Origin: Candidatus Gastranaerophilales bacterium
GTDB lineage: Bacteria > Cyanobacteriota > Vampirovibrionia > Gastranaerophilales > Gastranaerophilaceae
Direction of reading: 5' to 3'
Assembly (NCBI GenBank): GCA_944323625.1
Contig: CALUTD010000004.1
Coordinates: forward strand, 1 to 64,000
Length of the DNA stretch: 64,000 bases
Shown: positions 1 through 64,000 of the stretch, piece after piece
How positions within the stretch are numbered: position 1 is the stretch's first letter
Layout of the letters: each line of letters opens with the position of its first letter
The notes under the pieces: model-generated
The model's input: only the letters and a program-made list of their open reading frames with translations
What the model was told of the DNA's origin: nothing
The model's database searches: none
Program-made: the position numbers and the translations under genes

Positions 1-183
1 ATCAAACTATCCGTACACCTTAAAAACGGTGCTAAACCCAGCTATATTAAGAAAAAATCAAACTATCCGTACAGTCCGAAAAAAGTCCATTTCGGCAGTT
101 TGATTTTTTTGGTAAACTTAATTTTCCGACCTGAAAACGCCCTCGCAGAGCGGGCTGTCCAAAATAATCAAAGTATCCGTACA
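1..183. repeat. Three dispersed copies of a 17-bp direct repeat
   Basis: The 17-mer ATCAAACTATCCGTACA occurs at 1-17 and 57-73, and again at 167-183 with one change (C to G at its seventh base). The middle copy forms the left flank of a terminator-like hairpin. The copies are unevenly spaced (56 and 110 bp), so this is not a CRISPR array. No gene covers 1-257. The left neighbour lies outside the window, so the role of the repeat is unknown. Confidence 0.6.
52..109 (+). terminator. Rho-independent terminator-like hairpin
   Basis: The arms AAAAAATCAAACT (52-64) and AGTTTGATTTTTT (97-109) are exact reverse complements. They enclose a second stem, CCGAAA (76-81) with TTTCGG (90-95). A run of seven Ts ends the structure at 104-110. 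It would stop a rightward transcript whose gene lies left of the window. Confidence 0.55.
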
Positions 184-220
184 AATAAAACCGGTCGTTA
201 AATTACACTAGAAACAAAAT

Positions 221-253
221 AAAAACGGATCTGATAAATACCAGTCCGTTTTT
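221..253 (-). terminator. Terminator of tRNA-Ser
   Basis: AAAAACGGA (221-229) pairs with TCCGTTTTT (245-253). It lies directly 3' of tRNA-Ser on the minus strand, and the minus-strand transcript ends in a T-rich run, as expected for an intrinsic terminator. Confidence 0.6.
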
Positions 254-257
254 ATTA

Positions 258-343
258 GGAGGAGGTGGGATTCGAACCCACGGTACGCTCGCACGTACGA
301 CGGTTTTCAAGACCGCTCCGATCAACCGCTCCGGCACTCCTCC
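258..343 (-). tRNA. tRNA-Ser (anticodon TGA)
   Basis: The minus strand folds as a class II tRNA. The acceptor arms GGAGGAG (343-337) and CTCCTCC (264-258) pair fully. The anticodon loop reads CTTGAAA with anticodon TGA, a long variable arm is present, and the T-arm contains GTGGG-TTCGAAT-CCCAC. The long variable arm and the anticodon identify a serine tRNA reading UCA/UCN codons. CCA is not encoded. Confidence 0.95.
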
Positions 344-560
344 AAAGCGTATTATTATCTTAATAAAAAAAAGGCAAAATGTAAAGCGGATTTTTATAAA
401 TTTTGTTAAATTTATGACCGAAGATTTTACAGTTCAAATAAATTACATAATAGTTTATAATTTTTTCACACTACTGTTATTAAAATTTAGAATTAATTAT
501 CATCATTCTAAATATTATTTTCTGAGTCGAATAATAATCGGTCATAATTTAATCCAGTGT

Positions 561-738
561 CGCCCGCATTGCTTGGTTACCGGCTGCGGGCGCGGGAGTT
601 GCTACGCAACTCATTCCCGCATAAACTTACCTTCGGTTGTCTGCTAACGCAGCCAAACATTTCGCCTCTTCGGGCTCGCACGCTTCCGCGTGACTCCGCC
701 CTACGGGAAATCCGCTTTCGTAACTTTTTGCTCGGACA
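561..738. repeat. GC-rich hairpin island, copy A of a dispersed intergenic element
   Basis: The gene-free stretch 344-746 is AT-rich until about 560 and then changes abruptly to a GC-rich block of nested hairpins: CGCCCGC/GCGGGCG (561-567/586-592), GAGTTGC-tac-GCAACTC (596-612) and CACGC-TTCC-GCGTG (679-692). The block ends in a motif at 708-738 that recurs almost exactly at 14488-14520. The two short open frames crossing it (from 414 and 557) show no coding signature. It lies 3' of the response regulator gene. It could be an eroded mobile element, a REP-like sequence or a structured RNA; the sequence does not decide. Confidence 0.5.
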
Positions 739-746
739 AATTAATA

Positions 747-1430
747 TTAAATTATATTTTCTTTTATAGCTTTTACGGCAGCCTGAACTCTGTCATCAAC
801 ACATAACTTTTGCAATATGCTGCAAACGTGTGCTTTTGCAGTATGTACACTTACAATAAGTTCTTTTGCTATTTCTGTATTGCTTTTTCCTTTTACAAGG
901 TGTCTTAAAACTTCAAGTTCTCTTTCTGTTAATTGAGCTCTTGCATCTTGTACTTCTGTAGTTTGCATTAAAGTAACATTTTCAGGTTTCGGGAAAAAGT
1001 TTAGAGCAACAGAAGAAACTGCAGGATCAACCCAACATGCACCTTCTGCTACGTTTTTTATAACTTCTGATAAAGTTTCAGGAGTTATATCTTTAAGGCA
1101 ATAAGCATTTGCACCAGCACCCAATGCCGCAATCACTTCTTCTCCTCTTTCGTGTGATGTTAGTATGATTATTTTTGTATCAGCCTGTTTTTCTTTTATT
1201 TTAATTGTTGCTTCAAGCCCATTCATCCCCGGCAGTCCCAAATCCATTAGTACAACATTTGGATGTAGTTTTTCTATAAGTTGGATGCCTTCTGTTGCAT
1301 CTTCTGCTTCTCCTACTACATTAATGTGTTCGTACTCATTTAGTGTTGATTTTAAACCGACTCTTGTTAGTTTATAATCTTCAACAATAACTACTGTAAC
1401 TGCTTCTTTTTTTTCCGTTAATTGCGACAC
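747..1430 (-). CDS. NarL/LuxR-type response regulator
   Basis: This 227-residue two-domain regulator has an N-terminal receiver domain (about residues 11-130). It shows the acidic pair E17-D18, phospho-acceptor D63 in MDLGLPGMNG, T91 and K113. A C-terminal LuxR-type helix-turn-helix follows (about 165-225; TERELEVLRHLVKGKSNTEI). Known members are phosphorylated by a sensor kinase and then bind DNA. The start is a GTG preceded by GAGGAAGG at good spacing. No histidine kinase lies nearby, so it looks like an orphan regulator and its targets cannot be inferred. The GC-rich repeat island begins just past its stop codon. Confidence 0.9.
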   Translation of the reverse strand: MSQLTEKKEAVTVVIVEDYKLTRVGLKSTLNEYEHINVVGEAEDATEGIQLIEKLHPNVVLMDLGLPGMNGLEATIKIKEKQADTKIIILTSHERGEEVIAALGAGANAYCLKDITPETLSEVIKNVAEGACWVDPAVSSVALNFFPKPENVTLMQTTEVQDARAQLTERELEVLRHLVKGKSNTEIAKELIVSVHTAKAHVCSILQKLCVDDRVQAAVKAIKENII

Positions 1431-1589
1431 TGTTCGGCCTTCCTCTCTGATTTCTTTAACAAGAACTAACTTGTTATTAACGGTTTTATATTATAACAAC
1501 AAAGATTGCATGTTAATTAACCATATGTCTATTTTATAAATAGCCACATGGTTTATTTACAAAATTTGTGTACTTTTAGAGTTACAAGA

Positions 1590-2078
1590 TTAATATTTTC
1601 TATTAAGCTTTTTCTCTCCTACTCCTGCAACATCATATAATAGAGTTTTTAAACCTATTGCCCCAAGTAGGCAACCTGAAATTTTTCCAACTGTTTTAAA
1701 TTTCAGAGCCAATGCGGAAAGGGCAATAACCGGCAGATTTCTTACAATTGTTTCTCCGGCGCCTGTTAAATAACCTTTAGCTCTTGTAAACAGGTGTTGA
1801 CCCGAGTTGTTTTGCTGCATATCAAACCATAGTTTTTTCATTTTTGAGATTGTAGCACTTTCTTTATCAGAAGTCATAAATTGTTTGTACTGGTTGTAAA
1901 ATTTATCTCCTGATTCAATCATATCTTTTGAGTATGCTTTTTCTCTTCCATTTATATGCGCATCATAAACGACCGCGGCAAGAGCTGCCACTCCCATTAC
2001 TTTAGATGCAACTCCAAGAGGTTTGCCACTTAATTTTTTTAAAGTTGGTGTTATTTTAATTTTACTTACTGCTGTCAT
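1590..2078 (-). CDS. Hypothetical protein with hydrophobic segments
   Basis: This 162-residue protein is not recognised. It has no classical signal peptide. Small Ala/Gly/Leu-rich hydrophobic stretches lie near residues 20-40 and 110-140, compatible with membrane or membrane-peripheral location, separated by a charged helical region (about 45-90). It follows the HEAT-like protein gene by 2 nt, so the two are almost certainly co-transcribed and translationally coupled. Its composition resembles the proteins encoded at 20038-20721 and 49768-50502 (basic, Ala/Val/Gly-rich with central hydrophobic patches). That hints at a lineage-specific family but gives no function. Confidence 0.75.
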   Translation of the reverse strand: MTAVSKIKITPTLKKLSGKPLGVASKVMGVAALAAVVYDAHINGREKAYSKDMIESGDKFYNQYKQFMTSDKESATISKMKKLWFDMQQNNSGQHLFTRAKGYLTGAGETIVRNLPVIALSALALKFKTVGKISGCLLGAIGLKTLLYDVAGVGEKKLNRKY

Positions 2079-2080
2079 TT

Positions 2081-2890
2081 TTATTTCTTTTCTTCATTTG
2101 TTTCTTGAGGAGAATCATCAGGAACTGATACTTTATTTTGTGCTGTATTTAAAAGTGCCTCATTCGCCATTTTAGCTTCTTGTCCGTATATTTTATCGGA
2201 GGATTGAAGGTTTTGCAATAATTTTACGGAATTTTCATCACCGTGTGCACTTCCTGAGGCTATCGGGCTCATTGCTAGAAGCCTGTTAGTTTCATCAGGG
2301 TCTTGAAGTGCTATATTAAGCAATGCAGTGAGTGCAGGGTCATCATATCTTGATTTATCTTCTTCAAATCTATTTATTACCTGATTAATTCCCGACCTTC
2401 TTACATTTGCATCATTACTTCTTAAATAGTTTTCTAAAGTTTTAATGTAGTCATCCGTTAATTCAACAACTTGTTTTGTTTTTTGATCTTTTTTAGGTTC
2501 TTCTGTTTGATTTGAAATTGAAGTATTAGCTATTGGAGCTGCTTCATTTGTTTGCAATGTTTGCGCACCAGGTTGTTGTACAGGCTGATTGTTCATTACT
2601 GCATTATTTGTTACGGGTTGAGAATACATATTACCACCTGAAGGTAAACCATTTTGGCCCAAACCTGAAGGATTATATATGTTTATATTTACACCTGATG
2701 CCTGTTGTGGCATTTGTGCCGGATTGTATAAAGAAGTTACCGGATACTGGTATATAGGTTGCACATTAGGTTGAGCGGAAATATTACTTTGTTGTGTATT
2801 TTGCACAACCGGTTGCTGATAACTATAATTATATAAAGGAGTACCTCCTTGCAAATTATTTAAATTATTATAACCTTGTATTGGACTCAT
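2081..2890 (-). CDS. Asn/Gln/Pro-rich protein with C-terminal helical-repeat domain
   Basis: The N-terminal half (about 1-130) is low-complexity and rich in Gln, Asn, Pro and Tyr. The C-terminal part (about 140-250) is predicted helical and resembles a short HEAT/ARM-like repeat (NDANVRRSGINQVINRF and NIALQDPDETNRLL). There is no signal peptide. I prefer the ATG at 2890 (MSPIQGYNN): the Shine-Dalgarno GGGAAAGG lies 10 nt upstream of it but only 1 nt from the alternative ATG at 2899, which would add three residues. It is the first gene of a two-gene unit with 1590-2078. Function unknown; a scaffold or surface-associated role is only a guess. Confidence 0.75.
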   Translation of the reverse strand: MSPIQGYNNLNNLQGGTPLYNYSYQQPVVQNTQQSNISAQPNVQPIYQYPVTSLYNPAQMPQQASGVNINIYNPSGLGQNGLPSGGNMYSQPVTNNAVMNNQPVQQPGAQTLQTNEAAPIANTSISNQTEEPKKDQKTKQVVELTDDYIKTLENYLRSNDANVRRSGINQVINRFEEDKSRYDDPALTALLNIALQDPDETNRLLAMSPIASGSAHGDENSVKLLQNLQSSDKIYGQEAKMANEALLNTAQNKVSVPDDSPQETNEEKK

Positions 2891-3050
2891 ATAACTCATA
2901 CCTTTCCCTATTTAAATAAAAAAATAAAATAAAAAAACATGCTATTTTTTTGTACATTCTTTAAATTTCTTAATATTTTATGCCAATATTGACCTTAACA
3001 AAACAAAAAAATTTATAAAAAGTTTTTAGCAAATATTTAAACAATTTTGG

Positions 3051-3081
3051 TTGTACAAATATAGATAAATTGTAGTATAAT
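3051..3081 (+). promoter_or_regulatory. Possible promoter upstream of tRNA-Arg
   Basis: TTGTAC (3051-3056) and TATAAT (3076-3081) are separated by 19 nt, slightly longer than optimal, about 118 bp before tRNA-Arg(CCT). The -10 box is consensus. The remainder of 2891-3198 is AT-rich with no other recognisable feature. Confidence 0.35.
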
Positions 3082-3198
3082 AAGTATTATTCTTATTTTC
3101 TTAAATTATCTGCAGAATATTTTTAATTAAAATTCGAACAAAATAATTGATTTATTCAGGTTGCTTATGATAATTGAGAAAAAACCAAAGTCAAATAA

Positions 3199-3272
3199 GC
3201 CTCTGTAGCTCAGCTGGATAGAGCGCTTCCGTCCTAAGGAAGGCGTCGCACGTTCGAATCGTGTCAGGGGTA
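3199..3272 (+). tRNA. tRNA-Arg (anticodon CCT)
   Basis: This 74-nt cloverleaf has acceptor arms GCCTCTG (3199-3205) and CAGGGGT (3265-3271, two wobble pairs). The D-arm reads GCTCAGCTGGATAGAGC. The anticodon stem CTTCC/GGAAG surrounds the loop GTCCTAA with anticodon CCT. The T-arm is GCACG-TTCGAAT-CGTGT. It reads the AGG arginine codon. CCA is not encoded. Confidence 0.95.
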
Positions 3273-3335
3273 TTTTTTATTGATACATAAAAATTGTGCA
3301 AACTCTTGGATTACAATAATTTTACTACTGCATGT

Positions 3336-3363
3336 TTGACATGTTTATTTTATATGATTTAAT
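3336..3363 (+). promoter_or_regulatory. Predicted promoter of the glycan operon
   Basis: TTGACA (3336-3341, consensus) and TTTAAT (3358-3363, five of six bases) are 16 nt apart. They lie about 55 nt before the first glycosyltransferase gene and are the best sigma70-type promoter between tRNA-Arg and the operon. The first ATG lacks a clear Shine-Dalgarno sequence. Confidence 0.5.
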
Positions 3364-3417
3364 AGTTTTATTTGTGACATTATAAGCACTAAAAAACAAA
3401 TCAATAAAATAACCATT

Positions 3418-4743
3418 ATGAGCGCAAATATAAACACATATTTGAAGAAGATAGTAATTATTACACAGCCTGAAGCAGTTGATACAACCGGGGGTGCTAT
3501 TACATCATTTATTAACATTTCTGATTATTTATCAGTGAATTATACAGTTTACGGAGTTTGTTATTCAAAAAAAGCAGGTAAGCCCAAAGTAAAAGACAGT
3601 GTAAATTTTCTAAATTTGTATAAATATTACCAAGGAGTTTTGGACTATAGTAAATCATTAAATAAATTTATTGAAGAAATTAATCCTGATTTAATAATAT
3701 TTTTCTTTCCAAATTTATATGCACAGGCTAATTTGAACGTAAAATTTAATAGTATACCAAGAATGCTGTTATTCAGATCAAGACCTGATTTTTATTTCAA
3801 ATATTTTAGTGAAATTGAAGATGAATTAAAGAAACAGTATATAAATACAACGGCGCAAATTTTATTTCCTTCTTATAAAAAACTTTTACCCGATTTTATA
3901 AAAAACGGACCTGTTGTATATATTGCCAATCCTACCAAACAGGATTTGCAATATATTGACATAAGTAAAGAAAAAAAGAGAATCATATATTTATCAAGAA
4001 TAGATTCTGTTTGGAAAGGACATGATTTTCTTCTTAAAAGTTTTTCACTTATTGCTAAAAAATATCCTGATTGGAGTTTAGATATATATGGTCAGTCGCA
4101 GCCTCCGAAAAAGGAAGAAGAATTAAAAGAATACGCTAAATTTTTGGGAATAGAGAAACAAGTAAACCTCTGCGGAATAACAAAAGAACCGTTTAAAACT
4201 TATTTAAATTATGATTTTTGTGTTTTTCCGTCATATTTTGAAGGTTTTCCTCTTGGACTCGCGGAAGCAATGAGCACAGGACTGCCTGCTATAGGTTTTA
4301 GGGAAACATCAGGAGTCAATGAGTTAATAAAAGATAATATTAACGGATTTTTATGTAAAGAAAATTATAAAGACTTTGCAAAAAAGATAGAAATTCTTGT
4401 AGTCAATAAGAAATTGCGCACGGAGTTCAGTAAAAGCGCAATAAAAGAAATGCAAAAATATAGTGCGGAAAAAATATTTAATAAATGGGAAACAACTGTT
4501 CAAAAAATCTTAAACAGAGAAGAAGTTAATGATGAAGAACTTCTTATGTCAAAGGAATCGGACGTAAAAATTTTTCCGGTTGAAAAAATTATTAAAATGG
4601 AAAATACACCAATTAGTTATAAGTTTTTAGATAGAATATTTTCCATAAAAAATTGTGTAAGAAGCGGAGTCAAACGTAAAATAATTTCAATATTCGGTAT
4701 AAAAATTACTTTAAAAAGGAAAAGGAAAAAGATTAATGGATAA
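3418..4743 (+). CDS. Family 4-type glycosyltransferase (GT-B)
   Basis: This 441-residue protein has the GT-B layout of GT1/GT4-type transferases. An N-terminal acceptor domain is followed by the nucleotide-sugar domain from about residue 185 (RIIYLSRIDSVWKGHDFLL). The donor-site motif FEGFPLGLAEAMSTGLP carries the EX7E pattern. The last 60 residues are a basic tail after the catalytic domain. It probably adds a sugar to a lipid-linked glycan on the cytoplasmic face of the inner membrane. It is the first gene of an eight-gene glycan operon and overlaps the next gene by 8 nt. Donor and acceptor cannot be read from the sequence. Confidence 0.9.
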   Translation: MSANINTYLKKIVIITQPEAVDTTGGAITSFINISDYLSVNYTVYGVCYSKKAGKPKVKDSVNFLNLYKYYQGVLDYSKSLNKFIEEINPDLIIFFFPNLYAQANLNVKFNSIPRMLLFRSRPDFYFKYFSEIEDELKKQYINTTAQILFPSYKKLLPDFIKNGPVVYIANPTKQDLQYIDISKEKKRIIYLSRIDSVWKGHDFLLKSFSLIAKKYPDWSLDIYGQSQPPKKEEELKEYAKFLGIEKQVNLCGITKEPFKTYLNYDFCVFPSYFEGFPLGLAEAMSTGLPAIGFRETSGVNELIKDNINGFLCKENYKDFAKKIEILVVNKKLRTEFSKSAIKEMQKYSAEKIFNKWETTVQKILNREEVNDEELLMSKESDVKIFPVEKIIKMENTPISYKFLDRIFSIKNCVRSGVKRKIISIFGIKITLKRKRKKING

Positions 4744-5509
4744 ATTGACTGTCGGAATAGCAGGCTGCGGTTTTGTCGGCGGTACATTAAAAAGATGGAT
4801 AGAAGAACATAACCCTGAAGTTAAATTATTAATTTCTGATCCTTTCCTCGGGGGGGGGGATTTTTCATATACAGATGACATATCTCATGCAGATGTAATT
4901 TTTATTTGTATTCATATTCCGACAGAAAAAGACGGTTCTCAAGATTTAACCGTATTAAAAGAAATTATTAACAGTATTCCCGAAAACAAACCTATTTTTA
5001 TACGCACAACTATTTTACCCGGAACAACTGACAGTTTAAAAAAAGAAACATCCAGGAATGTAAATTTCATGCCGGAATTTTTAACTCAAAGAACGGCGTA
5101 CGAAGATTTTTGTTCACAAGATATGATTTTTACGGCAGAAACGGAACTGTTAAAAAAAGTGTTTCCCGGTAAAAAATTTATTGAAATGACCTCACTTGAG
5201 GCGGAGATAACGAAATATGCTCATAATGTATTCGGTGCCTTAAAAGTTACGTATTTTAACGGAATATACGATTTATGCAGGCGCTATGAGGCAAATTACA
5301 GAAAAGTACAGCAAGGAATAATGTTAAGCGGGTATATAAATTTTCCGCATACTCAAATTCCGGGTCCTGACGGTAAATTCGGATACGGAGGAAAGTGTTT
5401 TCCGAAAGATGTAAATGCACTGACAAAAATGACTGAAGGACTTCCTTTACATAATTTATTAAAAGAATTAAAACCTTTAAATAAAATTTTTAGAGGAGAG
5501 GATTTATAA
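4736..5509 (+). CDS. Short UDP-glucose/GDP-mannose dehydrogenase-family protein, G-tract gene in ON frame
   Basis: An N-terminal Rossmann fold (GCGFVG, G10/G12/G15) is followed by the family's central helical domain and the catalytic cysteine motif GGKCFPKD (C221). Family members oxidise UDP-sugars to uronic acids with two NAD. At 257 residues it lacks the C-terminal UDP-binding domain of usual members (about 390-450 residues), so it may be a divergent dehydrogenase or depend on another subunit. Residues 39-41 (Gly-Gly-Gly) are encoded by a run of ten Gs at 4850-4859; one inserted or lost G would end translation early. It overlaps both neighbours, as TAATG with the epimerase gene. Confidence 0.8.
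   Translation: MDKLTVGIAGCGFVGGTLKRWIEEHNPEVKLLISDPFLGGGDFSYTDDISHADVIFICIHIPTEKDGSQDLTVLKEIINSIPENKPIFIRTTILPGTTDSLKKETSRNVNFMPEFLTQRTAYEDFCSQDMIFTAETELLKKVFPGKKFIEMTSLEAEITKYAHNVFGALKVTYFNGIYDLCRRYEANYRKVQQGIMLSGYINFPHTQIPGPDGKFGYGGKCFPKDVNALTKMTEGLPLHNLLKELKPLNKIFRGEDL
4850..4859 (+). repeat. Homopolymeric G10 tract inside the dehydrogenase gene
   Basis: This is a run of ten Gs in a roughly 30% GC region. The reading frame continues correctly to the catalytic cysteine motif, so this length corresponds to the ON state. Two downstream genes in the operon have comparable tracts. Confidence 0.9.
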
Positions 5510-6528
5510 TGAAAATTTTAGTCACCGGAACAGCAGGTTTTATCGGATTTTTTACGGCAAAAAAATTATTGGAAGAAGGATACACCGTTATTGGGATAGA
5601 TAATGTTAATGATTATTATGACGTGAATCTAAAAGAAGCAAGATTAAAAATATTAAAAGAAAATGATAACTTTATTGAATACAGAGAAAATATAGCCAAT
5701 AAAAAGAGAATCAGTGAAATTTTTAAACAGGAAAAACCCAAGAGGGTTTTAAATCTTGCGGCGCAGGCAGGAGTAAGATATTCATTTGAAAATCCTTATG
5801 CATATATAGAATCAAATATATCGGGATTTTTAAATATATTAGAAGGCTGCAGGAACAATAATATCGAGCATTTGGTCTTTGCTTCAACGGCTTCTGTTTA
5901 TGGTGCAAATACAAAAATGCCCTGGAAAGAAACTGACGGTTGTAATCATCAATTAAGTCTGTATGCAGCTACAAAAAAATCGAATGAAGTTATGGCGCAC
6001 TCATATTCGCATTTATTCAATATTCCTACAACGGGGCTCAGGTTTTTTAATGCATACGGTCCTTGGGGCAGACCTGATATGGCTTTATTCTTATTTGTAA
6101 AAAATATTATTGAAGAAAAACCGATAAATGTTTTTAATAACGGCAAAATGGTTCGGGATTTTACTTATGTTGAAGATATTGCACAAGGGGTTATAAAGGT
6201 TTTAACAGGTAAAGTTCCTGAAAAAGACCTTGAAATGAGGCACGATTTTGCAGTTCCGAATCCGTCAAAAAGCGCTGTTGCTCCTTTCAGAATATACAAT
6301 ATAGGGAACTCAACCCCTGTTGAACTAATGAAATATATAGAAATTATGGAAAAAGAAACCGGTAAAAAAGCAATTATAAATTATATGCCTATTCAACCCG
6401 GTGAAGTTGTTAAATCAGAAGCAGATAATAGTGAGTTTTATGAAACATTCGACTTCAAACCTCATACAAACGTAGAAGAAGGCATTCACAAATTCGTTAA
6501 ATGGTTCCGAGAGTATTATGGAATATAA
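5509..6528 (+). CDS. NAD-dependent epimerase, UDP-glucuronate 4-epimerase-like
   Basis: This 339-residue extended short-chain dehydrogenase has the NAD-binding motif GTAGFIG at residues 7-13. The N-terminal sequence IDNVNDYYDVNLKEARL is typical of UDP-glucuronate 4-epimerases, and the catalytic pair is Y152/K156 (YAATK) with Ser/Thr near 127. RFFNAYGPWGRPDMAL follows. The likely reaction interconverts UDP-glucuronate and UDP-galacturonate, which suits the uronate-forming dehydrogenase encoded just upstream. A related UDP-sugar 4-epimerase activity cannot be excluded. Its start overlaps the stop of the previous gene (TAATG), so translation is coupled to the G-tract-bearing gene before it. Confidence 0.85.
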   Translation: MKILVTGTAGFIGFFTAKKLLEEGYTVIGIDNVNDYYDVNLKEARLKILKENDNFIEYRENIANKKRISEIFKQEKPKRVLNLAAQAGVRYSFENPYAYIESNISGFLNILEGCRNNNIEHLVFASTASVYGANTKMPWKETDGCNHQLSLYAATKKSNEVMAHSYSHLFNIPTTGLRFFNAYGPWGRPDMALFLFVKNIIEEKPINVFNNGKMVRDFTYVEDIAQGVIKVLTGKVPEKDLEMRHDFAVPNPSKSAVAPFRIYNIGNSTPVELMKYIEIMEKETGKKAIINYMPIQPGEVVKSEADNSEFYETFDFKPHTNVEEGIHKFVKWFREYYGI

Positions 6529-6553
6529 AAAATCACCTAAAAGGAGAATAAAA

Positions 6554-7697
6554 ATGAAAGAACTAATACCGTTATTTAAAGTTTTTATGTCAAATAGTGT
6601 GGATAAACCTCTTTTGGATGTAATTCACAGTGGATGGATTGGTGAAGGACCTAAAGTACAGGAATTTGAAACCAATCTGAAAAAATACACGGGGGGGGGG
6701 GAATTTAGGACTTGTTACTCTTAATTCGGGAACTTCTGCCCTTCACTTGGCATATCATTTAGCTTTACATCAAAATGATTATAAAGGGTATTATAATTCT
6801 AATACTGATGAAATAATAACAACCCCAATAACTTGTACGGCAACAAATACACCTATATTAAGTAACGGAGCAAAAATTGTTTGGGCTGATGTAGATCCTG
6901 TTACAGGTTCAATATTACCTGACGATATAGAGAGAAAAATAACTAAAAATACAAAAGCGGTTACAATGGTACACTGGGGCGGAAACCCTTGTGAAATTGA
7001 AAAAATCAATAAAATAGCTTCTGAGGCGGGTATTAAAACCGTAGAAGACGGCGCCCATTCTATGGGAATGGAATATAAAGGAAAGAAATTCGGTAATCAT
7101 TCCGATTATTCAATGAATTCTTTACAGGCTATAAAACATTTAACCTCTGTAGACGGCGGGCTATTGTGGATAAAAAATGAAAAAGATTTTGAAAGAGCTA
7201 AGTTACTTCGTTGGTACGGTATAGACAGAACTATTCGAGAAGGCATTGATTTAAGATGTGAGATTGATGTACCTGAAGCAGGTTATAAATTTCACATGAA
7301 TGATGTTTGTGCCGTTATCGGAAATGAGAATTTGAAACACTTGGATGAAATACTAACAAAACACAGAGATAACGCAAAATTTTATGATGAAGCATTTAAA
7401 AATCACAAATCAATAACCGTTGTACCTGAGAATCCTGACGGAAAATCATCATACTGGCTGTATACAATACACATAAACAACAGAGATGAATTAATGGCAA
7501 AATTGAAAGAATTAAATATTATGTCATCAAAGGTACATGCAAGAAATGATACTCATTCGATGTTTAAAGAATTCAAAACCGAGCTTCCGGGAGTTGAAAG
7601 CTTTAACAGGACTCATTTATGTATACCCGTAGGATGGTGGGTAACAAAAGAACAAAGAGAATACATAGCAGAACAAGTAATTAAATATGCAAAATAG
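6554..7697 (+). CDS. DegT/DnrJ/EryC1 sugar aminotransferase, frameshifted (OFF) by an 11-G tract
   Basis: The start ATG at 6554 follows AAAGGAG. The first frame ends at 6724 after only 56 residues because of eleven Gs at 6691-6701. With ten Gs the frame runs on as TGGGNLGLVTLNSGTSALHL to the stop at 7697, giving a complete 380-residue PLP-dependent aminotransferase. Family marks are LNSGTSALHLA, EDGAHSMGMEYKGKKFGNHSD and the lysine-bearing SLQAIKHLTSVDGG, expected to form the Schiff base. Such enzymes convert a 4- or 3-keto nucleotide sugar to an amino sugar. Coding quality stays high past the tract, so this looks like a reversible phase-OFF state or a sequencing-length error rather than a decayed pseudogene. 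Confidence 0.85.
6691..6701 (+). repeat. Homopolymeric G11 tract inside the aminotransferase gene
   Basis: Eleven consecutive Gs sit within the N-terminal coding region. One fewer G restores an uninterrupted reading frame. Length change by slipped-strand mispairing would toggle the enzyme ON and OFF. Confidence 0.9.
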
Positions 7698-7705
7698 GTG
7701 TAAAA

Positions 7706-8287
7706 ATGATTATAGAAGAAAATTTTAGACTAAGACTGCTAGAAAAACAGGACTTATTTTGGCTTAAGAAATTAAGGGAAAATCCTGTTATAAATGAATA
7801 TTTAGGTACCTTCTGTCTTTTAAACGATTTTAGGCAGGAAAATTGGTTCAACAATCTTCAAAATGATGAAAAAAGATGTTATATGGTTTTCGAAAAACAA
7901 AATTTAACCAATTATTCTGATAATAATTCCAACACAGAAGAAAATATGATTGATAAACTCGGGATTGTTAGAATTTCCAATATTGATTTAATCAATCGTT
8001 CAATGTGCGTTGGCGGAGATATTGACCCTCGTTTTCAAGGGAATAAATATGCAAAAATAATGTATAAATTAATTTTTAAATACGGTTTTAAATGTATGAA
8101 TATGCATCGTTTATATCTATATGTATTAGAAGATAATATAAAAGCGCGTAATTGCTATGAAAAAGTAGGATTTATTACAGAAGGCATGCAAAGAGAAGCA
8201 ATATTCAATAACGGAAAATACAAAAATTATTTAATTATGAGTATTTTAAAATCGGAATATCAAGAAAAATATGAAAAGGTGAATTAG
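7706..8287 (+). CDS. GNAT-family N-acetyltransferase (RimJ/PseH-like)
   Basis: This 193-residue GNAT protein of the RimJ/RimL-like Acetyltransf_3 group opens with FRLRLLEKQDLFWLKKLREN. The acetyl-CoA-binding region is DIDPRFQGNKYAKIMYKL, followed by LYVLEDNIKARNCYEKVGF, the usual last motif. Coming directly after a sugar aminotransferase, it most likely N-acetylates the amino sugar that enzyme makes, as PseH-like and FdtC-type enzymes do. A Shine-Dalgarno AGGTG precedes the ATG. Its stop codon lies next to the start of the following acetyltransferase gene. The substrate assignment is by context only. Confidence 0.8.
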   Translation: MIIEENFRLRLLEKQDLFWLKKLRENPVINEYLGTFCLLNDFRQENWFNNLQNDEKRCYMVFEKQNLTNYSDNNSNTEENMIDKLGIVRISNIDLINRSMCVGGDIDPRFQGNKYAKIMYKLIFKYGFKCMNMHRLYLYVLEDNIKARNCYEKVGFITEGMQREAIFNNGKYKNYLIMSILKSEYQEKYEKVN

Positions 8288-8289
8288 TG

Positions 8290-8977
8290 ATGTCAAAATT
8301 AACAAAATGGCTTAGAAAAAATCAAACTTTTAGAGCAAAAGCAGTATCCATTTTTCAAAAGTTATATATTTTATTTTCACAAAAAATAATGTCTGATAAA
8401 GTAAAAATTATCGGTAAACCAAATTTCCTCACGCCTATGATACTTAAAGGCAAAGGCGAATTCAAATTTGCTGACGGCAATACATTTGGAGGAGAAACAT
8501 CACCTAATTTTTATATACCGGGATATATGGAAGCCAGAAACAGCGAAACTGTAATTGAGTTTGGAGAACGTTTTTTTTCTAATAATAATTTAACAATAAT
8601 TGCGGAAGGCGAAAATGAAAAAGGCGGAGTAAAAATAGGCAATGATGTAATGTTCGGTTTTAATGTTACAATAATTGATTCAAATTTTCATGATATAAAT
8701 CCGCTAAAACGAAGAGCAACAAAGCAATGGGGGGGGGGGAATAAAGACCGCAAAAGTTATTATTGGAAATAATTGCTGGATAGGTTCAAATTCTTTGATT
8801 CTAAAAGGCGTACAACTTGGCGATAATTCAATAGTAGGAGCAGGTTCGGTTGTGACTAAGTCATTTCCCGAAAATGTCATTATAGCAGGTAATCCGGCAA
8901 AAATAACAGGAACACTCGATAGATTCTTTCAGGAGAAACAAGATGAAAAAATGGACAATAGCATTTGTAAATTATAA
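8290..8977 (+). CDS. Left-handed beta-helix O-acetyltransferase, frameshifted (OFF) by an 11-G tract
   Basis: The first frame starts at ATG 8290 (a GTG at 8287 is also possible) and stops at 8772 after eleven Gs at 8729-8739. With ten Gs it continues as QWGGGIKTAKVIIGNNCWIG to the stop at 8977, a 228-residue hexapeptide-repeat acetyltransferase. Repeats visible are IGNDVMFGFNVTIIDSNFHD, then IGNNCWIGSNSLILKGVQLG and GAGSVVTKSFPENVIIAGNPAK, the WcaF/maltose-acetyltransferase signature. It probably O-acetylates a glycan residue. The OFF product lacks the C-terminal helix coils that complete the acetyl-CoA site. The ON frame overlaps the following glycosyltransferase start by 35 nt. Confidence 0.85.
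8729..8739 (+). repeat. Homopolymeric G11 tract inside the acetyltransferase gene
   Basis: Eleven Gs directly follow CAAT in the coding region. Loss of one G joins the two halves of the acetyltransferase in one frame. This is the third G run of ten or more in the window, and all three lie in this operon. Confidence 0.9.
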
Positions 8978-9908
8978 AACAACTGTTTATATGAAATGGC
9001 AGTTAAAAATTTTATATGAATTTAATAATCCCGAGGATTTTGAAATAATCATCGTAGATAATTCAAAACCGTTTCAAAAACAAGAATTAGAAGAACTTAC
9101 AAAGTCTTATAATGAAAAATGGAATAACATAAAAATAATTTATAATGAAACAAAAGAAAAAATAGGCTCAAGACAACACGGTGAAGGTCTTACCATAGCA
9201 TTAAAAAAGGCGAATAGCGAATATTTTTTGGCTCAGGATCCTGATTTTTTCTTTGTAATAAAAAATCATCTTAAATTTCTTCAAAAATTTTTAGATGAAG
9301 GTAAAGTTGCAGTAGGAGCCCCGTATACAAGGGGTGTTGGATTGGGACATCCGAAGTTTCCCGCATTATGGGGTGCTGCACATCCGCTAAAATTAATACA
9401 ACATCTCGACTGCCAGGCTGATACTTCAGAATGGGCAAGAAATCAATGTAAAATACGTTTCTCCGATAAACTTGATTTTAGCTATGATGTGGGTTATAAA
9501 ATTCGGGAAGCACTCTCAAGTGAAAATGACAGCACCAATTTTATTGCTTTTGAAAACAGAGAAATAAATGATTTAGCGGCAAAAATTGGTGAACATTCTT
9601 ATGAGGTAGGAACTCAAGCTTATTTATACGATGGGAAAAAAGTTGCATTCCATTTATTTAGAGGGTCTTTTACAGACAGACATATAGATAACTGTGATTG
9701 TAATAAAGATTTATCACAAAAAACATTAATAGTTCGAGATAAACTAAGTAAATATTTCTATGATTATATAAGATTAGGACGCCCTCCCTTTATTTTTCCA
9801 AAAGTTAGCTATTTTAAAAAACTTATTTATAATAAAATTAAATATAGTAATAAAAGAACTTTAGTTTTTTTTAATACTATAAAAGTAAGTTATAAAAAGA
9901 AATCGTAA
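8943..9908 (+). CDS. Family 2-like glycosyltransferase (GT-A)
   Basis: This 321-residue protein begins like GT2 enzymes (WTIAFVNYKTT, then FEIIIVDNSKP) and has the metal-binding segment FLAQDPDFFFV in place of the usual DxD. A conserved GAPYTRGVGLGHPKFPALWGA block follows, and a basic tail ends the protein. It probably transfers a sugar in the glycan made by this operon. Its start, with CAGGAGAAACAAG as Shine-Dalgarno region, lies inside the 3' end of the phase-variable acetyltransferase gene. When that gene is OFF, ribosomes leave about 170 nt earlier, which could affect coupling. Confidence 0.8.
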   Translation: MKKWTIAFVNYKTTVYMKWQLKILYEFNNPEDFEIIIVDNSKPFQKQELEELTKSYNEKWNNIKIIYNETKEKIGSRQHGEGLTIALKKANSEYFLAQDPDFFFVIKNHLKFLQKFLDEGKVAVGAPYTRGVGLGHPKFPALWGAAHPLKLIQHLDCQADTSEWARNQCKIRFSDKLDFSYDVGYKIREALSSENDSTNFIAFENREINDLAAKIGEHSYEVGTQAYLYDGKKVAFHLFRGSFTDRHIDNCDCNKDLSQKTLIVRDKLSKYFYDYIRLGRPPFIFPKVSYFKKLIYNKIKYSNKRTLVFFNTIKVSYKKKS

Positions 9909-9910
9909 AC

Positions 9911-10834
9911 ATGAAAAATAAGAAAATTGTATTTATTACCGCTTCAGATGAAACAGCAGGATCAACCAGAATTAGAGTTTATAAAATTGCAAATGAACTT
10001 AAATCACGAGGATATAATGTTTCTATTAACGAAAATATAAAAAATGCAGATATACTTATTTTTCAAAAAAGCAGTTATAAATCTATAAAAAAAAAGTTTA
10101 GAAAAGCGCTACTAAGCAATAAATTTATAGTTTTTGATATAGATGATCTGTATTCTGACGGACATATCAAGTTCGTAAAATATTCAGACTTGATTATTGC
10201 AAGTTGTGATTATCTTAAAGAGCAGTATTTAAAATATAATAAAAACATAAAAGTTTTAGATGGTACACTGGATGTTATTAATAATGATATTCCCATGCCT
10301 GTTTATAATTTGAAAAATCCTAAAATAGGCTGGTTCGGCACTGTTTCTAATTTACATCTTATTGAAAAATTCGGAATAAAAAATGTTACAACAATAACGA
10401 TGGGCGGAGATATTGAATGGAGCAGAGAAACCGTTGATTATAACATTCAAAAATTTGATTTAATTGTTATTCCGCAGGAAAAAACACCCGTTGGTTTATC
10501 AAAAAGTAATTGCAGGATGTTAAAAACACTGTATTTAGGAGTACCTGCACTTGTAAGCGATATCCCCGAATACATAAAATTAGCGGAATTGGTAAATTAT
10601 CCTAAAGAAATGTTTGTAAAAGATAATGAAGACTGGAACGAAAAAATAGAAAAAATAAAATCAGGCGAAATTAAATTTGATTTTGATTTTGACAGATGCC
10701 GAAAAATACTTATTGAAAATTATGATATTAAACCTATGACGGATAAATGGATCGATACAATTGAATCATCTTATAAAAAAGACAATTTCATAAATCACTT
10801 AAAAAGTATTTTATTGAAATTTAAAATGCCATAA
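9911..10834 (+). CDS. GT-B-like glycosyltransferase
   Basis: This 307-residue protein begins KKIVFITASDETAGSTRIRVYKIANELKS-like, typical of family 4-type glycosyltransferases that start by recognising a nucleotide-sugar Rossmann core. A short second domain contains PKIGWFGTVSNLHLIEKFG and a donor-site-like LKTLYLGVPALVSDIPEYIKLAE. It is shorter than usual GT4 enzymes and lacks a clean EX7E. It is the last gene of the glycan operon, two bases after the previous stop. No O-antigen flippase or polymerase gene lies in the operon, so export must rely on genes elsewhere. Confidence 0.75.
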   Translation: MKNKKIVFITASDETAGSTRIRVYKIANELKSRGYNVSINENIKNADILIFQKSSYKSIKKKFRKALLSNKFIVFDIDDLYSDGHIKFVKYSDLIIASCDYLKEQYLKYNKNIKVLDGTLDVINNDIPMPVYNLKNPKIGWFGTVSNLHLIEKFGIKNVTTITMGGDIEWSRETVDYNIQKFDLIVIPQEKTPVGLSKSNCRMLKTLYLGVPALVSDIPEYIKLAELVNYPKEMFVKDNEDWNEKIEKIKSGEIKFDFDFDRCRKILIENYDIKPMTDKWIDTIESSYKKDNFINHLKSILLKFKMP

Positions 10835-11134
10835 TTTTGCCTTATTTTTTCAGAATTATATATGTTACATAATTCGATAACAAAAATTAAATTTCTAATA
10901 TTTCAAATATATTATTATGAATTAAATAAAAATTCTCTGTTGGTAAGATTCTTAACCTGCAAAGCCGGTTTCTAACTGTATTAACTTATTTTTAACGCAA
11001 AGTAGGTAGTGTGCAAAAAGTTACGTTTACACCCACATAGATGAAGCGCTGTTTGAACAGGTGTTAACCCGTGAGTTACTTAGCCTTAAATTGAAATTTA
11101 CAATACAGATAACAATAAATTTTGATATAAAAAA
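10835..11134. other. Gene-free AT-rich spacer after the glycan operon
   Basis: I see no convincing gene here. The stretch contains GCAAAAAGTTACG at 11013-11025, the reverse complement of part of the motif ending the GC-rich islands at 708-738 and 14488-14520. That may mark a degraded copy of the same element in opposite orientation. No clear terminator was found after the last glycosyltransferase gene. Confidence 0.35.
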
Positions 11135-11208
<74 letters not shown>

Positions 11209-11252
11209 ACATTTTGTTTTCAAGATATTCTGTTTTCATTTCCTTCGCTCAT

Positions 11253-11330
11253 GCCGGATAGAGCTTAATCTATTGTTTCGTTAAGATTTTGCTTCGCAAA
11301 ATACTTAACTTCGCCAGCTGAGCTATAGGC
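11253..11330 (-). pseudogene. Broken tRNA remnant containing a hairpin insertion
   Basis: On the minus strand, 11330-11314 reads GCCTATAGCTCAGCTGG, the 5' acceptor/D-arm start of a tRNA (Ala/Ile-like). It is not followed by a tRNA body. Next comes a hairpin, GTTAAG-a-TTTTGC-ttc-GCAAAA-ta-CTTAAC (11280-11309). Beyond it GCCGGATAGAGC (11253-11264) resembles the other half of a D-arm in the opposite orientation. This looks like tRNA debris split by a small palindromic insertion, just upstream of the intact tRNA-Arg(TCT). Confidence 0.5.
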
Positions 11331-11460
11331 TTCAACAATCTTATTAAAACATATAAATTTTTAAATTCAAGTTAAAAAAATAAATTTTAAATGTAAATAA
11401 TTATTAATAAGATAGCAATTATTTGAATCAAAAATACTTTATATATATGTTAGGCAATAA

Positions 11461-11814
11461 ATGGGACAAAATATGGTTGCAGGAATCGGAAGTAATAACT
11501 ACTATCAAAACATGATGCAGGCATCTCAAGCGAGTTCATTAGGAATTTCTCAAGGCGCATACGGACAGCAGCAACAATTTACACCTAAAGCAGCCGAAGA
11601 TCAAGATATTTTTAGCGCAGCAGGTATAAACTCAAGACAGGGCGTATCTGAAATTTCGTTCGGACAAAATCCATTTAATGTAGATTCAACAAAAGGAAGC
11701 AAGGCTCAAGAAGAAGGCGGGCTTGTTTCTAGACTTGATGCAATGGATGCTCGTTTTCAAAAACCTCAATGTCAAGATGAATTTAGAGCAAACAAGCTTG
11801 ATTTATTTGCATAA
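11461..11814 (+). CDS. Small Gln/Asn-rich hypothetical protein
   Basis: This 117-residue protein has no signal peptide. The N-terminal half is rich in Gln, Asn, Ser and Tyr (NNYYQNMMQASQASS, YGQQQQF). A central EISFGQNPFNVDS segment resembles the SFG/SFK tags of other small proteins in this window, and a charged C-terminus follows. Not recognised. It is a single-gene unit: a strong inverted repeat follows its stop. The start ATG at 11461 has only a weak upstream purine stretch. Confidence 0.6.
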   Translation: MGQNMVAGIGSNNYYQNMMQASQASSLGISQGAYGQQQQFTPKAAEDQDIFSAAGINSRQGVSEISFGQNPFNVDSTKGSKAQEEGGLVSRLDAMDARFQKPQCQDEFRANKLDLFA

Positions 11815-11842
11815 TTAAATCAGGAAAAAACAAATTGAAAAT

Positions 11843-11884
11843 TGTACGGAAATAATCTAAATAAAAAATGATTGTTTCCGTACA
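11843..11884 (+). terminator. Long-stem terminator-like inverted repeat
   Basis: TGTACGGAAATAATC (11843-11857) pairs with GATTGTTTCCGTACA (11870-11884) with one mismatch around a 12-nt loop. It follows the stop of the 117-residue gene and precedes the next promoter by 5 nt. There is no pure T-tract, so termination is likely but not certain. Confidence 0.5.
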
Positions 11885-11889
11885 TGTGT

Positions 11890-11918
11890 TTGATTAAATC
11901 CGTATTTTAAAATATAAT
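11890..11918 (+). promoter_or_regulatory. Promoter giving a leaderless mRNA for the MshEN-domain gene
   Basis: TTGATT (11890-11895), 17 nt, then consensus TATAAT (11913-11918). Only six bases separate the -10 box from the ATG at 11925, so transcription should begin at or within a base of the start codon. There is no Shine-Dalgarno sequence. Confidence 0.65.
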
Positions 11919-11924
11919 TATAGA

Positions 11925-12164
11925 ATGAAGAATCTGTATAATATCAATGATTGGACGGATGTTTCTTTCCTAAGGCTTGGAGAGATTCTTATTGAAGCGG
12001 GTAAAATTAATTTGCTTCATCTGTCAATGGTTCTAGATGTACAAAGATTCAACAAAATGCCTATAGGTAAAATTTTAGTTGCAATGAAAGTTATTAGCAA
12101 AGAAGATTTAAAACAGGCATTGTTTATTCAAGAGACTATACAGAAAAGATGCAAAAATGCATAA
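11925..12164 (+). CDS. Stand-alone MshEN-type domain, putative c-di-GMP binder
   Basis: This 79-residue protein is essentially one MshEN (T2SSE N-terminal) domain. A 24-residue motif (17-40, beginning RLGEILIEAG and ending DVQ) is followed by a 5-residue spacer (RFNKM) and a second 24-residue motif (46-69, PIGKILVAMKVIS to FIQ). This matches the motif length and spacing known for c-di-GMP-binding MshEN domains. In known proteins the domain precedes a pilus or secretion ATPase; here no ATPase follows. It overlaps the phosphoesterase gene by 8 nt, so the two are co-translated. Ligand binding is inferred from the family; the first motif has Lys where a hydrophobic residue is usual. Confidence 0.75.
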   Translation: MKNLYNINDWTDVSFLRLGEILIEAGKINLLHLSMVLDVQRFNKMPIGKILVAMKVISKEDLKQALFIQETIQKRCKNA

Positions 12165-12981
12165 AAAAATAAAAGCAGCTTTAATATCTTTTTTGGCATT
12201 ATTAATAATGCAGGGTTGTTCTTATGCGGAAACGATAGAATTTGCACAGGTAAGCGACGTTCACTATTCAATGGATAATAAAGAACTTGATAAGTTCTTA
12301 TACTTTTTAGCTTTATCTTTAAAAAAGAAAAATCCTGATTTTGTTGTTTTTTTAGGTGATAATGTAGACAACTCAAGCGAAGAAGATGTTATTAGCTTTA
12401 TGAGAGCAATTCATTCTATTAAACAACCTTATTATTTAGTACTTGGAGATACCGATGCTCACAGATTAAGCGGAATTGAAAAAGAAATATATTTGGATAT
12501 AGTTACAACTTTCAACAGAAATCAAGAAGATAATAAGAAATACTACTATTTTAAACCAAACCATGACATTATTTGTGTTGTTTTGGATGATACTTCTGAC
12601 TTTGCTAAGTCAACTCACGGTGAAATTACCGATGAACAAATTGAATGGCTTGATAAACTTTTAACAAAATATCCTAAAAAACTGTTTATTATATTTCAAC
12701 ACAGCCCCCTAATACCTCCACGAATTGAATATAAGTTCACAATGCTTAATACGGAAAAATATGAGAACATGCTTAAAAAACATTCAAATGTTATAATAAT
12801 TTCGTCTGGGCATTATCATCAAGAGGCAGAAAATCAAGATGACAACGGAGTAAGGCATATTTCGGCACCGGCTTTTTATGATATACCCCACTCCTATCAA
12901 CTTATAAAAATAATTTATGATAAAGATACGTATAAAACACCAAAAGATGTTGAAGTGATTGTTACAAAAATAAAAGTATAA
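12157..12981 (+). CDS. Exported calcineurin-like metallophosphoesterase (probable lipoprotein)
   Basis: An N-terminal hydrophobic segment ends in a lipobox-like IMQGC (C21), so the 274-residue protein is probably a lipoprotein or is cleaved after export. Metallophosphoesterase metal-ligand motifs follow in order: SDVHYS, GDNVDN, LGDTDAH, QHSPLIPP and SGHYHQ. The third motif is normally GNHD/E; here it is GDTD, so the usual Asn is Asp. It probably hydrolyses a phosphoester in the cell envelope; the substrate is unknown. It shares a transcript with the MshEN-domain protein, which could tie its activity to c-di-GMP or pilus status, though that is speculation. Confidence 0.85.
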   Translation: MHKKIKAALISFLALLIMQGCSYAETIEFAQVSDVHYSMDNKELDKFLYFLALSLKKKNPDFVVFLGDNVDNSSEEDVISFMRAIHSIKQPYYLVLGDTDAHRLSGIEKEIYLDIVTTFNRNQEDNKKYYYFKPNHDIICVVLDDTSDFAKSTHGEITDEQIEWLDKLLTKYPKKLFIIFQHSPLIPPRIEYKFTMLNTEKYENMLKKHSNVIIISSGHYHQEAENQDDNGVRHISAPAFYDIPHSYQLIKIIYDKDTYKTPKDVEVIVTKIKV

Positions 12982-12985
12982 TTTT

Positions 12986-13558
12986 TTATCGGTTTTTATA
13001 AACGTAATCTCTTGCGCAAGAAAAAATTGCGTTTGCAAGTCCTTGATTGTTTTCGGCATTAAATCCCGAATTCTGTAATAGCTGCCTTAACCTCATTTCC
13101 CAAAATTCATACATTTCTTCTTTGGAAACATCAAGCACATTTGCAATAACACTAACTTCTTCCCAATCTAAAGGTATTGGCTTTGCGCCTCTTAAAATAT
13201 CAACTATTTCAAGTCTTTGTTTCCTCGGGAATGATTTTAAAAATTGAACAGTCGAAAGATTTTTCTCTTTTTGTTTTTCCCTTATAAATTCGGTAGTTTC
13301 GTCAATTACAATAGGGTCTTGAGGAATTTTGTATTCAACAAATTCTTCGGGCGCTATATCCATAACTGCCGCAATTCTTTCAAGGGTTGTACTTCTCGTT
13401 GAAAACGGTATTGTTTCATCGATTAAATTGTAAACGTATGAAAGTGTTACACCAATCATTTGCGCAAAATCTTTTTTATGAAGGTTATTTTTCTCTAAAA
13501 AATTATAAAGCATTTCACTGCTTTTCATTTTAATGATAGAATTTTTTTGTGTTGCCAT
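12986..13558 (-). CDS. XRE-family helix-turn-helix regulator
   Basis: This 190-residue protein has an N-terminal Cro/C1-type helix-turn-helix (about residues 13-75: LEKNNLHKKDFAQMIGVTLS, then YVYNLIDET). A second, more degenerate HTH-like segment lies in the middle (about 95-150). Such proteins are usually DNA-binding transcription regulators. AGGAGATATAAT precedes the ATG as Shine-Dalgarno sequence. It converges with the phosphoesterase gene with a 4-nt gap and is divergent from pth, so it could act on the 103-bp region between them. Its targets are not visible. Confidence 0.8.
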   Translation of the reverse strand: MATQKNSIIKMKSSEMLYNFLEKNNLHKKDFAQMIGVTLSYVYNLIDETIPFSTRSTTLERIAAVMDIAPEEFVEYKIPQDPIVIDETTEFIREKQKEKNLSTVQFLKSFPRKQRLEIVDILRGAKPIPLDWEEVSVIANVLDVSKEEMYEFWEMRLRQLLQNSGFNAENNQGLANAIFSCARDYVYKNR

Positions 13559-13660
13559 ATTATATCTCCTGTTTTTTAATAATATTATTCACTTTATTAA
13601 GTTTTTAATTAGCAAGATGAATAAAAATATGGGCTAATTTTTACGGAAGAAGAGGCAAGA

Positions 13661-14221
13661 ATGAAATTAGTTATATGTTTGGGAAATCCCGGGGAAAAAT
13701 ATTCAAGAACAAGGCATAATGCGGGATTTATGTTCGCAGATTTACTTGCAAAAAAGCTTGAAGGAACATTTCATCCGGAAAACAAATTTAAATCACTTAT
13801 TGCAAAAAGCGTATATAAAAATGAAGCAGTTTGGATTGTCAAACCCATGACATTTATGAATTTATCAGGCGAAGCACTTTTTGCCCTGCAGAGTTTTTAT
13901 AAACTAAATTTACAAGATTTATTCCTTGTTTATGATGATATATCACTTGATACGGGTAATATAAGATTTAGGGCAAAAGGCTCTGACGGCGGACATAACG
14001 GAGTAAAATCCATAATCAAATATGCAAAGACTCAAACTTTTGACAGGCTGAAAATAGGTATTGGCCCACAGCCTCCTTATATGAAATCAGAAGATTATGT
14101 ACTTCAAAATTTTAATTCGGAAGAAATGAAAACGCTTGAAGCAGCTCTTATAAAAGCTGTTGAAGCCTTTCTTTTTTATTGTGATAACGATATTTATAGA
14201 GCTCAAAATAAATATAATTAA
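13661..14221 (+). CDS. pth: Peptidyl-tRNA hydrolase
   Basis: The 186 residues match bacterial Pth throughout: GNPGEKYSRTRHNAGFMF with catalytic H19, KPMTFMNLSGEAL, and VYDDISLDTGNIRFRAKGSD leading into GGHNGVKSI. The enzyme frees tRNA from prematurely released peptidyl-tRNAs in the cytoplasm. Length is normal. A GAAGAGG Shine-Dalgarno region precedes the ATG. It appears monocistronic, with structured intergenic DNA after it. Confidence 0.97.
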   Translation: MKLVICLGNPGEKYSRTRHNAGFMFADLLAKKLEGTFHPENKFKSLIAKSVYKNEAVWIVKPMTFMNLSGEALFALQSFYKLNLQDLFLVYDDISLDTGNIRFRAKGSDGGHNGVKSIIKYAKTQTFDRLKIGIGPQPPYMKSEDYVLQNFNSEEMKTLEAALIKAVEAFLFYCDNDIYRAQNKYN

Positions 14222-14258
14222 ATTAAAAAAACTTTTATCAGCTTAAATTATTAAAGTT

Positions 14259-14341
14259 AGTAGGATGCGGTAAATCAATGATTTACCGCATCAATAATGT
14301 ATTTGTTTCGGTAATCAAAGATTACCAAAACCTACTTTTTT
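14259..14341 (+). other. Structured intergenic element, three-stem fold
   Basis: Outer arms AGTAGG (14259-14264) and CCTACT (14331-14336) enclose two hairpins. GATGCGGTAAATC (14264-14276) pairs perfectly with GATTTACCGCATC (14280-14292) around a 3-nt loop. GGTAATC-aaa-GATTACC spans 14310-14326. A run of six Ts ends the element. It may be the pth terminator, a small structured RNA or a palindromic miniature element. The inner loops and stems look alike, suggesting internal duplication. Confidence 0.5.
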
Positions 14342-14375
14342 AATACTGTTCGTTTTGTAATAAAAAGTTAATCAC

Positions 14376-14520
14376 ACCCTTCGGGCTGCTTCTTGGATTT
14401 TCCTTTCGGCATTCCGCTTCGCTTAAAAATAGGTAAATTTTTGTTAAATAAAGTTGAGCTAAGCTAGAAACCCGCCGCTGCGGGCGGAAAATCCGCTTAT
14501 CGTAACTTTTTGCTCGGACA
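14376..14520. repeat. GC-enriched intergenic element, copy B
   Basis: This stretch shares its end motif (14488-14520: AAATCCGCTT, then CGTAACTTTTTGCTCGGACA) with 708-738, differing by a single inserted base, and also shares CTTCGGGCT. A hairpin CCCGC-CGCT-GCGGG lies at 14471-14485. The second copy of a conserved terminus supports a dispersed repeat family rather than chance. No protein-coding potential is visible. Confidence 0.55.
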
Positions 14521-14539
14521 TCTTAATAATCTTACAAAT

Positions 14540-14570
14540 ACTGCAGAGTCAATCTGCAGTTTCTTTTTCT
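14540..14570 (+). terminator. Intrinsic terminator-like hairpin
   Basis: ACTGCAGA (14540-14547) and TCTGCAGT (14553-14560) form a perfect 8-bp stem with a 5-nt loop, followed by TTCTTTTTCTT. A second weak hairpin, AGGGC/GCCCT, lies at 14581-14597. The rest of the 675-bp gene-free interval 14222-14896 holds the two elements above and a promoter. Confidence 0.55.
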
Positions 14571-14810
14571 TAAAAAAAAGAGGGCATTTTAAGCCCTACT
14601 GTCTGGAATTAAGAATAGTTGGAAGTATGAAAAAGATAATTATATATAACAAAATAAATGACTTTTATTCAATTGACCATTCGGGCTATAAAAATATAAT
14701 TCCATTGGGTAATATTATTTTAACCGATTAAGTGCTATAAATACACTTAATTCTTAAAACCTTATAAATATTGACTTTTAACCCTTTGTTATAATTCGCA
14801 ACATAAACTA

Positions 14811-14839
14811 TTGACAAAATATTTTTTCTAATTCATAAT
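14811..14839 (+). promoter_or_regulatory. Strong sigma70-like promoter for the 88-residue protein gene
   Basis: Consensus TTGACA (14811-14816), exactly 17 nt, then CATAAT (14834-14839; five of six). The leader is about 50 nt. A further extended -10 (TGTTATAAT, 14787-14795) lies just upstream and may be a second start. Confidence 0.65.
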
Positions 14840-14896
14840 GAATATGTAATATAAAGTGTAGTAAAAACACTTTAAACAAAAAAAGAGGTACTTGAT

Positions 14897-15163
14897 ATGA
14901 GAGTAAATTCTATTAACACAATACAATCAATATATAATGCAAAACCGAGTTTTAAGCATACAGCAGTTCCTTATCCGGAATATTCAAATGCTTATTTACC
15001 CGAAAAAACATTTACGGAAAAACTCGCTGATACTATTAAAAAATTATTTAATCCTGAAGTATCTAAAGAAGCTGAAAATATCAAGAATCAAATTGATGCA
15101 TGCTATGATGATACTACAGAATGTGATGATCCAAAAAAATGTCTTTTATCCGTTTTGGCTTAG
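14897..15163 (+). CDS. Small hypothetical protein with N-terminal PSFK tag
   Basis: This 88-residue protein is not recognised. A strong promoter and AAAGAGGTACTTG as Shine-Dalgarno support expression. Residues 15-20 (KPSFKH) resemble the SFG/SFK tag seen near the N-terminus of the 244-residue protein encoded at 49768-50502. The middle (TFTEKLADTIKKLFNPEV) is predicted helical. The C-terminus contains three cysteines (ACYDD, TECDD, KKCLL). There is no signal peptide. Its stop overlaps the convergent ABC permease gene by 4 nt. Confidence 0.65.
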   Translation: MRVNSINTIQSIYNAKPSFKHTAVPYPEYSNAYLPEKTFTEKLADTIKKLFNPEVSKEAENIKNQIDACYDDTTECDDPKKCLLSVLA

Positions 15164-16050
15164 TCCGCTTCGGATGAAACCCATTTTTTACGCAATTTCC
15201 ACTGAATCAAGGTTAGGATTAGGATAAATAAAAATAAAATATATGCAATAGCAGATGCTTTCCCTATATTAAAATATTCAAAAGCGTTTTTATAAAGCCA
15301 GTATACGAGGATATTTGTTGTATTTTCGGGTTCGCCTTTTGTCATAAGGTAAATCAAGTCAAATACTTGAAAAGAACTTATTGTTGTTATTAATAAGACA
15401 AAAAAGATTGACGGACTCAACAGCGGAAGTGTTATTTTAAAAAATGTTTTGAACGTGTCCGCACCGTCAATCTTCGCTGCTTCATATACCTGGTTATTTA
15501 TTGCTGAAAATCCCGATAAAAATATTATCATATTGTATCCGATTAATTTCCAAACAGATACAAATATTAAAACAGGCATGGCTAAATTTACATCATATAG
15601 CCATTTCAAATTAGTTTTAAATAATACATTAACAAGTCCTATATTAGGGTCAAATATCCATTGCCATATCATTGCTATTACAATCATAGGTGTAATAAAT
15701 GGTATAAAATATATAGTTTTGAATATTTCTTTCCCTCTTATTTTATTATTCAAAATTGATGCAAGTACTAACGGTAATATTGTAGCAAAAATAGTTGTAA
15801 AAAATGCATAATAAATAGTATTTTTTAGTATAAACCAAAATTCCGCAGAGGTTAAAAGCTCAATATAATTCTCAACCCAAACAAATTTAATATTATTAAT
15901 AAGATTCCATTTAGAAAAACTTAATATAAATGAAAACAAAGAAGGTATAAATATAAATATTCCGCATCCCAACAATGACGGCAAAATAAACCATAACGCC
16001 GTTCTATTTGTATTATTAATTTTTGGCTCCCTACAATAATTTATTTTCAT
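15160..16050 (-). CDS. ABC sugar transporter permease (MalF/UgpA type)
   Basis: This 296-residue integral membrane protein has about six hydrophobic segments. The EAA loop that contacts the ATPase is near residue 190 (YEAAKIDGADTFKTFFKITL, then PLLSP). It is a carbohydrate-uptake (CUT1) type permease of the MalF/UgpA/LacF family. The partner permease, binding protein and ATPase are absent from this window, so the sugar is unknown. It may be completed by genes elsewhere or be a relic of a larger operon. It converges with the 88-residue protein gene and diverges from the phosphomutase gene. Confidence 0.9.
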   Translation of the reverse strand: MKINYCREPKINNTNRTALWFILPSLLGCGIFIFIPSLFSFILSFSKWNLINNIKFVWVENYIELLTSAEFWFILKNTIYYAFFTTIFATILPLVLASILNNKIRGKEIFKTIYFIPFITPMIVIAMIWQWIFDPNIGLVNVLFKTNLKWLYDVNLAMPVLIFVSVWKLIGYNMIIFLSGFSAINNQVYEAAKIDGADTFKTFFKITLPLLSPSIFFVLLITTISSFQVFDLIYLMTKGEPENTTNILVYWLYKNAFEYFNIGKASAIAYILFLFILILTLIQWKLRKKWVSSEAD

Positions 16051-16118
16051 CTTTGCTATAAAACATAATGTTATTATATAATTAAAAGTATAATCGTTTT
16101 TTTATTTTGTAACAAGGA

Positions 16119-16124
16119 TATAAT
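16119..16124 (+). promoter_or_regulatory. -10 box directly before the phosphomutase start
   Basis: TATAAT ends five bases before the ATG at 16130, with no Shine-Dalgarno sequence between. This predicts a leaderless or nearly leaderless transcript. No good -35 box is visible. Confidence 0.45.
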
Positions 16125-16129
16125 TTTAA

Positions 16130-17620
16130 ATGACAAGTACAATGAATTTTAGTGCATTCGGAAAAAATGACATTAGAGGTATATATTCTGAAGATATAAC
16201 TGAGGAGTTATTTTATTATACCGGCAAGGGATATGTAAAATATATTCAGGATAAAACAGGATTAAAGCCGAAAGATATATGGATTACTGTAGCAAGGGAT
16301 GCAAGACTTCACTCTGAAGCTTTATCTAAAGTGCTTATAAAAGGTATAACACATTCAGGGGCGAATGTGATAAATCTTGACCTTGTTCCGACTCCTTTAG
16401 GATATTATTCTGAATATATATCATTTCCCGAAACAATAGCTAAAAATATAAAAATATCAGGGGCTTTAATAGTTACCGCAAGTCATAATCCGCCCGAATA
16501 TAACGGATTAAAGCTTACATTTAATAAAAATTCATTAAATGAAGAAGAAATAAAAAAAGTAAAAGAATATACTCAAGAACAAATGCAGATTGATTCTACA
16601 GCTGTAAAACATGGCGAATCAAGATTGTATAATATAGTTCCGGCGTATATAGATTTTTTAACATCAAGATTTCAAATGATAGGTAACGGAATAAAAGTGG
16701 TAACAGATTCTGCAAACGGAACGGCAGGCGTTGCTGCCCCACAGCTTTACAGGGAAATAGGCTGTGAAGTAGTTGAATTATTCTCGGAACCTGATGGGCA
16801 TTTCCCTAACCATCACCCAAATCCCAGTGATTTATCGACCTTGGAAGCACTAAAAGAAAAAGTACTGGAAACAGGTGCTGATTTAGGTATAGCTTTTGAT
16901 GGAGATTCGGATAGACTTGGAGTTATAGATTCAGACGGAAATATCTTAACAGGGGATAAGCTTTTATATATATATGCGCAAGATATAATTAAAGAGCTTT
17001 CAATCAGAGGAGAAAAACCTGTTATTGTATCGGAGGTAAAATGTTCTCAAGTCCTTTTTGACCAAATAAATAAAGAAGGCGGAGAAGCAATAATGGCAAA
17101 AACAGGTCACGGATATATAAAATCAAAAATGAAAGAAACCGGTGCAATACTTGCAGGAGAAATGTCTGGACACATGTTTTTTAAAGACAGATATTACGGA
17201 TTTGACGATGCAATATATGCAGGCTGTAGAATCATTGAAATAATTGCAAGAAACAAAAAGCATTACCCGAATTTTAAATTATACGATATTTTAAAACCGT
17301 TTAATAAAGTTTATACACTTGAAGAAGTAAGATACAAATGTAAAAACGAACTAAAAAAACCCGTTCTAAAAAAGATATCGGAATTAATAAATGAAAACAA
17401 AGATATTTTCGGAACAAAAATAAATAACATAGTTACCTTAGATGGTTTGAGGATTGTTTTTCCTGACGGTTTTGCTTTAATTAGACAGAGTAATACTGAG
17501 CCTGTTTTTACTTTAAGATTTGAAGCAAAAACAAAGACTAAAGCAAATATATATAAAAAGAAAATGATATCAATATTAGATGATTGTATAGCCCTGATTT
17601 CAGAAAAGGAGGATAAATGA
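16130..17620 (+). CDS. Phosphoglucomutase/phosphomannomutase
   Basis: This 496-residue alpha-D-phosphohexomutase has its four domain signatures in order: the phosphoserine loop TASHNPPEYNG (S118), the metal loop AFDGDSDRLGVID, the sugar-binding loop GEMSGHMFF, and the phosphate-binding RQSNTEPVFTLRFE. It interconverts glucose- or mannose-1-phosphate and 6-phosphate, supplying nucleotide-sugar precursors for the surface glycans. Mannose versus glucose preference cannot be read from the motifs. The stop overlaps sppA by 4 nt. The upstream -10 box suggests a leaderless start. Confidence 0.93.
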   Translation: MTSTMNFSAFGKNDIRGIYSEDITEELFYYTGKGYVKYIQDKTGLKPKDIWITVARDARLHSEALSKVLIKGITHSGANVINLDLVPTPLGYYSEYISFPETIAKNIKISGALIVTASHNPPEYNGLKLTFNKNSLNEEEIKKVKEYTQEQMQIDSTAVKHGESRLYNIVPAYIDFLTSRFQMIGNGIKVVTDSANGTAGVAAPQLYREIGCEVVELFSEPDGHFPNHHPNPSDLSTLEALKEKVLETGADLGIAFDGDSDRLGVIDSDGNILTGDKLLYIYAQDIIKELSIRGEKPVIVSEVKCSQVLFDQINKEGGEAIMAKTGHGYIKSKMKETGAILAGEMSGHMFFKDRYYGFDDAIYAGCRIIEIIARNKKHYPNFKLYDILKPFNKVYTLEEVRYKCKNELKKPVLKKISELINENKDIFGTKINNIVTLDGLRIVFPDGFALIRQSNTEPVFTLRFEAKTKTKANIYKKKMISILDDCIALISEKEDK

Positions 17621-18621
17621 AAGAATCTCTAATCGCCAAAATAACGATTTTATTATGTTTTCTTTGTTTGATTTTGGGCTTTATATCTATAGATAAACAT
17701 AAACCATATGTTGAAGAAGTTAATACTCATTCTCAGTTCAGTTCTAACTCAAATAAAATTGCCGTTATGGCACTTGAAGGCGTGATAGCTTCAAGTTATG
17801 AAAGTAATTTATTTTCCAACGAAAATGATGCTGCAGGATTATTAAAATCTTTACAAGCAGCAGAAAAAGACAATGATATAAAAGGAATAATAATTAAAAT
17901 GAACACGCCGGGCGGAACTGTTGCAATGTCCCAAAACATATATAATCAAATAATGAAAATAAGAGAATTAAAACCTGTAGTTGCTGTAATTGATGATGTG
18001 GCGGCTTCAGGCGGATATTATATTGCTTCGGCTGCAGACAGAATTATAGCACAAGATGGTTCATTGACCGGCAGCATAGGTGTTATTATGTCCTATATGG
18101 ATTATCATAATCTTTTGGCCGAAAAACTTTCAATTTATCCTGTTGTTATAAAAAGCGGGAAGTTTAAGGATATAGGGTCAGGAACAAGAAAAATTACGGA
18201 AGAAGAAAAAGCACTTCTTCAAGATATTGTAAATGACTCATATTCTCAATTTGTAGAAGCAATAAAGAGGGGTAGAATAAACAGAAATGATACTTATACG
18301 GCAAAGAAAACAATATTAAGCGTTGAAAATTTGAAAAAAAATGCAGACGGGCGTGTATTTACGGGGAAACAGGCAAAAGCATCAGGATTTGTTGATGAAC
18401 TTGGAGATATTGATACTGCAAAAAATATGATAGAGAAAATGGCACAGGAAAAATTTTCGAATAAATTGCAGGCAAAGCTCGTTAACTATAAAAAGAAGAG
18501 TAACCTGACCGATTATTTTTCAAGTTTTGCTCAGTATGAAGCAAAGTCAAAAATAAACTTATCCGATTTTTTACCTTCCAGTATTATATTAAACAGAAAG
18601 CCTTTATATTTATGGGAATAA
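17617..18621 (+). CDS. sppA: Signal peptide peptidase SppA (S49 family)
   Basis: This 334-residue protein has an N-terminal membrane anchor (about 8-25) and a ClpP/crotonase-like S49 protease domain. The nucleophile is S131 in VAASGGYYIAS, and the general-base lysine lies in IKSGKFKDIGS (179-184). TPGGTVAMSQ forms the oxyanion-side loop. It is the short Bacillus/archaeal-type form with one protease domain. It degrades leftover signal peptides in the membrane. The start ATG lies within ATGA, overlapping the phosphomutase stop, so the two are translated together; the next gene overlaps by 10 nt. Confidence 0.93.
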   Translation: MKESLIAKITILLCFLCLILGFISIDKHKPYVEEVNTHSQFSSNSNKIAVMALEGVIASSYESNLFSNENDAAGLLKSLQAAEKDNDIKGIIIKMNTPGGTVAMSQNIYNQIMKIRELKPVVAVIDDVAASGGYYIASAADRIIAQDGSLTGSIGVIMSYMDYHNLLAEKLSIYPVVIKSGKFKDIGSGTRKITEEEKALLQDIVNDSYSQFVEAIKRGRINRNDTYTAKKTILSVENLKKNADGRVFTGKQAKASGFVDELGDIDTAKNMIEKMAQEKFSNKLQAKLVNYKKKSNLTDYFSSFAQYEAKSKINLSDFLPSSIILNRKPLYLWE

Positions 18622-19190
18622 CAACAGAAGAATTTTTTGAAAATGTATATAGAGTTATTTTTTCGCCAAAGTCTTTTTTTGAACAAAAAGATATTAAAAT
18701 ATCTTTAAGGCTTGCGGTAGGACTTATTGCTGCTATTGCTTCAATAAATAAAATAACCTCGGGTATTTTAGAGGGAACTATAAAAGACGGTTTCTTTATA
18801 ATTTTTCTGATTGGAAGTATTATAGGGTCGCTATTTTTATGGTTTTTAACCGGGTTGTTTTTTGAATATATTGCCAAAATTTTTGACAGGGGCGGTAATT
18901 TAGCTAAAATTCTTTTTTACACTGCGTTTGCTCCTATTCCGTTTATATTTTTTGCTCCTTTAAATTTGATTAAAAATATAGGAGATTGGGGTTATCTTTT
19001 ATCTGTTAATTTAGAAGTAATCTTATACTTATGGGTAATAATTCTATACGCCTTTTCTCTTAGAGCTGCTTATAAAATAAGTTTATCACGCTCTTTTATG
19101 ATGATATTTCTTCCTTTTATAAGTTCTTTCTTTGCTGTTTACTGGATAATTGGATTTTGTACTAAGCTTTGGTATATATTCTCAATATAG
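18612..19190 (+). CDS. Yip1-like integral membrane protein
   Basis: This 192-residue protein is very hydrophobic, with about five transmembrane helices. The N-terminus (TEEFFENVYRVIFSPKSFFE) and the helix pattern match bacterial members of the YIP1 family: a short cytoplasmic segment with P..FF, then membrane helices. Their function in bacteria is not established. It is the third gene of the sppA operon, overlapping by 10 nt, and is followed at 10 nt by a secreted repeat protein. Confidence 0.75.
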   Translation: MGITTEEFFENVYRVIFSPKSFFEQKDIKISLRLAVGLIAAIASINKITSGILEGTIKDGFFIIFLIGSIIGSLFLWFLTGLFFEYIAKIFDRGGNLAKILFYTAFAPIPFIFFAPLNLIKNIGDWGYLLSVNLEVILYLWVIILYAFSLRAAYKISLSRSFMMIFLPFISSFFAVYWIIGFCTKLWYIFSI

Positions 19191-19200
19191 AGAGTAAAAT

Positions 19201-20085
19201 ATGAAACAATTTTTTATAACAATTATATTTACACTAATATTATTTGTTAATGCGGTATATGCGGCAGGAAATAGTGATATTTTAGGTCACCTGGAGAACA
19301 GTATTTTCGGTTATGACTACAAAAATGATTCTGATACTATTCGTATAGAAAGACTTGAAAAACATATATACGGAGCTGCAAAAAAAGGTAATTTTAATAC
19401 ACGTATAGAAAATATAACAAATGATATAGGTTTTTCAATCCCAAAAGATAAACCCGCTGGTATACCCGATAAAAATAATCATATAGCACAGCAGCCGGAA
19501 AAACAAAAAAACGCCAATTTACCTATGTTAAAAGAAGATTCAAGTGTTGAATATCCGATGGTTGATAAAATCGAAAAAGAAGTATTCAATACTACTTATA
19601 AAAATGAAAACATTTATGCCAGGCTTAACAGATTAGAGGAAAAAGTATTTAATAAAACAAGTAATGAAGATTTAAATACAAGAGTAGACAAACTTGCTTC
19701 CGTTGTTGTACCAAAAAAAAGAAAAACAAATTATAACCAAGATATGTTTTCATCAAATAACATGGATTCATATTATGCAAACAGTGGTTTAGAGCCGGTA
19801 AATGACCAATCTTTACCATTTCAACTGGCAGCATTAGAGGAAGATATTTTAAGAAGTTCATACATGCATGATAACAATGCAAACAGACTCAATAGGCTTG
19901 AACAGAAATTATTTAACAGAAGTTTTCCTAATGATGCAGATATTACAAGACTGCAAAGAATCATGGTTGCTTATGATGCTAAAAAGAACAGTTATAAATA
20001 TGAAAATAACAGGAAAATGCAAAATATGGCAACAGTATCACAAATCGGCGGTATTCTGCTCATGATATTGGCTATCTTGCTCTAA
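19201..20085 (+). CDS. Exported protein with three RLxRLE-type repeats
   Basis: A signal peptide (about 1-21, ending AVYAA) leads into a 294-residue protein with three copies of a roughly 45-residue unit. Each holds a helix ending in E..IF/VF, a Y/F-K-N turn, then R(I/L)xRLExxxF and D..TR: about residues 29-65 (IRIERLEKHIYG), 118-163 (ARLNRLEEKVFN) and 208-252 (NRLNRLEQKLFN). A C-terminal hydrophobic helix (QIGGILLMILAILL) could anchor it. The spacing suggests paired coiled-coil hairpins. I recall similar repeats in cyanobacteria-related lineages but no known function. The last 48 nt overlap the convergent gene. Confidence 0.75.
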   Translation: MKQFFITIIFTLILFVNAVYAAGNSDILGHLENSIFGYDYKNDSDTIRIERLEKHIYGAAKKGNFNTRIENITNDIGFSIPKDKPAGIPDKNNHIAQQPEKQKNANLPMLKEDSSVEYPMVDKIEKEVFNTTYKNENIYARLNRLEEKVFNKTSNEDLNTRVDKLASVVVPKKRKTNYNQDMFSSNNMDSYYANSGLEPVNDQSLPFQLAALEEDILRSSYMHDNNANRLNRLEQKLFNRSFPNDADITRLQRIMVAYDAKKNSYKYENNRKMQNMATVSQIGGILLMILAILL

Positions 20086-20721
20086 AGTTAATTCATTTTC
20101 TATATCGTCAAAAACTTCGTTCTGCATGTAATTATTAATTTCATCTTTTGCTTCATTTGTTTCTTTTTTCTGTCTTACTTTATCTACTGCGCTGTTGCCC
20201 AGTTTATTACCCGCCTCATAACCAAATATTGAAGCGGCGGCATAAGAAAGGCCTTTTAGAACAGAATATCCTATCTTTAAATATTTATTATTTTTAACTG
20301 CAGAAGTATTTAAAGCTTTTTTATCAACTATTTTTAAAACACGCTCTGCTGCCTGTTCGGATAAAAACATTGTTGTAATGGCACTGCCTTGAGAAACTCC
20401 TGTTTTAACTTTATCATCAGCCTTAAATGTTCTATATGCACCGGAAGCTATAATTAGAGGATAAACAATTTTTTTTGCGCAAGAGGCTATTTTACCGACA
20501 ATTCTAACCGGTTTTGAAGTACTATTAATCGCCGGAACTGCATTCGCTGCACAATTAACCACTCTTGCAGTTTGAGCGCCGGCTATTCCGGTTCTGAAAG
20601 CATCAGAATCTTTTTTTCCTATTTTATAATTTTTTAAAGCAAAATACGCACAAGATACACCGTTCGGCATAACTTTTTGACCACTCCATGAAAATATACT
20701 TACCTGTTTATAAAAAAACAT
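20038..20721 (-). CDS. Hypothetical protein with central hydrophobic segments
   Basis: This 227-residue protein is not recognised. It has several Ala/Gly-rich hydrophobic stretches (about 78-95, 150-168) and a charged C-terminal coil (RQKKETNEAKDEINNYMQNE). No cleavable signal is evident. The start is uncertain: MPNGVSCAYFALKN at codon 18 also has GGAG upstream. Its 3' end overlaps the convergent repeat-protein gene by 48 nt, with both frames coding. Its composition resembles the proteins encoded at 1590-2078 and 49768-50502, suggesting a lineage-specific membrane-associated family. Confidence 0.65.
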   Translation of the reverse strand: MFFYKQVSIFSWSGQKVMPNGVSCAYFALKNYKIGKKDSDAFRTGIAGAQTARVVNCAANAVPAINSTSKPVRIVGKIASCAKKIVYPLIIASGAYRTFKADDKVKTGVSQGSAITTMFLSEQAAERVLKIVDKKALNTSAVKNNKYLKIGYSVLKGLSYAAASIFGYEAGNKLGNSAVDKVRQKKETNEAKDEINNYMQNEVFDDIENELTLEQDSQYHEQNTADL

Positions 20722-20854
20722 TTTATTAGGTAAAATTTACTAAAATTGATAATATATTTAAGAATTTTAACAAATGCTTAACTCGAATTAAAATTTATGA
20801 GAAGATAGAAAAATAAATATCGTATTGAATTAAAAAAATAGGGGGAGGGCTGTA

Positions 20855-22447
20855 ATGAAAGTATTGATTACGGATAAAATTAACGAAGCAGCAGGAAGAG
20901 TATTGGATGGCAGCGCAGATGTAGACTTTGTTCCCACATTGCCTGAAGAGGAGCTTGCAGAAAAAATAAAAGATTATGATGCATTAATGGTTAGAAGCCA
21001 AACAAAGGTTACAAAGAAGATATTAGAAGCAGGCAAAAAATTAAAAATAGTCGGTAGAGCCGGCGTGGGTGTAGACAATATAGATATTGAATCTGCCACT
21101 CAAAATGGAATAATAGTTGTTAATTCACCTGATGGAAATACTAATGCCGCAGCAGAACATACAATAGCTTTAATGCTTGCGATGTCAAGAAATATACCTG
21201 CTGCAGCTGCTTCAACAAAAGACGGAAAATGGGAACGCTCAAAATTTACAGGGGTTGAAGTATTCGGAAAAACTCTTGGTATTATAGGTTTCGGTAAAAT
21301 CGGACACCATGTTGCAAAAGTTGCACTTGCACTGGGAATGAATGTTATAGTTTCTGACCCTTATACAACAAAAGAAGCCGTTGAAAAAATCGGAGCTAAA
21401 TATGTAACAAGCCTTGATGAATTTTGGGGGCAGTGTGACTATATTACAATTCACACTCCAAAAACAAAAGAAACAACTTCTTTAATAAACAGAAATACAC
21501 TAAACAGAATGAAAAAAGGAGTAAGAATAATTAACTGTGCTAGAGGCGGCATAATAGATGAAGCAGCACTTAAAGAGGCGGTTGAATCAGGACAGGTTCA
21601 ATCTGCAGCTATAGACGTATTTGAATCAGAACCTGATGTTACATCTTCACCTTTGTATAATTGCAGCGGTAATGTAATAATTACTCCACACCTTGGTGCA
21701 AGTACGGAAGAAGCCCAGTTTAATGTTGCTATTGATGTTGCACAGCAAATCAAAGAAGTACTCAATGGCGGAAGCGCAAAAGCAGCAATAAATATTCCGG
21801 CTTTAAAATCTGAAATATTAGAGCCTGTAAAAGAATATATGAAACTTGCCGAAAATCTCGGAGAACTTGTTCAACAACTTTCAAAAGGAAATCTAAAGAA
21901 TATTAAAATATCAGTTAACGGAAATCTTGCGGAACTGAATGTTGCTCCTTTAGAAGTTGCCGTTTTAAAAGGTATTTTTTCTTCCACTATAGAAAATGTT
22001 AACTATGTAAATGCACCATTAATTGCAAAAAAACGAGGAATTAATATAGTTACATCAAAATCAGCAAAAGATTGTACTTTCCTGGGCTCAATATCCGTAA
22101 CATTAACTACGGATGTTGGAGAAAACACTGTAACAGGAGCGTTAATAGCTAAAAATATGCCAAGGATAGTACGTATTAATGATTATAATATGAGTATTGA
22201 GGCAGAAGAACATATACTGCTTGTTCCACATATAAATAAACCTGCAATGGTTGCAAAAGTAGCAGCTGTCATAGGGGAGTATAACATTAATATTAATAGA
22301 ATGCAGGTTGCGCAAAAATCCAATCAACAGGATAATATATCAATTATGCTTATTACCATTGATAAAGATGTTGATAATGAAACAATGGAAAAAATCAATA
22401 AAATTGATGGTATTCAAAATGCCCAGTACATAAAATTAAATGCATAA
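20855..22447 (+). CDS. serA: D-3-phosphoglycerate dehydrogenase
   Basis: This 530-residue long-form PGDH has a substrate domain (MVRSQTKVTKKILEAGKKLK) and an NAD domain with GIIGFGKIGHHVA. Conserved catalytic elements are NCARGGIIDE, FESEP and TPHLGASTEEAQ. An intervening regulatory domain and a C-terminal ACT domain (HINKPAMVAKVAAVIGEYNI) follow. It carries out the first step of serine synthesis and in this long form is typically feedback-inhibited by serine. A strong GGGGGAGGG Shine-Dalgarno precedes the ATG, and a perfect 11-bp terminator follows. Confidence 0.97.
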   Translation: MKVLITDKINEAAGRVLDGSADVDFVPTLPEEELAEKIKDYDALMVRSQTKVTKKILEAGKKLKIVGRAGVGVDNIDIESATQNGIIVVNSPDGNTNAAAEHTIALMLAMSRNIPAAAASTKDGKWERSKFTGVEVFGKTLGIIGFGKIGHHVAKVALALGMNVIVSDPYTTKEAVEKIGAKYVTSLDEFWGQCDYITIHTPKTKETTSLINRNTLNRMKKGVRIINCARGGIIDEAALKEAVESGQVQSAAIDVFESEPDVTSSPLYNCSGNVIITPHLGASTEEAQFNVAIDVAQQIKEVLNGGSAKAAINIPALKSEILEPVKEYMKLAENLGELVQQLSKGNLKNIKISVNGNLAELNVAPLEVAVLKGIFSSTIENVNYVNAPLIAKKRGINIVTSKSAKDCTFLGSISVTLTTDVGENTVTGALIAKNMPRIVRINDYNMSIEAEEHILLVPHINKPAMVAKVAAVIGEYNININRMQVAQKSNQQDNISIMLITIDKDVDNETMEKINKIDGIQNAQYIKLNA

Positions 22448-22462
22448 ATAAATAATGATTTA

Positions 22463-22500
22463 AAAATCAGGCCCGAGATATATAAATCCGGCCTGATTTT
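22463..22500 (+). terminator. serA terminator
   Basis: AAAATCAGGCC (22463-22473) and GGCCTGATTTT (22490-22500) pair perfectly over 11 bp with a 16-nt loop, followed by a T-rich stretch. Confidence 0.8.
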
Positions 22501-22547
22501 TATTTTAGTTTTTTTGTTGGGTTGAAAACCAAACCTACATTTTTTTA

Positions 22548-22661
22548 TTAAACAGATGTAATAATATCGACAGAAAGCCAAGCTTGAATTACTTCTTTAA
22601 TATTCTCGGTTACTTCTTCTATTGTATCCGCATGCGGATTCTTTAATAAAAAAATAGCCAT
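22548..22661 (-). CDS. 37-residue ORF resembling the end of a HicB-like antitoxin
   Basis: This minus-strand ATG ORF encodes MAIFLLKNPHADTIEEVTEN followed by IKEVIQAWLS. The segment DTIEEVTENIKEVIQAWLS resembles the helix typical of HicB antitoxins (GDTLEEALENIKEAIELWL). The rest of HicB and any HicA toxin are missing. It could be a fragment of a lost hicAB module or an independent small protein. No Shine-Dalgarno is visible. It lies in the serA-to-22733 intergenic region. Confidence 0.35.
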   Translation of the reverse strand: MAIFLLKNPHADTIEEVTENIKEVIQAWLSVDIITSV

Positions 22662-22683
22662 AGTTAACAGTTGCAAATAAATT

Positions 22684-22713
22684 TTGACTGTGTTAACATT
22701 TTGACAGGATAAT
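22684..22713 (+). promoter_or_regulatory. Promoter of the 89-residue protein gene
   Basis: TTGACT (22684-22689), 18 nt, then GATAAT (22708-22713), 20 bp before the start codon. AAAAGGGGAAG follows as Shine-Dalgarno. Confidence 0.5.
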
Positions 22714-22732
22714 ATGTAAAAGGGGAAGTGTC

Positions 22733-23002
22733 ATGGATATAAAAGCTATAGCACCGGTTAATGTGAGTCAAGCATCAAATATGAATGCTTCAGCACGAAA
22801 AAAGGATATAAGCGCTCAACCTGCAGGTATCAGTTATATAGTTGTAAGTAGATTAAATAATGAAAATAAAAATCATGACTCTTTTGAAAATTCACAATCT
22901 CCTGAAAATTTAGCCGCAAAATATGATCTTGCTTGCCGTTTAGCTGCATATTACAAAACTGAATATGATAAGCTTGCAAATGGCGGTGATTGTGTAGCAT
23001 AA
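22733..23002 (+). CDS. Small hypothetical protein
   Basis: This 89-residue protein is not recognised. It is well supported as a gene by a promoter, the Shine-Dalgarno AAGGGGAAG and a small hairpin after the stop. The N-terminal third is Asn/Ala/Ser-rich (SQASNMNASARKKD). The C-terminal third is a helix (AAKYDLACRLAAYYKTEYDK). There is no signal peptide or transmembrane segment. It has the size and style of the other small lineage-specific proteins here (11461, 14897). It precedes dprA by 34 nt. Confidence 0.55.
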   Translation: MDIKAIAPVNVSQASNMNASARKKDISAQPAGISYIVVSRLNNENKNHDSFENSQSPENLAAKYDLACRLAAYYKTEYDKLANGGDCVA

Positions 23003-23005
23003 ATA

Positions 23006-23023
23006 CCGAAAATAAACTTTCGG
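23006..23023 (+). terminator. Small hairpin between the 89-residue gene and dprA
   Basis: CCGAAA (23006-23011) pairs with TTTCGG (23018-23023) with a 6-nt loop, directly before the dprA start. It may attenuate or terminate read-through, or sequester the dprA start region. Confidence 0.35.
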
Positions 23024-23036
23024 ATTATTTGTTTAT

Positions 23037-24131
23037 ATGGGTAATAATGATAAGTACTGGTATGCATTTGCTCGTTTAACAAAAACTTCCTCTGTTTTTG
23101 TAAACTTGTTATACAACTATTTTGGGTCAATTGAGCTTGCATGGCATGCTCAAGCTTATGATTTATGGAAAATAGAGGGAATGCAACGACGTTCTTTAGA
23201 AGCATTTTTGGAAGAAAGAAAAAATGTAAATCCTGATGAGTGTATGGATTATATAAAAGAAAGAGGAATTGAGTTTATCCACCCTGAAGATGTCAGATAT
23301 CCTAAGTCATTGAGGTTTATAGATAATCCGCCTACAGGATTATTTATGCTTGGAAATCTTGATATATGTAATTTAGAAAGAACAATCGCAGTTGTAGGTT
23401 CAAGAAAAGCCAGTGAAAATTCTAAAAATACACTTAGAAAAATACTTGAAGGGTTTGCAGGTACAGATATCTGTATAGTATCAGGTATGGCAGAAGGAAT
23501 TGACACTGTCGGACATAAAGCCGCAGTTGATAACGGTTTAAAAACTATTGCAGTAATAGGAGGCGGATTTGATAAGCTGTATCCAAAATCCAATATTCCA
23601 TTGTTTAATAAAATAATAGACAACAGAGGAGCAGTATTAACCGAATATTGGCCTGATGTTGATGCAATAAGCTGGCATTTTCCGTTAAGGAACAGGATAG
23701 TATCAGGGCTTTCAAAAGGAGTACTTGTAGCAGAGGCTGCTTTGAAGTCAGGAGCTATGATTACGGCAAGACTTGCTATTGAACAGGGGAAAGAACTTAT
23801 GTGCATGCCCGGGTTAATTTCAAATCCTAATACGGAAGGTATATATAAACTTATAAAATCAGGAGCTGCAATTGTAACCGATGTAAATGACATAATGGAT
23901 GCAATGAACTGGCAAATTGAGTATAAACCTGTAAAAACAAATATTGATAATGGTTTTAGCGAAACAGAACAAATTGTTATTGACTGCATAAAAAAAGATA
24001 TGTTAAATTTAGATGAACTAATTTTAAAAACCGGCTTGAATATTAATGATTTAATGATAATATTAACAAAGTTAGAGCTTGAAGGTGTAATTTCACAAAC
24101 TAACGGGGAAAAATATATTTCATTATTATAG
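23037..24131 (+). CDS. dprA: DNA-processing protein DprA
   Basis: This 364-residue DprA/Smf protein has its Rossmann-like core: VVGSRKASENSKNTLRKI, SGMAEGIDTVGHKAAVDNGL, IAVIGGGFDKLYPKSNIPLF, FPLRNRIVSGLSKGVLVAEA and SGAMITARLAIEQGKELM. An N-terminal helical domain (about 1-70) and a C-terminal winged-helix-like DprA domain (about 300-364) flank it. DprA loads RecA on incoming single-stranded DNA in natural transformation and can also affect other DNA uptake routes. It heads a dprA-topA-aroE run with 3-9 nt gaps. No strong Shine-Dalgarno is visible at its own ATG. Confidence 0.95.
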   Translation: MGNNDKYWYAFARLTKTSSVFVNLLYNYFGSIELAWHAQAYDLWKIEGMQRRSLEAFLEERKNVNPDECMDYIKERGIEFIHPEDVRYPKSLRFIDNPPTGLFMLGNLDICNLERTIAVVGSRKASENSKNTLRKILEGFAGTDICIVSGMAEGIDTVGHKAAVDNGLKTIAVIGGGFDKLYPKSNIPLFNKIIDNRGAVLTEYWPDVDAISWHFPLRNRIVSGLSKGVLVAEAALKSGAMITARLAIEQGKELMCMPGLISNPNTEGIYKLIKSGAAIVTDVNDIMDAMNWQIEYKPVKTNIDNGFSETEQIVIDCIKKDMLNLDELILKTGLNINDLMIILTKLELEGVISQTNGEKYISLL

Positions 24132-24139
24132 AGAGAGTT

Positions 24140-26380
24140 ATGGCAAAAAAGAAAGAGAATATACTTGTAATAGTTGAGTCACCTGCAAAATCCAAAACAA
24201 TCAAGAAAATATTGGGCAGCTCATACGATATTGAGGCGAGTTACGGGCATATAAGAGATTTTCCGCCGAAAGTATTGGGTTTTGATGTACAGCATGATTT
24301 TAAACCGACTTTTGAAGTCATTCCCGAAAAAAAAGCAGTTGTAAAAAAATTAAATGAACTTGCAAAAAAAGCCGACAAAGTTTATCTTGCATCCGACCCT
24401 GACCGTGAAGGAGAAGCCATTGCCTGGCATGTAAGACAGGTTATTGATGTTCCGGATGATAAAGTTTTCAGAATTGAATTTAATGAAATAACTCCAAAAG
24501 CCGTAACTTATGCAGTGGAACATTCAAGACAAATTGATATGCAAAGGGTAAAAGCCCAGCAGACAAGACAAATTCTTGACAGACTTGTAGGTTATAAAAT
24601 AAGTCCGGTATTATGGGAAAAAATGCGAAATTATCATCTGTCCGCAGGCAGAGTACAAAGTGTAGCTCTTAAAATGATATGTGATAGAGAAGAAGAAATA
24701 AAAGCATTTACTCCTGTTGAATATTGGACAATTTCTGCAGATTTATTGAAAGATAAATCAAAGTTTACTGCAGAACTTTCAAAATATAAAAATGAAAAAA
24801 CAGATATAAAAAATGAAGATGAAGCAAATAAAATAGTACAATACCTTAAAGAAAAAGACAGAGAATTTCAAGTTTCTAAAATATCAACAAGAAATACTCA
24901 AAGAAAGCCTACAGCCCCTTTTATAACTTCAACACTCCAAAGAGCAGCAAGCAGTAAATTGGGTTACGGTGTATCAAAGACAATGCAAATTGCGCAAAAA
25001 CTATATGAAGGTATTGATATAGGAACGGATGGTCCTGTAGGGTTAATTACCTATATGAGAACTGATTCCGTAAGAATTTCAGACGATGCACAAGCAGCTG
25101 CAAAGGATTTTATTACAGAAACATACGGTGATAAATATTATCCGAAAACTCCTAATAATTATGTAAAAAAATCAAAAAATGTTCAGGATGCGCATGAGGC
25201 AATCAGACCTTCTTATGTTGACAAAACACCTGAAAGTATTAAATCTTACCTTACAAATGAGCAGTATCAGTTATATAAACTTATTTGGAGCAAGTTTGTA
25301 GCTTCACAAATGGAGAGTGCTTCAGTCAAAAACACAACTGTTGATATAGAAGCAGGTGATTGTCTATTCAAAGCCGGAGTTAGTAAAATTACCTTTGACG
25401 GCTATCTGAAAGTATATAATGAAGATGAAGAAGAAAAAGAAATTACTTCAAAAATTCCGGATTTAAAAGAGGGAGATTCTCTTAAACTAAAAGAAGTACT
25501 CCCCAAACAGCATTTTACTTCTCCGCCGCCGAGATTTACGGAAGCTTCTCTCGTTAAGGCTCTTGAAGAACATGGAATAGGCAGACCAAGTACTTATGCA
25601 CCGATTATATCAAAAATTCAACAAAAAAATTATGTTGAAAAAATTGATAAAGCACTTGCACCGACTATGCTTGGCATGACTTTATGTAAGCAACTTGTTG
25701 AATATTTTAAAGATATTATGAATTATAAGTTTACAGCTACAATGGAAACAAAACTTGATGATATTGCAGAGAATAAGCTGCAATGGAATGAAGTTTTAAA
25801 GGAATTTTATACTCCATTTATTGATACTGTTGCCAGTGCGAAACAAAATATGGGTAAAGTTTTGATTGAATCCGATACCATCTGCCCCAATTGCGGAAGT
25901 AAAATGGTCGTAAGAACAAGCAGGTTTGGAACTCAATTTTTAGGCTGCTCAAGATACCCCGAATGTAAAACAATGCTTCCTTTAAATTCAGATGGGCAAC
26001 CTGTAGTGCAGAATCAAGAAACTGATGAAAAATGTGAGAAATGCTCATCTTCTATGATTCAAAAAACAGGGCCTTACGGACCCTATTTGGAATGCACAAA
26101 TCCTGAATGTAAGCATAGAAAACGCATAATAAAATCTACAGGGGTAAAATGTCCCAAATGTGCCAAAGGTGAAATAGTATTTAAAAAATCTAAATACGGT
26201 AAAGTATTTTTTGGCTGCAGTGAGTATCCTGATTGTGATTTTGTTTCCTGGTATGAGCCGGTTAATGAAAAATGTCCCGAATGCGGAAGTATACTTGTCA
26301 AAAAAATAACTAAAAAATCTAAAAAACTTGCCTGCAGCAATAAAGATTGTAAGTTTTCAAAAGATATGGAAGAAGAATAG
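24140..26380 (+). CDS. topA: DNA topoisomerase I
   Basis: This 746-residue type IA topoisomerase has a Toprim domain with VIVESPAKSKT and SDPDREGEAIAWH. The active-site tyrosine is Y305 in GLITYMRTDS, and HEAIRPS and GIGRPSTYAPI complete the core. Four C-terminal tetracysteine zinc ribbons follow, beginning CPNCGSKM, CEKCSSSM, CPKCAKGE and CPECGSIL. It relaxes negative supercoils. GAGAGAG lies before the ATG, and it is co-directional with dprA (8-nt gap) and aroE (2-nt gap). Confidence 0.97.
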   Translation: MAKKKENILVIVESPAKSKTIKKILGSSYDIEASYGHIRDFPPKVLGFDVQHDFKPTFEVIPEKKAVVKKLNELAKKADKVYLASDPDREGEAIAWHVRQVIDVPDDKVFRIEFNEITPKAVTYAVEHSRQIDMQRVKAQQTRQILDRLVGYKISPVLWEKMRNYHLSAGRVQSVALKMICDREEEIKAFTPVEYWTISADLLKDKSKFTAELSKYKNEKTDIKNEDEANKIVQYLKEKDREFQVSKISTRNTQRKPTAPFITSTLQRAASSKLGYGVSKTMQIAQKLYEGIDIGTDGPVGLITYMRTDSVRISDDAQAAAKDFITETYGDKYYPKTPNNYVKKSKNVQDAHEAIRPSYVDKTPESIKSYLTNEQYQLYKLIWSKFVASQMESASVKNTTVDIEAGDCLFKAGVSKITFDGYLKVYNEDEEEKEITSKIPDLKEGDSLKLKEVLPKQHFTSPPPRFTEASLVKALEEHGIGRPSTYAPIISKIQQKNYVEKIDKALAPTMLGMTLCKQLVEYFKDIMNYKFTATMETKLDDIAENKLQWNEVLKEFYTPFIDTVASAKQNMGKVLIESDTICPNCGSKMVVRTSRFGTQFLGCSRYPECKTMLPLNSDGQPVVQNQETDEKCEKCSSSMIQKTGPYGPYLECTNPECKHRKRIIKSTGVKCPKCAKGEIVFKKSKYGKVFFGCSEYPDCDFVSWYEPVNEKCPECGSILVKKITKKSKKLACSNKDCKFSKDMEEE

Positions 26381-26382
26381 AT

Positions 26383-27234
26383 ATGTATAAATTTGGCTTA
26401 ATAGGTTATCCACTGTCACATTCAATGTCTAAAGTTATTCAGGAGGCTGCATTTGAGTCTATTGGTGAAAAAGGCAGCTATGAAATTTTGGAAACAGAGC
26501 AAGAAGACCTTATAACAAGATTAAAATACTTAAAAACAAATGGATTTCAGGGTTTTAACGTTACTATTCCGTTAAAAGTGCCGATAACGTTATTTTTATC
26601 AGGTGTTGACAATGTTGCAAATATTGCAGGGAGTGCTAATACGATAAAAATAATGAATGATTCCTCAATGTTCGGATACAATACTGATGTATATGGTTTT
26701 GTAGAAGCAATTCCGGAGAATTTCAGAGCTCAAATAAAGGATTCAAATATAGCAGTACTGGGGAACGGAGGCGCAGCGCGCGCAGTGGGTGTCGGTATTT
26801 CTATATTGAAAGCAAAAAAAATTGATTTTTACGTAAGAAATATTATTAATGCATCTGAAATGCTTTCTGTTCTTAGGAGAAGTTTTCCCGAAGTCGAAAT
26901 GAATTGTATTCAAATAGAAAGTTTAAAAGATTTATCATCATACAAAATGCTTGTAAATACTACTCCTATAGGTATGAGAAGTAAAGCAATGGGTTTATCC
27001 CCTGTTGAGGAAGAAGTTATTAAAACAATGGATAAAGAATCGTGTGTATATGATATAGTTTATAATCCTTTAAAAACAGAATTAATAAAAATAGCAAAGA
27101 AGAACGGAATAAAAACAATTCAAGGGCTTGATATGCTAATATATCAAGGGGCAAAAGCATTTGAAATTTGGACGGGTAAAAAACCCGATGTTTTAAAAAT
27201 GAAAATAGCTGCACTTGAAGAAATGTGTGATTAA
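26383..27234 (+). CDS. aroE: Shikimate dehydrogenase
   Basis: This 283-residue protein has the substrate motif GYPLSHSMSK, catalytic Lys/Asn-containing NVTIPLKV, NTDVYGF, the NADP loop LGNGGAARAVG and QGLDMLIYQGAKAFEIWTG near the end. It reduces 3-dehydroshikimate to shikimate in the aromatic amino-acid pathway. It sits 2 nt after topA, so translation is probably coupled. No obvious terminator follows. Confidence 0.96.
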   Translation: MYKFGLIGYPLSHSMSKVIQEAAFESIGEKGSYEILETEQEDLITRLKYLKTNGFQGFNVTIPLKVPITLFLSGVDNVANIAGSANTIKIMNDSSMFGYNTDVYGFVEAIPENFRAQIKDSNIAVLGNGGAARAVGVGISILKAKKIDFYVRNIINASEMLSVLRRSFPEVEMNCIQIESLKDLSSYKMLVNTTPIGMRSKAMGLSPVEEEVIKTMDKESCVYDIVYNPLKTELIKIAKKNGIKTIQGLDMLIYQGAKAFEIWTGKKPDVLKMKIAALEEMCD

Positions 27235-27246
27235 TTTGTTTTAATT

Positions 27247-27274
27247 GTCATACTGAACTCGTTTCCGAATGTAT
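27247..27274. repeat. Possible remnant of a dispersed palindromic intergenic repeat
   Basis: GTCATACTGAACTCGTTTCC, continuing with GAATGTAT, resembles the imperfect palindrome of the GTCATTCTGAAC...GTTTCAGAAT type that I recall as an intergenic repeat in many bacterial genomes. It is a single copy in this window, so this is a weak call. The remainder of 27235-27414 holds no gene I can support. Confidence 0.25.
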
Positions 27275-27414
27275 GGGGGGATGTTTCTTATTCCTTGCTA
27301 AAAAGTATAAAAATCTAACAATTTATTGCGTAGATTTTGACTTGTTCAGGTTTACAAGCGAGGGGGAGTACTTTCTTGTTAGCTACTTAAACGATTTAAA
27401 AGAAGCCCTCTTTG

Positions 27415-28383
27415 CTACAATAAGTCTGCAAAGGGTAAAGTGATATTAACAGGTTCTGTTTCTAAATATTTTATTGCACTTTGAGCAGCTATTGCACCAT
27501 CTGCCGCAGCGGTTATGACCTGTCTTAGGGGTGTGTTCCTTACATCACCGGCTGCGAATACACCTCTTACAGATGTCTGCATATTAACATCAGTTTCAAT
27601 AAACCCGTTTTTATTTTGTTTCAATTGTCCTGAAAATAATTCAACATTAGGGCTCAACCCTATATACGGAAATACGCCGTCAACTTCTAATTCCTTAATC
27701 TCATCTGTTTTAGTATTTTGTATAATTATTTTCTTAACAACATCAGTGCCTTTTATTTCAACCACAGATGAGTTTAAAATAAATTCTATTTTATTGTTTT
27801 GACAAACTCTGCTGCAAACAATTTTATCGGCTCTTAAACCTTCACGTCTGTGTATAATATAAACTTTTTTAGCATATTTAGTAAGGTAATGTGCTTCTTC
27901 AAGTGCAGAGTTACCGCCGCCGATAACGGCTACAATTTTGTCTTTATAAAACGTTCCGTCACAAACGGCACAATAGCTGACTCCGCGGCCTTTATATTCC
28001 GCTTCACCCGGTATATTTAATTTTTTTGCCTGTGCCCCCGTTGCTATTATTACAGTGTTTGCTTTAAAAATATTTTCTTTTGTTTCAATTTCCTTTAGTC
28101 CGCCAAGAAGGTTAACTCGTTCTATTTCAACCATTGGAAATTTTTCAACTCCGAATTTATCTGTATGTTCTTCAAATTTTTCCATTAATTCATAACCGCC
28201 TATTATCGGAAATCCCGGATAATTTTCCAGTTCAAAATAATTTGACGGCTGTCCGCCAAACATATTTATATCTATTATTGCTGTTTTAAGATTACCGCGT
28301 GAAGCATATATACCGGCTGAAAACCCTGCAGGCCCGGCACCTAAAATTAAACAATCAAATAGTAATTCTTTTTTTTCCGTCAT
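27415..28383 (-). CDS. trxB: Thioredoxin reductase
   Basis: This 322-residue flavoprotein has FAD motif ILGAGPAGFSAGIYASRG, substrate-side GGQPSNYFELENYPGFP, the redox-active pair CAVC in SYCAVCDGTFYKDK, NADPH motif VIGGGNSALEEAHYL and the final FAD motif GVFAAGDVRNTPLRQV. It reduces thioredoxin with NADPH in the cytoplasm. The Shine-Dalgarno GGTGAGGG precedes the ATG. It follows the secreted 165-residue protein gene by 17 nt on the same strand, so they may share a transcript. Confidence 0.96.
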   Translation of the reverse strand: MTEKKELLFDCLILGAGPAGFSAGIYASRGNLKTAIIDINMFGGQPSNYFELENYPGFPIIGGYELMEKFEEHTDKFGVEKFPMVEIERVNLLGGLKEIETKENIFKANTVIIATGAQAKKLNIPGEAEYKGRGVSYCAVCDGTFYKDKIVAVIGGGNSALEEAHYLTKYAKKVYIIHRREGLRADKIVCSRVCQNNKIEFILNSSVVEIKGTDVVKKIIIQNTKTDEIKELEVDGVFPYIGLSPNVELFSGQLKQNKNGFIETDVNMQTSVRGVFAAGDVRNTPLRQVITAAADGAIAAQSAIKYLETEPVNITLPFADLL

Positions 28384-28400
28384 TTTCCCTCACCTCTTCA

Positions 28401-28898
28401 TTATATTCCCATAATCCCCGAAATCGGGGCGCCAAGAATTTTTGTCCCTTTTACTTTAAATTCGACGTAATCTTCTTTAATAAGTTTCCCATTTTGAAAT
28501 GTTTTTATACTTATTTTATCTACTCCCGTAAAATTATCTCCCTGAATCGTTAATATTGGTGTTTCTACTGATTCTTCATCAGGGAAATATGTCCTTTTCT
28601 CGAACTTAACGGTTTTTCCTTTTACATCATTAACCGTAATATCTGCTCTTGCACCTGATAAAGGATTCATTAATGTTATAATATCACCTTGGCGTTTAAG
28701 TGTCCAAATGTCAACACTTGTTTTGTCAAAAAGATTTTTATTTGTTGTATGCGTACATACTGATACTACTTTCCAATCCCCGTAAAATTCTTCGGGAACT
28801 TTATCCGTCATCATTACGGAACCTTCTATTACCGCGCTAAAACACGGCATTACGCATAAAAATATTAAAGTGTAAACTGTAAATAATATCTTTTTCAT
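28401..28898 (-). CDS. Exported hypothetical protein
   Basis: An N-terminal signal peptide (about 1-21, LFTVYTLIFLCVMPCFS) leads into a 144-residue mature part that looks all-beta, with alternating polar/hydrophobic strands and no cysteine pairs I can assign. The family is not recognised. EFYGDWKVVSVCTHTTNKN and DIWTLKRQGDIITLMNP recall lipocalin-like or small beta-barrel periplasmic proteins, but I cannot name it. It lies upstream of trxB on the same strand. There is no Shine-Dalgarno at the start. Confidence 0.7.
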   Translation of the reverse strand: MKKILFTVYTLIFLCVMPCFSAVIEGSVMMTDKVPEEFYGDWKVVSVCTHTTNKNLFDKTSVDIWTLKRQGDIITLMNPLSGARADITVNDVKGKTVKFEKRTYFPDEESVETPILTIQGDNFTGVDKISIKTFQNGKLIKEDYVEFKVKGTKILGAPISGIMGI

Positions 28899-28999
28899 AT
28901 ATTTTATTTAATAATGTTTTTGTAATAATCAAATTCCCTGTTTTGTATAACCTGTTTTACAGTATTTTTATTTTTAAAATTTATTTTCTTATTATATAT

Positions 29000-29027
29000 T
29001 TGCCAAATTAATAAAAAGTATTATTAT
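29000..29027 (+). promoter_or_regulatory. Promoter giving a leaderless mRNA for the 187-residue exported protein
   Basis: TTGCCA (29000-29005; five of six), 16 nt, then TATTAT (29022-29027). Six bases (TAAATT) separate the -10 box from ATG 29034. No Shine-Dalgarno is present. Confidence 0.55.
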
Positions 29028-29033
29028 TAAATT

Positions 29034-29597
29034 ATGAAGAAGTTAATTTTATTATTATTTTTAATGTTTATATTTACACCATTCGCATACAGTTCTGAGC
29101 TCGATTTTGATACTTTATATGAAAATGCGCAGCCTTTTGGTTCAAAATTATATAATGATGTTGACCCGTTTGAAGATGAAGATATGATAAAATATGCATG
29201 GTCGCCATACCCTCTTTTCAGGACTTCCGCTTTTTTATATTTTAAGGATTCAGTTATAGAACCGGGATACTACTCTCTTACTCCGAGAAATTTTAAAAAA
29301 AATGACTATATTTTGTTCAAACAAAACGGAAAAGTTCAATTTGTTATACCTGTTGTAAAAAAAGAAAATACTCCTATGAATTTTTATGATGCAAATACTC
29401 CAAAAGTAAAACAAACTAAATGGCAAAAGTTCACCTCTACCGTAAGAAAAAAATTTTATGATACAGCTAAAGATTCAATGCGCTCTACCCCACCGAGTTC
29501 ACTTGTTAATATTGAAGTAGAAACAAAATATATTGTTTTAATTCTGTATTATGGAGAAAGCAAATACACTGCTATTTTTAAAAGAACTCCTTATTAA
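29034..29597 (+). CDS. Exported hypothetical protein
   Basis: A signal peptide (about 1-21, LLLFLMFIFTPFAYSS) precedes a 166-residue mature region with no recognised domain. It has a Tyr/Phe-rich middle (YSLTPRNFKKNDYILFKQNG) and a beta-strand-like C-terminus (YIVLILYYGESKYTAIFKR). It is divergent from the 28401-28898 gene, with 135 bp between them. A similar size and export signal suggest two envelope proteins sharing one control region, though they show no clear sequence similarity. The promoter predicts a leaderless transcript. Confidence 0.7.
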   Translation: MKKLILLLFLMFIFTPFAYSSELDFDTLYENAQPFGSKLYNDVDPFEDEDMIKYAWSPYPLFRTSAFLYFKDSVIEPGYYSLTPRNFKKNDYILFKQNGKVQFVIPVVKKENTPMNFYDANTPKVKQTKWQKFTSTVRKKFYDTAKDSMRSTPPSSLVNIEVETKYIVLILYYGESKYTAIFKRTPY

Positions 29598-29633
29598 AAT
29601 ATTAAAGAATTTTACATTATTTATTTTGCTCAC

Positions 29634-29690
29634 TTGACAGTTGAACAATTGTTCATTTATACTATTAATATAATTGAACATATTTTCAAT
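29634..29690 (+). promoter_or_regulatory. Promoter with palindromic metal-sensor-type operator for the P1B ATPase
   Basis: TTGACA (29634-29639), 18 nt, then TATACT (29658-29663). The perfect 14-bp palindrome TGAACAATTGTTCA (29642-29655) fills the spacer. A second inverted repeat, AATTGAA...TTCAATT, lies downstream around 29672-29691. TGAAC/GTTCA half-sites are known for ArsR/SmtB-family zinc or cadmium repressors, so binding here would block RNA polymerase until metal rises. No ArsR-family gene is adjacent; a regulator in trans is inferred. Confidence 0.6.
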
Positions 29691-29704
29691 TGAAAGGCGT
29701 AATT

Positions 29705-31609
29705 ATGTGTGAAAATCACGAACACTCAAAAAATGAACATGGACACAATCACGAACACTGTAATCACGGAATAAATTTAAACATTATATTTTTGAGCATT
29801 GTTTTGTTTGTAATTGCTGTTTTAGAGCAAAATTCAGTACTTAAATTATTGTTGTATACAGCTGCATACTTGACTGCAGGCTATAGCGTAATTTATCAGG
29901 CGTTGAAAAATTTATTAAACGGTAAAATTTTTGATGAAAATTTTTTGATGACGATAGCTACCATCGGAGCATTTTGTCTTGGTGAATATCCTGAAGCTGT
30001 AAGCGTTATGGTATTGTATCTGATAGGTGAATATTTGCAGCATAAGGCCGTTGCCAATTCACACAAATCTGTTTCCGATTTGATGGATATTTGTCCTGAT
30101 TATGCAAATATAGAGTCGGAAGGAGAGGTAAAAAAAGTAAATCCGTCTGAAGTTAAACCCGGCAGTATAATTTTAATAAAACCCGGAGAAAAAATTCCGA
30201 TTGACGGAGTTGTTACCTTTGGCAATTCTTTTATTGATACTTCTTCATTAACCGGTGAAAGTGTTTTAGTTGAAGTAAAAGAAGGAAATGAAGTTTTATC
30301 GGGCAGCATTAATATGCAATCTTTGATAAGGATTAAAACGACAAAATTATTTAAGGATTCTGCTGTTTCAAAAATACTTGAACTTGTTGAAAATGCTTCA
30401 TCAAAGAAATCTACTGCCGAAAAATTTATTACAAAATTTGCACGTTATTATACTCCCGTAGTAGTTATTTGCGCTTTATTACTTGTAGTAATTCCGTTTT
30501 TAGCTGGAGTGCCCGATATAAAAATGTGGGTGCAAAGAGCTTTAACTTTTTTGGTTATTTCATGCCCGTGTGCTCTTGTAATATCTGTTCCGTTAACATT
30601 CTTTTGTGCAATCGGAAGTGCTTCAAAGAAAGGGATATTAATAAAAGGCAGCGGATATATTGAAAAACTGTCCAAACCGTTTGCGGTAGTATTTGATAAA
30701 ACGGGTACAATTACGAAGGGAGTATTTAAAGTTACGCAAATAATTCCCGATAATGATTCAAACAGTGATGATGTTTTAAAATATGCTGCAATAAGTGAAT
30801 ATTATTCAAACCATCCTATCGCTATATCTTTAAAAGAAGCATATTCAAAACCTATTGACCCTAAAATAATATTGAAAGTTAATGAATTTGCCGGAAAAGG
30901 TGTTATAGTTAATACGGAAAATGCCGAAATAATTGCCGGAAATGAAACTTTAATGAACGAATATAATATTGGCATTCCAAAAACAGACAAAGCGGCAACC
31001 GTAATATATGTTGCAGTTAACAAACAATATAAAGGTTGTATATTAATTTCAGATGAATTAAAACCTCAATCTAAGGATGCAGTTTATTCTCTTAAAAAGA
31101 TAACTGATAATGTAGTTATGTTAACGGGTGATTCTGAAAGGAAAGCTTTAGAAACAGCACGTGAATGCGGTATTGATAAGGTTTATTCTAATTTATTGCC
31201 TGCGGATAAAGTGAATAAATTAGAAGAACTTATTAATATGAAAAAAGGTAATGTAATATTTGCCGGTGACGGTATAAATGATGCTCCTGTATTAATGAGG
31301 TCTGATGTTGGTATTGCTATGGGGGCTTTAGGGTCGGATGCCGCAATTGAAGCTGCAGATGTCGTTATTACCGATGATAATCCGTTTAAAATATATACAG
31401 CAATTGATATTTCAAAATTTGCAATGAGAATAGTAAAACAAAATATAATTTTGGCTATAGGTGTTAAGTTCTTGTTTCTTGCACTTTCCACTGTAGGGCT
31501 TATGACTATGTGGGGAGCAATATTTGCAGATGTCGGAGTTACACTTTTAGCTGTACTCAACTCTTTAAGAATGATGAAATCCAATAAAACAAATCAAACT
31601 AACGGGTAA
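29705..31609 (+). CDS. Heavy-metal P1B-type ATPase (Zn/Cd/Pb exporter type)
   Basis: I chose ATG 29705, preceded by GAAAGG, over an in-frame TTG at 29690. The 634-residue protein begins with a His-rich metal-binding stretch (HEHSKNEHGHNHEHCNHG) instead of an HMA domain. It then has membrane helices, the actuator TGE loop (SLTGESV), the membrane CPC motif (SCPCAL), the phosphorylation site DKTGT, the P1B marker SNHPIA and the hinge GDGINDAPVL. CPC plus the His-rich tail suits zinc/cadmium/lead export more than copper, but copper is not excluded. Transcription is probably metal-controlled, and a terminator overlaps its last codons. Confidence 0.92.
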   Translation: MCENHEHSKNEHGHNHEHCNHGINLNIIFLSIVLFVIAVLEQNSVLKLLLYTAAYLTAGYSVIYQALKNLLNGKIFDENFLMTIATIGAFCLGEYPEAVSVMVLYLIGEYLQHKAVANSHKSVSDLMDICPDYANIESEGEVKKVNPSEVKPGSIILIKPGEKIPIDGVVTFGNSFIDTSSLTGESVLVEVKEGNEVLSGSINMQSLIRIKTTKLFKDSAVSKILELVENASSKKSTAEKFITKFARYYTPVVVICALLLVVIPFLAGVPDIKMWVQRALTFLVISCPCALVISVPLTFFCAIGSASKKGILIKGSGYIEKLSKPFAVVFDKTGTITKGVFKVTQIIPDNDSNSDDVLKYAAISEYYSNHPIAISLKEAYSKPIDPKIILKVNEFAGKGVIVNTENAEIIAGNETLMNEYNIGIPKTDKAATVIYVAVNKQYKGCILISDELKPQSKDAVYSLKKITDNVVMLTGDSERKALETARECGIDKVYSNLLPADKVNKLEELINMKKGNVIFAGDGINDAPVLMRSDVGIAMGALGSDAAIEAADVVITDDNPFKIYTAIDISKFAMRIVKQNIILAIGVKFLFLALSTVGLMTMWGAIFADVGVTLLAVLNSLRMMKSNKTNQTNG

Positions 31610-31625
31610 ACCGTTAGTTTGATTT
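31591..31625. terminator. Bidirectional terminator overlapping the ATPase stop codon
   Basis: AAATCAAACTAACGG (31591-31605) and CCGTTAGTTTGATTT (31611-31625) form a perfect 15-bp stem with loop GTAAA. The loop contains the TAA stop of the ATPase gene, so the left arm encodes its last residues. It lies between convergent units and can serve both the ATPase and the AbiE pair. Confidence 0.8.
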
Positions 31626-31660
31626 GAATATAAACTCTTATAGAAAAATTATGTATGTTT

Positions 31661-32575
31661 TTATAACTTTTTTAGTTCAAATATTATTTCTTCAAACTCA
31701 GTTTGGTTATAATATAATGATTTATCATTTAAGTAGCCCTTCTTTAATTTTTTAAGCAAATTTTCATCAGGCTTTATGGCTGCATGATTTATTAAATCTT
31801 TTTTAGATAAAGGTTTTAAGCCATAGTATTCCAGGTTAATCTTATTTATATCGGATATTATACTTTCTAATTTTGTTTTATTTTGTAATAGGGTTTTTAC
31901 TTCAGTTGTTTGTAGTAACTTATAAATATCATAATAGTGTCGTGTTTTCTTTTGGAGAGTTTCCCCGTTATCTTTATCATAAATTTCTTTTATAGCAAAA
32001 ATTTTTTCAACAAATATACGTTCTATTGATAAAACATTTATTTCAAATGGTGCTGTATCATAATCTTCCAGTTTATAATCAACAATATTCTCAACATAAG
32101 AAGTAATTAATTTTTTTTGTATATTTGGAACAATACCACCTCTATATCCAGGTTCAAGTAAAATATCTTTTCCTACAGAACTAGTTATAGCAGCACTTAT
32201 TGTAGGGAAAGAAAATCTAAATGAAGCATATAACGTAGAGCGATTACCGGTTGTATAATTCAAAGCATCAAGATTATTAATAAATTCTCTTAAAGATATA
32301 AGACGTTTTTCTTTTTGAGTTTTAGAACGTGTTTTATCTGTTTCAAGCATTAACAAATCAATATCTTCAGAAAATCTTTCAATAAGATTATATGCTTTAG
32401 ATAAACAAGTTCCGCCTTTAAAAACAAATTCATTTGCGAATTCTGATTTAACAAGATTTTTAAGTAAATATGTAACCCAATAATCTTTTTCAATAATAAA
32501 TTCACTTAAGTTTACTTGTTTTGCTGCTTCAATTATGAAATATTTGAAATCTTTATGTTTATGCAGATACTTCAT
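31661..32575 (-). CDS. AbiEii/AbiGii-type nucleotidyltransferase toxin
   Basis: This 304-residue protein matches the AbiEii family: EKDYWVTYLLKNLVKSEFAN, then the nucleotidyltransferase core VFKGGTCLSKAYNLIERFSE followed by DIDLLML with the Asp pair. A long helical C-terminal half includes IFVEKIFAIKEIYDKDNGE. Known AbiEii toxins transfer nucleotides, with some acting on tRNA, and halt growth; together with AbiEi they form a toxin-antitoxin module that can give phage abortive infection. It lies downstream of the antitoxin gene with a 1-nt TAATG overlap, the normal order. The GGT is followed by Cys where Ser is common. Confidence 0.9.
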   Translation of the reverse strand: MKYLHKHKDFKYFIIEAAKQVNLSEFIIEKDYWVTYLLKNLVKSEFANEFVFKGGTCLSKAYNLIERFSEDIDLLMLETDKTRSKTQKEKRLISLREFINNLDALNYTTGNRSTLYASFRFSFPTISAAITSSVGKDILLEPGYRGGIVPNIQKKLITSYVENIVDYKLEDYDTAPFEINVLSIERIFVEKIFAIKEIYDKDNGETLQKKTRHYYDIYKLLQTTEVKTLLQNKTKLESIISDINKINLEYYGLKPLSKKDLINHAAIKPDENLLKKLKKGYLNDKSLYYNQTEFEEIIFELKKL

Positions 32576-33288
32576 TATCTTTCAGCCCTTATCTGCCAAT
32601 TTTTAGCATATAATAGCGCATTTCCTACATTCAAGTATACCATAGATAAAGGGTTTAGAGAATTTTTTAATTTGTTTAATAAATCATTATCAAAATCAAA
32701 TTCTTGTGCAATTGCACCAATAACGGATTTTACTCTTGTTGTTTCATAAAACGCCGATTTTACAAGTGATGTTAAGCTAACTTTATTGTTTCTAATTAAA
32801 ATTTTTATTTGATTTATAATATTTTCAATTGTTGTATCAGGAATTGTTTTTATATCAATGATTGCATCAAGTACAATGCGCTCTGTTTTCCCGCCATTAA
32901 CAGGTTTTTTCCTATAGATATATTTAATTTTTTCTTCCGATCTTAAATTACAATCACAAGCAATCACTATTTTATTTGGGACCTGAGTTGTCAGACCCAG
33001 CTCATTATATCCGGCAAGTCCGGAAATACAATAAAAATTACACTTATTCTTTACCTTTGACAATGCCAATTGTATATCGGAATATGAGGTTTCACCTAAG
33101 ACAGTTTTTTTGCTTCTATAATAAAAACCTCTTCTTGCTCGTTTTAAATTTCCTTCTTTTACTAAATCACTATATGCTTTTAATACATTCATTCGCGGGA
33201 AATTTGCGAAATCATTTATTGTCCAAATTTTGTCATAATTTGAATCTGAAAATATTTTTTTCTTTATTTTCGACTTAGTTGTATTCAT
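32575..33288 (-). CDS. AbiEi-type antitoxin / transcriptional repressor
   Basis: This 237-residue protein has an N-terminal winged helix-turn-helix (about 15-60: DKIWTINDFANFPRMNVLKA, then LKRARRGFYYRSKK) and a C-terminal AbiEi-like domain (about 80-235). Known AbiEi proteins bind inverted repeats in their own promoter and neutralise AbiEii without stable complex formation. Here a perfect 30-bp palindrome overlaps the -35 box, fitting self-repression. The ATG follows its -10 box by six bases with no Shine-Dalgarno, so the antitoxin mRNA is probably leaderless, while the toxin is read by coupling at TAATG. Confidence 0.85.
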   Translation of the reverse strand: MNTTKSKIKKKIFSDSNYDKIWTINDFANFPRMNVLKAYSDLVKEGNLKRARRGFYYRSKKTVLGETSYSDIQLALSKVKNKCNFYCISGLAGYNELGLTTQVPNKIVIACDCNLRSEEKIKYIYRKKPVNGGKTERIVLDAIIDIKTIPDTTIENIINQIKILIRNNKVSLTSLVKSAFYETTRVKSVIGAIAQEFDFDNDLLNKLKNSLNPLSMVYLNVGNALLYAKNWQIRAER

Positions 33289-33294
33289 GTTTTT

Positions 33295-33347
33295 ATTATA
33301 AATTATTTTTTATATTTTTTCAAGTATTTACATGTAAATACTTGAAA
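33295..33347 (-). promoter_or_regulatory. AbiE promoter with 30-bp palindromic operator
   Basis: On the minus strand TTGAAA (33323-33318) and TATAAT (33300-33295) are exactly 17 nt apart, and the -10 ends six bases before the antitoxin ATG. Positions 33318-33347 are a perfect 30-bp palindrome (core TATTTACATGTAAATA) whose proximal end is the -35 box. A dimeric repressor bound there would exclude RNA polymerase. Confidence 0.7.
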
Positions 33348-33418
33348 TATATTTTAAATCTTAATAAACATTCTCTAATGCTTATCAAGCTAAGTATTAA
33401 TTTACATCGGAATAATTT

Positions 33419-33763
33419 TTACCATTTTTTGAATATAAAGAAAACGGCAAGAATTATGCAGGCAAAGCCGGCAAGATAATTCCATCTGAATTCTTCTTTC
33501 AAATACAATATGGAAAAGAAACTGAAAACAATTAGAGTAATTACTTCCTGAATAGTTTTTAATTGTGCGGCCGTAAAAAATTCATGTCCGATTCTGTTTG
33601 CCGGCACTTGGAAACAGTATTCTAAAAATGCAATCCCCCAGCTTATGAGTATTACAATCCATAGTGCGCTGTTTTTGTATTTCAAATGACCGTACCAAGC
33701 AAATGTCATAAATATATTGGATATTGTAAGCAATATTATAGGTAAAAATTGTCTAGATATCAT
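33419..33763 (-). CDS. DUF486-family membrane protein
   Basis: This 114-residue protein has four hydrophobic helices and the family-typical segments TFAWYGHLKYKN, FLEYCFQVPANRIGH and LKTIQEVITLIVFSFFSILY. DUF486 proteins are small inner-membrane proteins resembling half-size drug/metabolite transporters; their substrate is unknown. The start overlaps the rsmG stop by 4 nt, so it is translated from the same transcript. Confidence 0.9.
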   Translation of the reverse strand: MISRQFLPIILLTISNIFMTFAWYGHLKYKNSALWIVILISWGIAFLEYCFQVPANRIGHEFFTAAQLKTIQEVITLIVFSFFSILYLKEEFRWNYLAGFACIILAVFFIFKKW

Positions 33764-34467
33764 AACGGTTTCTTCTTTATTAATGTATTTTTTCTCGGAT
33801 AGGAGGAAGGTATATCTTTTTGTTTTTTAAAAATTAAAAGATATCTTTTTGGGTTTTCTTCTATGGGAAGATTATATTCTATTGTATCAATCAGAGTTGT
33901 GTTTAAAAGTTGCAGTGCCCGTTTTGCATTTATAAGTTCTTCTTGTGCTTTTATTGATTTATAAGCTATAAAATAACTTCCCGTTTTTACAAAAGGCAGC
34001 GAATATTCAAGTATAACTCTTAATTCCGCAAGGGCTCTGGTTGTGACTATGTCAAAACTGTTTTTAAAGCGCCCGTCCAAATCTTCAATTCTTGAATTTA
34101 TTGTATTTATATTTTGCACTTCAAGTTCTTGTTTTATAGTATCTATGAAATTTAACTTCTTTTTTACTGAGTCAAGTGCAAATACATTTATATTCTTAAA
34201 GTACATTGCAGCAGGCAGTGAGGGGAAACCTCCCCCTGTTCCGATATCAAGAAGTTTTATTTTTTTTTCGTTTTTTTCATATTTTTGAATAAATAAATTT
34301 AGAGCTAAACTGTCATATATATGCTTTTCAAATAATATTGAAGTATCATTTTTGCTTATAAGATTCACATTTTTGTTATATTCCAAAAACATGCTTATAT
34401 ATTTATCAAACAATAATTTTTGTGTTTCATCAAATTCTATATTCAGCTTTGTAAGTTTTTCGTACAT
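33760..34467 (-). CDS. rsmG: 16S rRNA (guanine527-N7) methyltransferase
   Basis: This 235-residue GidB/RsmG protein has the SAM-binding motif LLDIGTGGGFPSLPAAMYF, preceded by the family-specific helix NVNLISKNDTSILFEKHIYD, and a later RALAELRVILEYSLPFV segment. It methylates G527 in 16S rRNA. In many genomes it neighbours gidA/parAB, but here it sits between a P-loop/TPR protein gene and the DUF486 gene, overlapping both, as one transcription unit. Confidence 0.95.
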   Translation of the reverse strand: MYEKLTKLNIEFDETQKLLFDKYISMFLEYNKNVNLISKNDTSILFEKHIYDSLALNLFIQKYEKNEKKIKLLDIGTGGGFPSLPAAMYFKNINVFALDSVKKKLNFIDTIKQELEVQNINTINSRIEDLDGRFKNSFDIVTTRALAELRVILEYSLPFVKTGSYFIAYKSIKAQEELINAKRALQLLNTTLIDTIEYNLPIEENPKRYLLIFKKQKDIPSSYPRKNTLIKKKPL

Positions 34468-37010
34468 TATTTCTTTTTCTTTATTTCTTCCAAAAGGCTA
34501 TTAAATTGATATTCTCCTGTAATAATTTTAATTTTACTTATTTTATTATTAATTTTAGCATTAAATTCTTCTTCAGAGTGTTTCGGTACTAAATTTTTTG
34601 AAAGAATATATGATTTTAATGCTCTTTTATAATCGCCTGTTTCTAAATAAAAGTCACCGAGTTCAAAATATACATTTACCGTATAGCTAATATCATCAAA
34701 CCTTTTTGCCGAACTTAGCGCTTTCATTAAATATTCATAAGTTCTTTCACTTGATTCAGGTTTATATAATGCTGCAAGCTTTGTATAAGAATAGTATAAA
34801 CCTTCATAATTATTAACCTTTTTATCTGCTTCAACAGCAAGTTCATAATACATTTTGGCAGAAGTTATATTTTTATTTTCTTTAGAAAGTTCTGCCAAAT
34901 TTGTATAAGCAGATGACAAATACATATTTACAGAAGGGTCAGAAGATGACTGAATACATCTTAAATAGTATTTTAGCGCCATATCTGTATGTTTTGTGTC
35001 ATCAAGTAAAATAGCATATTTGAAGTAGCATTCTGATAATAATGATATATCAGAATATTTTTCTGCATGTTTTAAAGCCATTTGAACATATTTTATCGCA
35101 GAGTTAATATCCATATTATTATCATCAATTTCGGATAAATCCAAATAAACTCTTATTACCGTTTTAGCATCAGTACCCGAAGGCGAATATAAAATTCTTT
35201 TATATATTTCTTTTGCTTTATCAAATTTGTATATTTCAGAATATATTTTTGCAATGCATAAAAGTATTTCATTTGCTTGTTGAGGTGATTGTTCCAAATA
35301 CAATTCATAAGCTTTCTCGTAGAGTCTGACAGCTTCATCGGTATCCTGAATTTTTTTATGGCAAACTGCGAGTCTTGTATATATTATCGGTTCTTTTTTA
35401 TTAAATGTTATATCATCAGTATATGTAAGCGCTTTTTTATAATATAAAATTGCACTCGAAAAATTGAATGCTTTTTCATAATTTTGAGCAATATTAAAAT
35501 AATCATCTAGACTGTCGGGAATATTGTCTGAAGTATTTAATGTCAAAGATGGGGAATCGTTGTTATTTATATTCGTTGAAATTTCCTGCATTTCTTTTGA
35601 AAGATTGTCATAACGAGAAGAAATATTTAATAATTTTGAATCTTCGTTAGATAATTCAAAACCTTTAGATTGAGGAGTAACTCTTTTTTGTATTTTTGAT
35701 ATATATCTCTTTTCTGATGTATTTTTCTTTTTTTCCATACCGGTTTCATAACCGCTTGTTCTGGAATAGCTTAAATAATTGAAATCTTGTGTTTCTATAT
35801 TGGTCTTATTTTTACCTGATTTCATTATTTCTTCATTAATCATGCTTATTTTTTTTGTATGAAACGCAATTTCCTGCCTCATTGTAAGACGGGATAAAAA
35901 CAATTCTCTTTCAAACGGTTTTAGGGGCAGTTCATTTTCATATAAGTTTATTAAATATTTATGTATATTTATTTTTGTTTCATTGTTAATCTGTTTTTTT
36001 ATTTCGCTTTTCATATAATCTTTAATATAGTATTGTCCGAATTTTTCGGTTATTATATGTTTTTGCATTAAAAATAAAATGTCATCTTCATCTGCAATTT
36101 TACGGTTAATTATAAAATCTTTAGAAACTCCGTGTCTTAATGCAGTTAGAAATATTAAAAATTTTATATATTTATCAGAAGAAAATGATAGCAATTTTGA
36201 AAGGAGAAATTCTAAAAAATTCTTTGCTGACTTTTTATATTCGGAATAAAATATTGCAAGAGAAATATCTAGCATTTCCATTATTAAAACAGATAGTTCC
36301 AAAAGTAAGTAATGACCTCTTGTTTCTTTGTAGATTTCTTCTATTTCATATTTTCCGCTTTGTATAGAATATTGGGCTAAATACTCAACAACCTCTTCTT
36401 TTGTAAGAGCTTTAAGCTTATATTCCGTTGAGGATTCCTGTGAAATTAAGTTTTCTTGTTTAAAACTTCTTGAACATATTAAAACTTTTATTTTCTCAAA
36501 ACGGCTCAAATAGTTAATAAAGTCTAAAATATCTTTTTGAGTATCTTTACTTCTCATATTTATTTCGAACGAATCGAAAATAAACAGCATAGGTACATTG
36601 CAATATTTTACATAGGCGTTAATTTTTTCTGAAAATACATTTGTTTCAATTTTTGGTAAAATAACTTTCTTTTCATTATGATATATTGAAAAATTTTTAA
36701 ATAATGAAAGCAGTACATCATCTAAATTTATTGCTTCTTGATAAGAATTTCTGAAAACAAGAACATCATCATTTACAAAATTGATTATTGAATCTGCAAC
36801 ATAGGTTTTTCCTGTGCCCATAAAACCATTCAATATAAATATGTTTTCATTTGAGTTTAAAAACTTTAAAACGTGGAAAATAGCATCTATATTGTGTTTT
36901 AGAATGAAATTATTGTCTTTAAACGTCATAAAATTTTCAAGTTCCGCAATAGTACCGGCGTAACTTGACAGTTGTTCTTTTATACTCTCTTTAAGAAAAT
37001 TGTAATTCAT
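34467..37010 (-). CDS. P-loop NTPase with C-terminal TPR array (STAND-like)
   Basis: This 847-residue protein has an N-terminal NTPase with Walker A GFMGTGKT (62-69), Walker B MLFIFD (141-146) and a sensor-like VLICSRS, arranged as in STAND or related AAA-type ATPases. A helical linker (about 230-420) and a low-complexity polar stretch (400-500) follow. At least seven tetratricopeptide repeats (about 505-830) include YYKKALTYTDD, LYEKAYELYLEQSPQ and YYLRCIQSS. STAND proteins are usually signal-sensing switches. Its place upstream of rsmG in one operon suggests a fixed lineage gene rather than a mobile defence island, but ligand and output are unknown. Confidence 0.75.
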   Translation of the reverse strand: MNYNFLKESIKEQLSSYAGTIAELENFMTFKDNNFILKHNIDAIFHVLKFLNSNENIFILNGFMGTGKTYVADSIINFVNDDVLVFRNSYQEAINLDDVLLSLFKNFSIYHNEKKVILPKIETNVFSEKINAYVKYCNVPMLFIFDSFEINMRSKDTQKDILDFINYLSRFEKIKVLICSRSFKQENLISQESSTEYKLKALTKEEVVEYLAQYSIQSGKYEIEEIYKETRGHYLLLELSVLIMEMLDISLAIFYSEYKKSAKNFLEFLLSKLLSFSSDKYIKFLIFLTALRHGVSKDFIINRKIADEDDILFLMQKHIITEKFGQYYIKDYMKSEIKKQINNETKINIHKYLINLYENELPLKPFERELFLSRLTMRQEIAFHTKKISMINEEIMKSGKNKTNIETQDFNYLSYSRTSGYETGMEKKKNTSEKRYISKIQKRVTPQSKGFELSNEDSKLLNISSRYDNLSKEMQEISTNINNNDSPSLTLNTSDNIPDSLDDYFNIAQNYEKAFNFSSAILYYKKALTYTDDITFNKKEPIIYTRLAVCHKKIQDTDEAVRLYEKAYELYLEQSPQQANEILLCIAKIYSEIYKFDKAKEIYKRILYSPSGTDAKTVIRVYLDLSEIDDNNMDINSAIKYVQMALKHAEKYSDISLLSECYFKYAILLDDTKHTDMALKYYLRCIQSSSDPSVNMYLSSAYTNLAELSKENKNITSAKMYYELAVEADKKVNNYEGLYYSYTKLAALYKPESSERTYEYLMKALSSAKRFDDISYTVNVYFELGDFYLETGDYKRALKSYILSKNLVPKHSEEEFNAKINNKISKIKIITGEYQFNSLLEEIKKKK

Positions 37011-37067
37011 ATTCTTATTCTATTATATTATGCCTTGAATTTGAATATCTTAAACAGAGTATTTATT

Positions 37068-37229
37068 TTAATCTGTTACAATTGCCAAGTTTACCGTAAA
37101 GTATTTATCATCAAAATCGGTAATTGCCCATCTTAAAACATCAAGGCCTGTTTTTTTTAATTCGTTTTCTATATATTCCGATGTAAATTCTTCAGGAACT
37201 TTAACTTTAATTTCTTTTGTAGTAATCAT
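37068..37229 (-). CDS. 53-residue protein translationally coupled to glmS
   Basis: The ATG overlaps the glmS stop as TAATG, a standard coupling arrangement. The 53 residues start ITTKEIKVKVPEEFTSEYIE and continue to a beta-like end (DDKYFTVNLAIVTD). There is no signal peptide or membrane helix. The family is not recognised. The fold looks like a small alpha/beta unit that could bind or regulate GlmS or another amino-sugar enzyme, but that rests only on position. Confidence 0.6.
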   Translation of the reverse strand: MITTKEIKVKVPEEFTSEYIENELKKTGLDVLRWAITDFDDKYFTVNLAIVTD

Positions 37230-39076
37230 TATTCCACCGTAACAGATTTTGCTAAGTTTCTTGGTTGGTCAACATCTTTGCCTAAAAATTCAGCAATATA
37301 ATAAGCCAACAGTTGCAGAGGTACACAAGTAAGTGCAGGCGAAAGTATCTCGTTTACCTTTGGTATTTTTATTACAACATCAAATATATTTTTTAAATTA
37401 TCATCATTAGATGAAGTTAAAGCAATTAGTTTTGCATTCCTTGCTTTTGCTTCCTCGCAATTTGAAAGGATTTTTTCATAGGTTATACCGCCCGGAATTA
37501 ATACGGCAAGAACCGGCATGGTTTCATCAAGCATTGCAATAGGACCATGTTTAAGTTCTCCTGCCGGATATCCCGTCGCATTTATATAACTTATTTCTTT
37601 CAATTTTAATGCTCCTTCATAAGCAGTTGAAAGATTAATTCCTCTTGATATATATATGAAATTTTTATATGAAGAGAACTTTCTCGCACAATTCTGAATG
37701 GGCTTTAAATCCGACAATATTTCTTCAATTTTGGATGGTATTTGAATCAGTTCGTGTTTTAAATTTTTCAAAGATTGTTTATCAACTGTTTCTTTTATTT
37801 CCGCTAAATAAATTGCAAGAAGATAAAAAGAAATTAATTGAGCACTGTATGATTTTGTTGCCGCAACACTGACTTCAATACCGGCGTTAACAGGAATTAA
37901 ACTGTCTGCAAGTCTTGCCATATTTGAATCGGGTCTGTTTGTTATTATTAAAACATGGGCTTTTTTTTCTTTTGCCTGTTTTATAGCCGTTATGGTATCT
38001 GCAGTTTCTCCTGATTGAGATACGCCTATTACGAGTGTTGAAGAATCAGTTGTTGTTCTTCGATAAATATATTCGCTTGAAGCTTCAACTTCGACCGAAA
38101 TGCCTGCTAAATCTTCTATTAAATATTTGCCTGCAAGTGCTGCATGTAATGACGTACCGCAAGCTATAATCTGAATCTTATTTAAATTTTTTAAAATTTC
38201 TTTATCAAGCTTTACTTCATTTAAGATAACAGGTTCATCAATATCATACAGTTTTCCGTTTAACACATTTCTTATTACATCGGGCTGTTCATGAATTTCT
38301 TTTAACATAAAATGTTTATAGCCTAATTTGCTAAGTGCAACGGGTTCCCAAGGGAGAATTTCCGTTTTCTTTACTAATTCTTTTCCGTTTATATCTGTTA
38401 TTTTTACCTTATCTTTTGTAACAACCGCAATTTCATTATCTTCCAAATATATAGTTTTTTTTGTGTATTCAATAATTGCCGGGATATCGCTTGCAATAAA
38501 GTTTTCACCTTCTCCGAGCCCTATTACCATTGGTGCATGTTTTCTTGCCCCGACTATTAAATCGGGAGTATCTTTATGCATAACACATATTGCATAAGCA
38601 CCTTGTAATTTTTTCACAGAGTTTCTCACGGCAATTTCAAGATCCTTTGAATTTGCATACTCATCTGCAACCAAATGAGCAATAGTTTCAGTATCTGTTT
38701 GGGATTTAAATTTACATCCTTTTTTTATCAGTTCTTCTCTTAATTCTTTATAATTTTCAATAATGCCGTTATGAACTACAACAAGCCTTCCGCATGTACA
38801 AGTATGAGGGTGTGCGTTAACTAAAGAAGGACTGCCGTGAGTGGCCCATCTGATGTGACCTATTCCCGATGAAGGATGTTTTAATTCGTATTTTTTAGCT
38901 TCAAGCTCATTTTTCAGGTTTATTAATTTACCTAAAGTTTTATATATTCTTAATTCGCCGCAATCTTGAAGCGCCATGCCGGCAGAGTCATATCCTCTGT
39001 ACTCAAGATTTGTAAGCCCATTCAAAATAACACTGACAACATCTCTGTATCCTACATAACCGACAATTCCGCACAT
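37229..39076 (-). CDS. glmS: Glutamine-fructose-6-phosphate aminotransferase
   Basis: This 615-residue GlmS has a class II glutaminase domain with Cys2 (MCGIVGYVGYRDV, LEYRGYDSAG), then two SIS sugar-isomerase domains (ACGTSLHAALAGKYL, GVSQSGETADTI, ELKHGPIAMLDE) and the C-terminal DQPRNLAKSVTVE. It makes glucosamine-6-phosphate, the entry to peptidoglycan, LPS and the glycan cluster. A GAGGGAAGAAG Shine-Dalgarno precedes the ATG. The leader is short, with no room for a glmS ribozyme-sized element in the about 130 nt to the upstream terminator. Confidence 0.97.
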   Translation of the reverse strand: MCGIVGYVGYRDVVSVILNGLTNLEYRGYDSAGMALQDCGELRIYKTLGKLINLKNELEAKKYELKHPSSGIGHIRWATHGSPSLVNAHPHTCTCGRLVVVHNGIIENYKELREELIKKGCKFKSQTDTETIAHLVADEYANSKDLEIAVRNSVKKLQGAYAICVMHKDTPDLIVGARKHAPMVIGLGEGENFIASDIPAIIEYTKKTIYLEDNEIAVVTKDKVKITDINGKELVKKTEILPWEPVALSKLGYKHFMLKEIHEQPDVIRNVLNGKLYDIDEPVILNEVKLDKEILKNLNKIQIIACGTSLHAALAGKYLIEDLAGISVEVEASSEYIYRRTTTDSSTLVIGVSQSGETADTITAIKQAKEKKAHVLIITNRPDSNMARLADSLIPVNAGIEVSVAATKSYSAQLISFYLLAIYLAEIKETVDKQSLKNLKHELIQIPSKIEEILSDLKPIQNCARKFSSYKNFIYISRGINLSTAYEGALKLKEISYINATGYPAGELKHGPIAMLDETMPVLAVLIPGGITYEKILSNCEEAKARNAKLIALTSSNDDNLKNIFDVVIKIPKVNEILSPALTCVPLQLLAYYIAEFLGKDVDQPRNLAKSVTVE

Positions 39077-39212
39077 AAACTTCTTCCCTCTTATTTCCTC
39101 TTATAAATAATATAATACATTATAAATTTTTAAAAGATATTAAATTATTATAAAATTTTGTCCAAAAAAGTTTTTATAAGAAAAGATACAATTTCCTTTT
39201 CATTACAATAAA

Positions 39213-39237
39213 AAAACTGCCATTTTGAGGCAGTTTT
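39213..39237 (-). terminator. Terminator of the micro-ORF transcript
   Basis: AAAACTGCC (39213-39221) pairs perfectly with GGCAGTTTT (39229-39237) with a 7-nt loop. Reading leftward the stem is followed by a run of Ts, so it ends minus-strand transcription after the 42-residue ORF and insulates glmS. Confidence 0.75.
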
Positions 39238-39254
39238 AAATGTCACTTAACAAT

Positions 39255-39383
39255 TTACTTTATATAAAGAGATTTCTTTATAAGCAAACTGTAAGCATCG
39301 AGGTCTGTACCAAAAGCACTAAAATTACCTAAAAGTAATCGAAGCTTTTTGATTACCTCGTCGTGTTTGTCTTGTGTTTTCAT
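39255..39383 (-). CDS. 42-residue micro-protein, tandem paralogue 2
   Basis: The ORF starts MKTQDKHDEVIKKLRLLLGN and ends with a DLDAYSLLIKKSLYIK helix. It aligns loosely with the neighbouring 43-residue ORF: a Val/Leu-(I/L)KK(L/I) helix, then D(L/V)D(A/I)Y..L...K.L. A good intrinsic terminator follows 18 nt after its stop. It is not recognised. It could be one strand of a two-component small system or diverged duplicates. Coding is supported mainly by the shared pattern and by the operon-like layout. Confidence 0.45.
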   Translation of the reverse strand: MKTQDKHDEVIKKLRLLLGNFSAFGTDLDAYSLLIKKSLYIK

Positions 39384-39493
39384 TTACGCATCCTTATTTT
39401 TCCTTGCAACTATATTTTTTAAAAAATCACCCTTTCTATTTTTATAAAAACAATCATTAACACTAAAAAAATTTCTAAAAGCAGATGTATGAA

Positions 39494-39625
39494 CTATCCG
39501 CTTAATATTTTTTCTTCTACCAATACGGCATATATATCAACGTCCAGTTTTATATTATCGATATCATCAATAATTTTTTTTAACTCAAAACTAACATCCT
39601 GAATGTCAATTGATTCATTATTCAT
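39494..39625 (-). CDS. 43-residue micro-protein, tandem paralogue 1
   Basis: The ORF MNNESIDIQDVSFELKKIID and onward ends DVDIYAVLVEEKILSG. It has a clear Shine-Dalgarno (GGAGAA, nine bases before the ATG). It is followed 110 nt later by a similar 42-residue ORF and then a terminator. The protein is acidic and helical, with no signal or membrane segment and no recognised family. Confidence 0.5.
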   Translation of the reverse strand: MNNESIDIQDVSFELKKIIDDIDNIKLDVDIYAVLVEEKILSG

Positions 39626-39786
39626 TTGAATTCTCCAATTAATCTACTGAGTATAATATCGGCATAGGCAATATAAAACTTTAGTATTTAAATTGAAATG
39701 TTACAAAAGATAACAATAATTTTTCGATTGAAAAAACAAAGCGCTTTTGATATCCTATTTTATAGGAGTTTTGGAGAATAAATATC

Positions 39787-41082
39787 ATGACTACACAAAT
39801 TATTGAAGCAAAAAAAGGCAATATAACTCCCGAGATGGAATATGTTGCAAATCAGGAAGATATAGATGTTAATTTGTTAAGAGAAAAAGTTGCAAATGGG
39901 CGTGTTGTTATATTAAAAAATAATTCACGCGAAAATGTAACACCAGTCGGTGTTGGTGAAGGACTCACGGTAAAAATAAATGCAAATATAGGAACATCTT
40001 TTGAAAGAAGTTCAACAGAAGAAGAAATACAAAAAGTTAAAATTATTGAAAAAACCGGTGCTCATGTACTAATGGATTTATCTACCGGGCATGATATAGA
40101 TAAAACAAGACTTGCAATAATTAAGTCGACTAATTTGCCGATAGGAACAGTACCTATGTATCAGGCGGGCAAAGAAGCAATTGATGAATATAATGATTTA
40201 GGCAGATTGAGTAAAGATAAATTATTTTCAGATATAGAAAAACACTGCAGAACAGGTGTAGATTTCATTACGGTACATTGTGGAGTTACTAAATTTGTAG
40301 TTGATGCACTTGAAAAACAGGGCAGAGTTACTGATATTGTTAGCCGCGGCGGTTCAATGCTTGCATGCTGGATAAAGGCTACCGGAAAAGAAAATCCGTT
40401 ATATGAATATTATGATGAACTTTTAGATATTGCAAAAACTTATGATGTTACATTATCTTTAGGCGACGGGTTAAGACCGGGGGCGGGGCATGATGCGGGT
40501 GACAGAGCTCAGGTCGCGGAAACTATAGTTTTAGGTGAACTCGTTAAAAGAGCAAGAGAAGCGGGAGTTCAGTCCATGGTTGAGGGCCCAGGGCATGTAC
40601 CCTTAAATAAAATTCCTGCAATGATGGAAACAATAAAGATTTTGACCGATTATGCACCATTATACGTTTTAGGGCCTTTAGTAACGGATATAGCCCCCGG
40701 GTATGACCATATAACTGCTGCAATAGGAGGAACACTTGCCGCTTATCACGGTGCCGACTTCCTTTGCTATGTTACACCGGCCGAACACATAAGCCTTCCC
40801 AATGCTAAACAGGTTAGAGACGGTATTATTACAAGTTTAATTGCAGCGCATGCAGCAGATGTAGCAAGAGGCAATAAAAAAGCAATTGAAAGAGACAGAT
40901 TAATGTCAGTTGCAAGAAAAAACCTTGATTGGGACGGACAGGCAAAGTATGCAATTGATAAATGTGTATTTGAAAGTATAATGAACGGAAAACCCTGCAC
41001 AATGTGCGGACAGTATTGCAGTATGAAGATATTTAAAGAATATTTTTCTGATTCTCCGAAATTGCAAAAAGAAACTGTATAA
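39787..41082 (+). CDS. thiC: Phosphomethylpyrimidine synthase ThiC
   Basis: This 431-residue ThiC of the short clade has the family blocks LTVKINANIGTS, VHCGVTKFVVD, LSLGDGLRPGAGHDAGDRAQ, EGPGHVPLNKIP, LGPLVTDIAPGYDHITAAIG and a C-terminal cluster motif CTMCGQYC (CX2CX3C as read, versus CX2CX4C in the long form). It rearranges aminoimidazole ribotide to HMP phosphate in thiamine synthesis by radical SAM chemistry. The Shine-Dalgarno GGAG is ten bases upstream. The leader contains no recognisable TPP riboswitch. It converges with the methyltransferase gene. Confidence 0.95.
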   Translation: MTTQIIEAKKGNITPEMEYVANQEDIDVNLLREKVANGRVVILKNNSRENVTPVGVGEGLTVKINANIGTSFERSSTEEEIQKVKIIEKTGAHVLMDLSTGHDIDKTRLAIIKSTNLPIGTVPMYQAGKEAIDEYNDLGRLSKDKLFSDIEKHCRTGVDFITVHCGVTKFVVDALEKQGRVTDIVSRGGSMLACWIKATGKENPLYEYYDELLDIAKTYDVTLSLGDGLRPGAGHDAGDRAQVAETIVLGELVKRAREAGVQSMVEGPGHVPLNKIPAMMETIKILTDYAPLYVLGPLVTDIAPGYDHITAAIGGTLAAYHGADFLCYVTPAEHISLPNAKQVRDGIITSLIAAHAADVARGNKKAIERDRLMSVARKNLDWDGQAKYAIDKCVFESIMNGKPCTMCGQYCSMKIFKEYFSDSPKLQKETV

Positions 41083-41096
41083 TCAAAATCATGGAT

Positions 41097-41852
41097 TTAA
41101 GTGTTATGTTTGCTTAGTTCATAAAATATAATCGAAGCACAGACTGCCACATTTAAAGATTCGACGTTGTTTGTCATATCAAGATGTATATTGTAGTCAG
41201 AAATATTTATTAATTCACTGCTTAGCCCTTTTGCTTCAGAGCCAAGCATAATTGTAAGCTTGTTTATTTTTGAACATTGATTCAGAGAAATATTATTATT
41301 TCTTGAAAGTGCAGTCGCAACAAAAGTATGTTCAGGTAATAACATTTTTAAATCATTAGTATTTTTTATTGCAATAACGGGAATTTTAAAAAAGTTTCCG
41401 GCACAAGAACGTATAACTTTAGGAGAATATAGTTCCGTACAATCAGAAAATAAAATAATACCTTCAATTCCGAATGCTGCTGCGCTTCTGATTATTGTTC
41501 CTAAATTCCCCGGGTCTGATATATTTTCTAAAAGAGCAATTTTTCTAAAGTTTGGAAATTGTTTTGGGTCAATATTTTTCTTTTTTGCGACAGTTAAAAT
41601 TTCACAAACTGAAGCAGTTGTTGATATTTTTTTCATTGTTTTTTCATTGATATATGTTATATTTGAAGCCTCTTTTGGAATTTGTGCATTTTCTTGCGCA
41701 TAAATATCAACAATCTCTATGTTTGAATATAAACACTCTTCAAGAGCCTTATATCCTTCGGCTATAAACAAGCCCATCTCATCCCGGTATTTTTTTTGAT
41801 GAAGTTTTATAATACTTTTAATTTTTTGCGCTGAAAGTGTTAAATCAGGCAT
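41097..41852 (-). CDS. TrmH/SpoU-family RNA 2'-O-methyltransferase
   Basis: This 251-residue protein has an N-terminal substrate-binding region (KIKSIIKLHQKKYRDEMGLF, IAEGYKALEE) and a SPOUT knot domain with LENISDPGNLGTIIRSAAAF, MLGSEAKGLSSEL and SLNVAVCASIIFYEL. It methylates 2'-hydroxyls in rRNA or tRNA; the target is unknown. It overlaps the 3' end of the M24 peptidase gene by 13 nt and is last in that operon. Confidence 0.92.
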   Translation of the reverse strand: MPDLTLSAQKIKSIIKLHQKKYRDEMGLFIAEGYKALEECLYSNIEIVDIYAQENAQIPKEASNITYINEKTMKKISTTASVCEILTVAKKKNIDPKQFPNFRKIALLENISDPGNLGTIIRSAAAFGIEGIILFSDCTELYSPKVIRSCAGNFFKIPVIAIKNTNDLKMLLPEHTFVATALSRNNNISLNQCSKINKLTIMLGSEAKGLSSELINISDYNIHLDMTNNVESLNVAVCASIIFYELSKHNT

Positions 41853-43495
41853 GTATTAGCCTGCCATTTCATATAATAATATTTTTCGTAATCATTCATA
41901 CTTGATAAATCAACAAGTTTTATTTCAAACGGAAATCTTGAAAATGAATATAAAACAGTTTTATCTTCGTCTTTTGAAGCATATACGGTATTTTCCAGTC
42001 TAATACCTCCCCATCCTTCTTTATAGACTCCGGGTTCTATTGAAAAAACTGTATTTTCCAAAATTTTTGTTTTGGAAATATCGCCGGACGATACTCTTGG
42101 CGGTATTTCATGAACTGATATACCGACGCCGTGGCCTGTAGAATGCACAAATTTATATTCCGGACGAACTGATTTTTCTATTGTTTCTCTTGCAATTTTA
42201 TCTATTGCAAAATAAGAAGATTTTTTATTGTATTTTTCAAAATACGCATTTAAAAAAGCTTTAAGAACGGCTGTATAAGCTGTTTTTTGTTCGGGAGAAG
42301 GATTACCTTTGATAAATGTTCTTGTAGTATCCGTTGCGAGCCCGCCTTCATAGTAGCCGCCGTAGTCCACAAGAAGAAAATCACCGTCTTGAACAAATTT
42401 TTCCTTTGATGGTGTTGAATAGTGGATAATTGATGTATTGGAGCCTGCGGCTACAATCGGTTTAAAACTTAAAGACAGAGCTCCGTTTTCCTTCATAGAT
42501 TTTACAAGTGCTTCATAATAATCATATTCGGAATAAATAGTATCTGAATTTATCATATCGTATACTACTTTTAATGCTTTATCTGAGCGTTCAAAGCAGG
42601 ATTTCATATGTGTGAGTTCATTATCATTTTTTACAGTTTTAAAAAGATTTAAATGACTTTGAAGTATATTGTTGTTTTTATTTATTAATAAATAATCCTG
42701 TATTGTAAGTTGTTTTTCATCAATAAATAAATCCGAATTAATAATATTTTTGAGGTCCGTTTCAAACTCAGACATCGGATAAACTTTAAAATATTCGCCT
42801 ATTTCAGGCAAATTAATGTCAGAATATATTTTAACTCCGTTTTCATTTATAATTGCCTTTGCGGGGAATACAGCACTATATGCAAAACTGTATGAGCGCA
42901 AATTTGTCAAATATGCAATATCTTCTAAAGATGTAACAAGTATATTAAACTTATCACCCGCATATTGTTTTATTGTGTTGAATTTTTCATCGGGAGAAAC
43001 TCCCGCAATATTGATGTTTACCTGAAATATCTCATAGTTAACCTGTTTTATTAAATCTTTTTTGAATTCAATAACAGGGTCTGTTTTTATTAATTTTATA
43101 TTGGAATTTTTTTGTTGAAGTTTTTTTGAAAGAGTATCGTACATCTTTTTTGAAGTTTTGGAAGAAATCATTCCGAGTTTAAAATATGAGGGAATTTTTT
43201 CTGTCAAAGCTTCTGAAAAGGACTGACTCAAAGGCATTTTTACAACATCAATCAAAGATGAATCAACCTGATTATCGGCCTGTTCATGATATCTTGTGTC
43301 AACAAATAAGTATATTTTATCTTTTGTAAAAAGAACGTCGCCTGTTGAACCGGTAAAATCCGTAACATAGTACCTTGAGTTTAATTCAAGCAAATTATAT
43401 TCAACCAAAAATTCATTTGTTGAATTAATAATAAGTCCGTCTAAATCATTTTTAGATAGAAAATCTTTTAGATATTGTATTAAATTGATGTCCAT
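41840..43495 (-). CDS. M24-family aminopeptidase P-like metallopeptidase
   Basis: This 551-residue protein has two creatinase-type N-terminal domains and a C-terminal pita-bread M24 domain. Metal ligands are in DFLLVDYGGYYEGGLATDTT, STGHGVGISVHEIPP, FSIEPGVYKEGWGGIRLENT and the intervening Glu. It removes N-terminal residues preceding proline. It is longer than standard PepP (about 360-440) because of the doubled N-terminal domain, as in the eukaryotic XPNPEP1 type. It is co-transcribed with the methyltransferase gene (13-nt overlap) and the parvulin gene (1-nt overlap). Confidence 0.9.
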   Translation of the reverse strand: MDINLIQYLKDFLSKNDLDGLIINSTNEFLVEYNLLELNSRYYVTDFTGSTGDVLFTKDKIYLFVDTRYHEQADNQVDSSLIDVVKMPLSQSFSEALTEKIPSYFKLGMISSKTSKKMYDTLSKKLQQKNSNIKLIKTDPVIEFKKDLIKQVNYEIFQVNINIAGVSPDEKFNTIKQYAGDKFNILVTSLEDIAYLTNLRSYSFAYSAVFPAKAIINENGVKIYSDINLPEIGEYFKVYPMSEFETDLKNIINSDLFIDEKQLTIQDYLLINKNNNILQSHLNLFKTVKNDNELTHMKSCFERSDKALKVVYDMINSDTIYSEYDYYEALVKSMKENGALSLSFKPIVAAGSNTSIIHYSTPSKEKFVQDGDFLLVDYGGYYEGGLATDTTRTFIKGNPSPEQKTAYTAVLKAFLNAYFEKYNKKSSYFAIDKIARETIEKSVRPEYKFVHSTGHGVGISVHEIPPRVSSGDISKTKILENTVFSIEPGVYKEGWGGIRLENTVYASKDEDKTVLYSFSRFPFEIKLVDLSSMNDYEKYYYMKWQANTCLI

Positions 43496-43776
43496 TATTT
43501 TTTATCTGTTAAATGAATTAAATGATAACCGAATTGAGTTTTAATAGGATTCGACACTTCGCCTATTTCCATTGAAAAAGCTGCATCTTCAAATTCTTTA
43601 ACCATTTGTCCTTTTGTAAAGTAGCCTAAATCTCCTCCGTTTTGACCTGATGGGCATAAGGAAACTTCTTTTGCAGCTACTGCAAAGTCTTTTCCGTGTG
43701 TAATTTCTTCTTTTATTTTTAACGCTTCATCTTCTGTTTTTACAAGAAGGTGGCTTGCTTTTACATATTCAGTCAT
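43495..43776 (-). CDS. Parvulin-type peptidyl-prolyl isomerase
   Basis: At 93 residues this is a single PpiC/rotamase domain: KASHLLVKTEDEALKIKEEI, SLCPSGQNGGDLGYFTKGQM, VKEFEDAAFSMEIGEVSNPI and TQFGYHLIHLTDKK. It lacks a signal peptide, so it acts in the cytoplasm, like PpiC/Par10. The Shine-Dalgarno AAAGGAG precedes the ATG. It is the first gene of the parvulin-peptidase-methyltransferase operon. Confidence 0.95.
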   Translation of the reverse strand: MTEYVKASHLLVKTEDEALKIKEEITHGKDFAVAAKEVSLCPSGQNGGDLGYFTKGQMVKEFEDAAFSMEIGEVSNPIKTQFGYHLIHLTDKK

Positions 43777-43862
43777 AACATCTCCTTTTTTTAGTAGTAT
43801 ATCACAATTTAATATTTAGTCATATTAGAGCAATAAAATTATTTACCATTTTTTATAAGAAT

Positions 43863-44771
43863 ATGATTAGAACAAATTTCATAAACAGAATACCGGTTAT
43901 TGGATCGCTATCGAAATCAATAAAACAGACTATTGATTTTATGCCTAAAGGCGAACTGCCCAGAGATGTATTTGAATCTAATTTCAATTATACAAAAAGA
44001 CAATGTGTCAATGAATATTTAAACGGAATTCATAAATTTACGATAGACGATTATTTTTCTTTAACAGAAGAAGACAAGTCGGCTATAAAAACTGCATGTT
44101 ATATTGATACAATTGCGGCAGCTGAAGATAATGTTTTAATGGGCTCATGTTTAAAATCCATACTTGATTTGACTTATGGTGAAGGTAATTATGTATATGT
44201 TTCAATAGGAACTTCTGCTGCCGGAATAGGTCGAGTAATGGAGTTTTCGGGTGTAGAAACAAAATATTTACCGGTGTCCGATTTACGTGAAACTTTGACA
44301 GATAAACATGAAGCGAAGCTCGGTAAAAAATTTGCTGCATATTCTGACTTTTTAGAAACGCAAGGACTATCTCCCGAAACTATACAAAAATCACCAAAGC
44401 AATACTTATTTTTTGACTATACGGCAGAGGGTACATCTTTAAATAATTTTGAACATTTATTAAATAAATTTTGCTCTATAAAAGGTGATAATGTGCATTT
44501 TTACAGTTTGAACGAGACTTTGGAAAAGGTTGAACAAGGGCTTACGGGGAAAATAAAAGGAACGGCAGCTTATGTTAATAAATATTTAAATAAGCCAAGT
44601 ATTGCATTTTATTCGGGTATTCCTCATTTAAATATAGATAAGATTAATAAAGTAAAAAAAGCAGAAAAATTTGAATCACTTGAAGCAAAGAAATATAATT
44701 TTTGTGTAATAGATTTGTTATATAAAAAAGGAATGCTGCAAAAAAATTCTAAAAATAATAAAGCTTTATAA
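43863..44771 (+). CDS. Hypothetical protein, phosphoribosyltransferase-like
   Basis: This 302-residue protein is not recognised. Two features recall a type I phosphoribosyltransferase fold: YVYVSIGTSAAGIGRVMEFS, an early phosphate-loop-like segment, and YLFFDYTAEGTSLNNFEHLL, which matches the PRPP-loop shape (hydrophobic strand, D, T-x-G-T-S/T). The N-terminal 75 residues are helical. The C-terminal tail is basic and Lys-rich. It is soluble and has no close neighbour on its strand other than miaB 27 nt downstream. The PRTase idea is an inference from motif shape. Confidence 0.6.
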   Translation: MIRTNFINRIPVIGSLSKSIKQTIDFMPKGELPRDVFESNFNYTKRQCVNEYLNGIHKFTIDDYFSLTEEDKSAIKTACYIDTIAAAEDNVLMGSCLKSILDLTYGEGNYVYVSIGTSAAGIGRVMEFSGVETKYLPVSDLRETLTDKHEAKLGKKFAAYSDFLETQGLSPETIQKSPKQYLFFDYTAEGTSLNNFEHLLNKFCSIKGDNVHFYSLNETLEKVEQGLTGKIKGTAAYVNKYLNKPSIAFYSGIPHLNIDKINKVKKAEKFESLEAKKYNFCVIDLLYKKGMLQKNSKNNKAL

Positions 44772-44786
44772 AATCCTTGTTTTTTG

Positions 44787-44792
44787 TATAAT
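44787..44792 (+). promoter_or_regulatory. -10 box directly before the miaB start
   Basis: TATAAT ends six bases (TGACTT) before ATG 44799, and there is no Shine-Dalgarno. A good -35 is not obvious. The spacing again predicts transcription from the first base of the start codon. Confidence 0.5.
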
Positions 44793-44798
44793 TGACTT

Positions 44799-46121
44799 AT
44801 GAAAAAGTTATATATAGAAACAATGGGCTGTCAAATGAATAAGTCAGACAGCGAAAGGATATCAGGAATTCTCTCTGAATCAGGTTATGTTGAAACCGAC
44901 AATGAAAAAGAGGCCGATTTATTAATAGTAAATACATGCAGTATACGTCAATTATCTGCAGATAAAGCATATAGTAAATTGGGGGTATGGGGAAAACGTA
45001 AAAAAACAAATCCCGAACTTAAAATTGCAATATGCGGCTGCGTTGCACAGCAGGATAAAGAAAAAGTAAGACAAAGAGCTCCTTATGTTGATTTAGTTTT
45101 TGGAACTCATAATATATATGAACTTCCGTCTTTGATAGAACGGATGGAGCATAACGAAAAAGTTTGCGCAATAACCAATAAACCGGTAGTGTGTAATCAA
45201 AACGATTTTAAAATAATAAGAAAAGATTCCGTAAACGCCTGGATACCCATTATAGAAGGCTGTAACAACTTTTGTACATACTGCGTGGTTCCTTTTACAA
45301 GAGGCAGAGAGCGCTCGCGCAGGCCCGAAGAAATAATTACCGAAGCTAAGAATATAATTAAAGAAGGTTTTAAGGAAATTACTCTTTTAGGCCAAAATGT
45401 TGACAGCTACGGAAAAGACTTTAATGATAAAAATATAACACTTGCCAACCTTTTAAGAGAATTAAATAAACTCGAAGGTGATTTCAGAATAAGATTCGTT
45501 ACTTCATATCCTTCAGATATTACTGATGACTTAATAAATGCAGTTGATGAATGCGATAAAGTCTGTAAATACTTTCATATCCCTATGCAATCAGGAAACT
45601 CGCATATTTTGGAAGAAATGAACAGACACTATACTAAAAATCAATATTATGAAATTGTAAAAAAAATAAGAAGCAGATTCCCGGATGTTGCAATAACCAG
45701 TGATTTTATTGCAGGTTTCCCCGGAGAAACGGAAGAAGAATTTCAAGATACTTTGAATGCTATTGAAGAACTTGAACTTGATTATTCAAATACGGCAGCA
45801 TATTCCCCCAGAGTTTTTACAAAAGCAGGCAAAATGACAGATAAGTTTTTACCTGAGGATGTCAAATATGAGCGTTTGGAAAGACTAAACGAAAAAAATA
45901 AAGAAGTATGTCTTAAATCTAATGAAAAATGTATAGGAAAGGTGTTTAAAGTTCTTGTTGAAGGGAAAACCGAAAAAGACGGAAAAATCATTTTGAATTC
46001 AAGGGCAGGAAATAATAAAATTGTCCATTTTGAAGATAATTCAAAAAATATAGGTGATTTTGCCGATGTAAAAATAACTAAAGCACAAACCTGGTGTCTG
46101 TTCGGTGAATGCTGCAATTAA
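44799..46121 (+). CDS. miaB: tRNA-2-methylthio-N6-dimethylallyladenosine synthase
   Basis: This 440-residue MiaB has a UPF0004 N-terminal domain (ETMGCQMNKSDSERI, with three cluster cysteines), the radical SAM motif GCNNFCTYCVVPFTRGRERS (CX3CX2C) and a C-terminal TRAM domain (GKVFKVLVEGKTEKDGKI). It methylthiolates A37 of tRNAs reading UNN codons. Length is normal. No Shine-Dalgarno is present, and TATAAT sits six bases upstream of the ATG. Confidence 0.96.
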   Translation: MKKLYIETMGCQMNKSDSERISGILSESGYVETDNEKEADLLIVNTCSIRQLSADKAYSKLGVWGKRKKTNPELKIAICGCVAQQDKEKVRQRAPYVDLVFGTHNIYELPSLIERMEHNEKVCAITNKPVVCNQNDFKIIRKDSVNAWIPIIEGCNNFCTYCVVPFTRGRERSRRPEEIITEAKNIIKEGFKEITLLGQNVDSYGKDFNDKNITLANLLRELNKLEGDFRIRFVTSYPSDITDDLINAVDECDKVCKYFHIPMQSGNSHILEEMNRHYTKNQYYEIVKKIRSRFPDVAITSDFIAGFPGETEEEFQDTLNAIEELELDYSNTAAYSPRVFTKAGKMTDKFLPEDVKYERLERLNEKNKEVCLKSNEKCIGKVFKVLVEGKTEKDGKIILNSRAGNNKIVHFEDNSKNIGDFADVKITKAQTWCLFGECCN

Positions 46122-46183
46122 ATAAGTATAATAAGACATAAGATTAATTTCTTATTTTTGGCATGTCGTGATAATCTTTTAAT

Positions 46184-48034
46184 ATGGGCAAATTTAAAAA
46201 GATAATATACATACTTTTAATAATTTCAATAATACTTGTTTCTTGTTTCAGAATTGATAAAGGCGAACAAAATATAAAACAAACGAACAGTAATTCTTCT
46301 GATATTCAAGAACAAAAAAATATATATTTACCTTATGGCAGTATTTTTTATAACGGAGTTGACTATAGAATGTCACGCTCTAAACCGGGAAAATACGGTG
46401 GACAAATAGTTATTTCAACAATAGGAGAAGGTCCTAAAACATTTAACCCATGGACTTCAAAAGATGCAACATCTTCTCAAATCGGGGATTTAATGTATGA
46501 TTCACTTTTCACATCAGATCCCGACACAGGTGAAGTTATTCCTGCACTTGCTAAAGAAATGATTGTATCCGATAATCAAAAAACATATACAATTAAATTA
46601 AGACAGGGAGTAAAATGGTCTGACGGAAAAGAAATAACTTCAGATGATGTAGTCTTTACCTGGAACGAAATTATCCTTGCCGGTTATGGAAATACATCAT
46701 TAAGGGATTCGGTACTTATAGACGGTGAATATCCTTCGGTAAAAAAAATAGATAAATATACCGTAGAATTTAATATTAAAAAGCCGTTTGCGCCGTTTCA
46801 GCGTTTTGTAGGCAGTCAGATAGCACCTATGCATATTTTTAAACCCGTTGTAGAAAAAGGAAAAAGATATTTTGATTCTTATCTTTCAACAACAGTTAAT
46901 CCTAAAGACATTGTTTATTCGGGCGCTTTTACTCTTGAAGAATATGTTCCGGCTCAAAGAGTTGTTATGAAACGCAATCCTAACTATTATGCAATTGATT
47001 CAAATCATAATTTGTTACCTTATATTGATAAATATGTAATATTAATAGTGGGTGATTTAAACAACGAACTTTTAAAATTTGAAGCGGGCGAGCTTGATAT
47101 TATATCCGTCAGAGGTAAAGATTTACCCAGGTTTAAGCAAAAAGAAAAAAAATCCGATTACAAACTCTATAATTTAGGCCCCAATACCGGTACTATGTTT
47201 TTGGCATTCAATCTAAATACAAGAAAAGATAAAAACGGTAAATATTATGTAAACCCGATAAAACAAAAATGGTTTAATGATGTAAACTTTAGAACGGCAA
47301 TTGACTATGCAATAGACAGAAAAGCAATGGTTTCAAATGTTGCGAACGGTGTTGCACAGCCTTTGTTTACCGCAGAGTCTTTATCTTCTGTTTTCTTAAA
47401 TGAAGATATTGCATCGGGCCATGAAAAAGATATTGAATATGCTAAATCACTGCTTAAAGAATCAGGATTTTATACTGATAAAACCGGCAAACTCTATGAT
47501 AAAGAAGGAAATAAAGTTGAATTTGATCTTTATACAAATGCCGGTCAGACAGAACGCGAAGCTCTCGGGGTTATGGTTAAAGAAGATTTAAAAGAACTCG
47601 GTATAAATGTTAATTTTAAACCTATTGAATTTAACTCGCTTGTAAGCAAATTAATGTCAACAGCAGATTGGGATATGGTTTTAATGGGATTAACCGGGAA
47701 TCCGCTTGAGCCTCACAGCGGAAAAAATGTATGGTATTCAAAAGGACATCTTCATTTATTTAATATGCGCTTCCCTATTGATAATGAAGAAAATATTCTT
47801 GATTGGGAAAAGGAACTTGATGAAATTATTGAACAGGGAGCTCTTGAATTAGACTATGATAAGCGAAAACTTATATATGACAAGTATCAACAGATAATAT
47901 ATGACGAAAGACCTATTATATATCTGTATTCTCCTCTTACTATAACTGCAGTAAGAAAGAAAATAAAAAATCTTCATCCGACACCGCTTGGCGGAACAAC
48001 TCACAATCTTGATGAACTCTATATCGAAGAATAG
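46184..48034 (+). CDS. Oligopeptide-type ABC transporter substrate-binding lipoprotein
   Basis: A lipoprotein signal (IILVSC, C21) precedes a 595-residue SBP_bac_5 domain: STIGEGPKTFNPWTSKDATS, LRQGVKWSDGKEITSDDVVF, RNPNYYAI, FRTAIDYAIDRKAMV and DLKELGINVNFKPIEFN. Family members bind peptides, nickel or other solutes in the periplasm and hand them to OppBC/DppBC permeases. No permease or ATPase gene is nearby, so the ligand is open. It is 12 nt upstream of a GT-C-like membrane protein gene and probably shares its transcript. Confidence 0.9.
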   Translation: MGKFKKIIYILLIISIILVSCFRIDKGEQNIKQTNSNSSDIQEQKNIYLPYGSIFYNGVDYRMSRSKPGKYGGQIVISTIGEGPKTFNPWTSKDATSSQIGDLMYDSLFTSDPDTGEVIPALAKEMIVSDNQKTYTIKLRQGVKWSDGKEITSDDVVFTWNEIILAGYGNTSLRDSVLIDGEYPSVKKIDKYTVEFNIKKPFAPFQRFVGSQIAPMHIFKPVVEKGKRYFDSYLSTTVNPKDIVYSGAFTLEEYVPAQRVVMKRNPNYYAIDSNHNLLPYIDKYVILIVGDLNNELLKFEAGELDIISVRGKDLPRFKQKEKKSDYKLYNLGPNTGTMFLAFNLNTRKDKNGKYYVNPIKQKWFNDVNFRTAIDYAIDRKAMVSNVANGVAQPLFTAESLSSVFLNEDIASGHEKDIEYAKSLLKESGFYTDKTGKLYDKEGNKVEFDLYTNAGQTEREALGVMVKEDLKELGINVNFKPIEFNSLVSKLMSTADWDMVLMGLTGNPLEPHSGKNVWYSKGHLHLFNMRFPIDNEENILDWEKELDEIIEQGALELDYDKRKLIYDKYQQIIYDERPIIYLYSPLTITAVRKKIKNLHPTPLGGTTHNLDELYIEE

Positions 48035-48046
48035 GAAAAACGGAAT

Positions 48047-49681
48047 ATGAAAAAGACTTTGGAATTGATAGGAAAATATAATATTTTATTTTTTATTTTA
48101 ATAATTATTACAACGGTAATTTTTTTTAATTATTACAAATATAATATTTATTCTCCATATTCCGATATAGGAAGAGAGCTTTATATAAATTCTCAAATGC
48201 TTAAAGGTGAAGTCTTATATAAAGATATATATAACGTTTATGCCCCTTTGGCTTATCAAATAAATGCATTTATTACTCTTATTTTTTCAGATAAACTGGA
48301 CGTTTTTAGAACTATAGGGCTGGTTTTGACTCTGTTAAATCTTTTTGCAATATTCTTAATTTCAAATATTTATACAAATAAATATGCTGCCCTTGCAATT
48401 ACTCTTTTTATTATTCCCACATGTGCGTTTTTTCCTTCAATATCAAACTGGATAACGCCTTATTCGTATTCTGTTTTATATTCTTTATGTTCTTTTTTAT
48501 GGTCATTATATTTTTTTATAAAATATATTAAAGACGATAATAATAAATTTTTATATATTTCATGTTTACTTTGGGGATTTTCGGTATGCTCAAAATACGA
48601 ATTTAGCGGTTTTATTTTAGCAATTGCTGCTGCAGTTATTTATAAAAAAACACAAAAGAATGTATTACTCAAAAGTTTTGGCTGCCTTTTTGTTTTTCCT
48701 TTTGTAAGTTTATTAATTCTGCTTTTTCAGGGCTGCACAATAATAGATTTATACATTGCATTTTTGTATATGTTAAAATTATCTAAGTCATATTTTTCTC
48801 AATATTTTTATCAATACAATGGATTTAATATTTCTGTTACTTCATTAAAGAATGCTATTCTTTCAATTTATTATGATTTTTATTACATAATAGAAAATTT
48901 AAGAAGATATAATACTCAGGCGCCTGTTTTTGATATTCAGCCTAATGCACTGTGTTTCCGCTCTTTAGGTTATGTTTGTCTTTTTATGAGTCTTATTTTC
49001 GGTATAAAACTTACAAAAACAAAAAAAAATATTGAAAAAGAAGATATTTTAACCGTATTTTTGTGTTTTTCTGCAATATTAGCTTCTTTAAAATGTTTAG
49101 GTTCAATATCTTTAGAAATATTCGGAACATATTTTCTTCCGATTCTTTTTGTTACAATTATTGCTATTTTGTACAGAAGTAAAATTTTAAGAATATTTAA
49201 CAGAATAATAATATTTTTAATACTGACTGTTACGCTTTTTTACGGCATTGATAATATAAAAACCGTTAAGCAATTTGAGCTTAAAACTATATCAACGGAA
49301 AAGGGAATAATAAAAGTTAAATCAATGTTTTATGATACAACAACTCAATTGATTACATACATAGACAATAATAATGTAAACAATATGCTTATACTACCTG
49401 AAGGTGCTTTGATTAATTATATAAAAAATAAAGACTCAAATAATAAATTGTATTACTTAATACCTCCGAATGTTGAAGTTTTAACTTCAAATGCAATTAT
49501 AAACGAACTTAATTCAAAAATACCCGATTACATAATAATTTCAAATATTATGTATCAGGATTTCGAACAAAAATCATTTATAAACTCATGGGGTATTGAT
49601 ATCTATGAATATATAAAAAGTAATATGAAGCTTGAATCTACACTTGGTAATGACTTTAGACTTTTTATATACAAAAAATAA
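48047..49681 (+). CDS. GT-C-type membrane glycosyltransferase (ArnT/GT39-like)
   Basis: This 544-residue protein has an N-terminal transmembrane helix, then a loop YSPYSDIGRELYINSQMLKG, continuing EVLYKDIYNVYAPLAYQIN, that matches the acidic catalytic loop of ArnT/PMT-type enzymes. At least ten more helices and a soluble C-terminal domain follow. Such enzymes use polyprenyl-phosphate sugars to modify lipids or proteins on the outer face of the inner membrane. The acceptor is unknown; LPS or the glycan from the 3.4-10.8 kb locus are candidates. A strong terminator follows. Confidence 0.8.
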   Translation: MKKTLELIGKYNILFFILIIITTVIFFNYYKYNIYSPYSDIGRELYINSQMLKGEVLYKDIYNVYAPLAYQINAFITLIFSDKLDVFRTIGLVLTLLNLFAIFLISNIYTNKYAALAITLFIIPTCAFFPSISNWITPYSYSVLYSLCSFLWSLYFFIKYIKDDNNKFLYISCLLWGFSVCSKYEFSGFILAIAAAVIYKKTQKNVLLKSFGCLFVFPFVSLLILLFQGCTIIDLYIAFLYMLKLSKSYFSQYFYQYNGFNISVTSLKNAILSIYYDFYYIIENLRRYNTQAPVFDIQPNALCFRSLGYVCLFMSLIFGIKLTKTKKNIEKEDILTVFLCFSAILASLKCLGSISLEIFGTYFLPILFVTIIAILYRSKILRIFNRIIIFLILTVTLFYGIDNIKTVKQFELKTISTEKGIIKVKSMFYDTTTQLITYIDNNNVNNMLILPEGALINYIKNKDSNNKLYYLIPPNVEVLTSNAIINELNSKIPDYIIISNIMYQDFEQKSFINSWGIDIYEYIKSNMKLESTLGNDFRLFIYKK

Positions 49682-49719
49682 ACTGCCGTGAATTCACCTG
49701 TTTTAATGTTTTTTGCAAA

Positions 49720-49750
49720 CAAAAACTACCGATATAATCGGTAGTTTTTG
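49720..49750. terminator. Bidirectional intrinsic terminator
   Basis: CAAAAACTACCGAT (49720-49733) and ATCGGTAGTTTTTG (49737-49750) form a perfect 14-bp stem with a 3-nt loop and A/T runs on both sides. It separates two convergent transcription units and works in either direction. Confidence 0.85.
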
Positions 49751-49767
49751 TTTTATATTTTTATAAA

Positions 49768-50502
49768 TTAAACCAAAGAAGTTACGGCTTCTAAACCTTC
49801 AGCTAAACGAGTTATTGTATTAACGCTATTTAAATACTCATTTCCTTGTGTCTTAGCTTTATCATACGAATTTGTAGCTCTTTGCATAATATCAGAAACA
49901 CCATCTCCGTTTTCATCAGTTTTTAAAGCCTTAGGAAGTATAGTAGCTACTGCACCTAACCCCATTATATTTTGAAATCCTTTAGAAGCTTTAACTGCGG
50001 CATCGGCACCTTCAGGAACACCTCTATATGCAATTTTTGTATATGTATTTTTTGCAATTTCACCTGTTTTTCCTATTACTTTACCTGCTATATTTTTTAC
50101 TTTTGCAATTTTACCTGCATTATCATTTATTAAAGAGGTCGAAGTTTTTTTAATAGTTTTAGAAGTAGCTTTCAATCCTTTTTCAAGAGCTAAAGGTAAA
50201 TTTTTCTTCGTTACAAAATTAAAAGCCCTTGATATTCCTGATGCAGCAATTGAACCTGTTGCATAAGCCGTTAAACCTGCGAGTGCAACAGAAACAACAG
50301 CACCTATAGGTGTTTTTAGTTCTTTTGAATTTACAAAATTTTTATTAATATCTTCTGTCAAAACTAATATATCAGCCGGATTTTTATCATTAGATTCAAC
50401 TTCTCTATAATCTGCATCAATAACCGGTCTTTCCGATTCCGGTTCGTTACCGAACGAGACCTGTGGTTTAATTGGTGTACAATTTATTGCAGAAACATTC
50501 AT
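49768..50502 (-). CDS. Hypothetical protein with N-terminal VSFG tag and hydrophobic core
   Basis: This 244-residue protein starts MNVSAINCTPIKPQVSFGNE, with the SFG tag near residue 16 seen in other unrelated small proteins here. After an acidic stretch it has two hydrophobic segments (about 67-90), a basic helical middle (KKTSTSLINDNAGKIAKVKN) and a short DENGDGVSD motif resembling a single calcium-binding DxNxDG loop (about 198-206). No cleavable signal is present. Function unknown. Shine-Dalgarno AAAGG is well spaced. Confidence 0.7.
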   Translation of the reverse strand: MNVSAINCTPIKPQVSFGNEPESERPVIDADYREVESNDKNPADILVLTEDINKNFVNSKELKTPIGAVVSVALAGLTAYATGSIAASGISRAFNFVTKKNLPLALEKGLKATSKTIKKTSTSLINDNAGKIAKVKNIAGKVIGKTGEIAKNTYTKIAYRGVPEGADAAVKASKGFQNIMGLGAVATILPKALKTDENGDGVSDIMQRATNSYDKAKTQGNEYLNSVNTITRLAEGLEAVTSLV

Positions 50503-50614
50503 GATTTTTTGTACCTTTCTTCTAACATCTACTATTCTACTACAATTAAAGCCATAAATATTTTTTTTTTGCTCATATTTAGTAAAATGTTAAGAAAAGT
50601 TTACAATAAAATTT

Positions 50615-52654
50615 TTAGCCATTTTTTATTTGGTTATATAATGTTCTTACTTTGTTTGCCCAATCACCGCCAACGCAGTAATGACCGCCTATAGCATCAA
50701 CATTATCAATGTTTACTGCGCTTACATCAGAATATCTGTCATCATATTGAGATAAATTTTTTGCCATTGCATCAAGACCGGCTTCAATACTTGAGTATTT
50801 TGCAAATTTATAACCGTCGCTGCTTCTTGTTGTATAACCGGCATCTCCAGAACCGGTTACTCCGCCGAAATTATAGTTGCTGCTTGCAAGTGAACTTGTT
50901 CCGTAGCCTGATTCAAGTGCAATTATAGCGGCAAGGAATTCGGGTTCCATATCATATTTTTCCGCAATTTCACAAATTAAGCCTTCTTGTCCTTCAAGAA
51001 CTCCTTTCATCAAACCTTCGGGAAGTGTTGAATTTGATACACTGTTTTCTTCTTCAGTTTCTTCGGCTTTCTTTTGGTTTATTTGTTCGTTAATTTTATC
51101 AAGTTCGCTTTGTGTTGATTCAACTACTTCTTTAGCCTGCGTTTCCTGTTCTTGTATTACTTGTTGTTCATTAGTTTTTGCATCATTGTATGCTTGCATT
51201 GCCTCTTTTGTTTCAGGTTTACATACTTCTGCTATATCTCCTTCTATATCTTGTTTTGTTTTATTTAAATCTTGAAGGTCTTGTTCTGCTGTTGATAAAT
51301 CTCCCTCAAGGGTACTTTTTTCGCCTCTTAATATTCCTAATTTACCTTTAGCATCTTGTACTTTTTGTTCTGCTGCTTGAATTTGTTCTTCTAATTGTCC
51401 TTTCTTTTGGCTAATTTCTGATTGATTATTACCGTCTTCACTAGATGCGGCTTCACAAGATGCCAATGCAGATTTTAAAGCTTCCAAATTTGATTCTTCT
51501 GCCGACAATTGAGTTTGTGTGTTTGAAATTTCTGTATCTTTTTCACTTATGCTTGTTTTTATATCATTAATTTCAGTTTCTTTATTAGTAATAGCTTCTA
51601 AATTATCACTTCTTTGTTGTTTTAGTTCGTCTGAAATATTTTCATCTTCTTCAACAGCTTTATCATAATTTTCTTTTGCCTTTTCAGTTTCATATTTAGC
51701 GCACTTTACCGCTTCATTTTCTCCTGAATATACTTTGCTTAATTCTTCTTGAGAATCAGTTAATTCTCCTTCTTTTTCTGTTTTTTGACTTTCAAGTTCT
51801 TCCAATGTCAAACCGTCATCAACACTTGATGTTGAAGATGTTGAAGAACCGCTTGAAGCTCCTGTTGAGCCTGAAGTTCCTGTTGAGCCTGAAGCGCCCG
51901 ATGAACCACTTGAACCTGAAGCACCTGATGAACCTCCTGTTGAACCTGAACTTCCGGTAGAACCGTTACCTCCTGATGAACCTGACATGCCGGTTGAACC
52001 CGTATTACTTGCGGCTGTATTTGCCAAACCAAGATTTTCCGCTTCTTGAGCTAATTGTTCGGAGGTTAAGTTACTTGCTTCAGATAGTGAATTACTTCCC
52101 AAAATTTCTTTTGCAAATGCTGCGAATTCGGCTTTTTCACTGTTATCTAATTTGCCGTCGGCATTTGTATCAAAAGCATCTATTATTGTTTCATTATCGT
52201 ATAGCTGTGTTATTATCCTGTTTATTAATTCTTCATTATCATTACCGAATACGCCTGTTAATCCTGATAAAAATTCTTCTGTATTTCCTTCTTCTTCCAA
52301 TAATTCGGTAAATAGTTGTGCTGCTTCGGTTTCATTAAGACTGCCGTCTTTATCAGAATCATAGGCATTTATTAAATCTTCTTCAGAATCAATTGAATTT
52401 TTCGATTCGGATTCGGTTTGAGATGTTTTTGTAAATGAGTCTGTGTTTTCTTCCGTGTTTTCTGTTTCGTCAGCTTGAACAGCACTCGCAAAAACTGAAG
52501 TATTTGTGTCCGATGTATTAGTTGCTCCGATGTTGTTTAGATTGAATATACTAATATCGTTCGGGTTAGTTATTCCATTAGAATTTGTAGAAACAGGGTT
52601 TCTAAACTTTTCTAAAAATGACTCAAAATTTAAATTAATATCTGCTAAATTCAT
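50615..52654 (-). CDS. EF-hand, Gly/Ser-rich, coiled-coil and glucosaminidase (GH73-like) protein
   Basis: The 679-residue protein has five regions. An N-terminal 70-residue polar lead (no signal peptide) is followed by two EF-hand loops (DSDKDGSLNETE and DTNADGKLDNSE, about 95-175). A Gly/Ser/Thr/Ala-rich tract (about 210-275) has collagen-like GST/GSS/GAS triplets. A long coiled coil (about 285-530) is followed by a C-terminal muramidase-type domain (about 550-679: EIAEKYDMEPEFLAAIIALE, SGYGTSSLASSNYNFGGV, YDDRY, YCVGGDWANKV). The last domain fits FlgJ/GH73-type N-acetylglucosaminidases that cut peptidoglycan. A cytosolic cell-wall hydrolase without a signal implies a non-Sec route or lysis release. 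Confidence 0.8.
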   Translation of the reverse strand: MNLADINLNFESFLEKFRNPVSTNSNGITNPNDISIFNLNNIGATNTSDTNTSVFASAVQADETENTEENTDSFTKTSQTESESKNSIDSEEDLINAYDSDKDGSLNETEAAQLFTELLEEEGNTEEFLSGLTGVFGNDNEELINRIITQLYDNETIIDAFDTNADGKLDNSEKAEFAAFAKEILGSNSLSEASNLTSEQLAQEAENLGLANTAASNTGSTGMSGSSGGNGSTGSSGSTGGSSGASGSSGSSGASGSTGTSGSTGASSGSSTSSTSSVDDGLTLEELESQKTEKEGELTDSQEELSKVYSGENEAVKCAKYETEKAKENYDKAVEEDENISDELKQQRSDNLEAITNKETEINDIKTSISEKDTEISNTQTQLSAEESNLEALKSALASCEAASSEDGNNQSEISQKKGQLEEQIQAAEQKVQDAKGKLGILRGEKSTLEGDLSTAEQDLQDLNKTKQDIEGDIAEVCKPETKEAMQAYNDAKTNEQQVIQEQETQAKEVVESTQSELDKINEQINQKKAEETEEENSVSNSTLPEGLMKGVLEGQEGLICEIAEKYDMEPEFLAAIIALESGYGTSSLASSNYNFGGVTGSGDAGYTTRSSDGYKFAKYSSIEAGLDAMAKNLSQYDDRYSDVSAVNIDNVDAIGGHYCVGGDWANKVRTLYNQIKNG

Positions 52655-52822
52655 TAAAAATACTCTCTCTTTCTTCTCTAAATAAATAAAGTTTTTATGA
52701 CGTTTGATTATTAATATTATTTTTTTAAAAATTTACAAAAATTTACAACAAATCACAAACTTTAAAAAAAATATTTATATGATAAAATTCCATTATGAAT
52801 ATGATTAGGGAGATAAGGGTTA

Positions 52823-55522
52823 ATGATTGATTTTTTGCTCAAAATGTTAGGCGACCCGAATAACAATAAAATAAAAAAAATGATGCCGGTTGTAGAACAT
52901 ATAAATGCGTTGGAGCCTCAATTTGCGGCACTTTCGGATGAAGAATTAAGAAATAAAACACAGGAATTTAAAAAAATATTATCCGAACGTCCGACTTCAA
53001 ACGATATAAAAAAAGACAGAGAGCTTGAAAAACATGCACTTGATTCAATACTTCCCGAAGCTTTTGCCACGGTCAGAGAAGCCGGAAAAAGAGTTCTTAA
53101 TATGAGGCATTTTGATGTTCAATTGCTAGGCGGTATTTTCCTTCATGAAGGACAAATTGCAGAAATGAGAACAGGTGAAGGTAAAACTCTTGTTGCGACT
53201 CTACCTGCATATTTAAATGCACTTACCGGAAAAGGAGTGCACATTGTTACGGTTAACGATTATCTGGCAAAACGTGACAGCGAATGGATGGGGAAAATAT
53301 TTAAATTCCTCGGGCTTTCCGTAGGTGTGATTTTATCGGGAATGAATTCATACGATGATTTCCATAAAAAAAGAGAAGCTTATGAATGTGATATAACATA
53401 CGGAACAAACAATGAATTCGGTTTTGATTATCTCAGAGATAATATGGCTACTTCAGTGGAACAAAGAGTTCAAAGACCATATAACTATGCAATAATAGAC
53501 GAAGTTGACAGTATATTAATTGATGAAGCAAGAACTCCTTTAATTATAAGCGGCAGACTCGATAAATCCGCAGAATTGTACAGAACTATGGCCGCAGTTG
53601 CTCCTCAGCTTGAAAAAACAAAACATTATGAAGTGGATGAAAAAAATAAAAATGTTATTTTAACAGAAGAAGGTATAGATAGAGCTCAGGAAATACTTGG
53701 TATTCCCGATTTATTTGATATTAATCATCAATATGCACATCACCTGCTTCAAGCATTAAAGGCTATTGAGTTATTTCATTTAAATACCGATTATGTAATA
53801 AAAAACGGTGAAGTTATAATTGTTGATGAGTTTACCGGCAGGCTTATGGAAGGCCGCCGCTGGTCGGACGGGCTCCATCAGGCAGTAGAAGCTAAAGAAG
53901 GTGTTCAGATTCAGGATGAAACCCAAACCCTTGCAAGTATAACATTCCAAAATTTATTCAGATTATATCCGAAACTTGCAGGTATGACCGGTACTGCAAT
54001 GACTGAAGAAGCTGAATTTGGTAAAATTTATAATCTTGAAGTTACTAGAATACCTACGAACAAAGAAGATATAAGAATAAATCTGCCGGATATTATTTAC
54101 AAAACTGAAAAGGTTAAGTATTTGGCAGTTGTAGATGAAATAATAGCAATGCATAAACTTGGCAGACCTGTTTTAGTCGGTACAATAAGCATTGAAAAAT
54201 CGGAACTTGTATCAGGGCTGTTGAAACAACGAGGTATAAAACATAACATATTAAATGCAAAACACCATGAAAAAGAAGCTTATATTATAGCGCAAGCCGG
54301 ACGTTTAGGTGCTGTTACAATTGCCACGAATATGGCGGGAAGAGGGACAGATATTCTTTTAGGCGGTAATCCCGAATATTTAGCTAAAGAAGAACTGGAT
54401 TCAAAAGGAATTACCCCTGAATCTACAGCGGATTACGAAAAAGTAAAAAATGAAACTCTTGAAAGAATAAAAAAAATAACTGAAGCAGAACACGCAAAAG
54501 TTGTTGAACTGGGCGGCTTGCATGTTATCGGTACGGAAAGACATGAGTCAAGACGTATTGATAACCAGTTAAGAGGCCGTGCAGCCCGTCAGGGAGACCC
54601 GGGCTCCACAAGATTCTTTCTTTCTCTTGAAGACAGTCTTATGAGAATATTCGGCGGCCAGCAGATTATGGCTATTATGAATACTTTTAATATCGAAGAA
54701 GATATGGCAATAGAAAACAGAATCATTACACGCCAAATTGAAAGTAATCAGAAAAAAGTAGAAACATTCCATTTTGACGCAAGAAAAAGCGTACTTGAAT
54801 ATGATGATGTTATGAATCTACAGCGTGAAAAATTCTATGCTCAAAGAAATAAGGTTTTGGAAAATACTGACCTGCATGAAGATATTATTTATATGATTGA
54901 GCGCGAAATTGACAGACTTTTAAAAAGTTATATAGCCCCGGGAATGAATCCTGATGAATATATTTATGAAGATTTGGTTTCTCTTGTAAAAGAAATCCAT
55001 TCTGTAATGCCTCAATTATCTCATATTGAAGTAAAGGATATACAAGGGTTAAAATTTGAAAATGTTTATTCAAAAATACGGGATTTTGCACTTGAAGCAT
55101 ATAAAGAGCATGAAATTAACATGGTTAATTTTTTAAATCAGGTTGCTTCTCAATATAATTTAAATCACGTAAAAGAAGAACCGTTTACAAGTAATAATGT
55201 AATGCGTAATTTGGAAAAAGATATTCTTTTAAGGGTAGTAGATAATAAATGGATTGACCATCTGCATAATATAGATATGTTGAGGGATGGTATAGGATTA
55301 AGAGCATACGGACAAAAAAATCCGCTGCTTGAATACAAAAAAGAAGCTTATGATCTTTTCAATAATATGATGTATGAGATTCAAAGTGATACTGTAAAAC
55401 ATCTATTCAGAACAAAATTCGGAATCCAAATTGTACCGCCCGAGGCAATGGGAATGATGCCTCCTCAAATGTCTGAAAATGAAAAGACAATAATGATGGA
55501 TAAAAAAGAAGAAGACAAATAA
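52823..55522 (+). CDS. secA: Preprotein translocase ATPase SecA
   Basis: This 899-residue SecA has all conserved parts: Walker A MRTGEGKTLVATLPAYL, VHIVTVNDYLAKRDSEWMG, YGTNNEFGFDYLRDNMA, the DEVD box IIDEVDSILIDEARTPLI, EGRRWSDGLHQAVEAKEGV and RGRAARQGDPGSTRFFLSLE. The C-terminus (MPPQMSENEKTIMMDKKEED) lacks the zinc-binding SEC-C motif, so SecB or lipid targeting may differ. It drives Sec-dependent export. AGGGAGATAAGGG is the Shine-Dalgarno region. waaA follows after 1 nt. Confidence 0.98.
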   Translation: MIDFLLKMLGDPNNNKIKKMMPVVEHINALEPQFAALSDEELRNKTQEFKKILSERPTSNDIKKDRELEKHALDSILPEAFATVREAGKRVLNMRHFDVQLLGGIFLHEGQIAEMRTGEGKTLVATLPAYLNALTGKGVHIVTVNDYLAKRDSEWMGKIFKFLGLSVGVILSGMNSYDDFHKKREAYECDITYGTNNEFGFDYLRDNMATSVEQRVQRPYNYAIIDEVDSILIDEARTPLIISGRLDKSAELYRTMAAVAPQLEKTKHYEVDEKNKNVILTEEGIDRAQEILGIPDLFDINHQYAHHLLQALKAIELFHLNTDYVIKNGEVIIVDEFTGRLMEGRRWSDGLHQAVEAKEGVQIQDETQTLASITFQNLFRLYPKLAGMTGTAMTEEAEFGKIYNLEVTRIPTNKEDIRINLPDIIYKTEKVKYLAVVDEIIAMHKLGRPVLVGTISIEKSELVSGLLKQRGIKHNILNAKHHEKEAYIIAQAGRLGAVTIATNMAGRGTDILLGGNPEYLAKEELDSKGITPESTADYEKVKNETLERIKKITEAEHAKVVELGGLHVIGTERHESRRIDNQLRGRAARQGDPGSTRFFLSLEDSLMRIFGGQQIMAIMNTFNIEEDMAIENRIITRQIESNQKKVETFHFDARKSVLEYDDVMNLQREKFYAQRNKVLENTDLHEDIIYMIEREIDRLLKSYIAPGMNPDEYIYEDLVSLVKEIHSVMPQLSHIEVKDIQGLKFENVYSKIRDFALEAYKEHEINMVNFLNQVASQYNLNHVKEEPFTSNNVMRNLEKDILLRVVDNKWIDHLHNIDMLRDGIGLRAYGQKNPLLEYKKEAYDLFNNMMYEIQSDTVKHLFRTKFGIQIVPPEAMGMMPPQMSENEKTIMMDKKEEDK

Positions 55523-55523
55523 A

Positions 55524-56777
55524 ATGGTAGTTTTATACAATCTTATTTTAATAATTCTTTCACTTTTATTGTTACCGGTTATATTTGTTGCATTTATAAT
55601 TCAACCTAAATTCAGAGCCGGATTTTGGCAAAAAATAGGATTTTATAAGTTCAATGATAAAAAATTTGAAGGCTCTGTTGTTTTTCATGCGGTTTCTGTC
55701 GGGGAAGTTAATGCTGTAAAATCACTGGTAAAGGAATATAAATATAAACATCCCGAAAAAAATATAATCATCACAACAACAACAAAAACAGGACAGGAAA
55801 TAGCTAAAAAAGCATTTTCCGAGGTTGCTCAACATATAACATATTTTCCTTATGATTATTTTTTCAGTGTATTATCTTTTTTTAATACATATAAACCCGA
55901 AAAAATCATTATTGCGGAAACTGAAATTTGGCCGTGTTTTGTAACTCTTGCCAAATTAAATAAAATAAAAGTTTATATTGTAAACGGAAGAATTTCCCCA
56001 AGGTCATTTAAAGGTTACAAAAAGATAAAAATGTTTTTAGCTCCGATTTTAAACAAATATGAAAAAATATTTATGCAATCAAATGATGATGCCGAAAGAA
56101 TGATTGAAATGGGTGCGGATTCAGATAAAGTTGAAGTTATGGGAAATTTAAAATTTGATATAACTACAAATTTAACGTCCGGAGAAATTGAAGACTATAA
56201 AAACCAGCTTAAAACAACAAATTACAGGGTTTTTATTGCCGCAAGTACTCACAAAGGTGAGGATGAGATAGTTTTAAATGCTTTTAAAGAATTGAAATCT
56301 AAAGAACCCGATTCAAAACTTTTGATAGCGCCCAGGCACCCTCAAAGATATGACGAAGTTGCGGAATTATTAGAAAAAACCGGATTTAATTGGGGAAAGC
56401 GCTCTTGTAGTGATAATTTTGACGATAATGATATTATAATGCTAGATACAATGGGCGAGCTTGCAAAACTTTTTTCTATTTGTTATACGGCATTTATAGG
56501 CGGAAGTTTTTCTCAAACCGGAGGCCATAATCCTTTAGAAGCAAATGTTTGGTCTAAACCGGTAATTTCAGGTCCGTGTGTATTTAATTTTAAAGATGTT
56601 TATAAAATAGTTACCGATAAAAAATGTGCTGTTATCGTTAACGATAGCAGCGAATTAACTAAAGAATTGGTTTCTTTATATGCCGATAAAGAAAAGTATG
56701 ATACTTGTGCAAAAAATGCAAAAGCAGTTTTCGATGAAAATAAAGGAGCAATAAACTACGTTCTTGCAAAAGTTTAG
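55524..56777 (+). CDS. waaA: 3-deoxy-D-manno-octulosonate (Kdo) transferase
   Basis: This 417-residue WaaA/KdtA has an N-terminal membrane anchor (LILIILSLLLLPVIFVAF) and GT-B domains with VVFHAVSVGEVNAVKSLV, IIAETEIWPCFVTLAK, VNGRISPRSFKGYKK, NLKFDITTNL and GGSFSQTGGHNPLEANVW. It attaches Kdo to lipid A precursor, so the organism builds LPS and has an outer membrane. It is one base after secA and in the same operon. Mono- or bifunctionality cannot be read from the motifs. It converges with the GH13 gene (4-nt overlap). Confidence 0.96.
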   Translation: MVVLYNLILIILSLLLLPVIFVAFIIQPKFRAGFWQKIGFYKFNDKKFEGSVVFHAVSVGEVNAVKSLVKEYKYKHPEKNIIITTTTKTGQEIAKKAFSEVAQHITYFPYDYFFSVLSFFNTYKPEKIIIAETEIWPCFVTLAKLNKIKVYIVNGRISPRSFKGYKKIKMFLAPILNKYEKIFMQSNDDAERMIEMGADSDKVEVMGNLKFDITTNLTSGEIEDYKNQLKTTNYRVFIAASTHKGEDEIVLNAFKELKSKEPDSKLLIAPRHPQRYDEVAELLEKTGFNWGKRSCSDNFDDNDIIMLDTMGELAKLFSICYTAFIGGSFSQTGGHNPLEANVWSKPVISGPCVFNFKDVYKIVTDKKCAVIVNDSSELTKELVSLYADKEKYDTCAKNAKAVFDENKGAINYVLAKV

Positions 56778-58882
56778 TTTACACGTTCAAAGAATGCAAT
56801 TGAATAAGGTGCAAGAGAGATATAATTAAACTGGCATAGTGATGTATCAGTATTCAAATATTTACCCTCACCGGCATACAATGTATTATCCGAGTTCATA
56901 ATTTCTTTCCATTTTCCTTTTGGGAAAAGAATACCGCAGTTCTTCATATAGGGTGTTTTAGAAAAATTAGAAACTGAAAAGATTTCGTTATAAATTTTTC
57001 TTGTATAAATTGTATGAATATCTGTTGTTTCATGAGGTGTAGATTTTTCTATATGACCTGTAGTCAGAGCCATATTTTTCTCGCAGAGTTCATTTAAATC
57101 CCTCATATAGATTCTCATTGCATCATTAATATAGCTATATTTATCACATACTTTTACAGATGTAAGTTTAGAATCCAAAAATGCTTCCAAGCCGGGTTTA
57201 TAACCTTTTTCAGAAAGATGAGGTTCGGGTATTGAGAATTTTCTAAAGAATTTAAAATAAGCAACATTAGCGGATTCATCACCCTGAAAAACCATTTTTG
57301 GACCGGGGATTGAATATACTTTTCCGATTGCAAGTTTATGCATACTGAAAGCTTTTTTGTATGCCTCAAAAATTTCTTCAACTGACAGGTCAACAGTCAA
57401 AAAATTATCTTTATAGAAATAGAACCTTTCAACATCTGTCATATTTTCAAGTTCGCCTGTCAGCAGGGAAACAAGAATCCTGTGTGCTGCATGGGCTGCT
57501 CTTTTACATTTTAGAGTATGCGCACAGTCACATATTTTATCATTAAGGTTTAGTTCATTTACCATTATTTTAGAAATAAGCCTTGTACCGTCTATATTTC
57601 CTATTTCATCATGGCTCATAGCGTATTTGACTCTTGATTGAGCATCTCTCAATGAATAATCAAATGCACATAAATTTTTAATTCTGCAATCCCAAGCACC
57701 TAAAAGCATAGCGGCAATTTGTTTATGGAATGGAAAATCCCATTCGGAGTCAAATCCTAAAGCAGAAAGTGAAACATCATTATTTTTAATGCTGTTTATA
57801 AATCTCTCATGGTGAAGCTCATTGTTTTCGGTTTCTGATGTTGAAAATGGTTTTGTTACTCTCGCATCATTATCTCTGCCGTCCTCTGCAATTAAGAACG
57901 CAACCGGGCAGTAGTAATTAACTTCTGCAACCATTTGTTTCATTGTGTAATCGCTGCACATAAATTTTGTCATATCGACTCTTAAACCATCACAATGGTA
58001 ATTAATCAACCAGTTTAGCGCTGCACCTATAATAAAATCACGAACATAAGAACTGTGCTTATCTTTTTCAAAATTAAATTGATAACCGAAGCAATTTACA
58101 CCTTCTATATAAGGCCCTGTTTTGTGAAGCTGTGCAATATCAGGCCCTAAGTGGTTCGGTACTATATCCATAATTACATTTAAGTTACATTGATGGGCAT
58201 AATTTATTAACTCTTTTAAATCATCAGGTTTACCGTATGTATGATTCGGCGCATATTTATCAACCCCGTCATAGCCCCAGTTAAAAGAATAAGTGTTTTC
58301 AACAGGCATGATTTCTATTGCATTAAATTTTAAATCTTCGGCAATATGTTTAATTTTTTCTTTTGCAGCAAGAAAAGTACCTTCTTCCGTAAATGTTCCT
58401 ATATGTAGTTCATATATTTTCAAAGAATCCACGGGGGAGAGAATATTTGTATCATTAGCAAGTCTGCTTATACGTTTATAGTTTGCTCCCGTCATCCAAT
58501 CATTATCTGTCCAGTTAAATAAAAGATGATTATATAAAACAGACCATTTAAAGTATGAATCCTGACACATTGAGCATGGATCTTTTACAGGTATGAGTTC
58601 AGAATTATAATCAATTACATATCTATATCTGTCACCGTTTTTGACTATTCCTTTTTGGAGCTCTAATTGCCATATACCGGAATCAACATTATTCATTGCA
58701 AATGACTTTATGGGTTCCCCGTGCGGTTTTACTTCCAATATAACTTTTTTGGCACCGGCGAATGTAAGCAGTTTAAAATTAACACTGCCGTCTTCTTTAA
58801 AATATACTCCGAAAAACTTATTCGGAATATCAAATATGCAAGGTTTTCTGTATAAAATTATATTTTGTAAATTATTATTCAT
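56774..58882 (-). CDS. GH13 alpha-glucan enzyme (branching enzyme/amylase family)
   Basis: This 702-residue protein has an N-terminal CBM48-like domain (about 30-120), then a GH13 barrel. Region I is MDIVPNHLGP. Region II is CDGLRVDMTKFM, with the nucleophile Asp. Region III is FLIAEDGRDN, with the acid Glu. Region IV is AMSHDEIGN. GYDGVDKYAPNHTYGKPDDL fits glycogen branching enzymes and trehalohydrolase-like GH13 members. It probably acts on glycogen-type alpha-glucan; branching is more likely than hydrolysis, but the glg operon is absent here. Start ATG 58882 is divergent from ribF with a 46-bp shared gap. Confidence 0.85.
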   Translation of the reverse strand: MNNNLQNIILYRKPCIFDIPNKFFGVYFKEDGSVNFKLLTFAGAKKVILEVKPHGEPIKSFAMNNVDSGIWQLELQKGIVKNGDRYRYVIDYNSELIPVKDPCSMCQDSYFKWSVLYNHLLFNWTDNDWMTGANYKRISRLANDTNILSPVDSLKIYELHIGTFTEEGTFLAAKEKIKHIAEDLKFNAIEIMPVENTYSFNWGYDGVDKYAPNHTYGKPDDLKELINYAHQCNLNVIMDIVPNHLGPDIAQLHKTGPYIEGVNCFGYQFNFEKDKHSSYVRDFIIGAALNWLINYHCDGLRVDMTKFMCSDYTMKQMVAEVNYYCPVAFLIAEDGRDNDARVTKPFSTSETENNELHHERFINSIKNNDVSLSALGFDSEWDFPFHKQIAAMLLGAWDCRIKNLCAFDYSLRDAQSRVKYAMSHDEIGNIDGTRLISKIMVNELNLNDKICDCAHTLKCKRAAHAAHRILVSLLTGELENMTDVERFYFYKDNFLTVDLSVEEIFEAYKKAFSMHKLAIGKVYSIPGPKMVFQGDESANVAYFKFFRKFSIPEPHLSEKGYKPGLEAFLDSKLTSVKVCDKYSYINDAMRIYMRDLNELCEKNMALTTGHIEKSTPHETTDIHTIYTRKIYNEIFSVSNFSKTPYMKNCGILFPKGKWKEIMNSDNTLYAGEGKYLNTDTSLCQFNYISLAPYSIAFFERVN

Positions 58883-58893
58883 ATTATTCAGTA

Positions 58894-58922
58894 TTCAACA
58901 TTATTTAATTTTTGTCTATAAT
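58894..58922 (+). promoter_or_regulatory. Promoter for ribF with leaderless spacing
   Basis: TATAAT (58917-58922) ends six bases before ATG 58929. The -35 region TTCAAC (58894-58899), 17 nt upstream, is a weak match. There is no Shine-Dalgarno. Confidence 0.45.
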
Positions 58923-58928
58923 TATACT

Positions 58929-59876
58929 ATGCAAATTTTAAATGAGTTAACATATATTAATAATTCTTCACTTGCGCTCGGTTTTTTTGACGGACTTCAT
59001 CAGGGCCACATGGTTGTTTTGAAAAATGCGCTTAATGTAGCTAAAAAATATAATTCACCGGCTGTTGCGCTAATTTTCCGCAAACATCCTCAAAATATTT
59101 TGTCGCGAAATAAAATTGAACAAATTTTAACAAATGATGAAAAGCTTCAAATGCTTGAAAAAATGGGTATAGATTATGTTGTATTGCTCAATTTTGAAAA
59201 TTTTCAATATATGGGGGCAAAAGAATATCTTGAAAATATTTTGATTAAATATTTTTCTCCGGTTTCAATTACAACGGGCTTTAATCACTTTTTTGGTTAT
59301 AACAGACAGGGTGACAGCGAATTTCTGAGAAGAAACTCTAAATTATTTAATTATGAATATTATGAAATACCTCCTTATGTAATTAACGGTATGACCGTAA
59401 GCAGTTCTCAAATAAGAAACAAACTTCAATTATCGGATTTTCAAACCGCTAATGAAATGCTCGGTTATAAGTATTTCATTCAAGGAATTGTAGAAAAAGG
59501 CGAACAACTGGCAAGCAGGCTTGGTTTCCCCAGCGCTAATATAACATATCCTCTAAATAAAGTTAAAGTACCCTACGGCGTTTATTTTGTTAATGTTGAA
59601 CTTAAAAACAAAGTATATAACGGAGTGTTTAATTACGGCTTGGTTAAAGGTTCAGATGGTGTGACAAAATTAAAAACAGAAGTACATATTTTGGATTTTA
59701 GTGAAAATATTTACGGTAAAAATATAAAAATTTCTTTTGTTGCAAAGATAAGAAATCAAATGGAATTTGACAACATTGAAAAACTTAAATATCAAATTAG
59801 GCGAGATATTGCTTTTGTTGAAATATACAAACATTTTTTAGGAACATCATTCAGCATTCCTTCAAATAAGTTTTAG
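58929..59876 (+). CDS. ribF: Bifunctional riboflavin kinase/FAD synthetase
   Basis: I chose ATG 58929 over an in-frame start at 58641, which lies inside the GH13 gene on the other strand and would add 96 unrelated residues. The 315 residues have the FAD synthetase nucleotidyltransferase motif ALGFFDGLHQGHMVVL, then ALIFRKHPQNIL, VSSSQIRNKL, and the riboflavin kinase domain (LASRLGFPSANITYP, KVPYGVYFVNVEL, FLRNE-like end). It turns riboflavin into FMN and FAD. A -10 box six bases before the ATG suggests a leaderless mRNA. Confidence 0.95.
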   Translation: MQILNELTYINNSSLALGFFDGLHQGHMVVLKNALNVAKKYNSPAVALIFRKHPQNILSRNKIEQILTNDEKLQMLEKMGIDYVVLLNFENFQYMGAKEYLENILIKYFSPVSITTGFNHFFGYNRQGDSEFLRRNSKLFNYEYYEIPPYVINGMTVSSSQIRNKLQLSDFQTANEMLGYKYFIQGIVEKGEQLASRLGFPSANITYPLNKVKVPYGVYFVNVELKNKVYNGVFNYGLVKGSDGVTKLKTEVHILDFSENIYGKNIKISFVAKIRNQMEFDNIEKLKYQIRRDIAFVEIYKHFLGTSFSIPSNKF

Positions 59877-59878
59877 AA

Positions 59879-60463
59879 TTATAAAATTCCTTTTGTGGAA
59901 GGTATTTTGTCTTTATTTGAATTATCATAAGAAACGGCAGTCTTGAGCGCTCTTGCAAACGATTTAAAAATAGCTTCAATAATGTGGTGAGTATCAAATC
60001 CGTCAAGCATTTTAATATGTATAGTCATTAATGCTGCCTGTGCGAAGCTGGAGAAGAAATGAGGCAATATAACAGTTTCAAAGTCGGAAGTTTTTTCATC
60101 TCTCAATTCTGCATTGACTTTTGAAAAAATTCGGCCTGATAAATCAACAACAGATAAAACTAAAGCCTCATCCATCGGTAATATTTTTTCTCCGTATCTT
60201 GTTATGCCTTTTTTATCTCCCAACGCTTCATTTATTGCACTTCCCAGTGTAAGTGCCGTATCTTCAACTATGTGATGATTATCTTTATCTAAAGAATTTA
60301 CCTTGATTTCAAGGTCAAAACCGCTGTGGTGAGCAAACTGTTCAAGCATGTGGTCAAAAAACTTTATACCTGTATCTATATTGTAATTACCTTGACCGTC
60401 AAGATTTAAATTTACTGTTATTTCCGTTTCTTTAGTTTTTCTTGACTTATAACACTGCCTCAT
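59879..60463 (-). CDS. hisB: Imidazoleglycerol-phosphate dehydratase
   Basis: This 194-residue monofunctional HisB has the metal-binding motifs FDHMLEQFAHHSGFDLEIKV, HHIVEDTALTLGSAINEALG, DEALVLSVVDLSGR and DTHHIIEAIFKSFARALK. It dehydrates imidazole glycerol phosphate in histidine synthesis. It overlaps the upstream hisC-HAD gene by 17 nt. It converges with ribF with a 2-nt gap. Confidence 0.97.
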   Translation of the reverse strand: MRQCYKSRKTKETEITVNLNLDGQGNYNIDTGIKFFDHMLEQFAHHSGFDLEIKVNSLDKDNHHIVEDTALTLGSAINEALGDKKGITRYGEKILPMDEALVLSVVDLSGRIFSKVNAELRDEKTSDFETVILPHFFSSFAQAALMTIHIKMLDGFDTHHIIEAIFKSFARALKTAVSYDNSNKDKIPSTKGIL

Positions 60464-62180
60464 TTTTTTGCTCCGTTATTGTTTTTACATCATTTATTGA
60501 CTGCAATATAAATTCTGCACCTTCAGACTTCAATATATTGCATAATTCCTCCGATTTATCCTGAGGAGGAAGTACGCCTACAGGTATATATCCCGCTTTT
60601 ATAGCGGCTTTAATATCATCTTTTGTATCTCCAAAATAATAATATCTATCTGATAAAGTCATCTTTTTTATCAAATTTAATCCGATAGGGTCAGGTTTTC
60701 CCATTCCTTCCGGAATGTCATCCGAAGTAAGTACAGGGTAAAATAAATCTTCTGCATTAAATTTTTCAAGTGTGTAGTACGTTTCCTGGTTATATCTTCC
60801 CGTAAATATTGCAAGATTATATTTTTCTGAAAGTTCTACAAACAGTTCTTTGTTAAATAGCGGCTTTTCATCATTTATTAAACCTTTTTTATCATTCCAA
60901 TAAATTTTTTGAAATTCTTCAACAATATCGTTATAGCTAATATTAAAACCTGATTCAGACAAAAGGTATTTTGTTAAATCCCAGTCATTGTTAAGTCCTC
61001 CGAGGTTTTTTGCTTCTTGAATTTTATCCTGTGATATTTCTTTACCTGAAAATTTTTCATAAGTTTTTGCAACTGCTATTCTAAAAGAATTGCTCGCATC
61101 AACTAAAACTCCATCCATATCAAAAACAAGATATGGTTTAATTTTAAGCGCTTTTTTGAGCTTCTCAACTCCTTTGGTTGTAGGAATTGTAATTCTCAAA
61201 TGGTTTTTAAGCGGAGTGTTTTTGCCGAAAAGTTTTACGGTGATATTTTCTTTTTTTAATTTATTGTATACAAAATCAGCCTTTTCTTTAAAATCAACCA
61301 AAAGAAAATTTGCGCATGAATCATACACAACAGCCCCTAAAGAGGTAAAAAATTCTTTTAAATCTTCTTTAGACTTTATAATTTCTTCTCTTATTCCGTA
61401 AAAATATTCAATATCATCAAGTGCACTATTACCGGCTGCAAGTGCATAAGAATTTACACTGAAAGGACTTATGACTTTTTTAAGATTATTTATGTTTTCT
61501 TCGTTTGATATAATACATCCGAGCCTCAGCCCTGCGAGTGCAAAATCCTTTGAAAAAGAGCGGACTATAAATACATTATCATACAATTTTGCATATTCTT
61601 TGTAAGTATTGTTTGCGTAATTTGCGTAAGTTTCATCGATGATTACTGCCTTACCTTTAGATTTTTCAATTATTTGTTTTAAATCGGATTCACAAATCAA
61701 GTTTCCTGTAGGATTATTTGGGGCTGCTATATAAATAATTTTAACGGAAGGATTATCCATTGCCGATAAAAAATTTTTAAGCGGAAATTCCCATTTTGTT
61801 TCAAACTGAATTTTAATGACATTCCCGCCCTGGATTTGGGTATAAATTACAGGCATTTCAAAGGAAATATCAAGAGTGAGAAGTGCCTCGCCCGTTTCAA
61901 GATATGTTTGAACAATTCCCTGAAGTGCTTCATCAGCTCCATTTGTAACTTTAATATTGTTAATGTCAAACCCGTAAAAATCTGCTATTTTTTTTGATAA
62001 TTCGCCATAATACGGATAAAAACTTATATTATTATAATCACACTTCTTAAGTGCTTCAATTACCCTAGGCGAAGGTCCGTAATTATTTTCGTTGCTGTCA
62101 ATTTTAACATCCCAATGTTTTTCATACAAAGGAACAAAATATCCTGACATTTTTTCAACAGATTTTTTCGGTTTCAACAT
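60447..62180 (-). CDS. hisC: Histidinol-phosphate aminotransferase fused to a HAD phosphatase
   Basis: The 577 residues hold two enzymes. Residues 1 to about 345 are a class I/II PLP aminotransferase of the HisC type (NENNYGPSPRVIEALKKC, TNGADEALQGIV, APNNPTGN, DETYANYA, PLP-lysine RSFSKDFALAGLRLG). Residues about 350-577 are a HAD subfamily IA phosphatase (VFDMDGVLVDASNSFR, AIFTGRYNQETYY, YYFGDTKDDIKAAIKAGYIP). HAD proteins tied to hisB/hisC occur in cyanobacteria and archaea and are proposed histidinol phosphatases. The fusion would cover two successive steps, with hisB encoded immediately downstream. Phosphatase substrate is inferred. Confidence 0.92.
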   Translation of the reverse strand: MLKPKKSVEKMSGYFVPLYEKHWDVKIDSNENNYGPSPRVIEALKKCDYNNISFYPYYGELSKKIADFYGFDINNIKVTNGADEALQGIVQTYLETGEALLTLDISFEMPVIYTQIQGGNVIKIQFETKWEFPLKNFLSAMDNPSVKIIYIAAPNNPTGNLICESDLKQIIEKSKGKAVIIDETYANYANNTYKEYAKLYDNVFIVRSFSKDFALAGLRLGCIISNEENINNLKKVISPFSVNSYALAAGNSALDDIEYFYGIREEIIKSKEDLKEFFTSLGAVVYDSCANFLLVDFKEKADFVYNKLKKENITVKLFGKNTPLKNHLRITIPTTKGVEKLKKALKIKPYLVFDMDGVLVDASNSFRIAVAKTYEKFSGKEISQDKIQEAKNLGGLNNDWDLTKYLLSESGFNISYNDIVEEFQKIYWNDKKGLINDEKPLFNKELFVELSEKYNLAIFTGRYNQETYYTLEKFNAEDLFYPVLTSDDIPEGMGKPDPIGLNLIKKMTLSDRYYYFGDTKDDIKAAIKAGYIPVGVLPPQDKSEELCNILKSEGAEFILQSINDVKTITEQKNEAVL

Positions 62181-62192
62181 AAATACAATTAC

Positions 62193-62927
62193 CTAATTTA
62201 CGTAGAAATCAGCATTAACATAAACACGTATTTTAACTTTTCCGGCTTCGACAGTAACTGATTCTGCGGCAGAACCGGCGGAATCAACGCTTGCTTTTGC
62301 ATAAAACCTTCCGTTTGAAACAACTGCATAATCAGTATTACATGAAGCATTTATATGTCTTATTCCGTCAAGACTTGTGCCAGCCGCTGCAGCAAGTATA
62401 CCTGCCTGTTCTTTTAGATTTTTTATTAATGCCGGGTATAAATCGTTACATACGGATTTATCATTTTCATAAGAATAATATAAACCGTCTGTTCTGTTTG
62501 CCCCGTTAGCAATTGCAGTATCTATGAATTGTGCAACTTTTTTTATATCTTTTGTTTCTACCGTAACAGAATTAACAGCCGTATAATTTTTGATTACACG
62601 TTTGCCGGTAGAAGTTGAGGAATATACCGGACGTACTGAAAAATTATTGGTTTTTATTGTATCTGTTTGTTCGTTTGTCAGCGCCTTTAATGCTGATATT
62701 ATTTTATTTGAAACTTCATTATTTTCGGCAGCTGCCTTTTGTGCATCAGATGCAGTATTTTCAACTGCAAAGGTTACTTTTGCTAAATTGGGCTCTACTT
62801 CTTTTGTTGTTGAAGCATTTAATGAAATATAACCTGTTTCTTTTGTAACATCAGTAACAGCAGCTTGTGAATATTGTGTTAAACTTACAAAAGAAAGACA
62901 TAATACCAATAAAAATAATTTTTTCAT
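62193..62927 (-). CDS. SIMPL-domain (DUF541) exported protein
   Basis: This 244-residue protein has an N-terminal signal peptide (about 1-22, LFLLVLCLSFVSLTQYSQAA). The mature part opens ISLNASTTKEVEPNLAKVTF and has the family's QKAAAENNEVSNKIISALKA and later GANRTDGLYYSYENDKSV blocks. SIMPL proteins are periplasmic or surface proteins that form large oligomers; their precise role is unclear. GGAGATAAT precedes the ATG. It follows the membrane protein gene by 2 nt and precedes hisC-HAD by 12 nt. Confidence 0.9.
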   Translation of the reverse strand: MKKLFLLVLCLSFVSLTQYSQAAVTDVTKETGYISLNASTTKEVEPNLAKVTFAVENTASDAQKAAAENNEVSNKIISALKALTNEQTDTIKTNNFSVRPVYSSTSTGKRVIKNYTAVNSVTVETKDIKKVAQFIDTAIANGANRTDGLYYSYENDKSVCNDLYPALIKNLKEQAGILAAAAGTSLDGIRHINASCNTDYAVVSNGRFYAKASVDSAGSAAESVTVEAGKVKIRVYVNADFYVN

Positions 62928-62929
62928 TA

Positions 62930-64000
<1,071 letters not shown>

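Follow-up and report, generated by a model that had tools for sequence, protein, structure and literature searches.

A probable phase-variable poly-G tract in a DegT-family aminotransferase gene of a Gastranaerophilales genome rich in poly-G pilin leaders

The closest described counterparts of the locus considered here are the poly-G/C tracts of Campylobacter, 53% of which are G9 and 26% G10, with 5–81 variable genes per strain (PMC6321876); in C. jejuni NCTC11168, 29 loci of G7 or more have been counted (PMC4965091). A second counterpart is the Neisseria phasome, comprising pilC with its poly-G/C tract, pgl and lgt, and N. lactamica carries 36–82 phase-variable loci in all (PMC5953494). For Melainabacteria/Gastranaerophilales, a literature search among open-licence papers retrieved no report of phase variation.

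The DNA analysed, hereafter the window, is a stretch of 64,000 nucleotides on contig C4 of a Candidatus Gastranaerophilales metagenome-assembled genome (MAG; 1.99 Mb, 96% complete; genome G000 below). Its run of eleven Gs at 6691-6701, within a gene of a putative sugar aminotransferase, is very probably a contingency tract mediating slipped-strand phase variation of this enzyme. As in Campylobacter, the G runs are intragenic in surface-glycan genes, their lengths peak at 9 and 10, and the ON or OFF state follows from the length modulo 3. The differences are that the organism belongs to another phylum, that its genome holds 122 runs of at least G7 (ca. four times the 29 loci of NCTC11168), that it retains MutS, and that most of its tracts reside in prepilin-like leaders. 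The likeness to Neisseria lies in homopolymer tracts in both pilus-related and glycan genes, but PilC is a pilus-associated protein encoded in one or two copies, whereas here dozens of prepilin-like genes themselves possess a leader tract. The locus would join a known class of poly-G phase-variable genes, and the pilin repertoire around it is the more surprising part.

The operon and the G11 tract of the aminotransferase gene

The tract is situated in an operon with the following features, all on the plus strand:

3418-4743, +: glycosyltransferase group 1/family 4-like gene (PF00534)
4736-5509, +: UDP-glucose/GDP-mannose dehydrogenase-family gene (PF00984, PF03721), its short form also found in L061 and L064
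4850-4859, +: G10 tract in the nucleotide-sugar dehydrogenase gene, in frame (ON)
5509-6528, +: NAD-dependent sugar epimerase/dehydratase (PF01370, PF16363)
6554-6724, +: 5' portion of the DegT aminotransferase ORF, 56 aa in the assembly, ending with TAA at 6722-6724
6691-6701, +: G11 homopolymer, out of frame, frames joining at a length of 1 mod 3
6702-7697, +: 3' portion of the aminotransferase, an open frame of 331 codons (PF01041) subject to purifying selection
7706-8287, +: GNAT acetyltransferase (PF13302)
8290-8740, +: acyltransferase, part before the shift
8729-8739, +: G11 tract in the left-handed beta-helix acyltransferase, out of frame (OFF)
8741-8977, +: acyltransferase, part after the shift, IKTAKVIIGNNCWIG..., with a hexapeptide-repeat end
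8943-9908, +: glycosyltransferase family 2-like gene (PF00535)
9911-10834, +: ORF lacking a Pfam match, resembling a glycosyltransferase by eye, syntenic in L061

The combination of dehydrogenase, epimerase, aminotransferase, GNAT, acyltransferase and glycosyltransferases is what we take, from established knowledge of these families, to be a surface-glycan set. The operon is mostly syntenic with L061. Directly beyond it, a tRNA-Arg (tct) is encoded on the minus strand (window positions 11134-11209).

The aminotransferase gene starts with ATG at 6554, a few bases downstream of a Shine-Dalgarno sequence (AAAGGAG, 6540-6546), and the tract begins at codon 46 (ACG, Thr). As assembled, the frame yields a product of 56 aa terminated by the TAA at 6722-6724, so the consensus shows the gene in the OFF state; the continuing frame contains zero stops over the 331 codons from 6702 to 7697. 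The two halves fuse at a tract length of 1 mod 3, giving a protein of 380 aa at G10. Both the coordinates of the eleven Gs, splitting the gene after residue 46, and the arithmetic of the uninterrupted 380-residue version given in the initial annotation are borne out exactly. The tract is longer than the 7–8 Gs regarded as the minimum for phase variation, it lies within a reading frame, and its length shifts this frame between two intact halves. Chance falls far short of explaining the long G runs of the window: its three runs of at least G8 comprise 11 overlapping octamers, whereas dinucleotide shuffles of the window give an expectation of 0.15.

The membership of the product in the DegT/DnrJ/EryC1/StrS family is evident from a PF01041 match of 220.6 bits (gathering score 19.8). 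Its best NCBIfam match is PseC, but PseC identity was rejected, since the 316-aa part 3' of the tract scored 182.7 bits with TIGR03588, far under the cut-off of 423.5. The nearest solved chains are 4zwv/4xau and CalS13 (4zas). The gene shares with the relatives of known structure (PF01041; 4zwv, 4xau, 4zas, 2fn6) the fold family and the conserved NSGTSALHLA; it differs from them in a glycine-codon insertion before this motif and in falling under the PseC cut-off. The product is accordingly a sugar aminotransferase of the DegT family. Three further, more distant DegT paralogues are present in the genome.

In the four close orthologues (L061-L064) no tract was found in the DegT gene. Their corresponding site reads ..YTGND.LVTLNSGTS or ..YFGNDNLVTLNSGTS, and a single GGx (glycine) codon, within YTGND or YFGND, occupies the place of the G11. 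Because of this, the G11 is an insertion of ca. seven Gs particular to the species of the window, and the joined (G10) protein still bears two glycines more than the orthologues. The "single extra G" of the initial annotation accordingly does not hold, the whole tract being absent from the orthologues. Since none of the four carries it, the site of the DegT tract is young and lacks conservation, a point that speaks against the phase-variation reading; a conserved tract was considered and rejected.

The rest of the gene bears the marks of long-term constraint. The proteins are 84-88% identical to those of the four orthologues, with no stop in the post-tract part, and third-position differences predominate in the post-tract frame. 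Pairwise dN/dS of the window gene against the orthologues is 0.03-0.06 in the pairs where it was computable, no higher than among the tract-free orthologues; with synonymous sites near saturation, this figure gauges long-term constraint and not the last few generations. No sign of decay is evident, in agreement with the earlier remark that the remaining ca. 1 kb is free of other defects.

A further line of evidence comes from the operon neighbors. The dehydrogenase gene contains a G10 at 4850 that is ON, and the acyltransferase gene a G11 at 8729 that is OFF and whose frames, as in the DegT gene, rejoin at 1 mod 3; neither tract figures in the initial annotation of the G11. This acyltransferase was named from its hexapeptide-like sequence, the truncated frame having no Pfam hit. 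Its orthologue in L061 carries a G8 at the same site within an intact ORF of 230 aa, so this is the one tract for which a conserved site with differing length and state could be shown (L061 G8 vs window G11, a comparison between species). Both neighbors support the reading of the G11 as a switch.

One might instead regard the aminotransferase gene as a recent pseudogene, killed by a single expansion of the tract. The orthologues without the tract and the downstream acyltransferase, likewise shifted, are what such a history could leave behind. Still, the 331 codons with no other defect under the constraint just described, the acyltransferase tract shared with L061 and in frame there, and the presence of 122 comparable runs genome-wide, many of them within intact genes, render this explanation improbable. 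Being one of ca. 120 such runs, the G11 very probably switches the gene on and off reversibly and does not mark a dead one. The initial proposal of a gene held OFF is retained in part: the gene is OFF in the consensus and the genome-wide set resembles known phase-variation tracts in size and length profile, but the OFF state is not due to one surplus G. The further proposal that OFF would block the formation of an amino sugar and starve the GNAT enzyme is conjecture.

Under the phase-variation reading, the strands would slip on the G run during replication, changing its length by one, and only cells with a tract of 1 mod 3 would make the aminotransferase, all others yielding a truncated form. 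Since the surface-glycan operon holds two more such tracts, cells would be expected to differ in the displayed sugar. We infer the change of length within a population, a surface amino sugar as the product and the phenotype of the switch.

Poly-G tracts across the genome and the genus

The runs in the window genome (7–11 bases; all lengths are from a single assembly, the MAG consensus) are distributed as one G7, two G8, 63 G9, 49 G10 and seven G11, a profile near that of the Campylobacter contingency tracts; 119 have at least nine Gs. Among the same-genus species (G001-G034), runs of at least G9 number 20-119 in some and 0-3 in others. Tract-rich and tract-free species thus occur within one genus, mostly without MutS loss; MutS is intact in the window genome and nearly all relatives of either kind, and its loss was rejected as the cause of the tracts. 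G028, a genome of the same genus, contains the DegT locus of CANPYB010000001 ("Candidatus Gastranaerophilales bacterium" isolate Lapin-004); tracts also occur there within glycan-type genes, 15/20 in frame and 5/20 shifted. L032 and L064 have an identical tract pattern.

Errors are frequent in homopolymers, and the consensus of a MAG may combine different cells, so it is conceivable that the tract length is an assembly or sequencing error. Yet the tract is present in the gene whatever its exact length, similar tracts recur in independent MAGs of the genus, and the G8 at the homologous acyltransferase site of L061 comes from a separate assembly; an error of this kind is highly improbable.

The surroundings of 92 of the 121 runs of at least G8 were read in the main survey, to which a few more were added, along with the stretches around tracts and pilins. 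In 42 of the 92, the run belongs to a leader directly joined to a prepilin-like gene (FTLAEVLITLVVIGIIAAIT...); another 17 precede a prepilin-like ORF without being joined to it, most such ORFs having their own start and a few of these runs being second tracts close to a joined leader. The remaining 33, including the three of the window, are located elsewhere: at the start of large pilin-like proteins, in a radical SAM/methyltransferase/acyltransferase cluster, in a sugar-isomerase-like gene and in glycosyltransferases (names given by eye, not by profile), with several just upstream of opposite-strand prepilin genes. In the large pilin-like proteins of L148 and L184 (FSLAELLISLL..., FSMAELLIALL...), the run follows shortly past the N-terminal helix, where G10 is shifted and G9 in frame.

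The flanks of the runs show a bias of their own. C precedes ca. 80% of them and A or T follows (G000, G028, G008 and G019), in pilin and glycan genes alike and despite a window GC content of only ca. 31%. CYAC-Gn-TA is a recurrent core, found in either orientation with respect to the pilins. A DNA-level insertion element behind this core is not claimed, as the preference for a preceding C is also found at the glycan-gene tracts of G028.

Taken at face value, these tracts indicate surface diversification via slippery G runs in a gut relative of cyanobacteria that is uncultured and non-photosynthetic, with glycan genes and, above all, pilins as the targets. Its scale would equal or exceed what has been described in Campylobacter and Neisseria. 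Tract lengths in gut metagenomes would then provide a direct readout of commensal surface variation, and many "broken" genes annotated in such genomes are probably switchable.

Prepilin-like genes and their leaders

Matches to the prepilin profile were obtained at 109 places in the window genome, 58 in G008, 54 in G019 and 1-13 in the other same-genus genomes. Two members pass TIGR02532 (N-terminal cleavage/methylation domain; 19.5 and 18.9 bits, cut-off 16.3), and the prepilin peptidase PF01478 is present in the window genome. Dozens of its prepilin-like loci (L001-L030, L134-L193, L224-L243; e.g., L149, L168, L137, L227) carry a G9-11 run eight codons into the leader, which typically consists of a Shine-Dalgarno sequence, ATG, 21 bases, the G run and TA[AG].

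These leaders look like coding sequence on both sides of the run. Ahead of the tract, not one stop occurs in the 231 codons of the ATG frame, compared with 17 and 37 per 198 in the other frames; after it, the pilin frame of the joined type has 0 stops in 368 codons. The two frames meet only at 2 mod 3 in 37/50 leaders of the window genome and in 13/13 of G008. As assembled, six of the 50 leaders are ON and 44 OFF, and all 13 in G008 are OFF. Most are OFF because the common lengths 9 and 10 miss 2 mod 3, the frames being joined at 8 (e.g., G8 in L227) or 11 (e.g., G11 in L137). The in-frame share of the glycan-type genes of G028 (15/20) differs from that of the pilins with a Fisher p of 7e-7, a value overstated because paralogous leaders share ancestry and the counts are non-independent.

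That so many leaders are out of frame yet open on both sides is also what would be seen if RNA polymerase or the ribosome slipped on the G run, bypassing the frameshift and supplying some full-length enzyme at any tract length, in the aminotransferase as well. Homopolymers are generally known to permit such slippage. Against a bypass, G9 and G10 in the same leader would require opposite shifts, in-frame lengths do exist (the G8 and G11 just named), and the length profile agrees with the one seen where changes in DNA length switch the genes (PMC6321876). For the aminotransferase, a bypass has only a slim chance of being correct, and switching by DNA length is preferred.

For the pilins, the simplest reading of the leader frames is a repertoire that is mostly silent at any time, as the sequences suggest; programmed slippage and simple drift of the tracts to an equilibrium length are its rivals. 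We tentatively propose, as a reading with somewhat less than even prospects, a large pilin repertoire mostly silenced by poly-G leaders whose starting frame meets a stop after the run, OFF at the common lengths and ON at 8 or 11, plus a possible phase-variable attenuator in a second type of leader. If the repertoire is indeed silenced in this manner, few pilins would be on in any one cell; the tract-bearing leader should be cut off by the prepilin peptidase, leaving the mature pilin unaffected by tract length.

The second leader type occurs in L169, L150, L176, L012, L024, L183 and others. Here, a G9 lets the tract ORF end 3 bases past the run and a G10 usually 8 bases past it, whereas the third frame extends for 40-100 bases. 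A terminator-like hairpin followed by a T-rich stretch is found 44-89 bases past the tract in 12/13 such leaders, and beyond it a separate start gives MKKIKSFTLAEV or a similar prepilin ORF. The third frame attains the hairpin in 10/13, so tract length could in principle govern termination; possibly, these leaders are phase-variable attenuators in which ribosomes would enter the hairpin only in the third frame. A promoter-like sequence between hairpin and pilin casts doubt on this idea.

In G008, another species of the genus, the coding strand of the prepilin leaders (L244-L262) has C9 and the opposite strand the core CCGCCAC-G9-TAGA. It is the core of G000, inverted relative to the gene, and the 13 leaders read are all out of frame.
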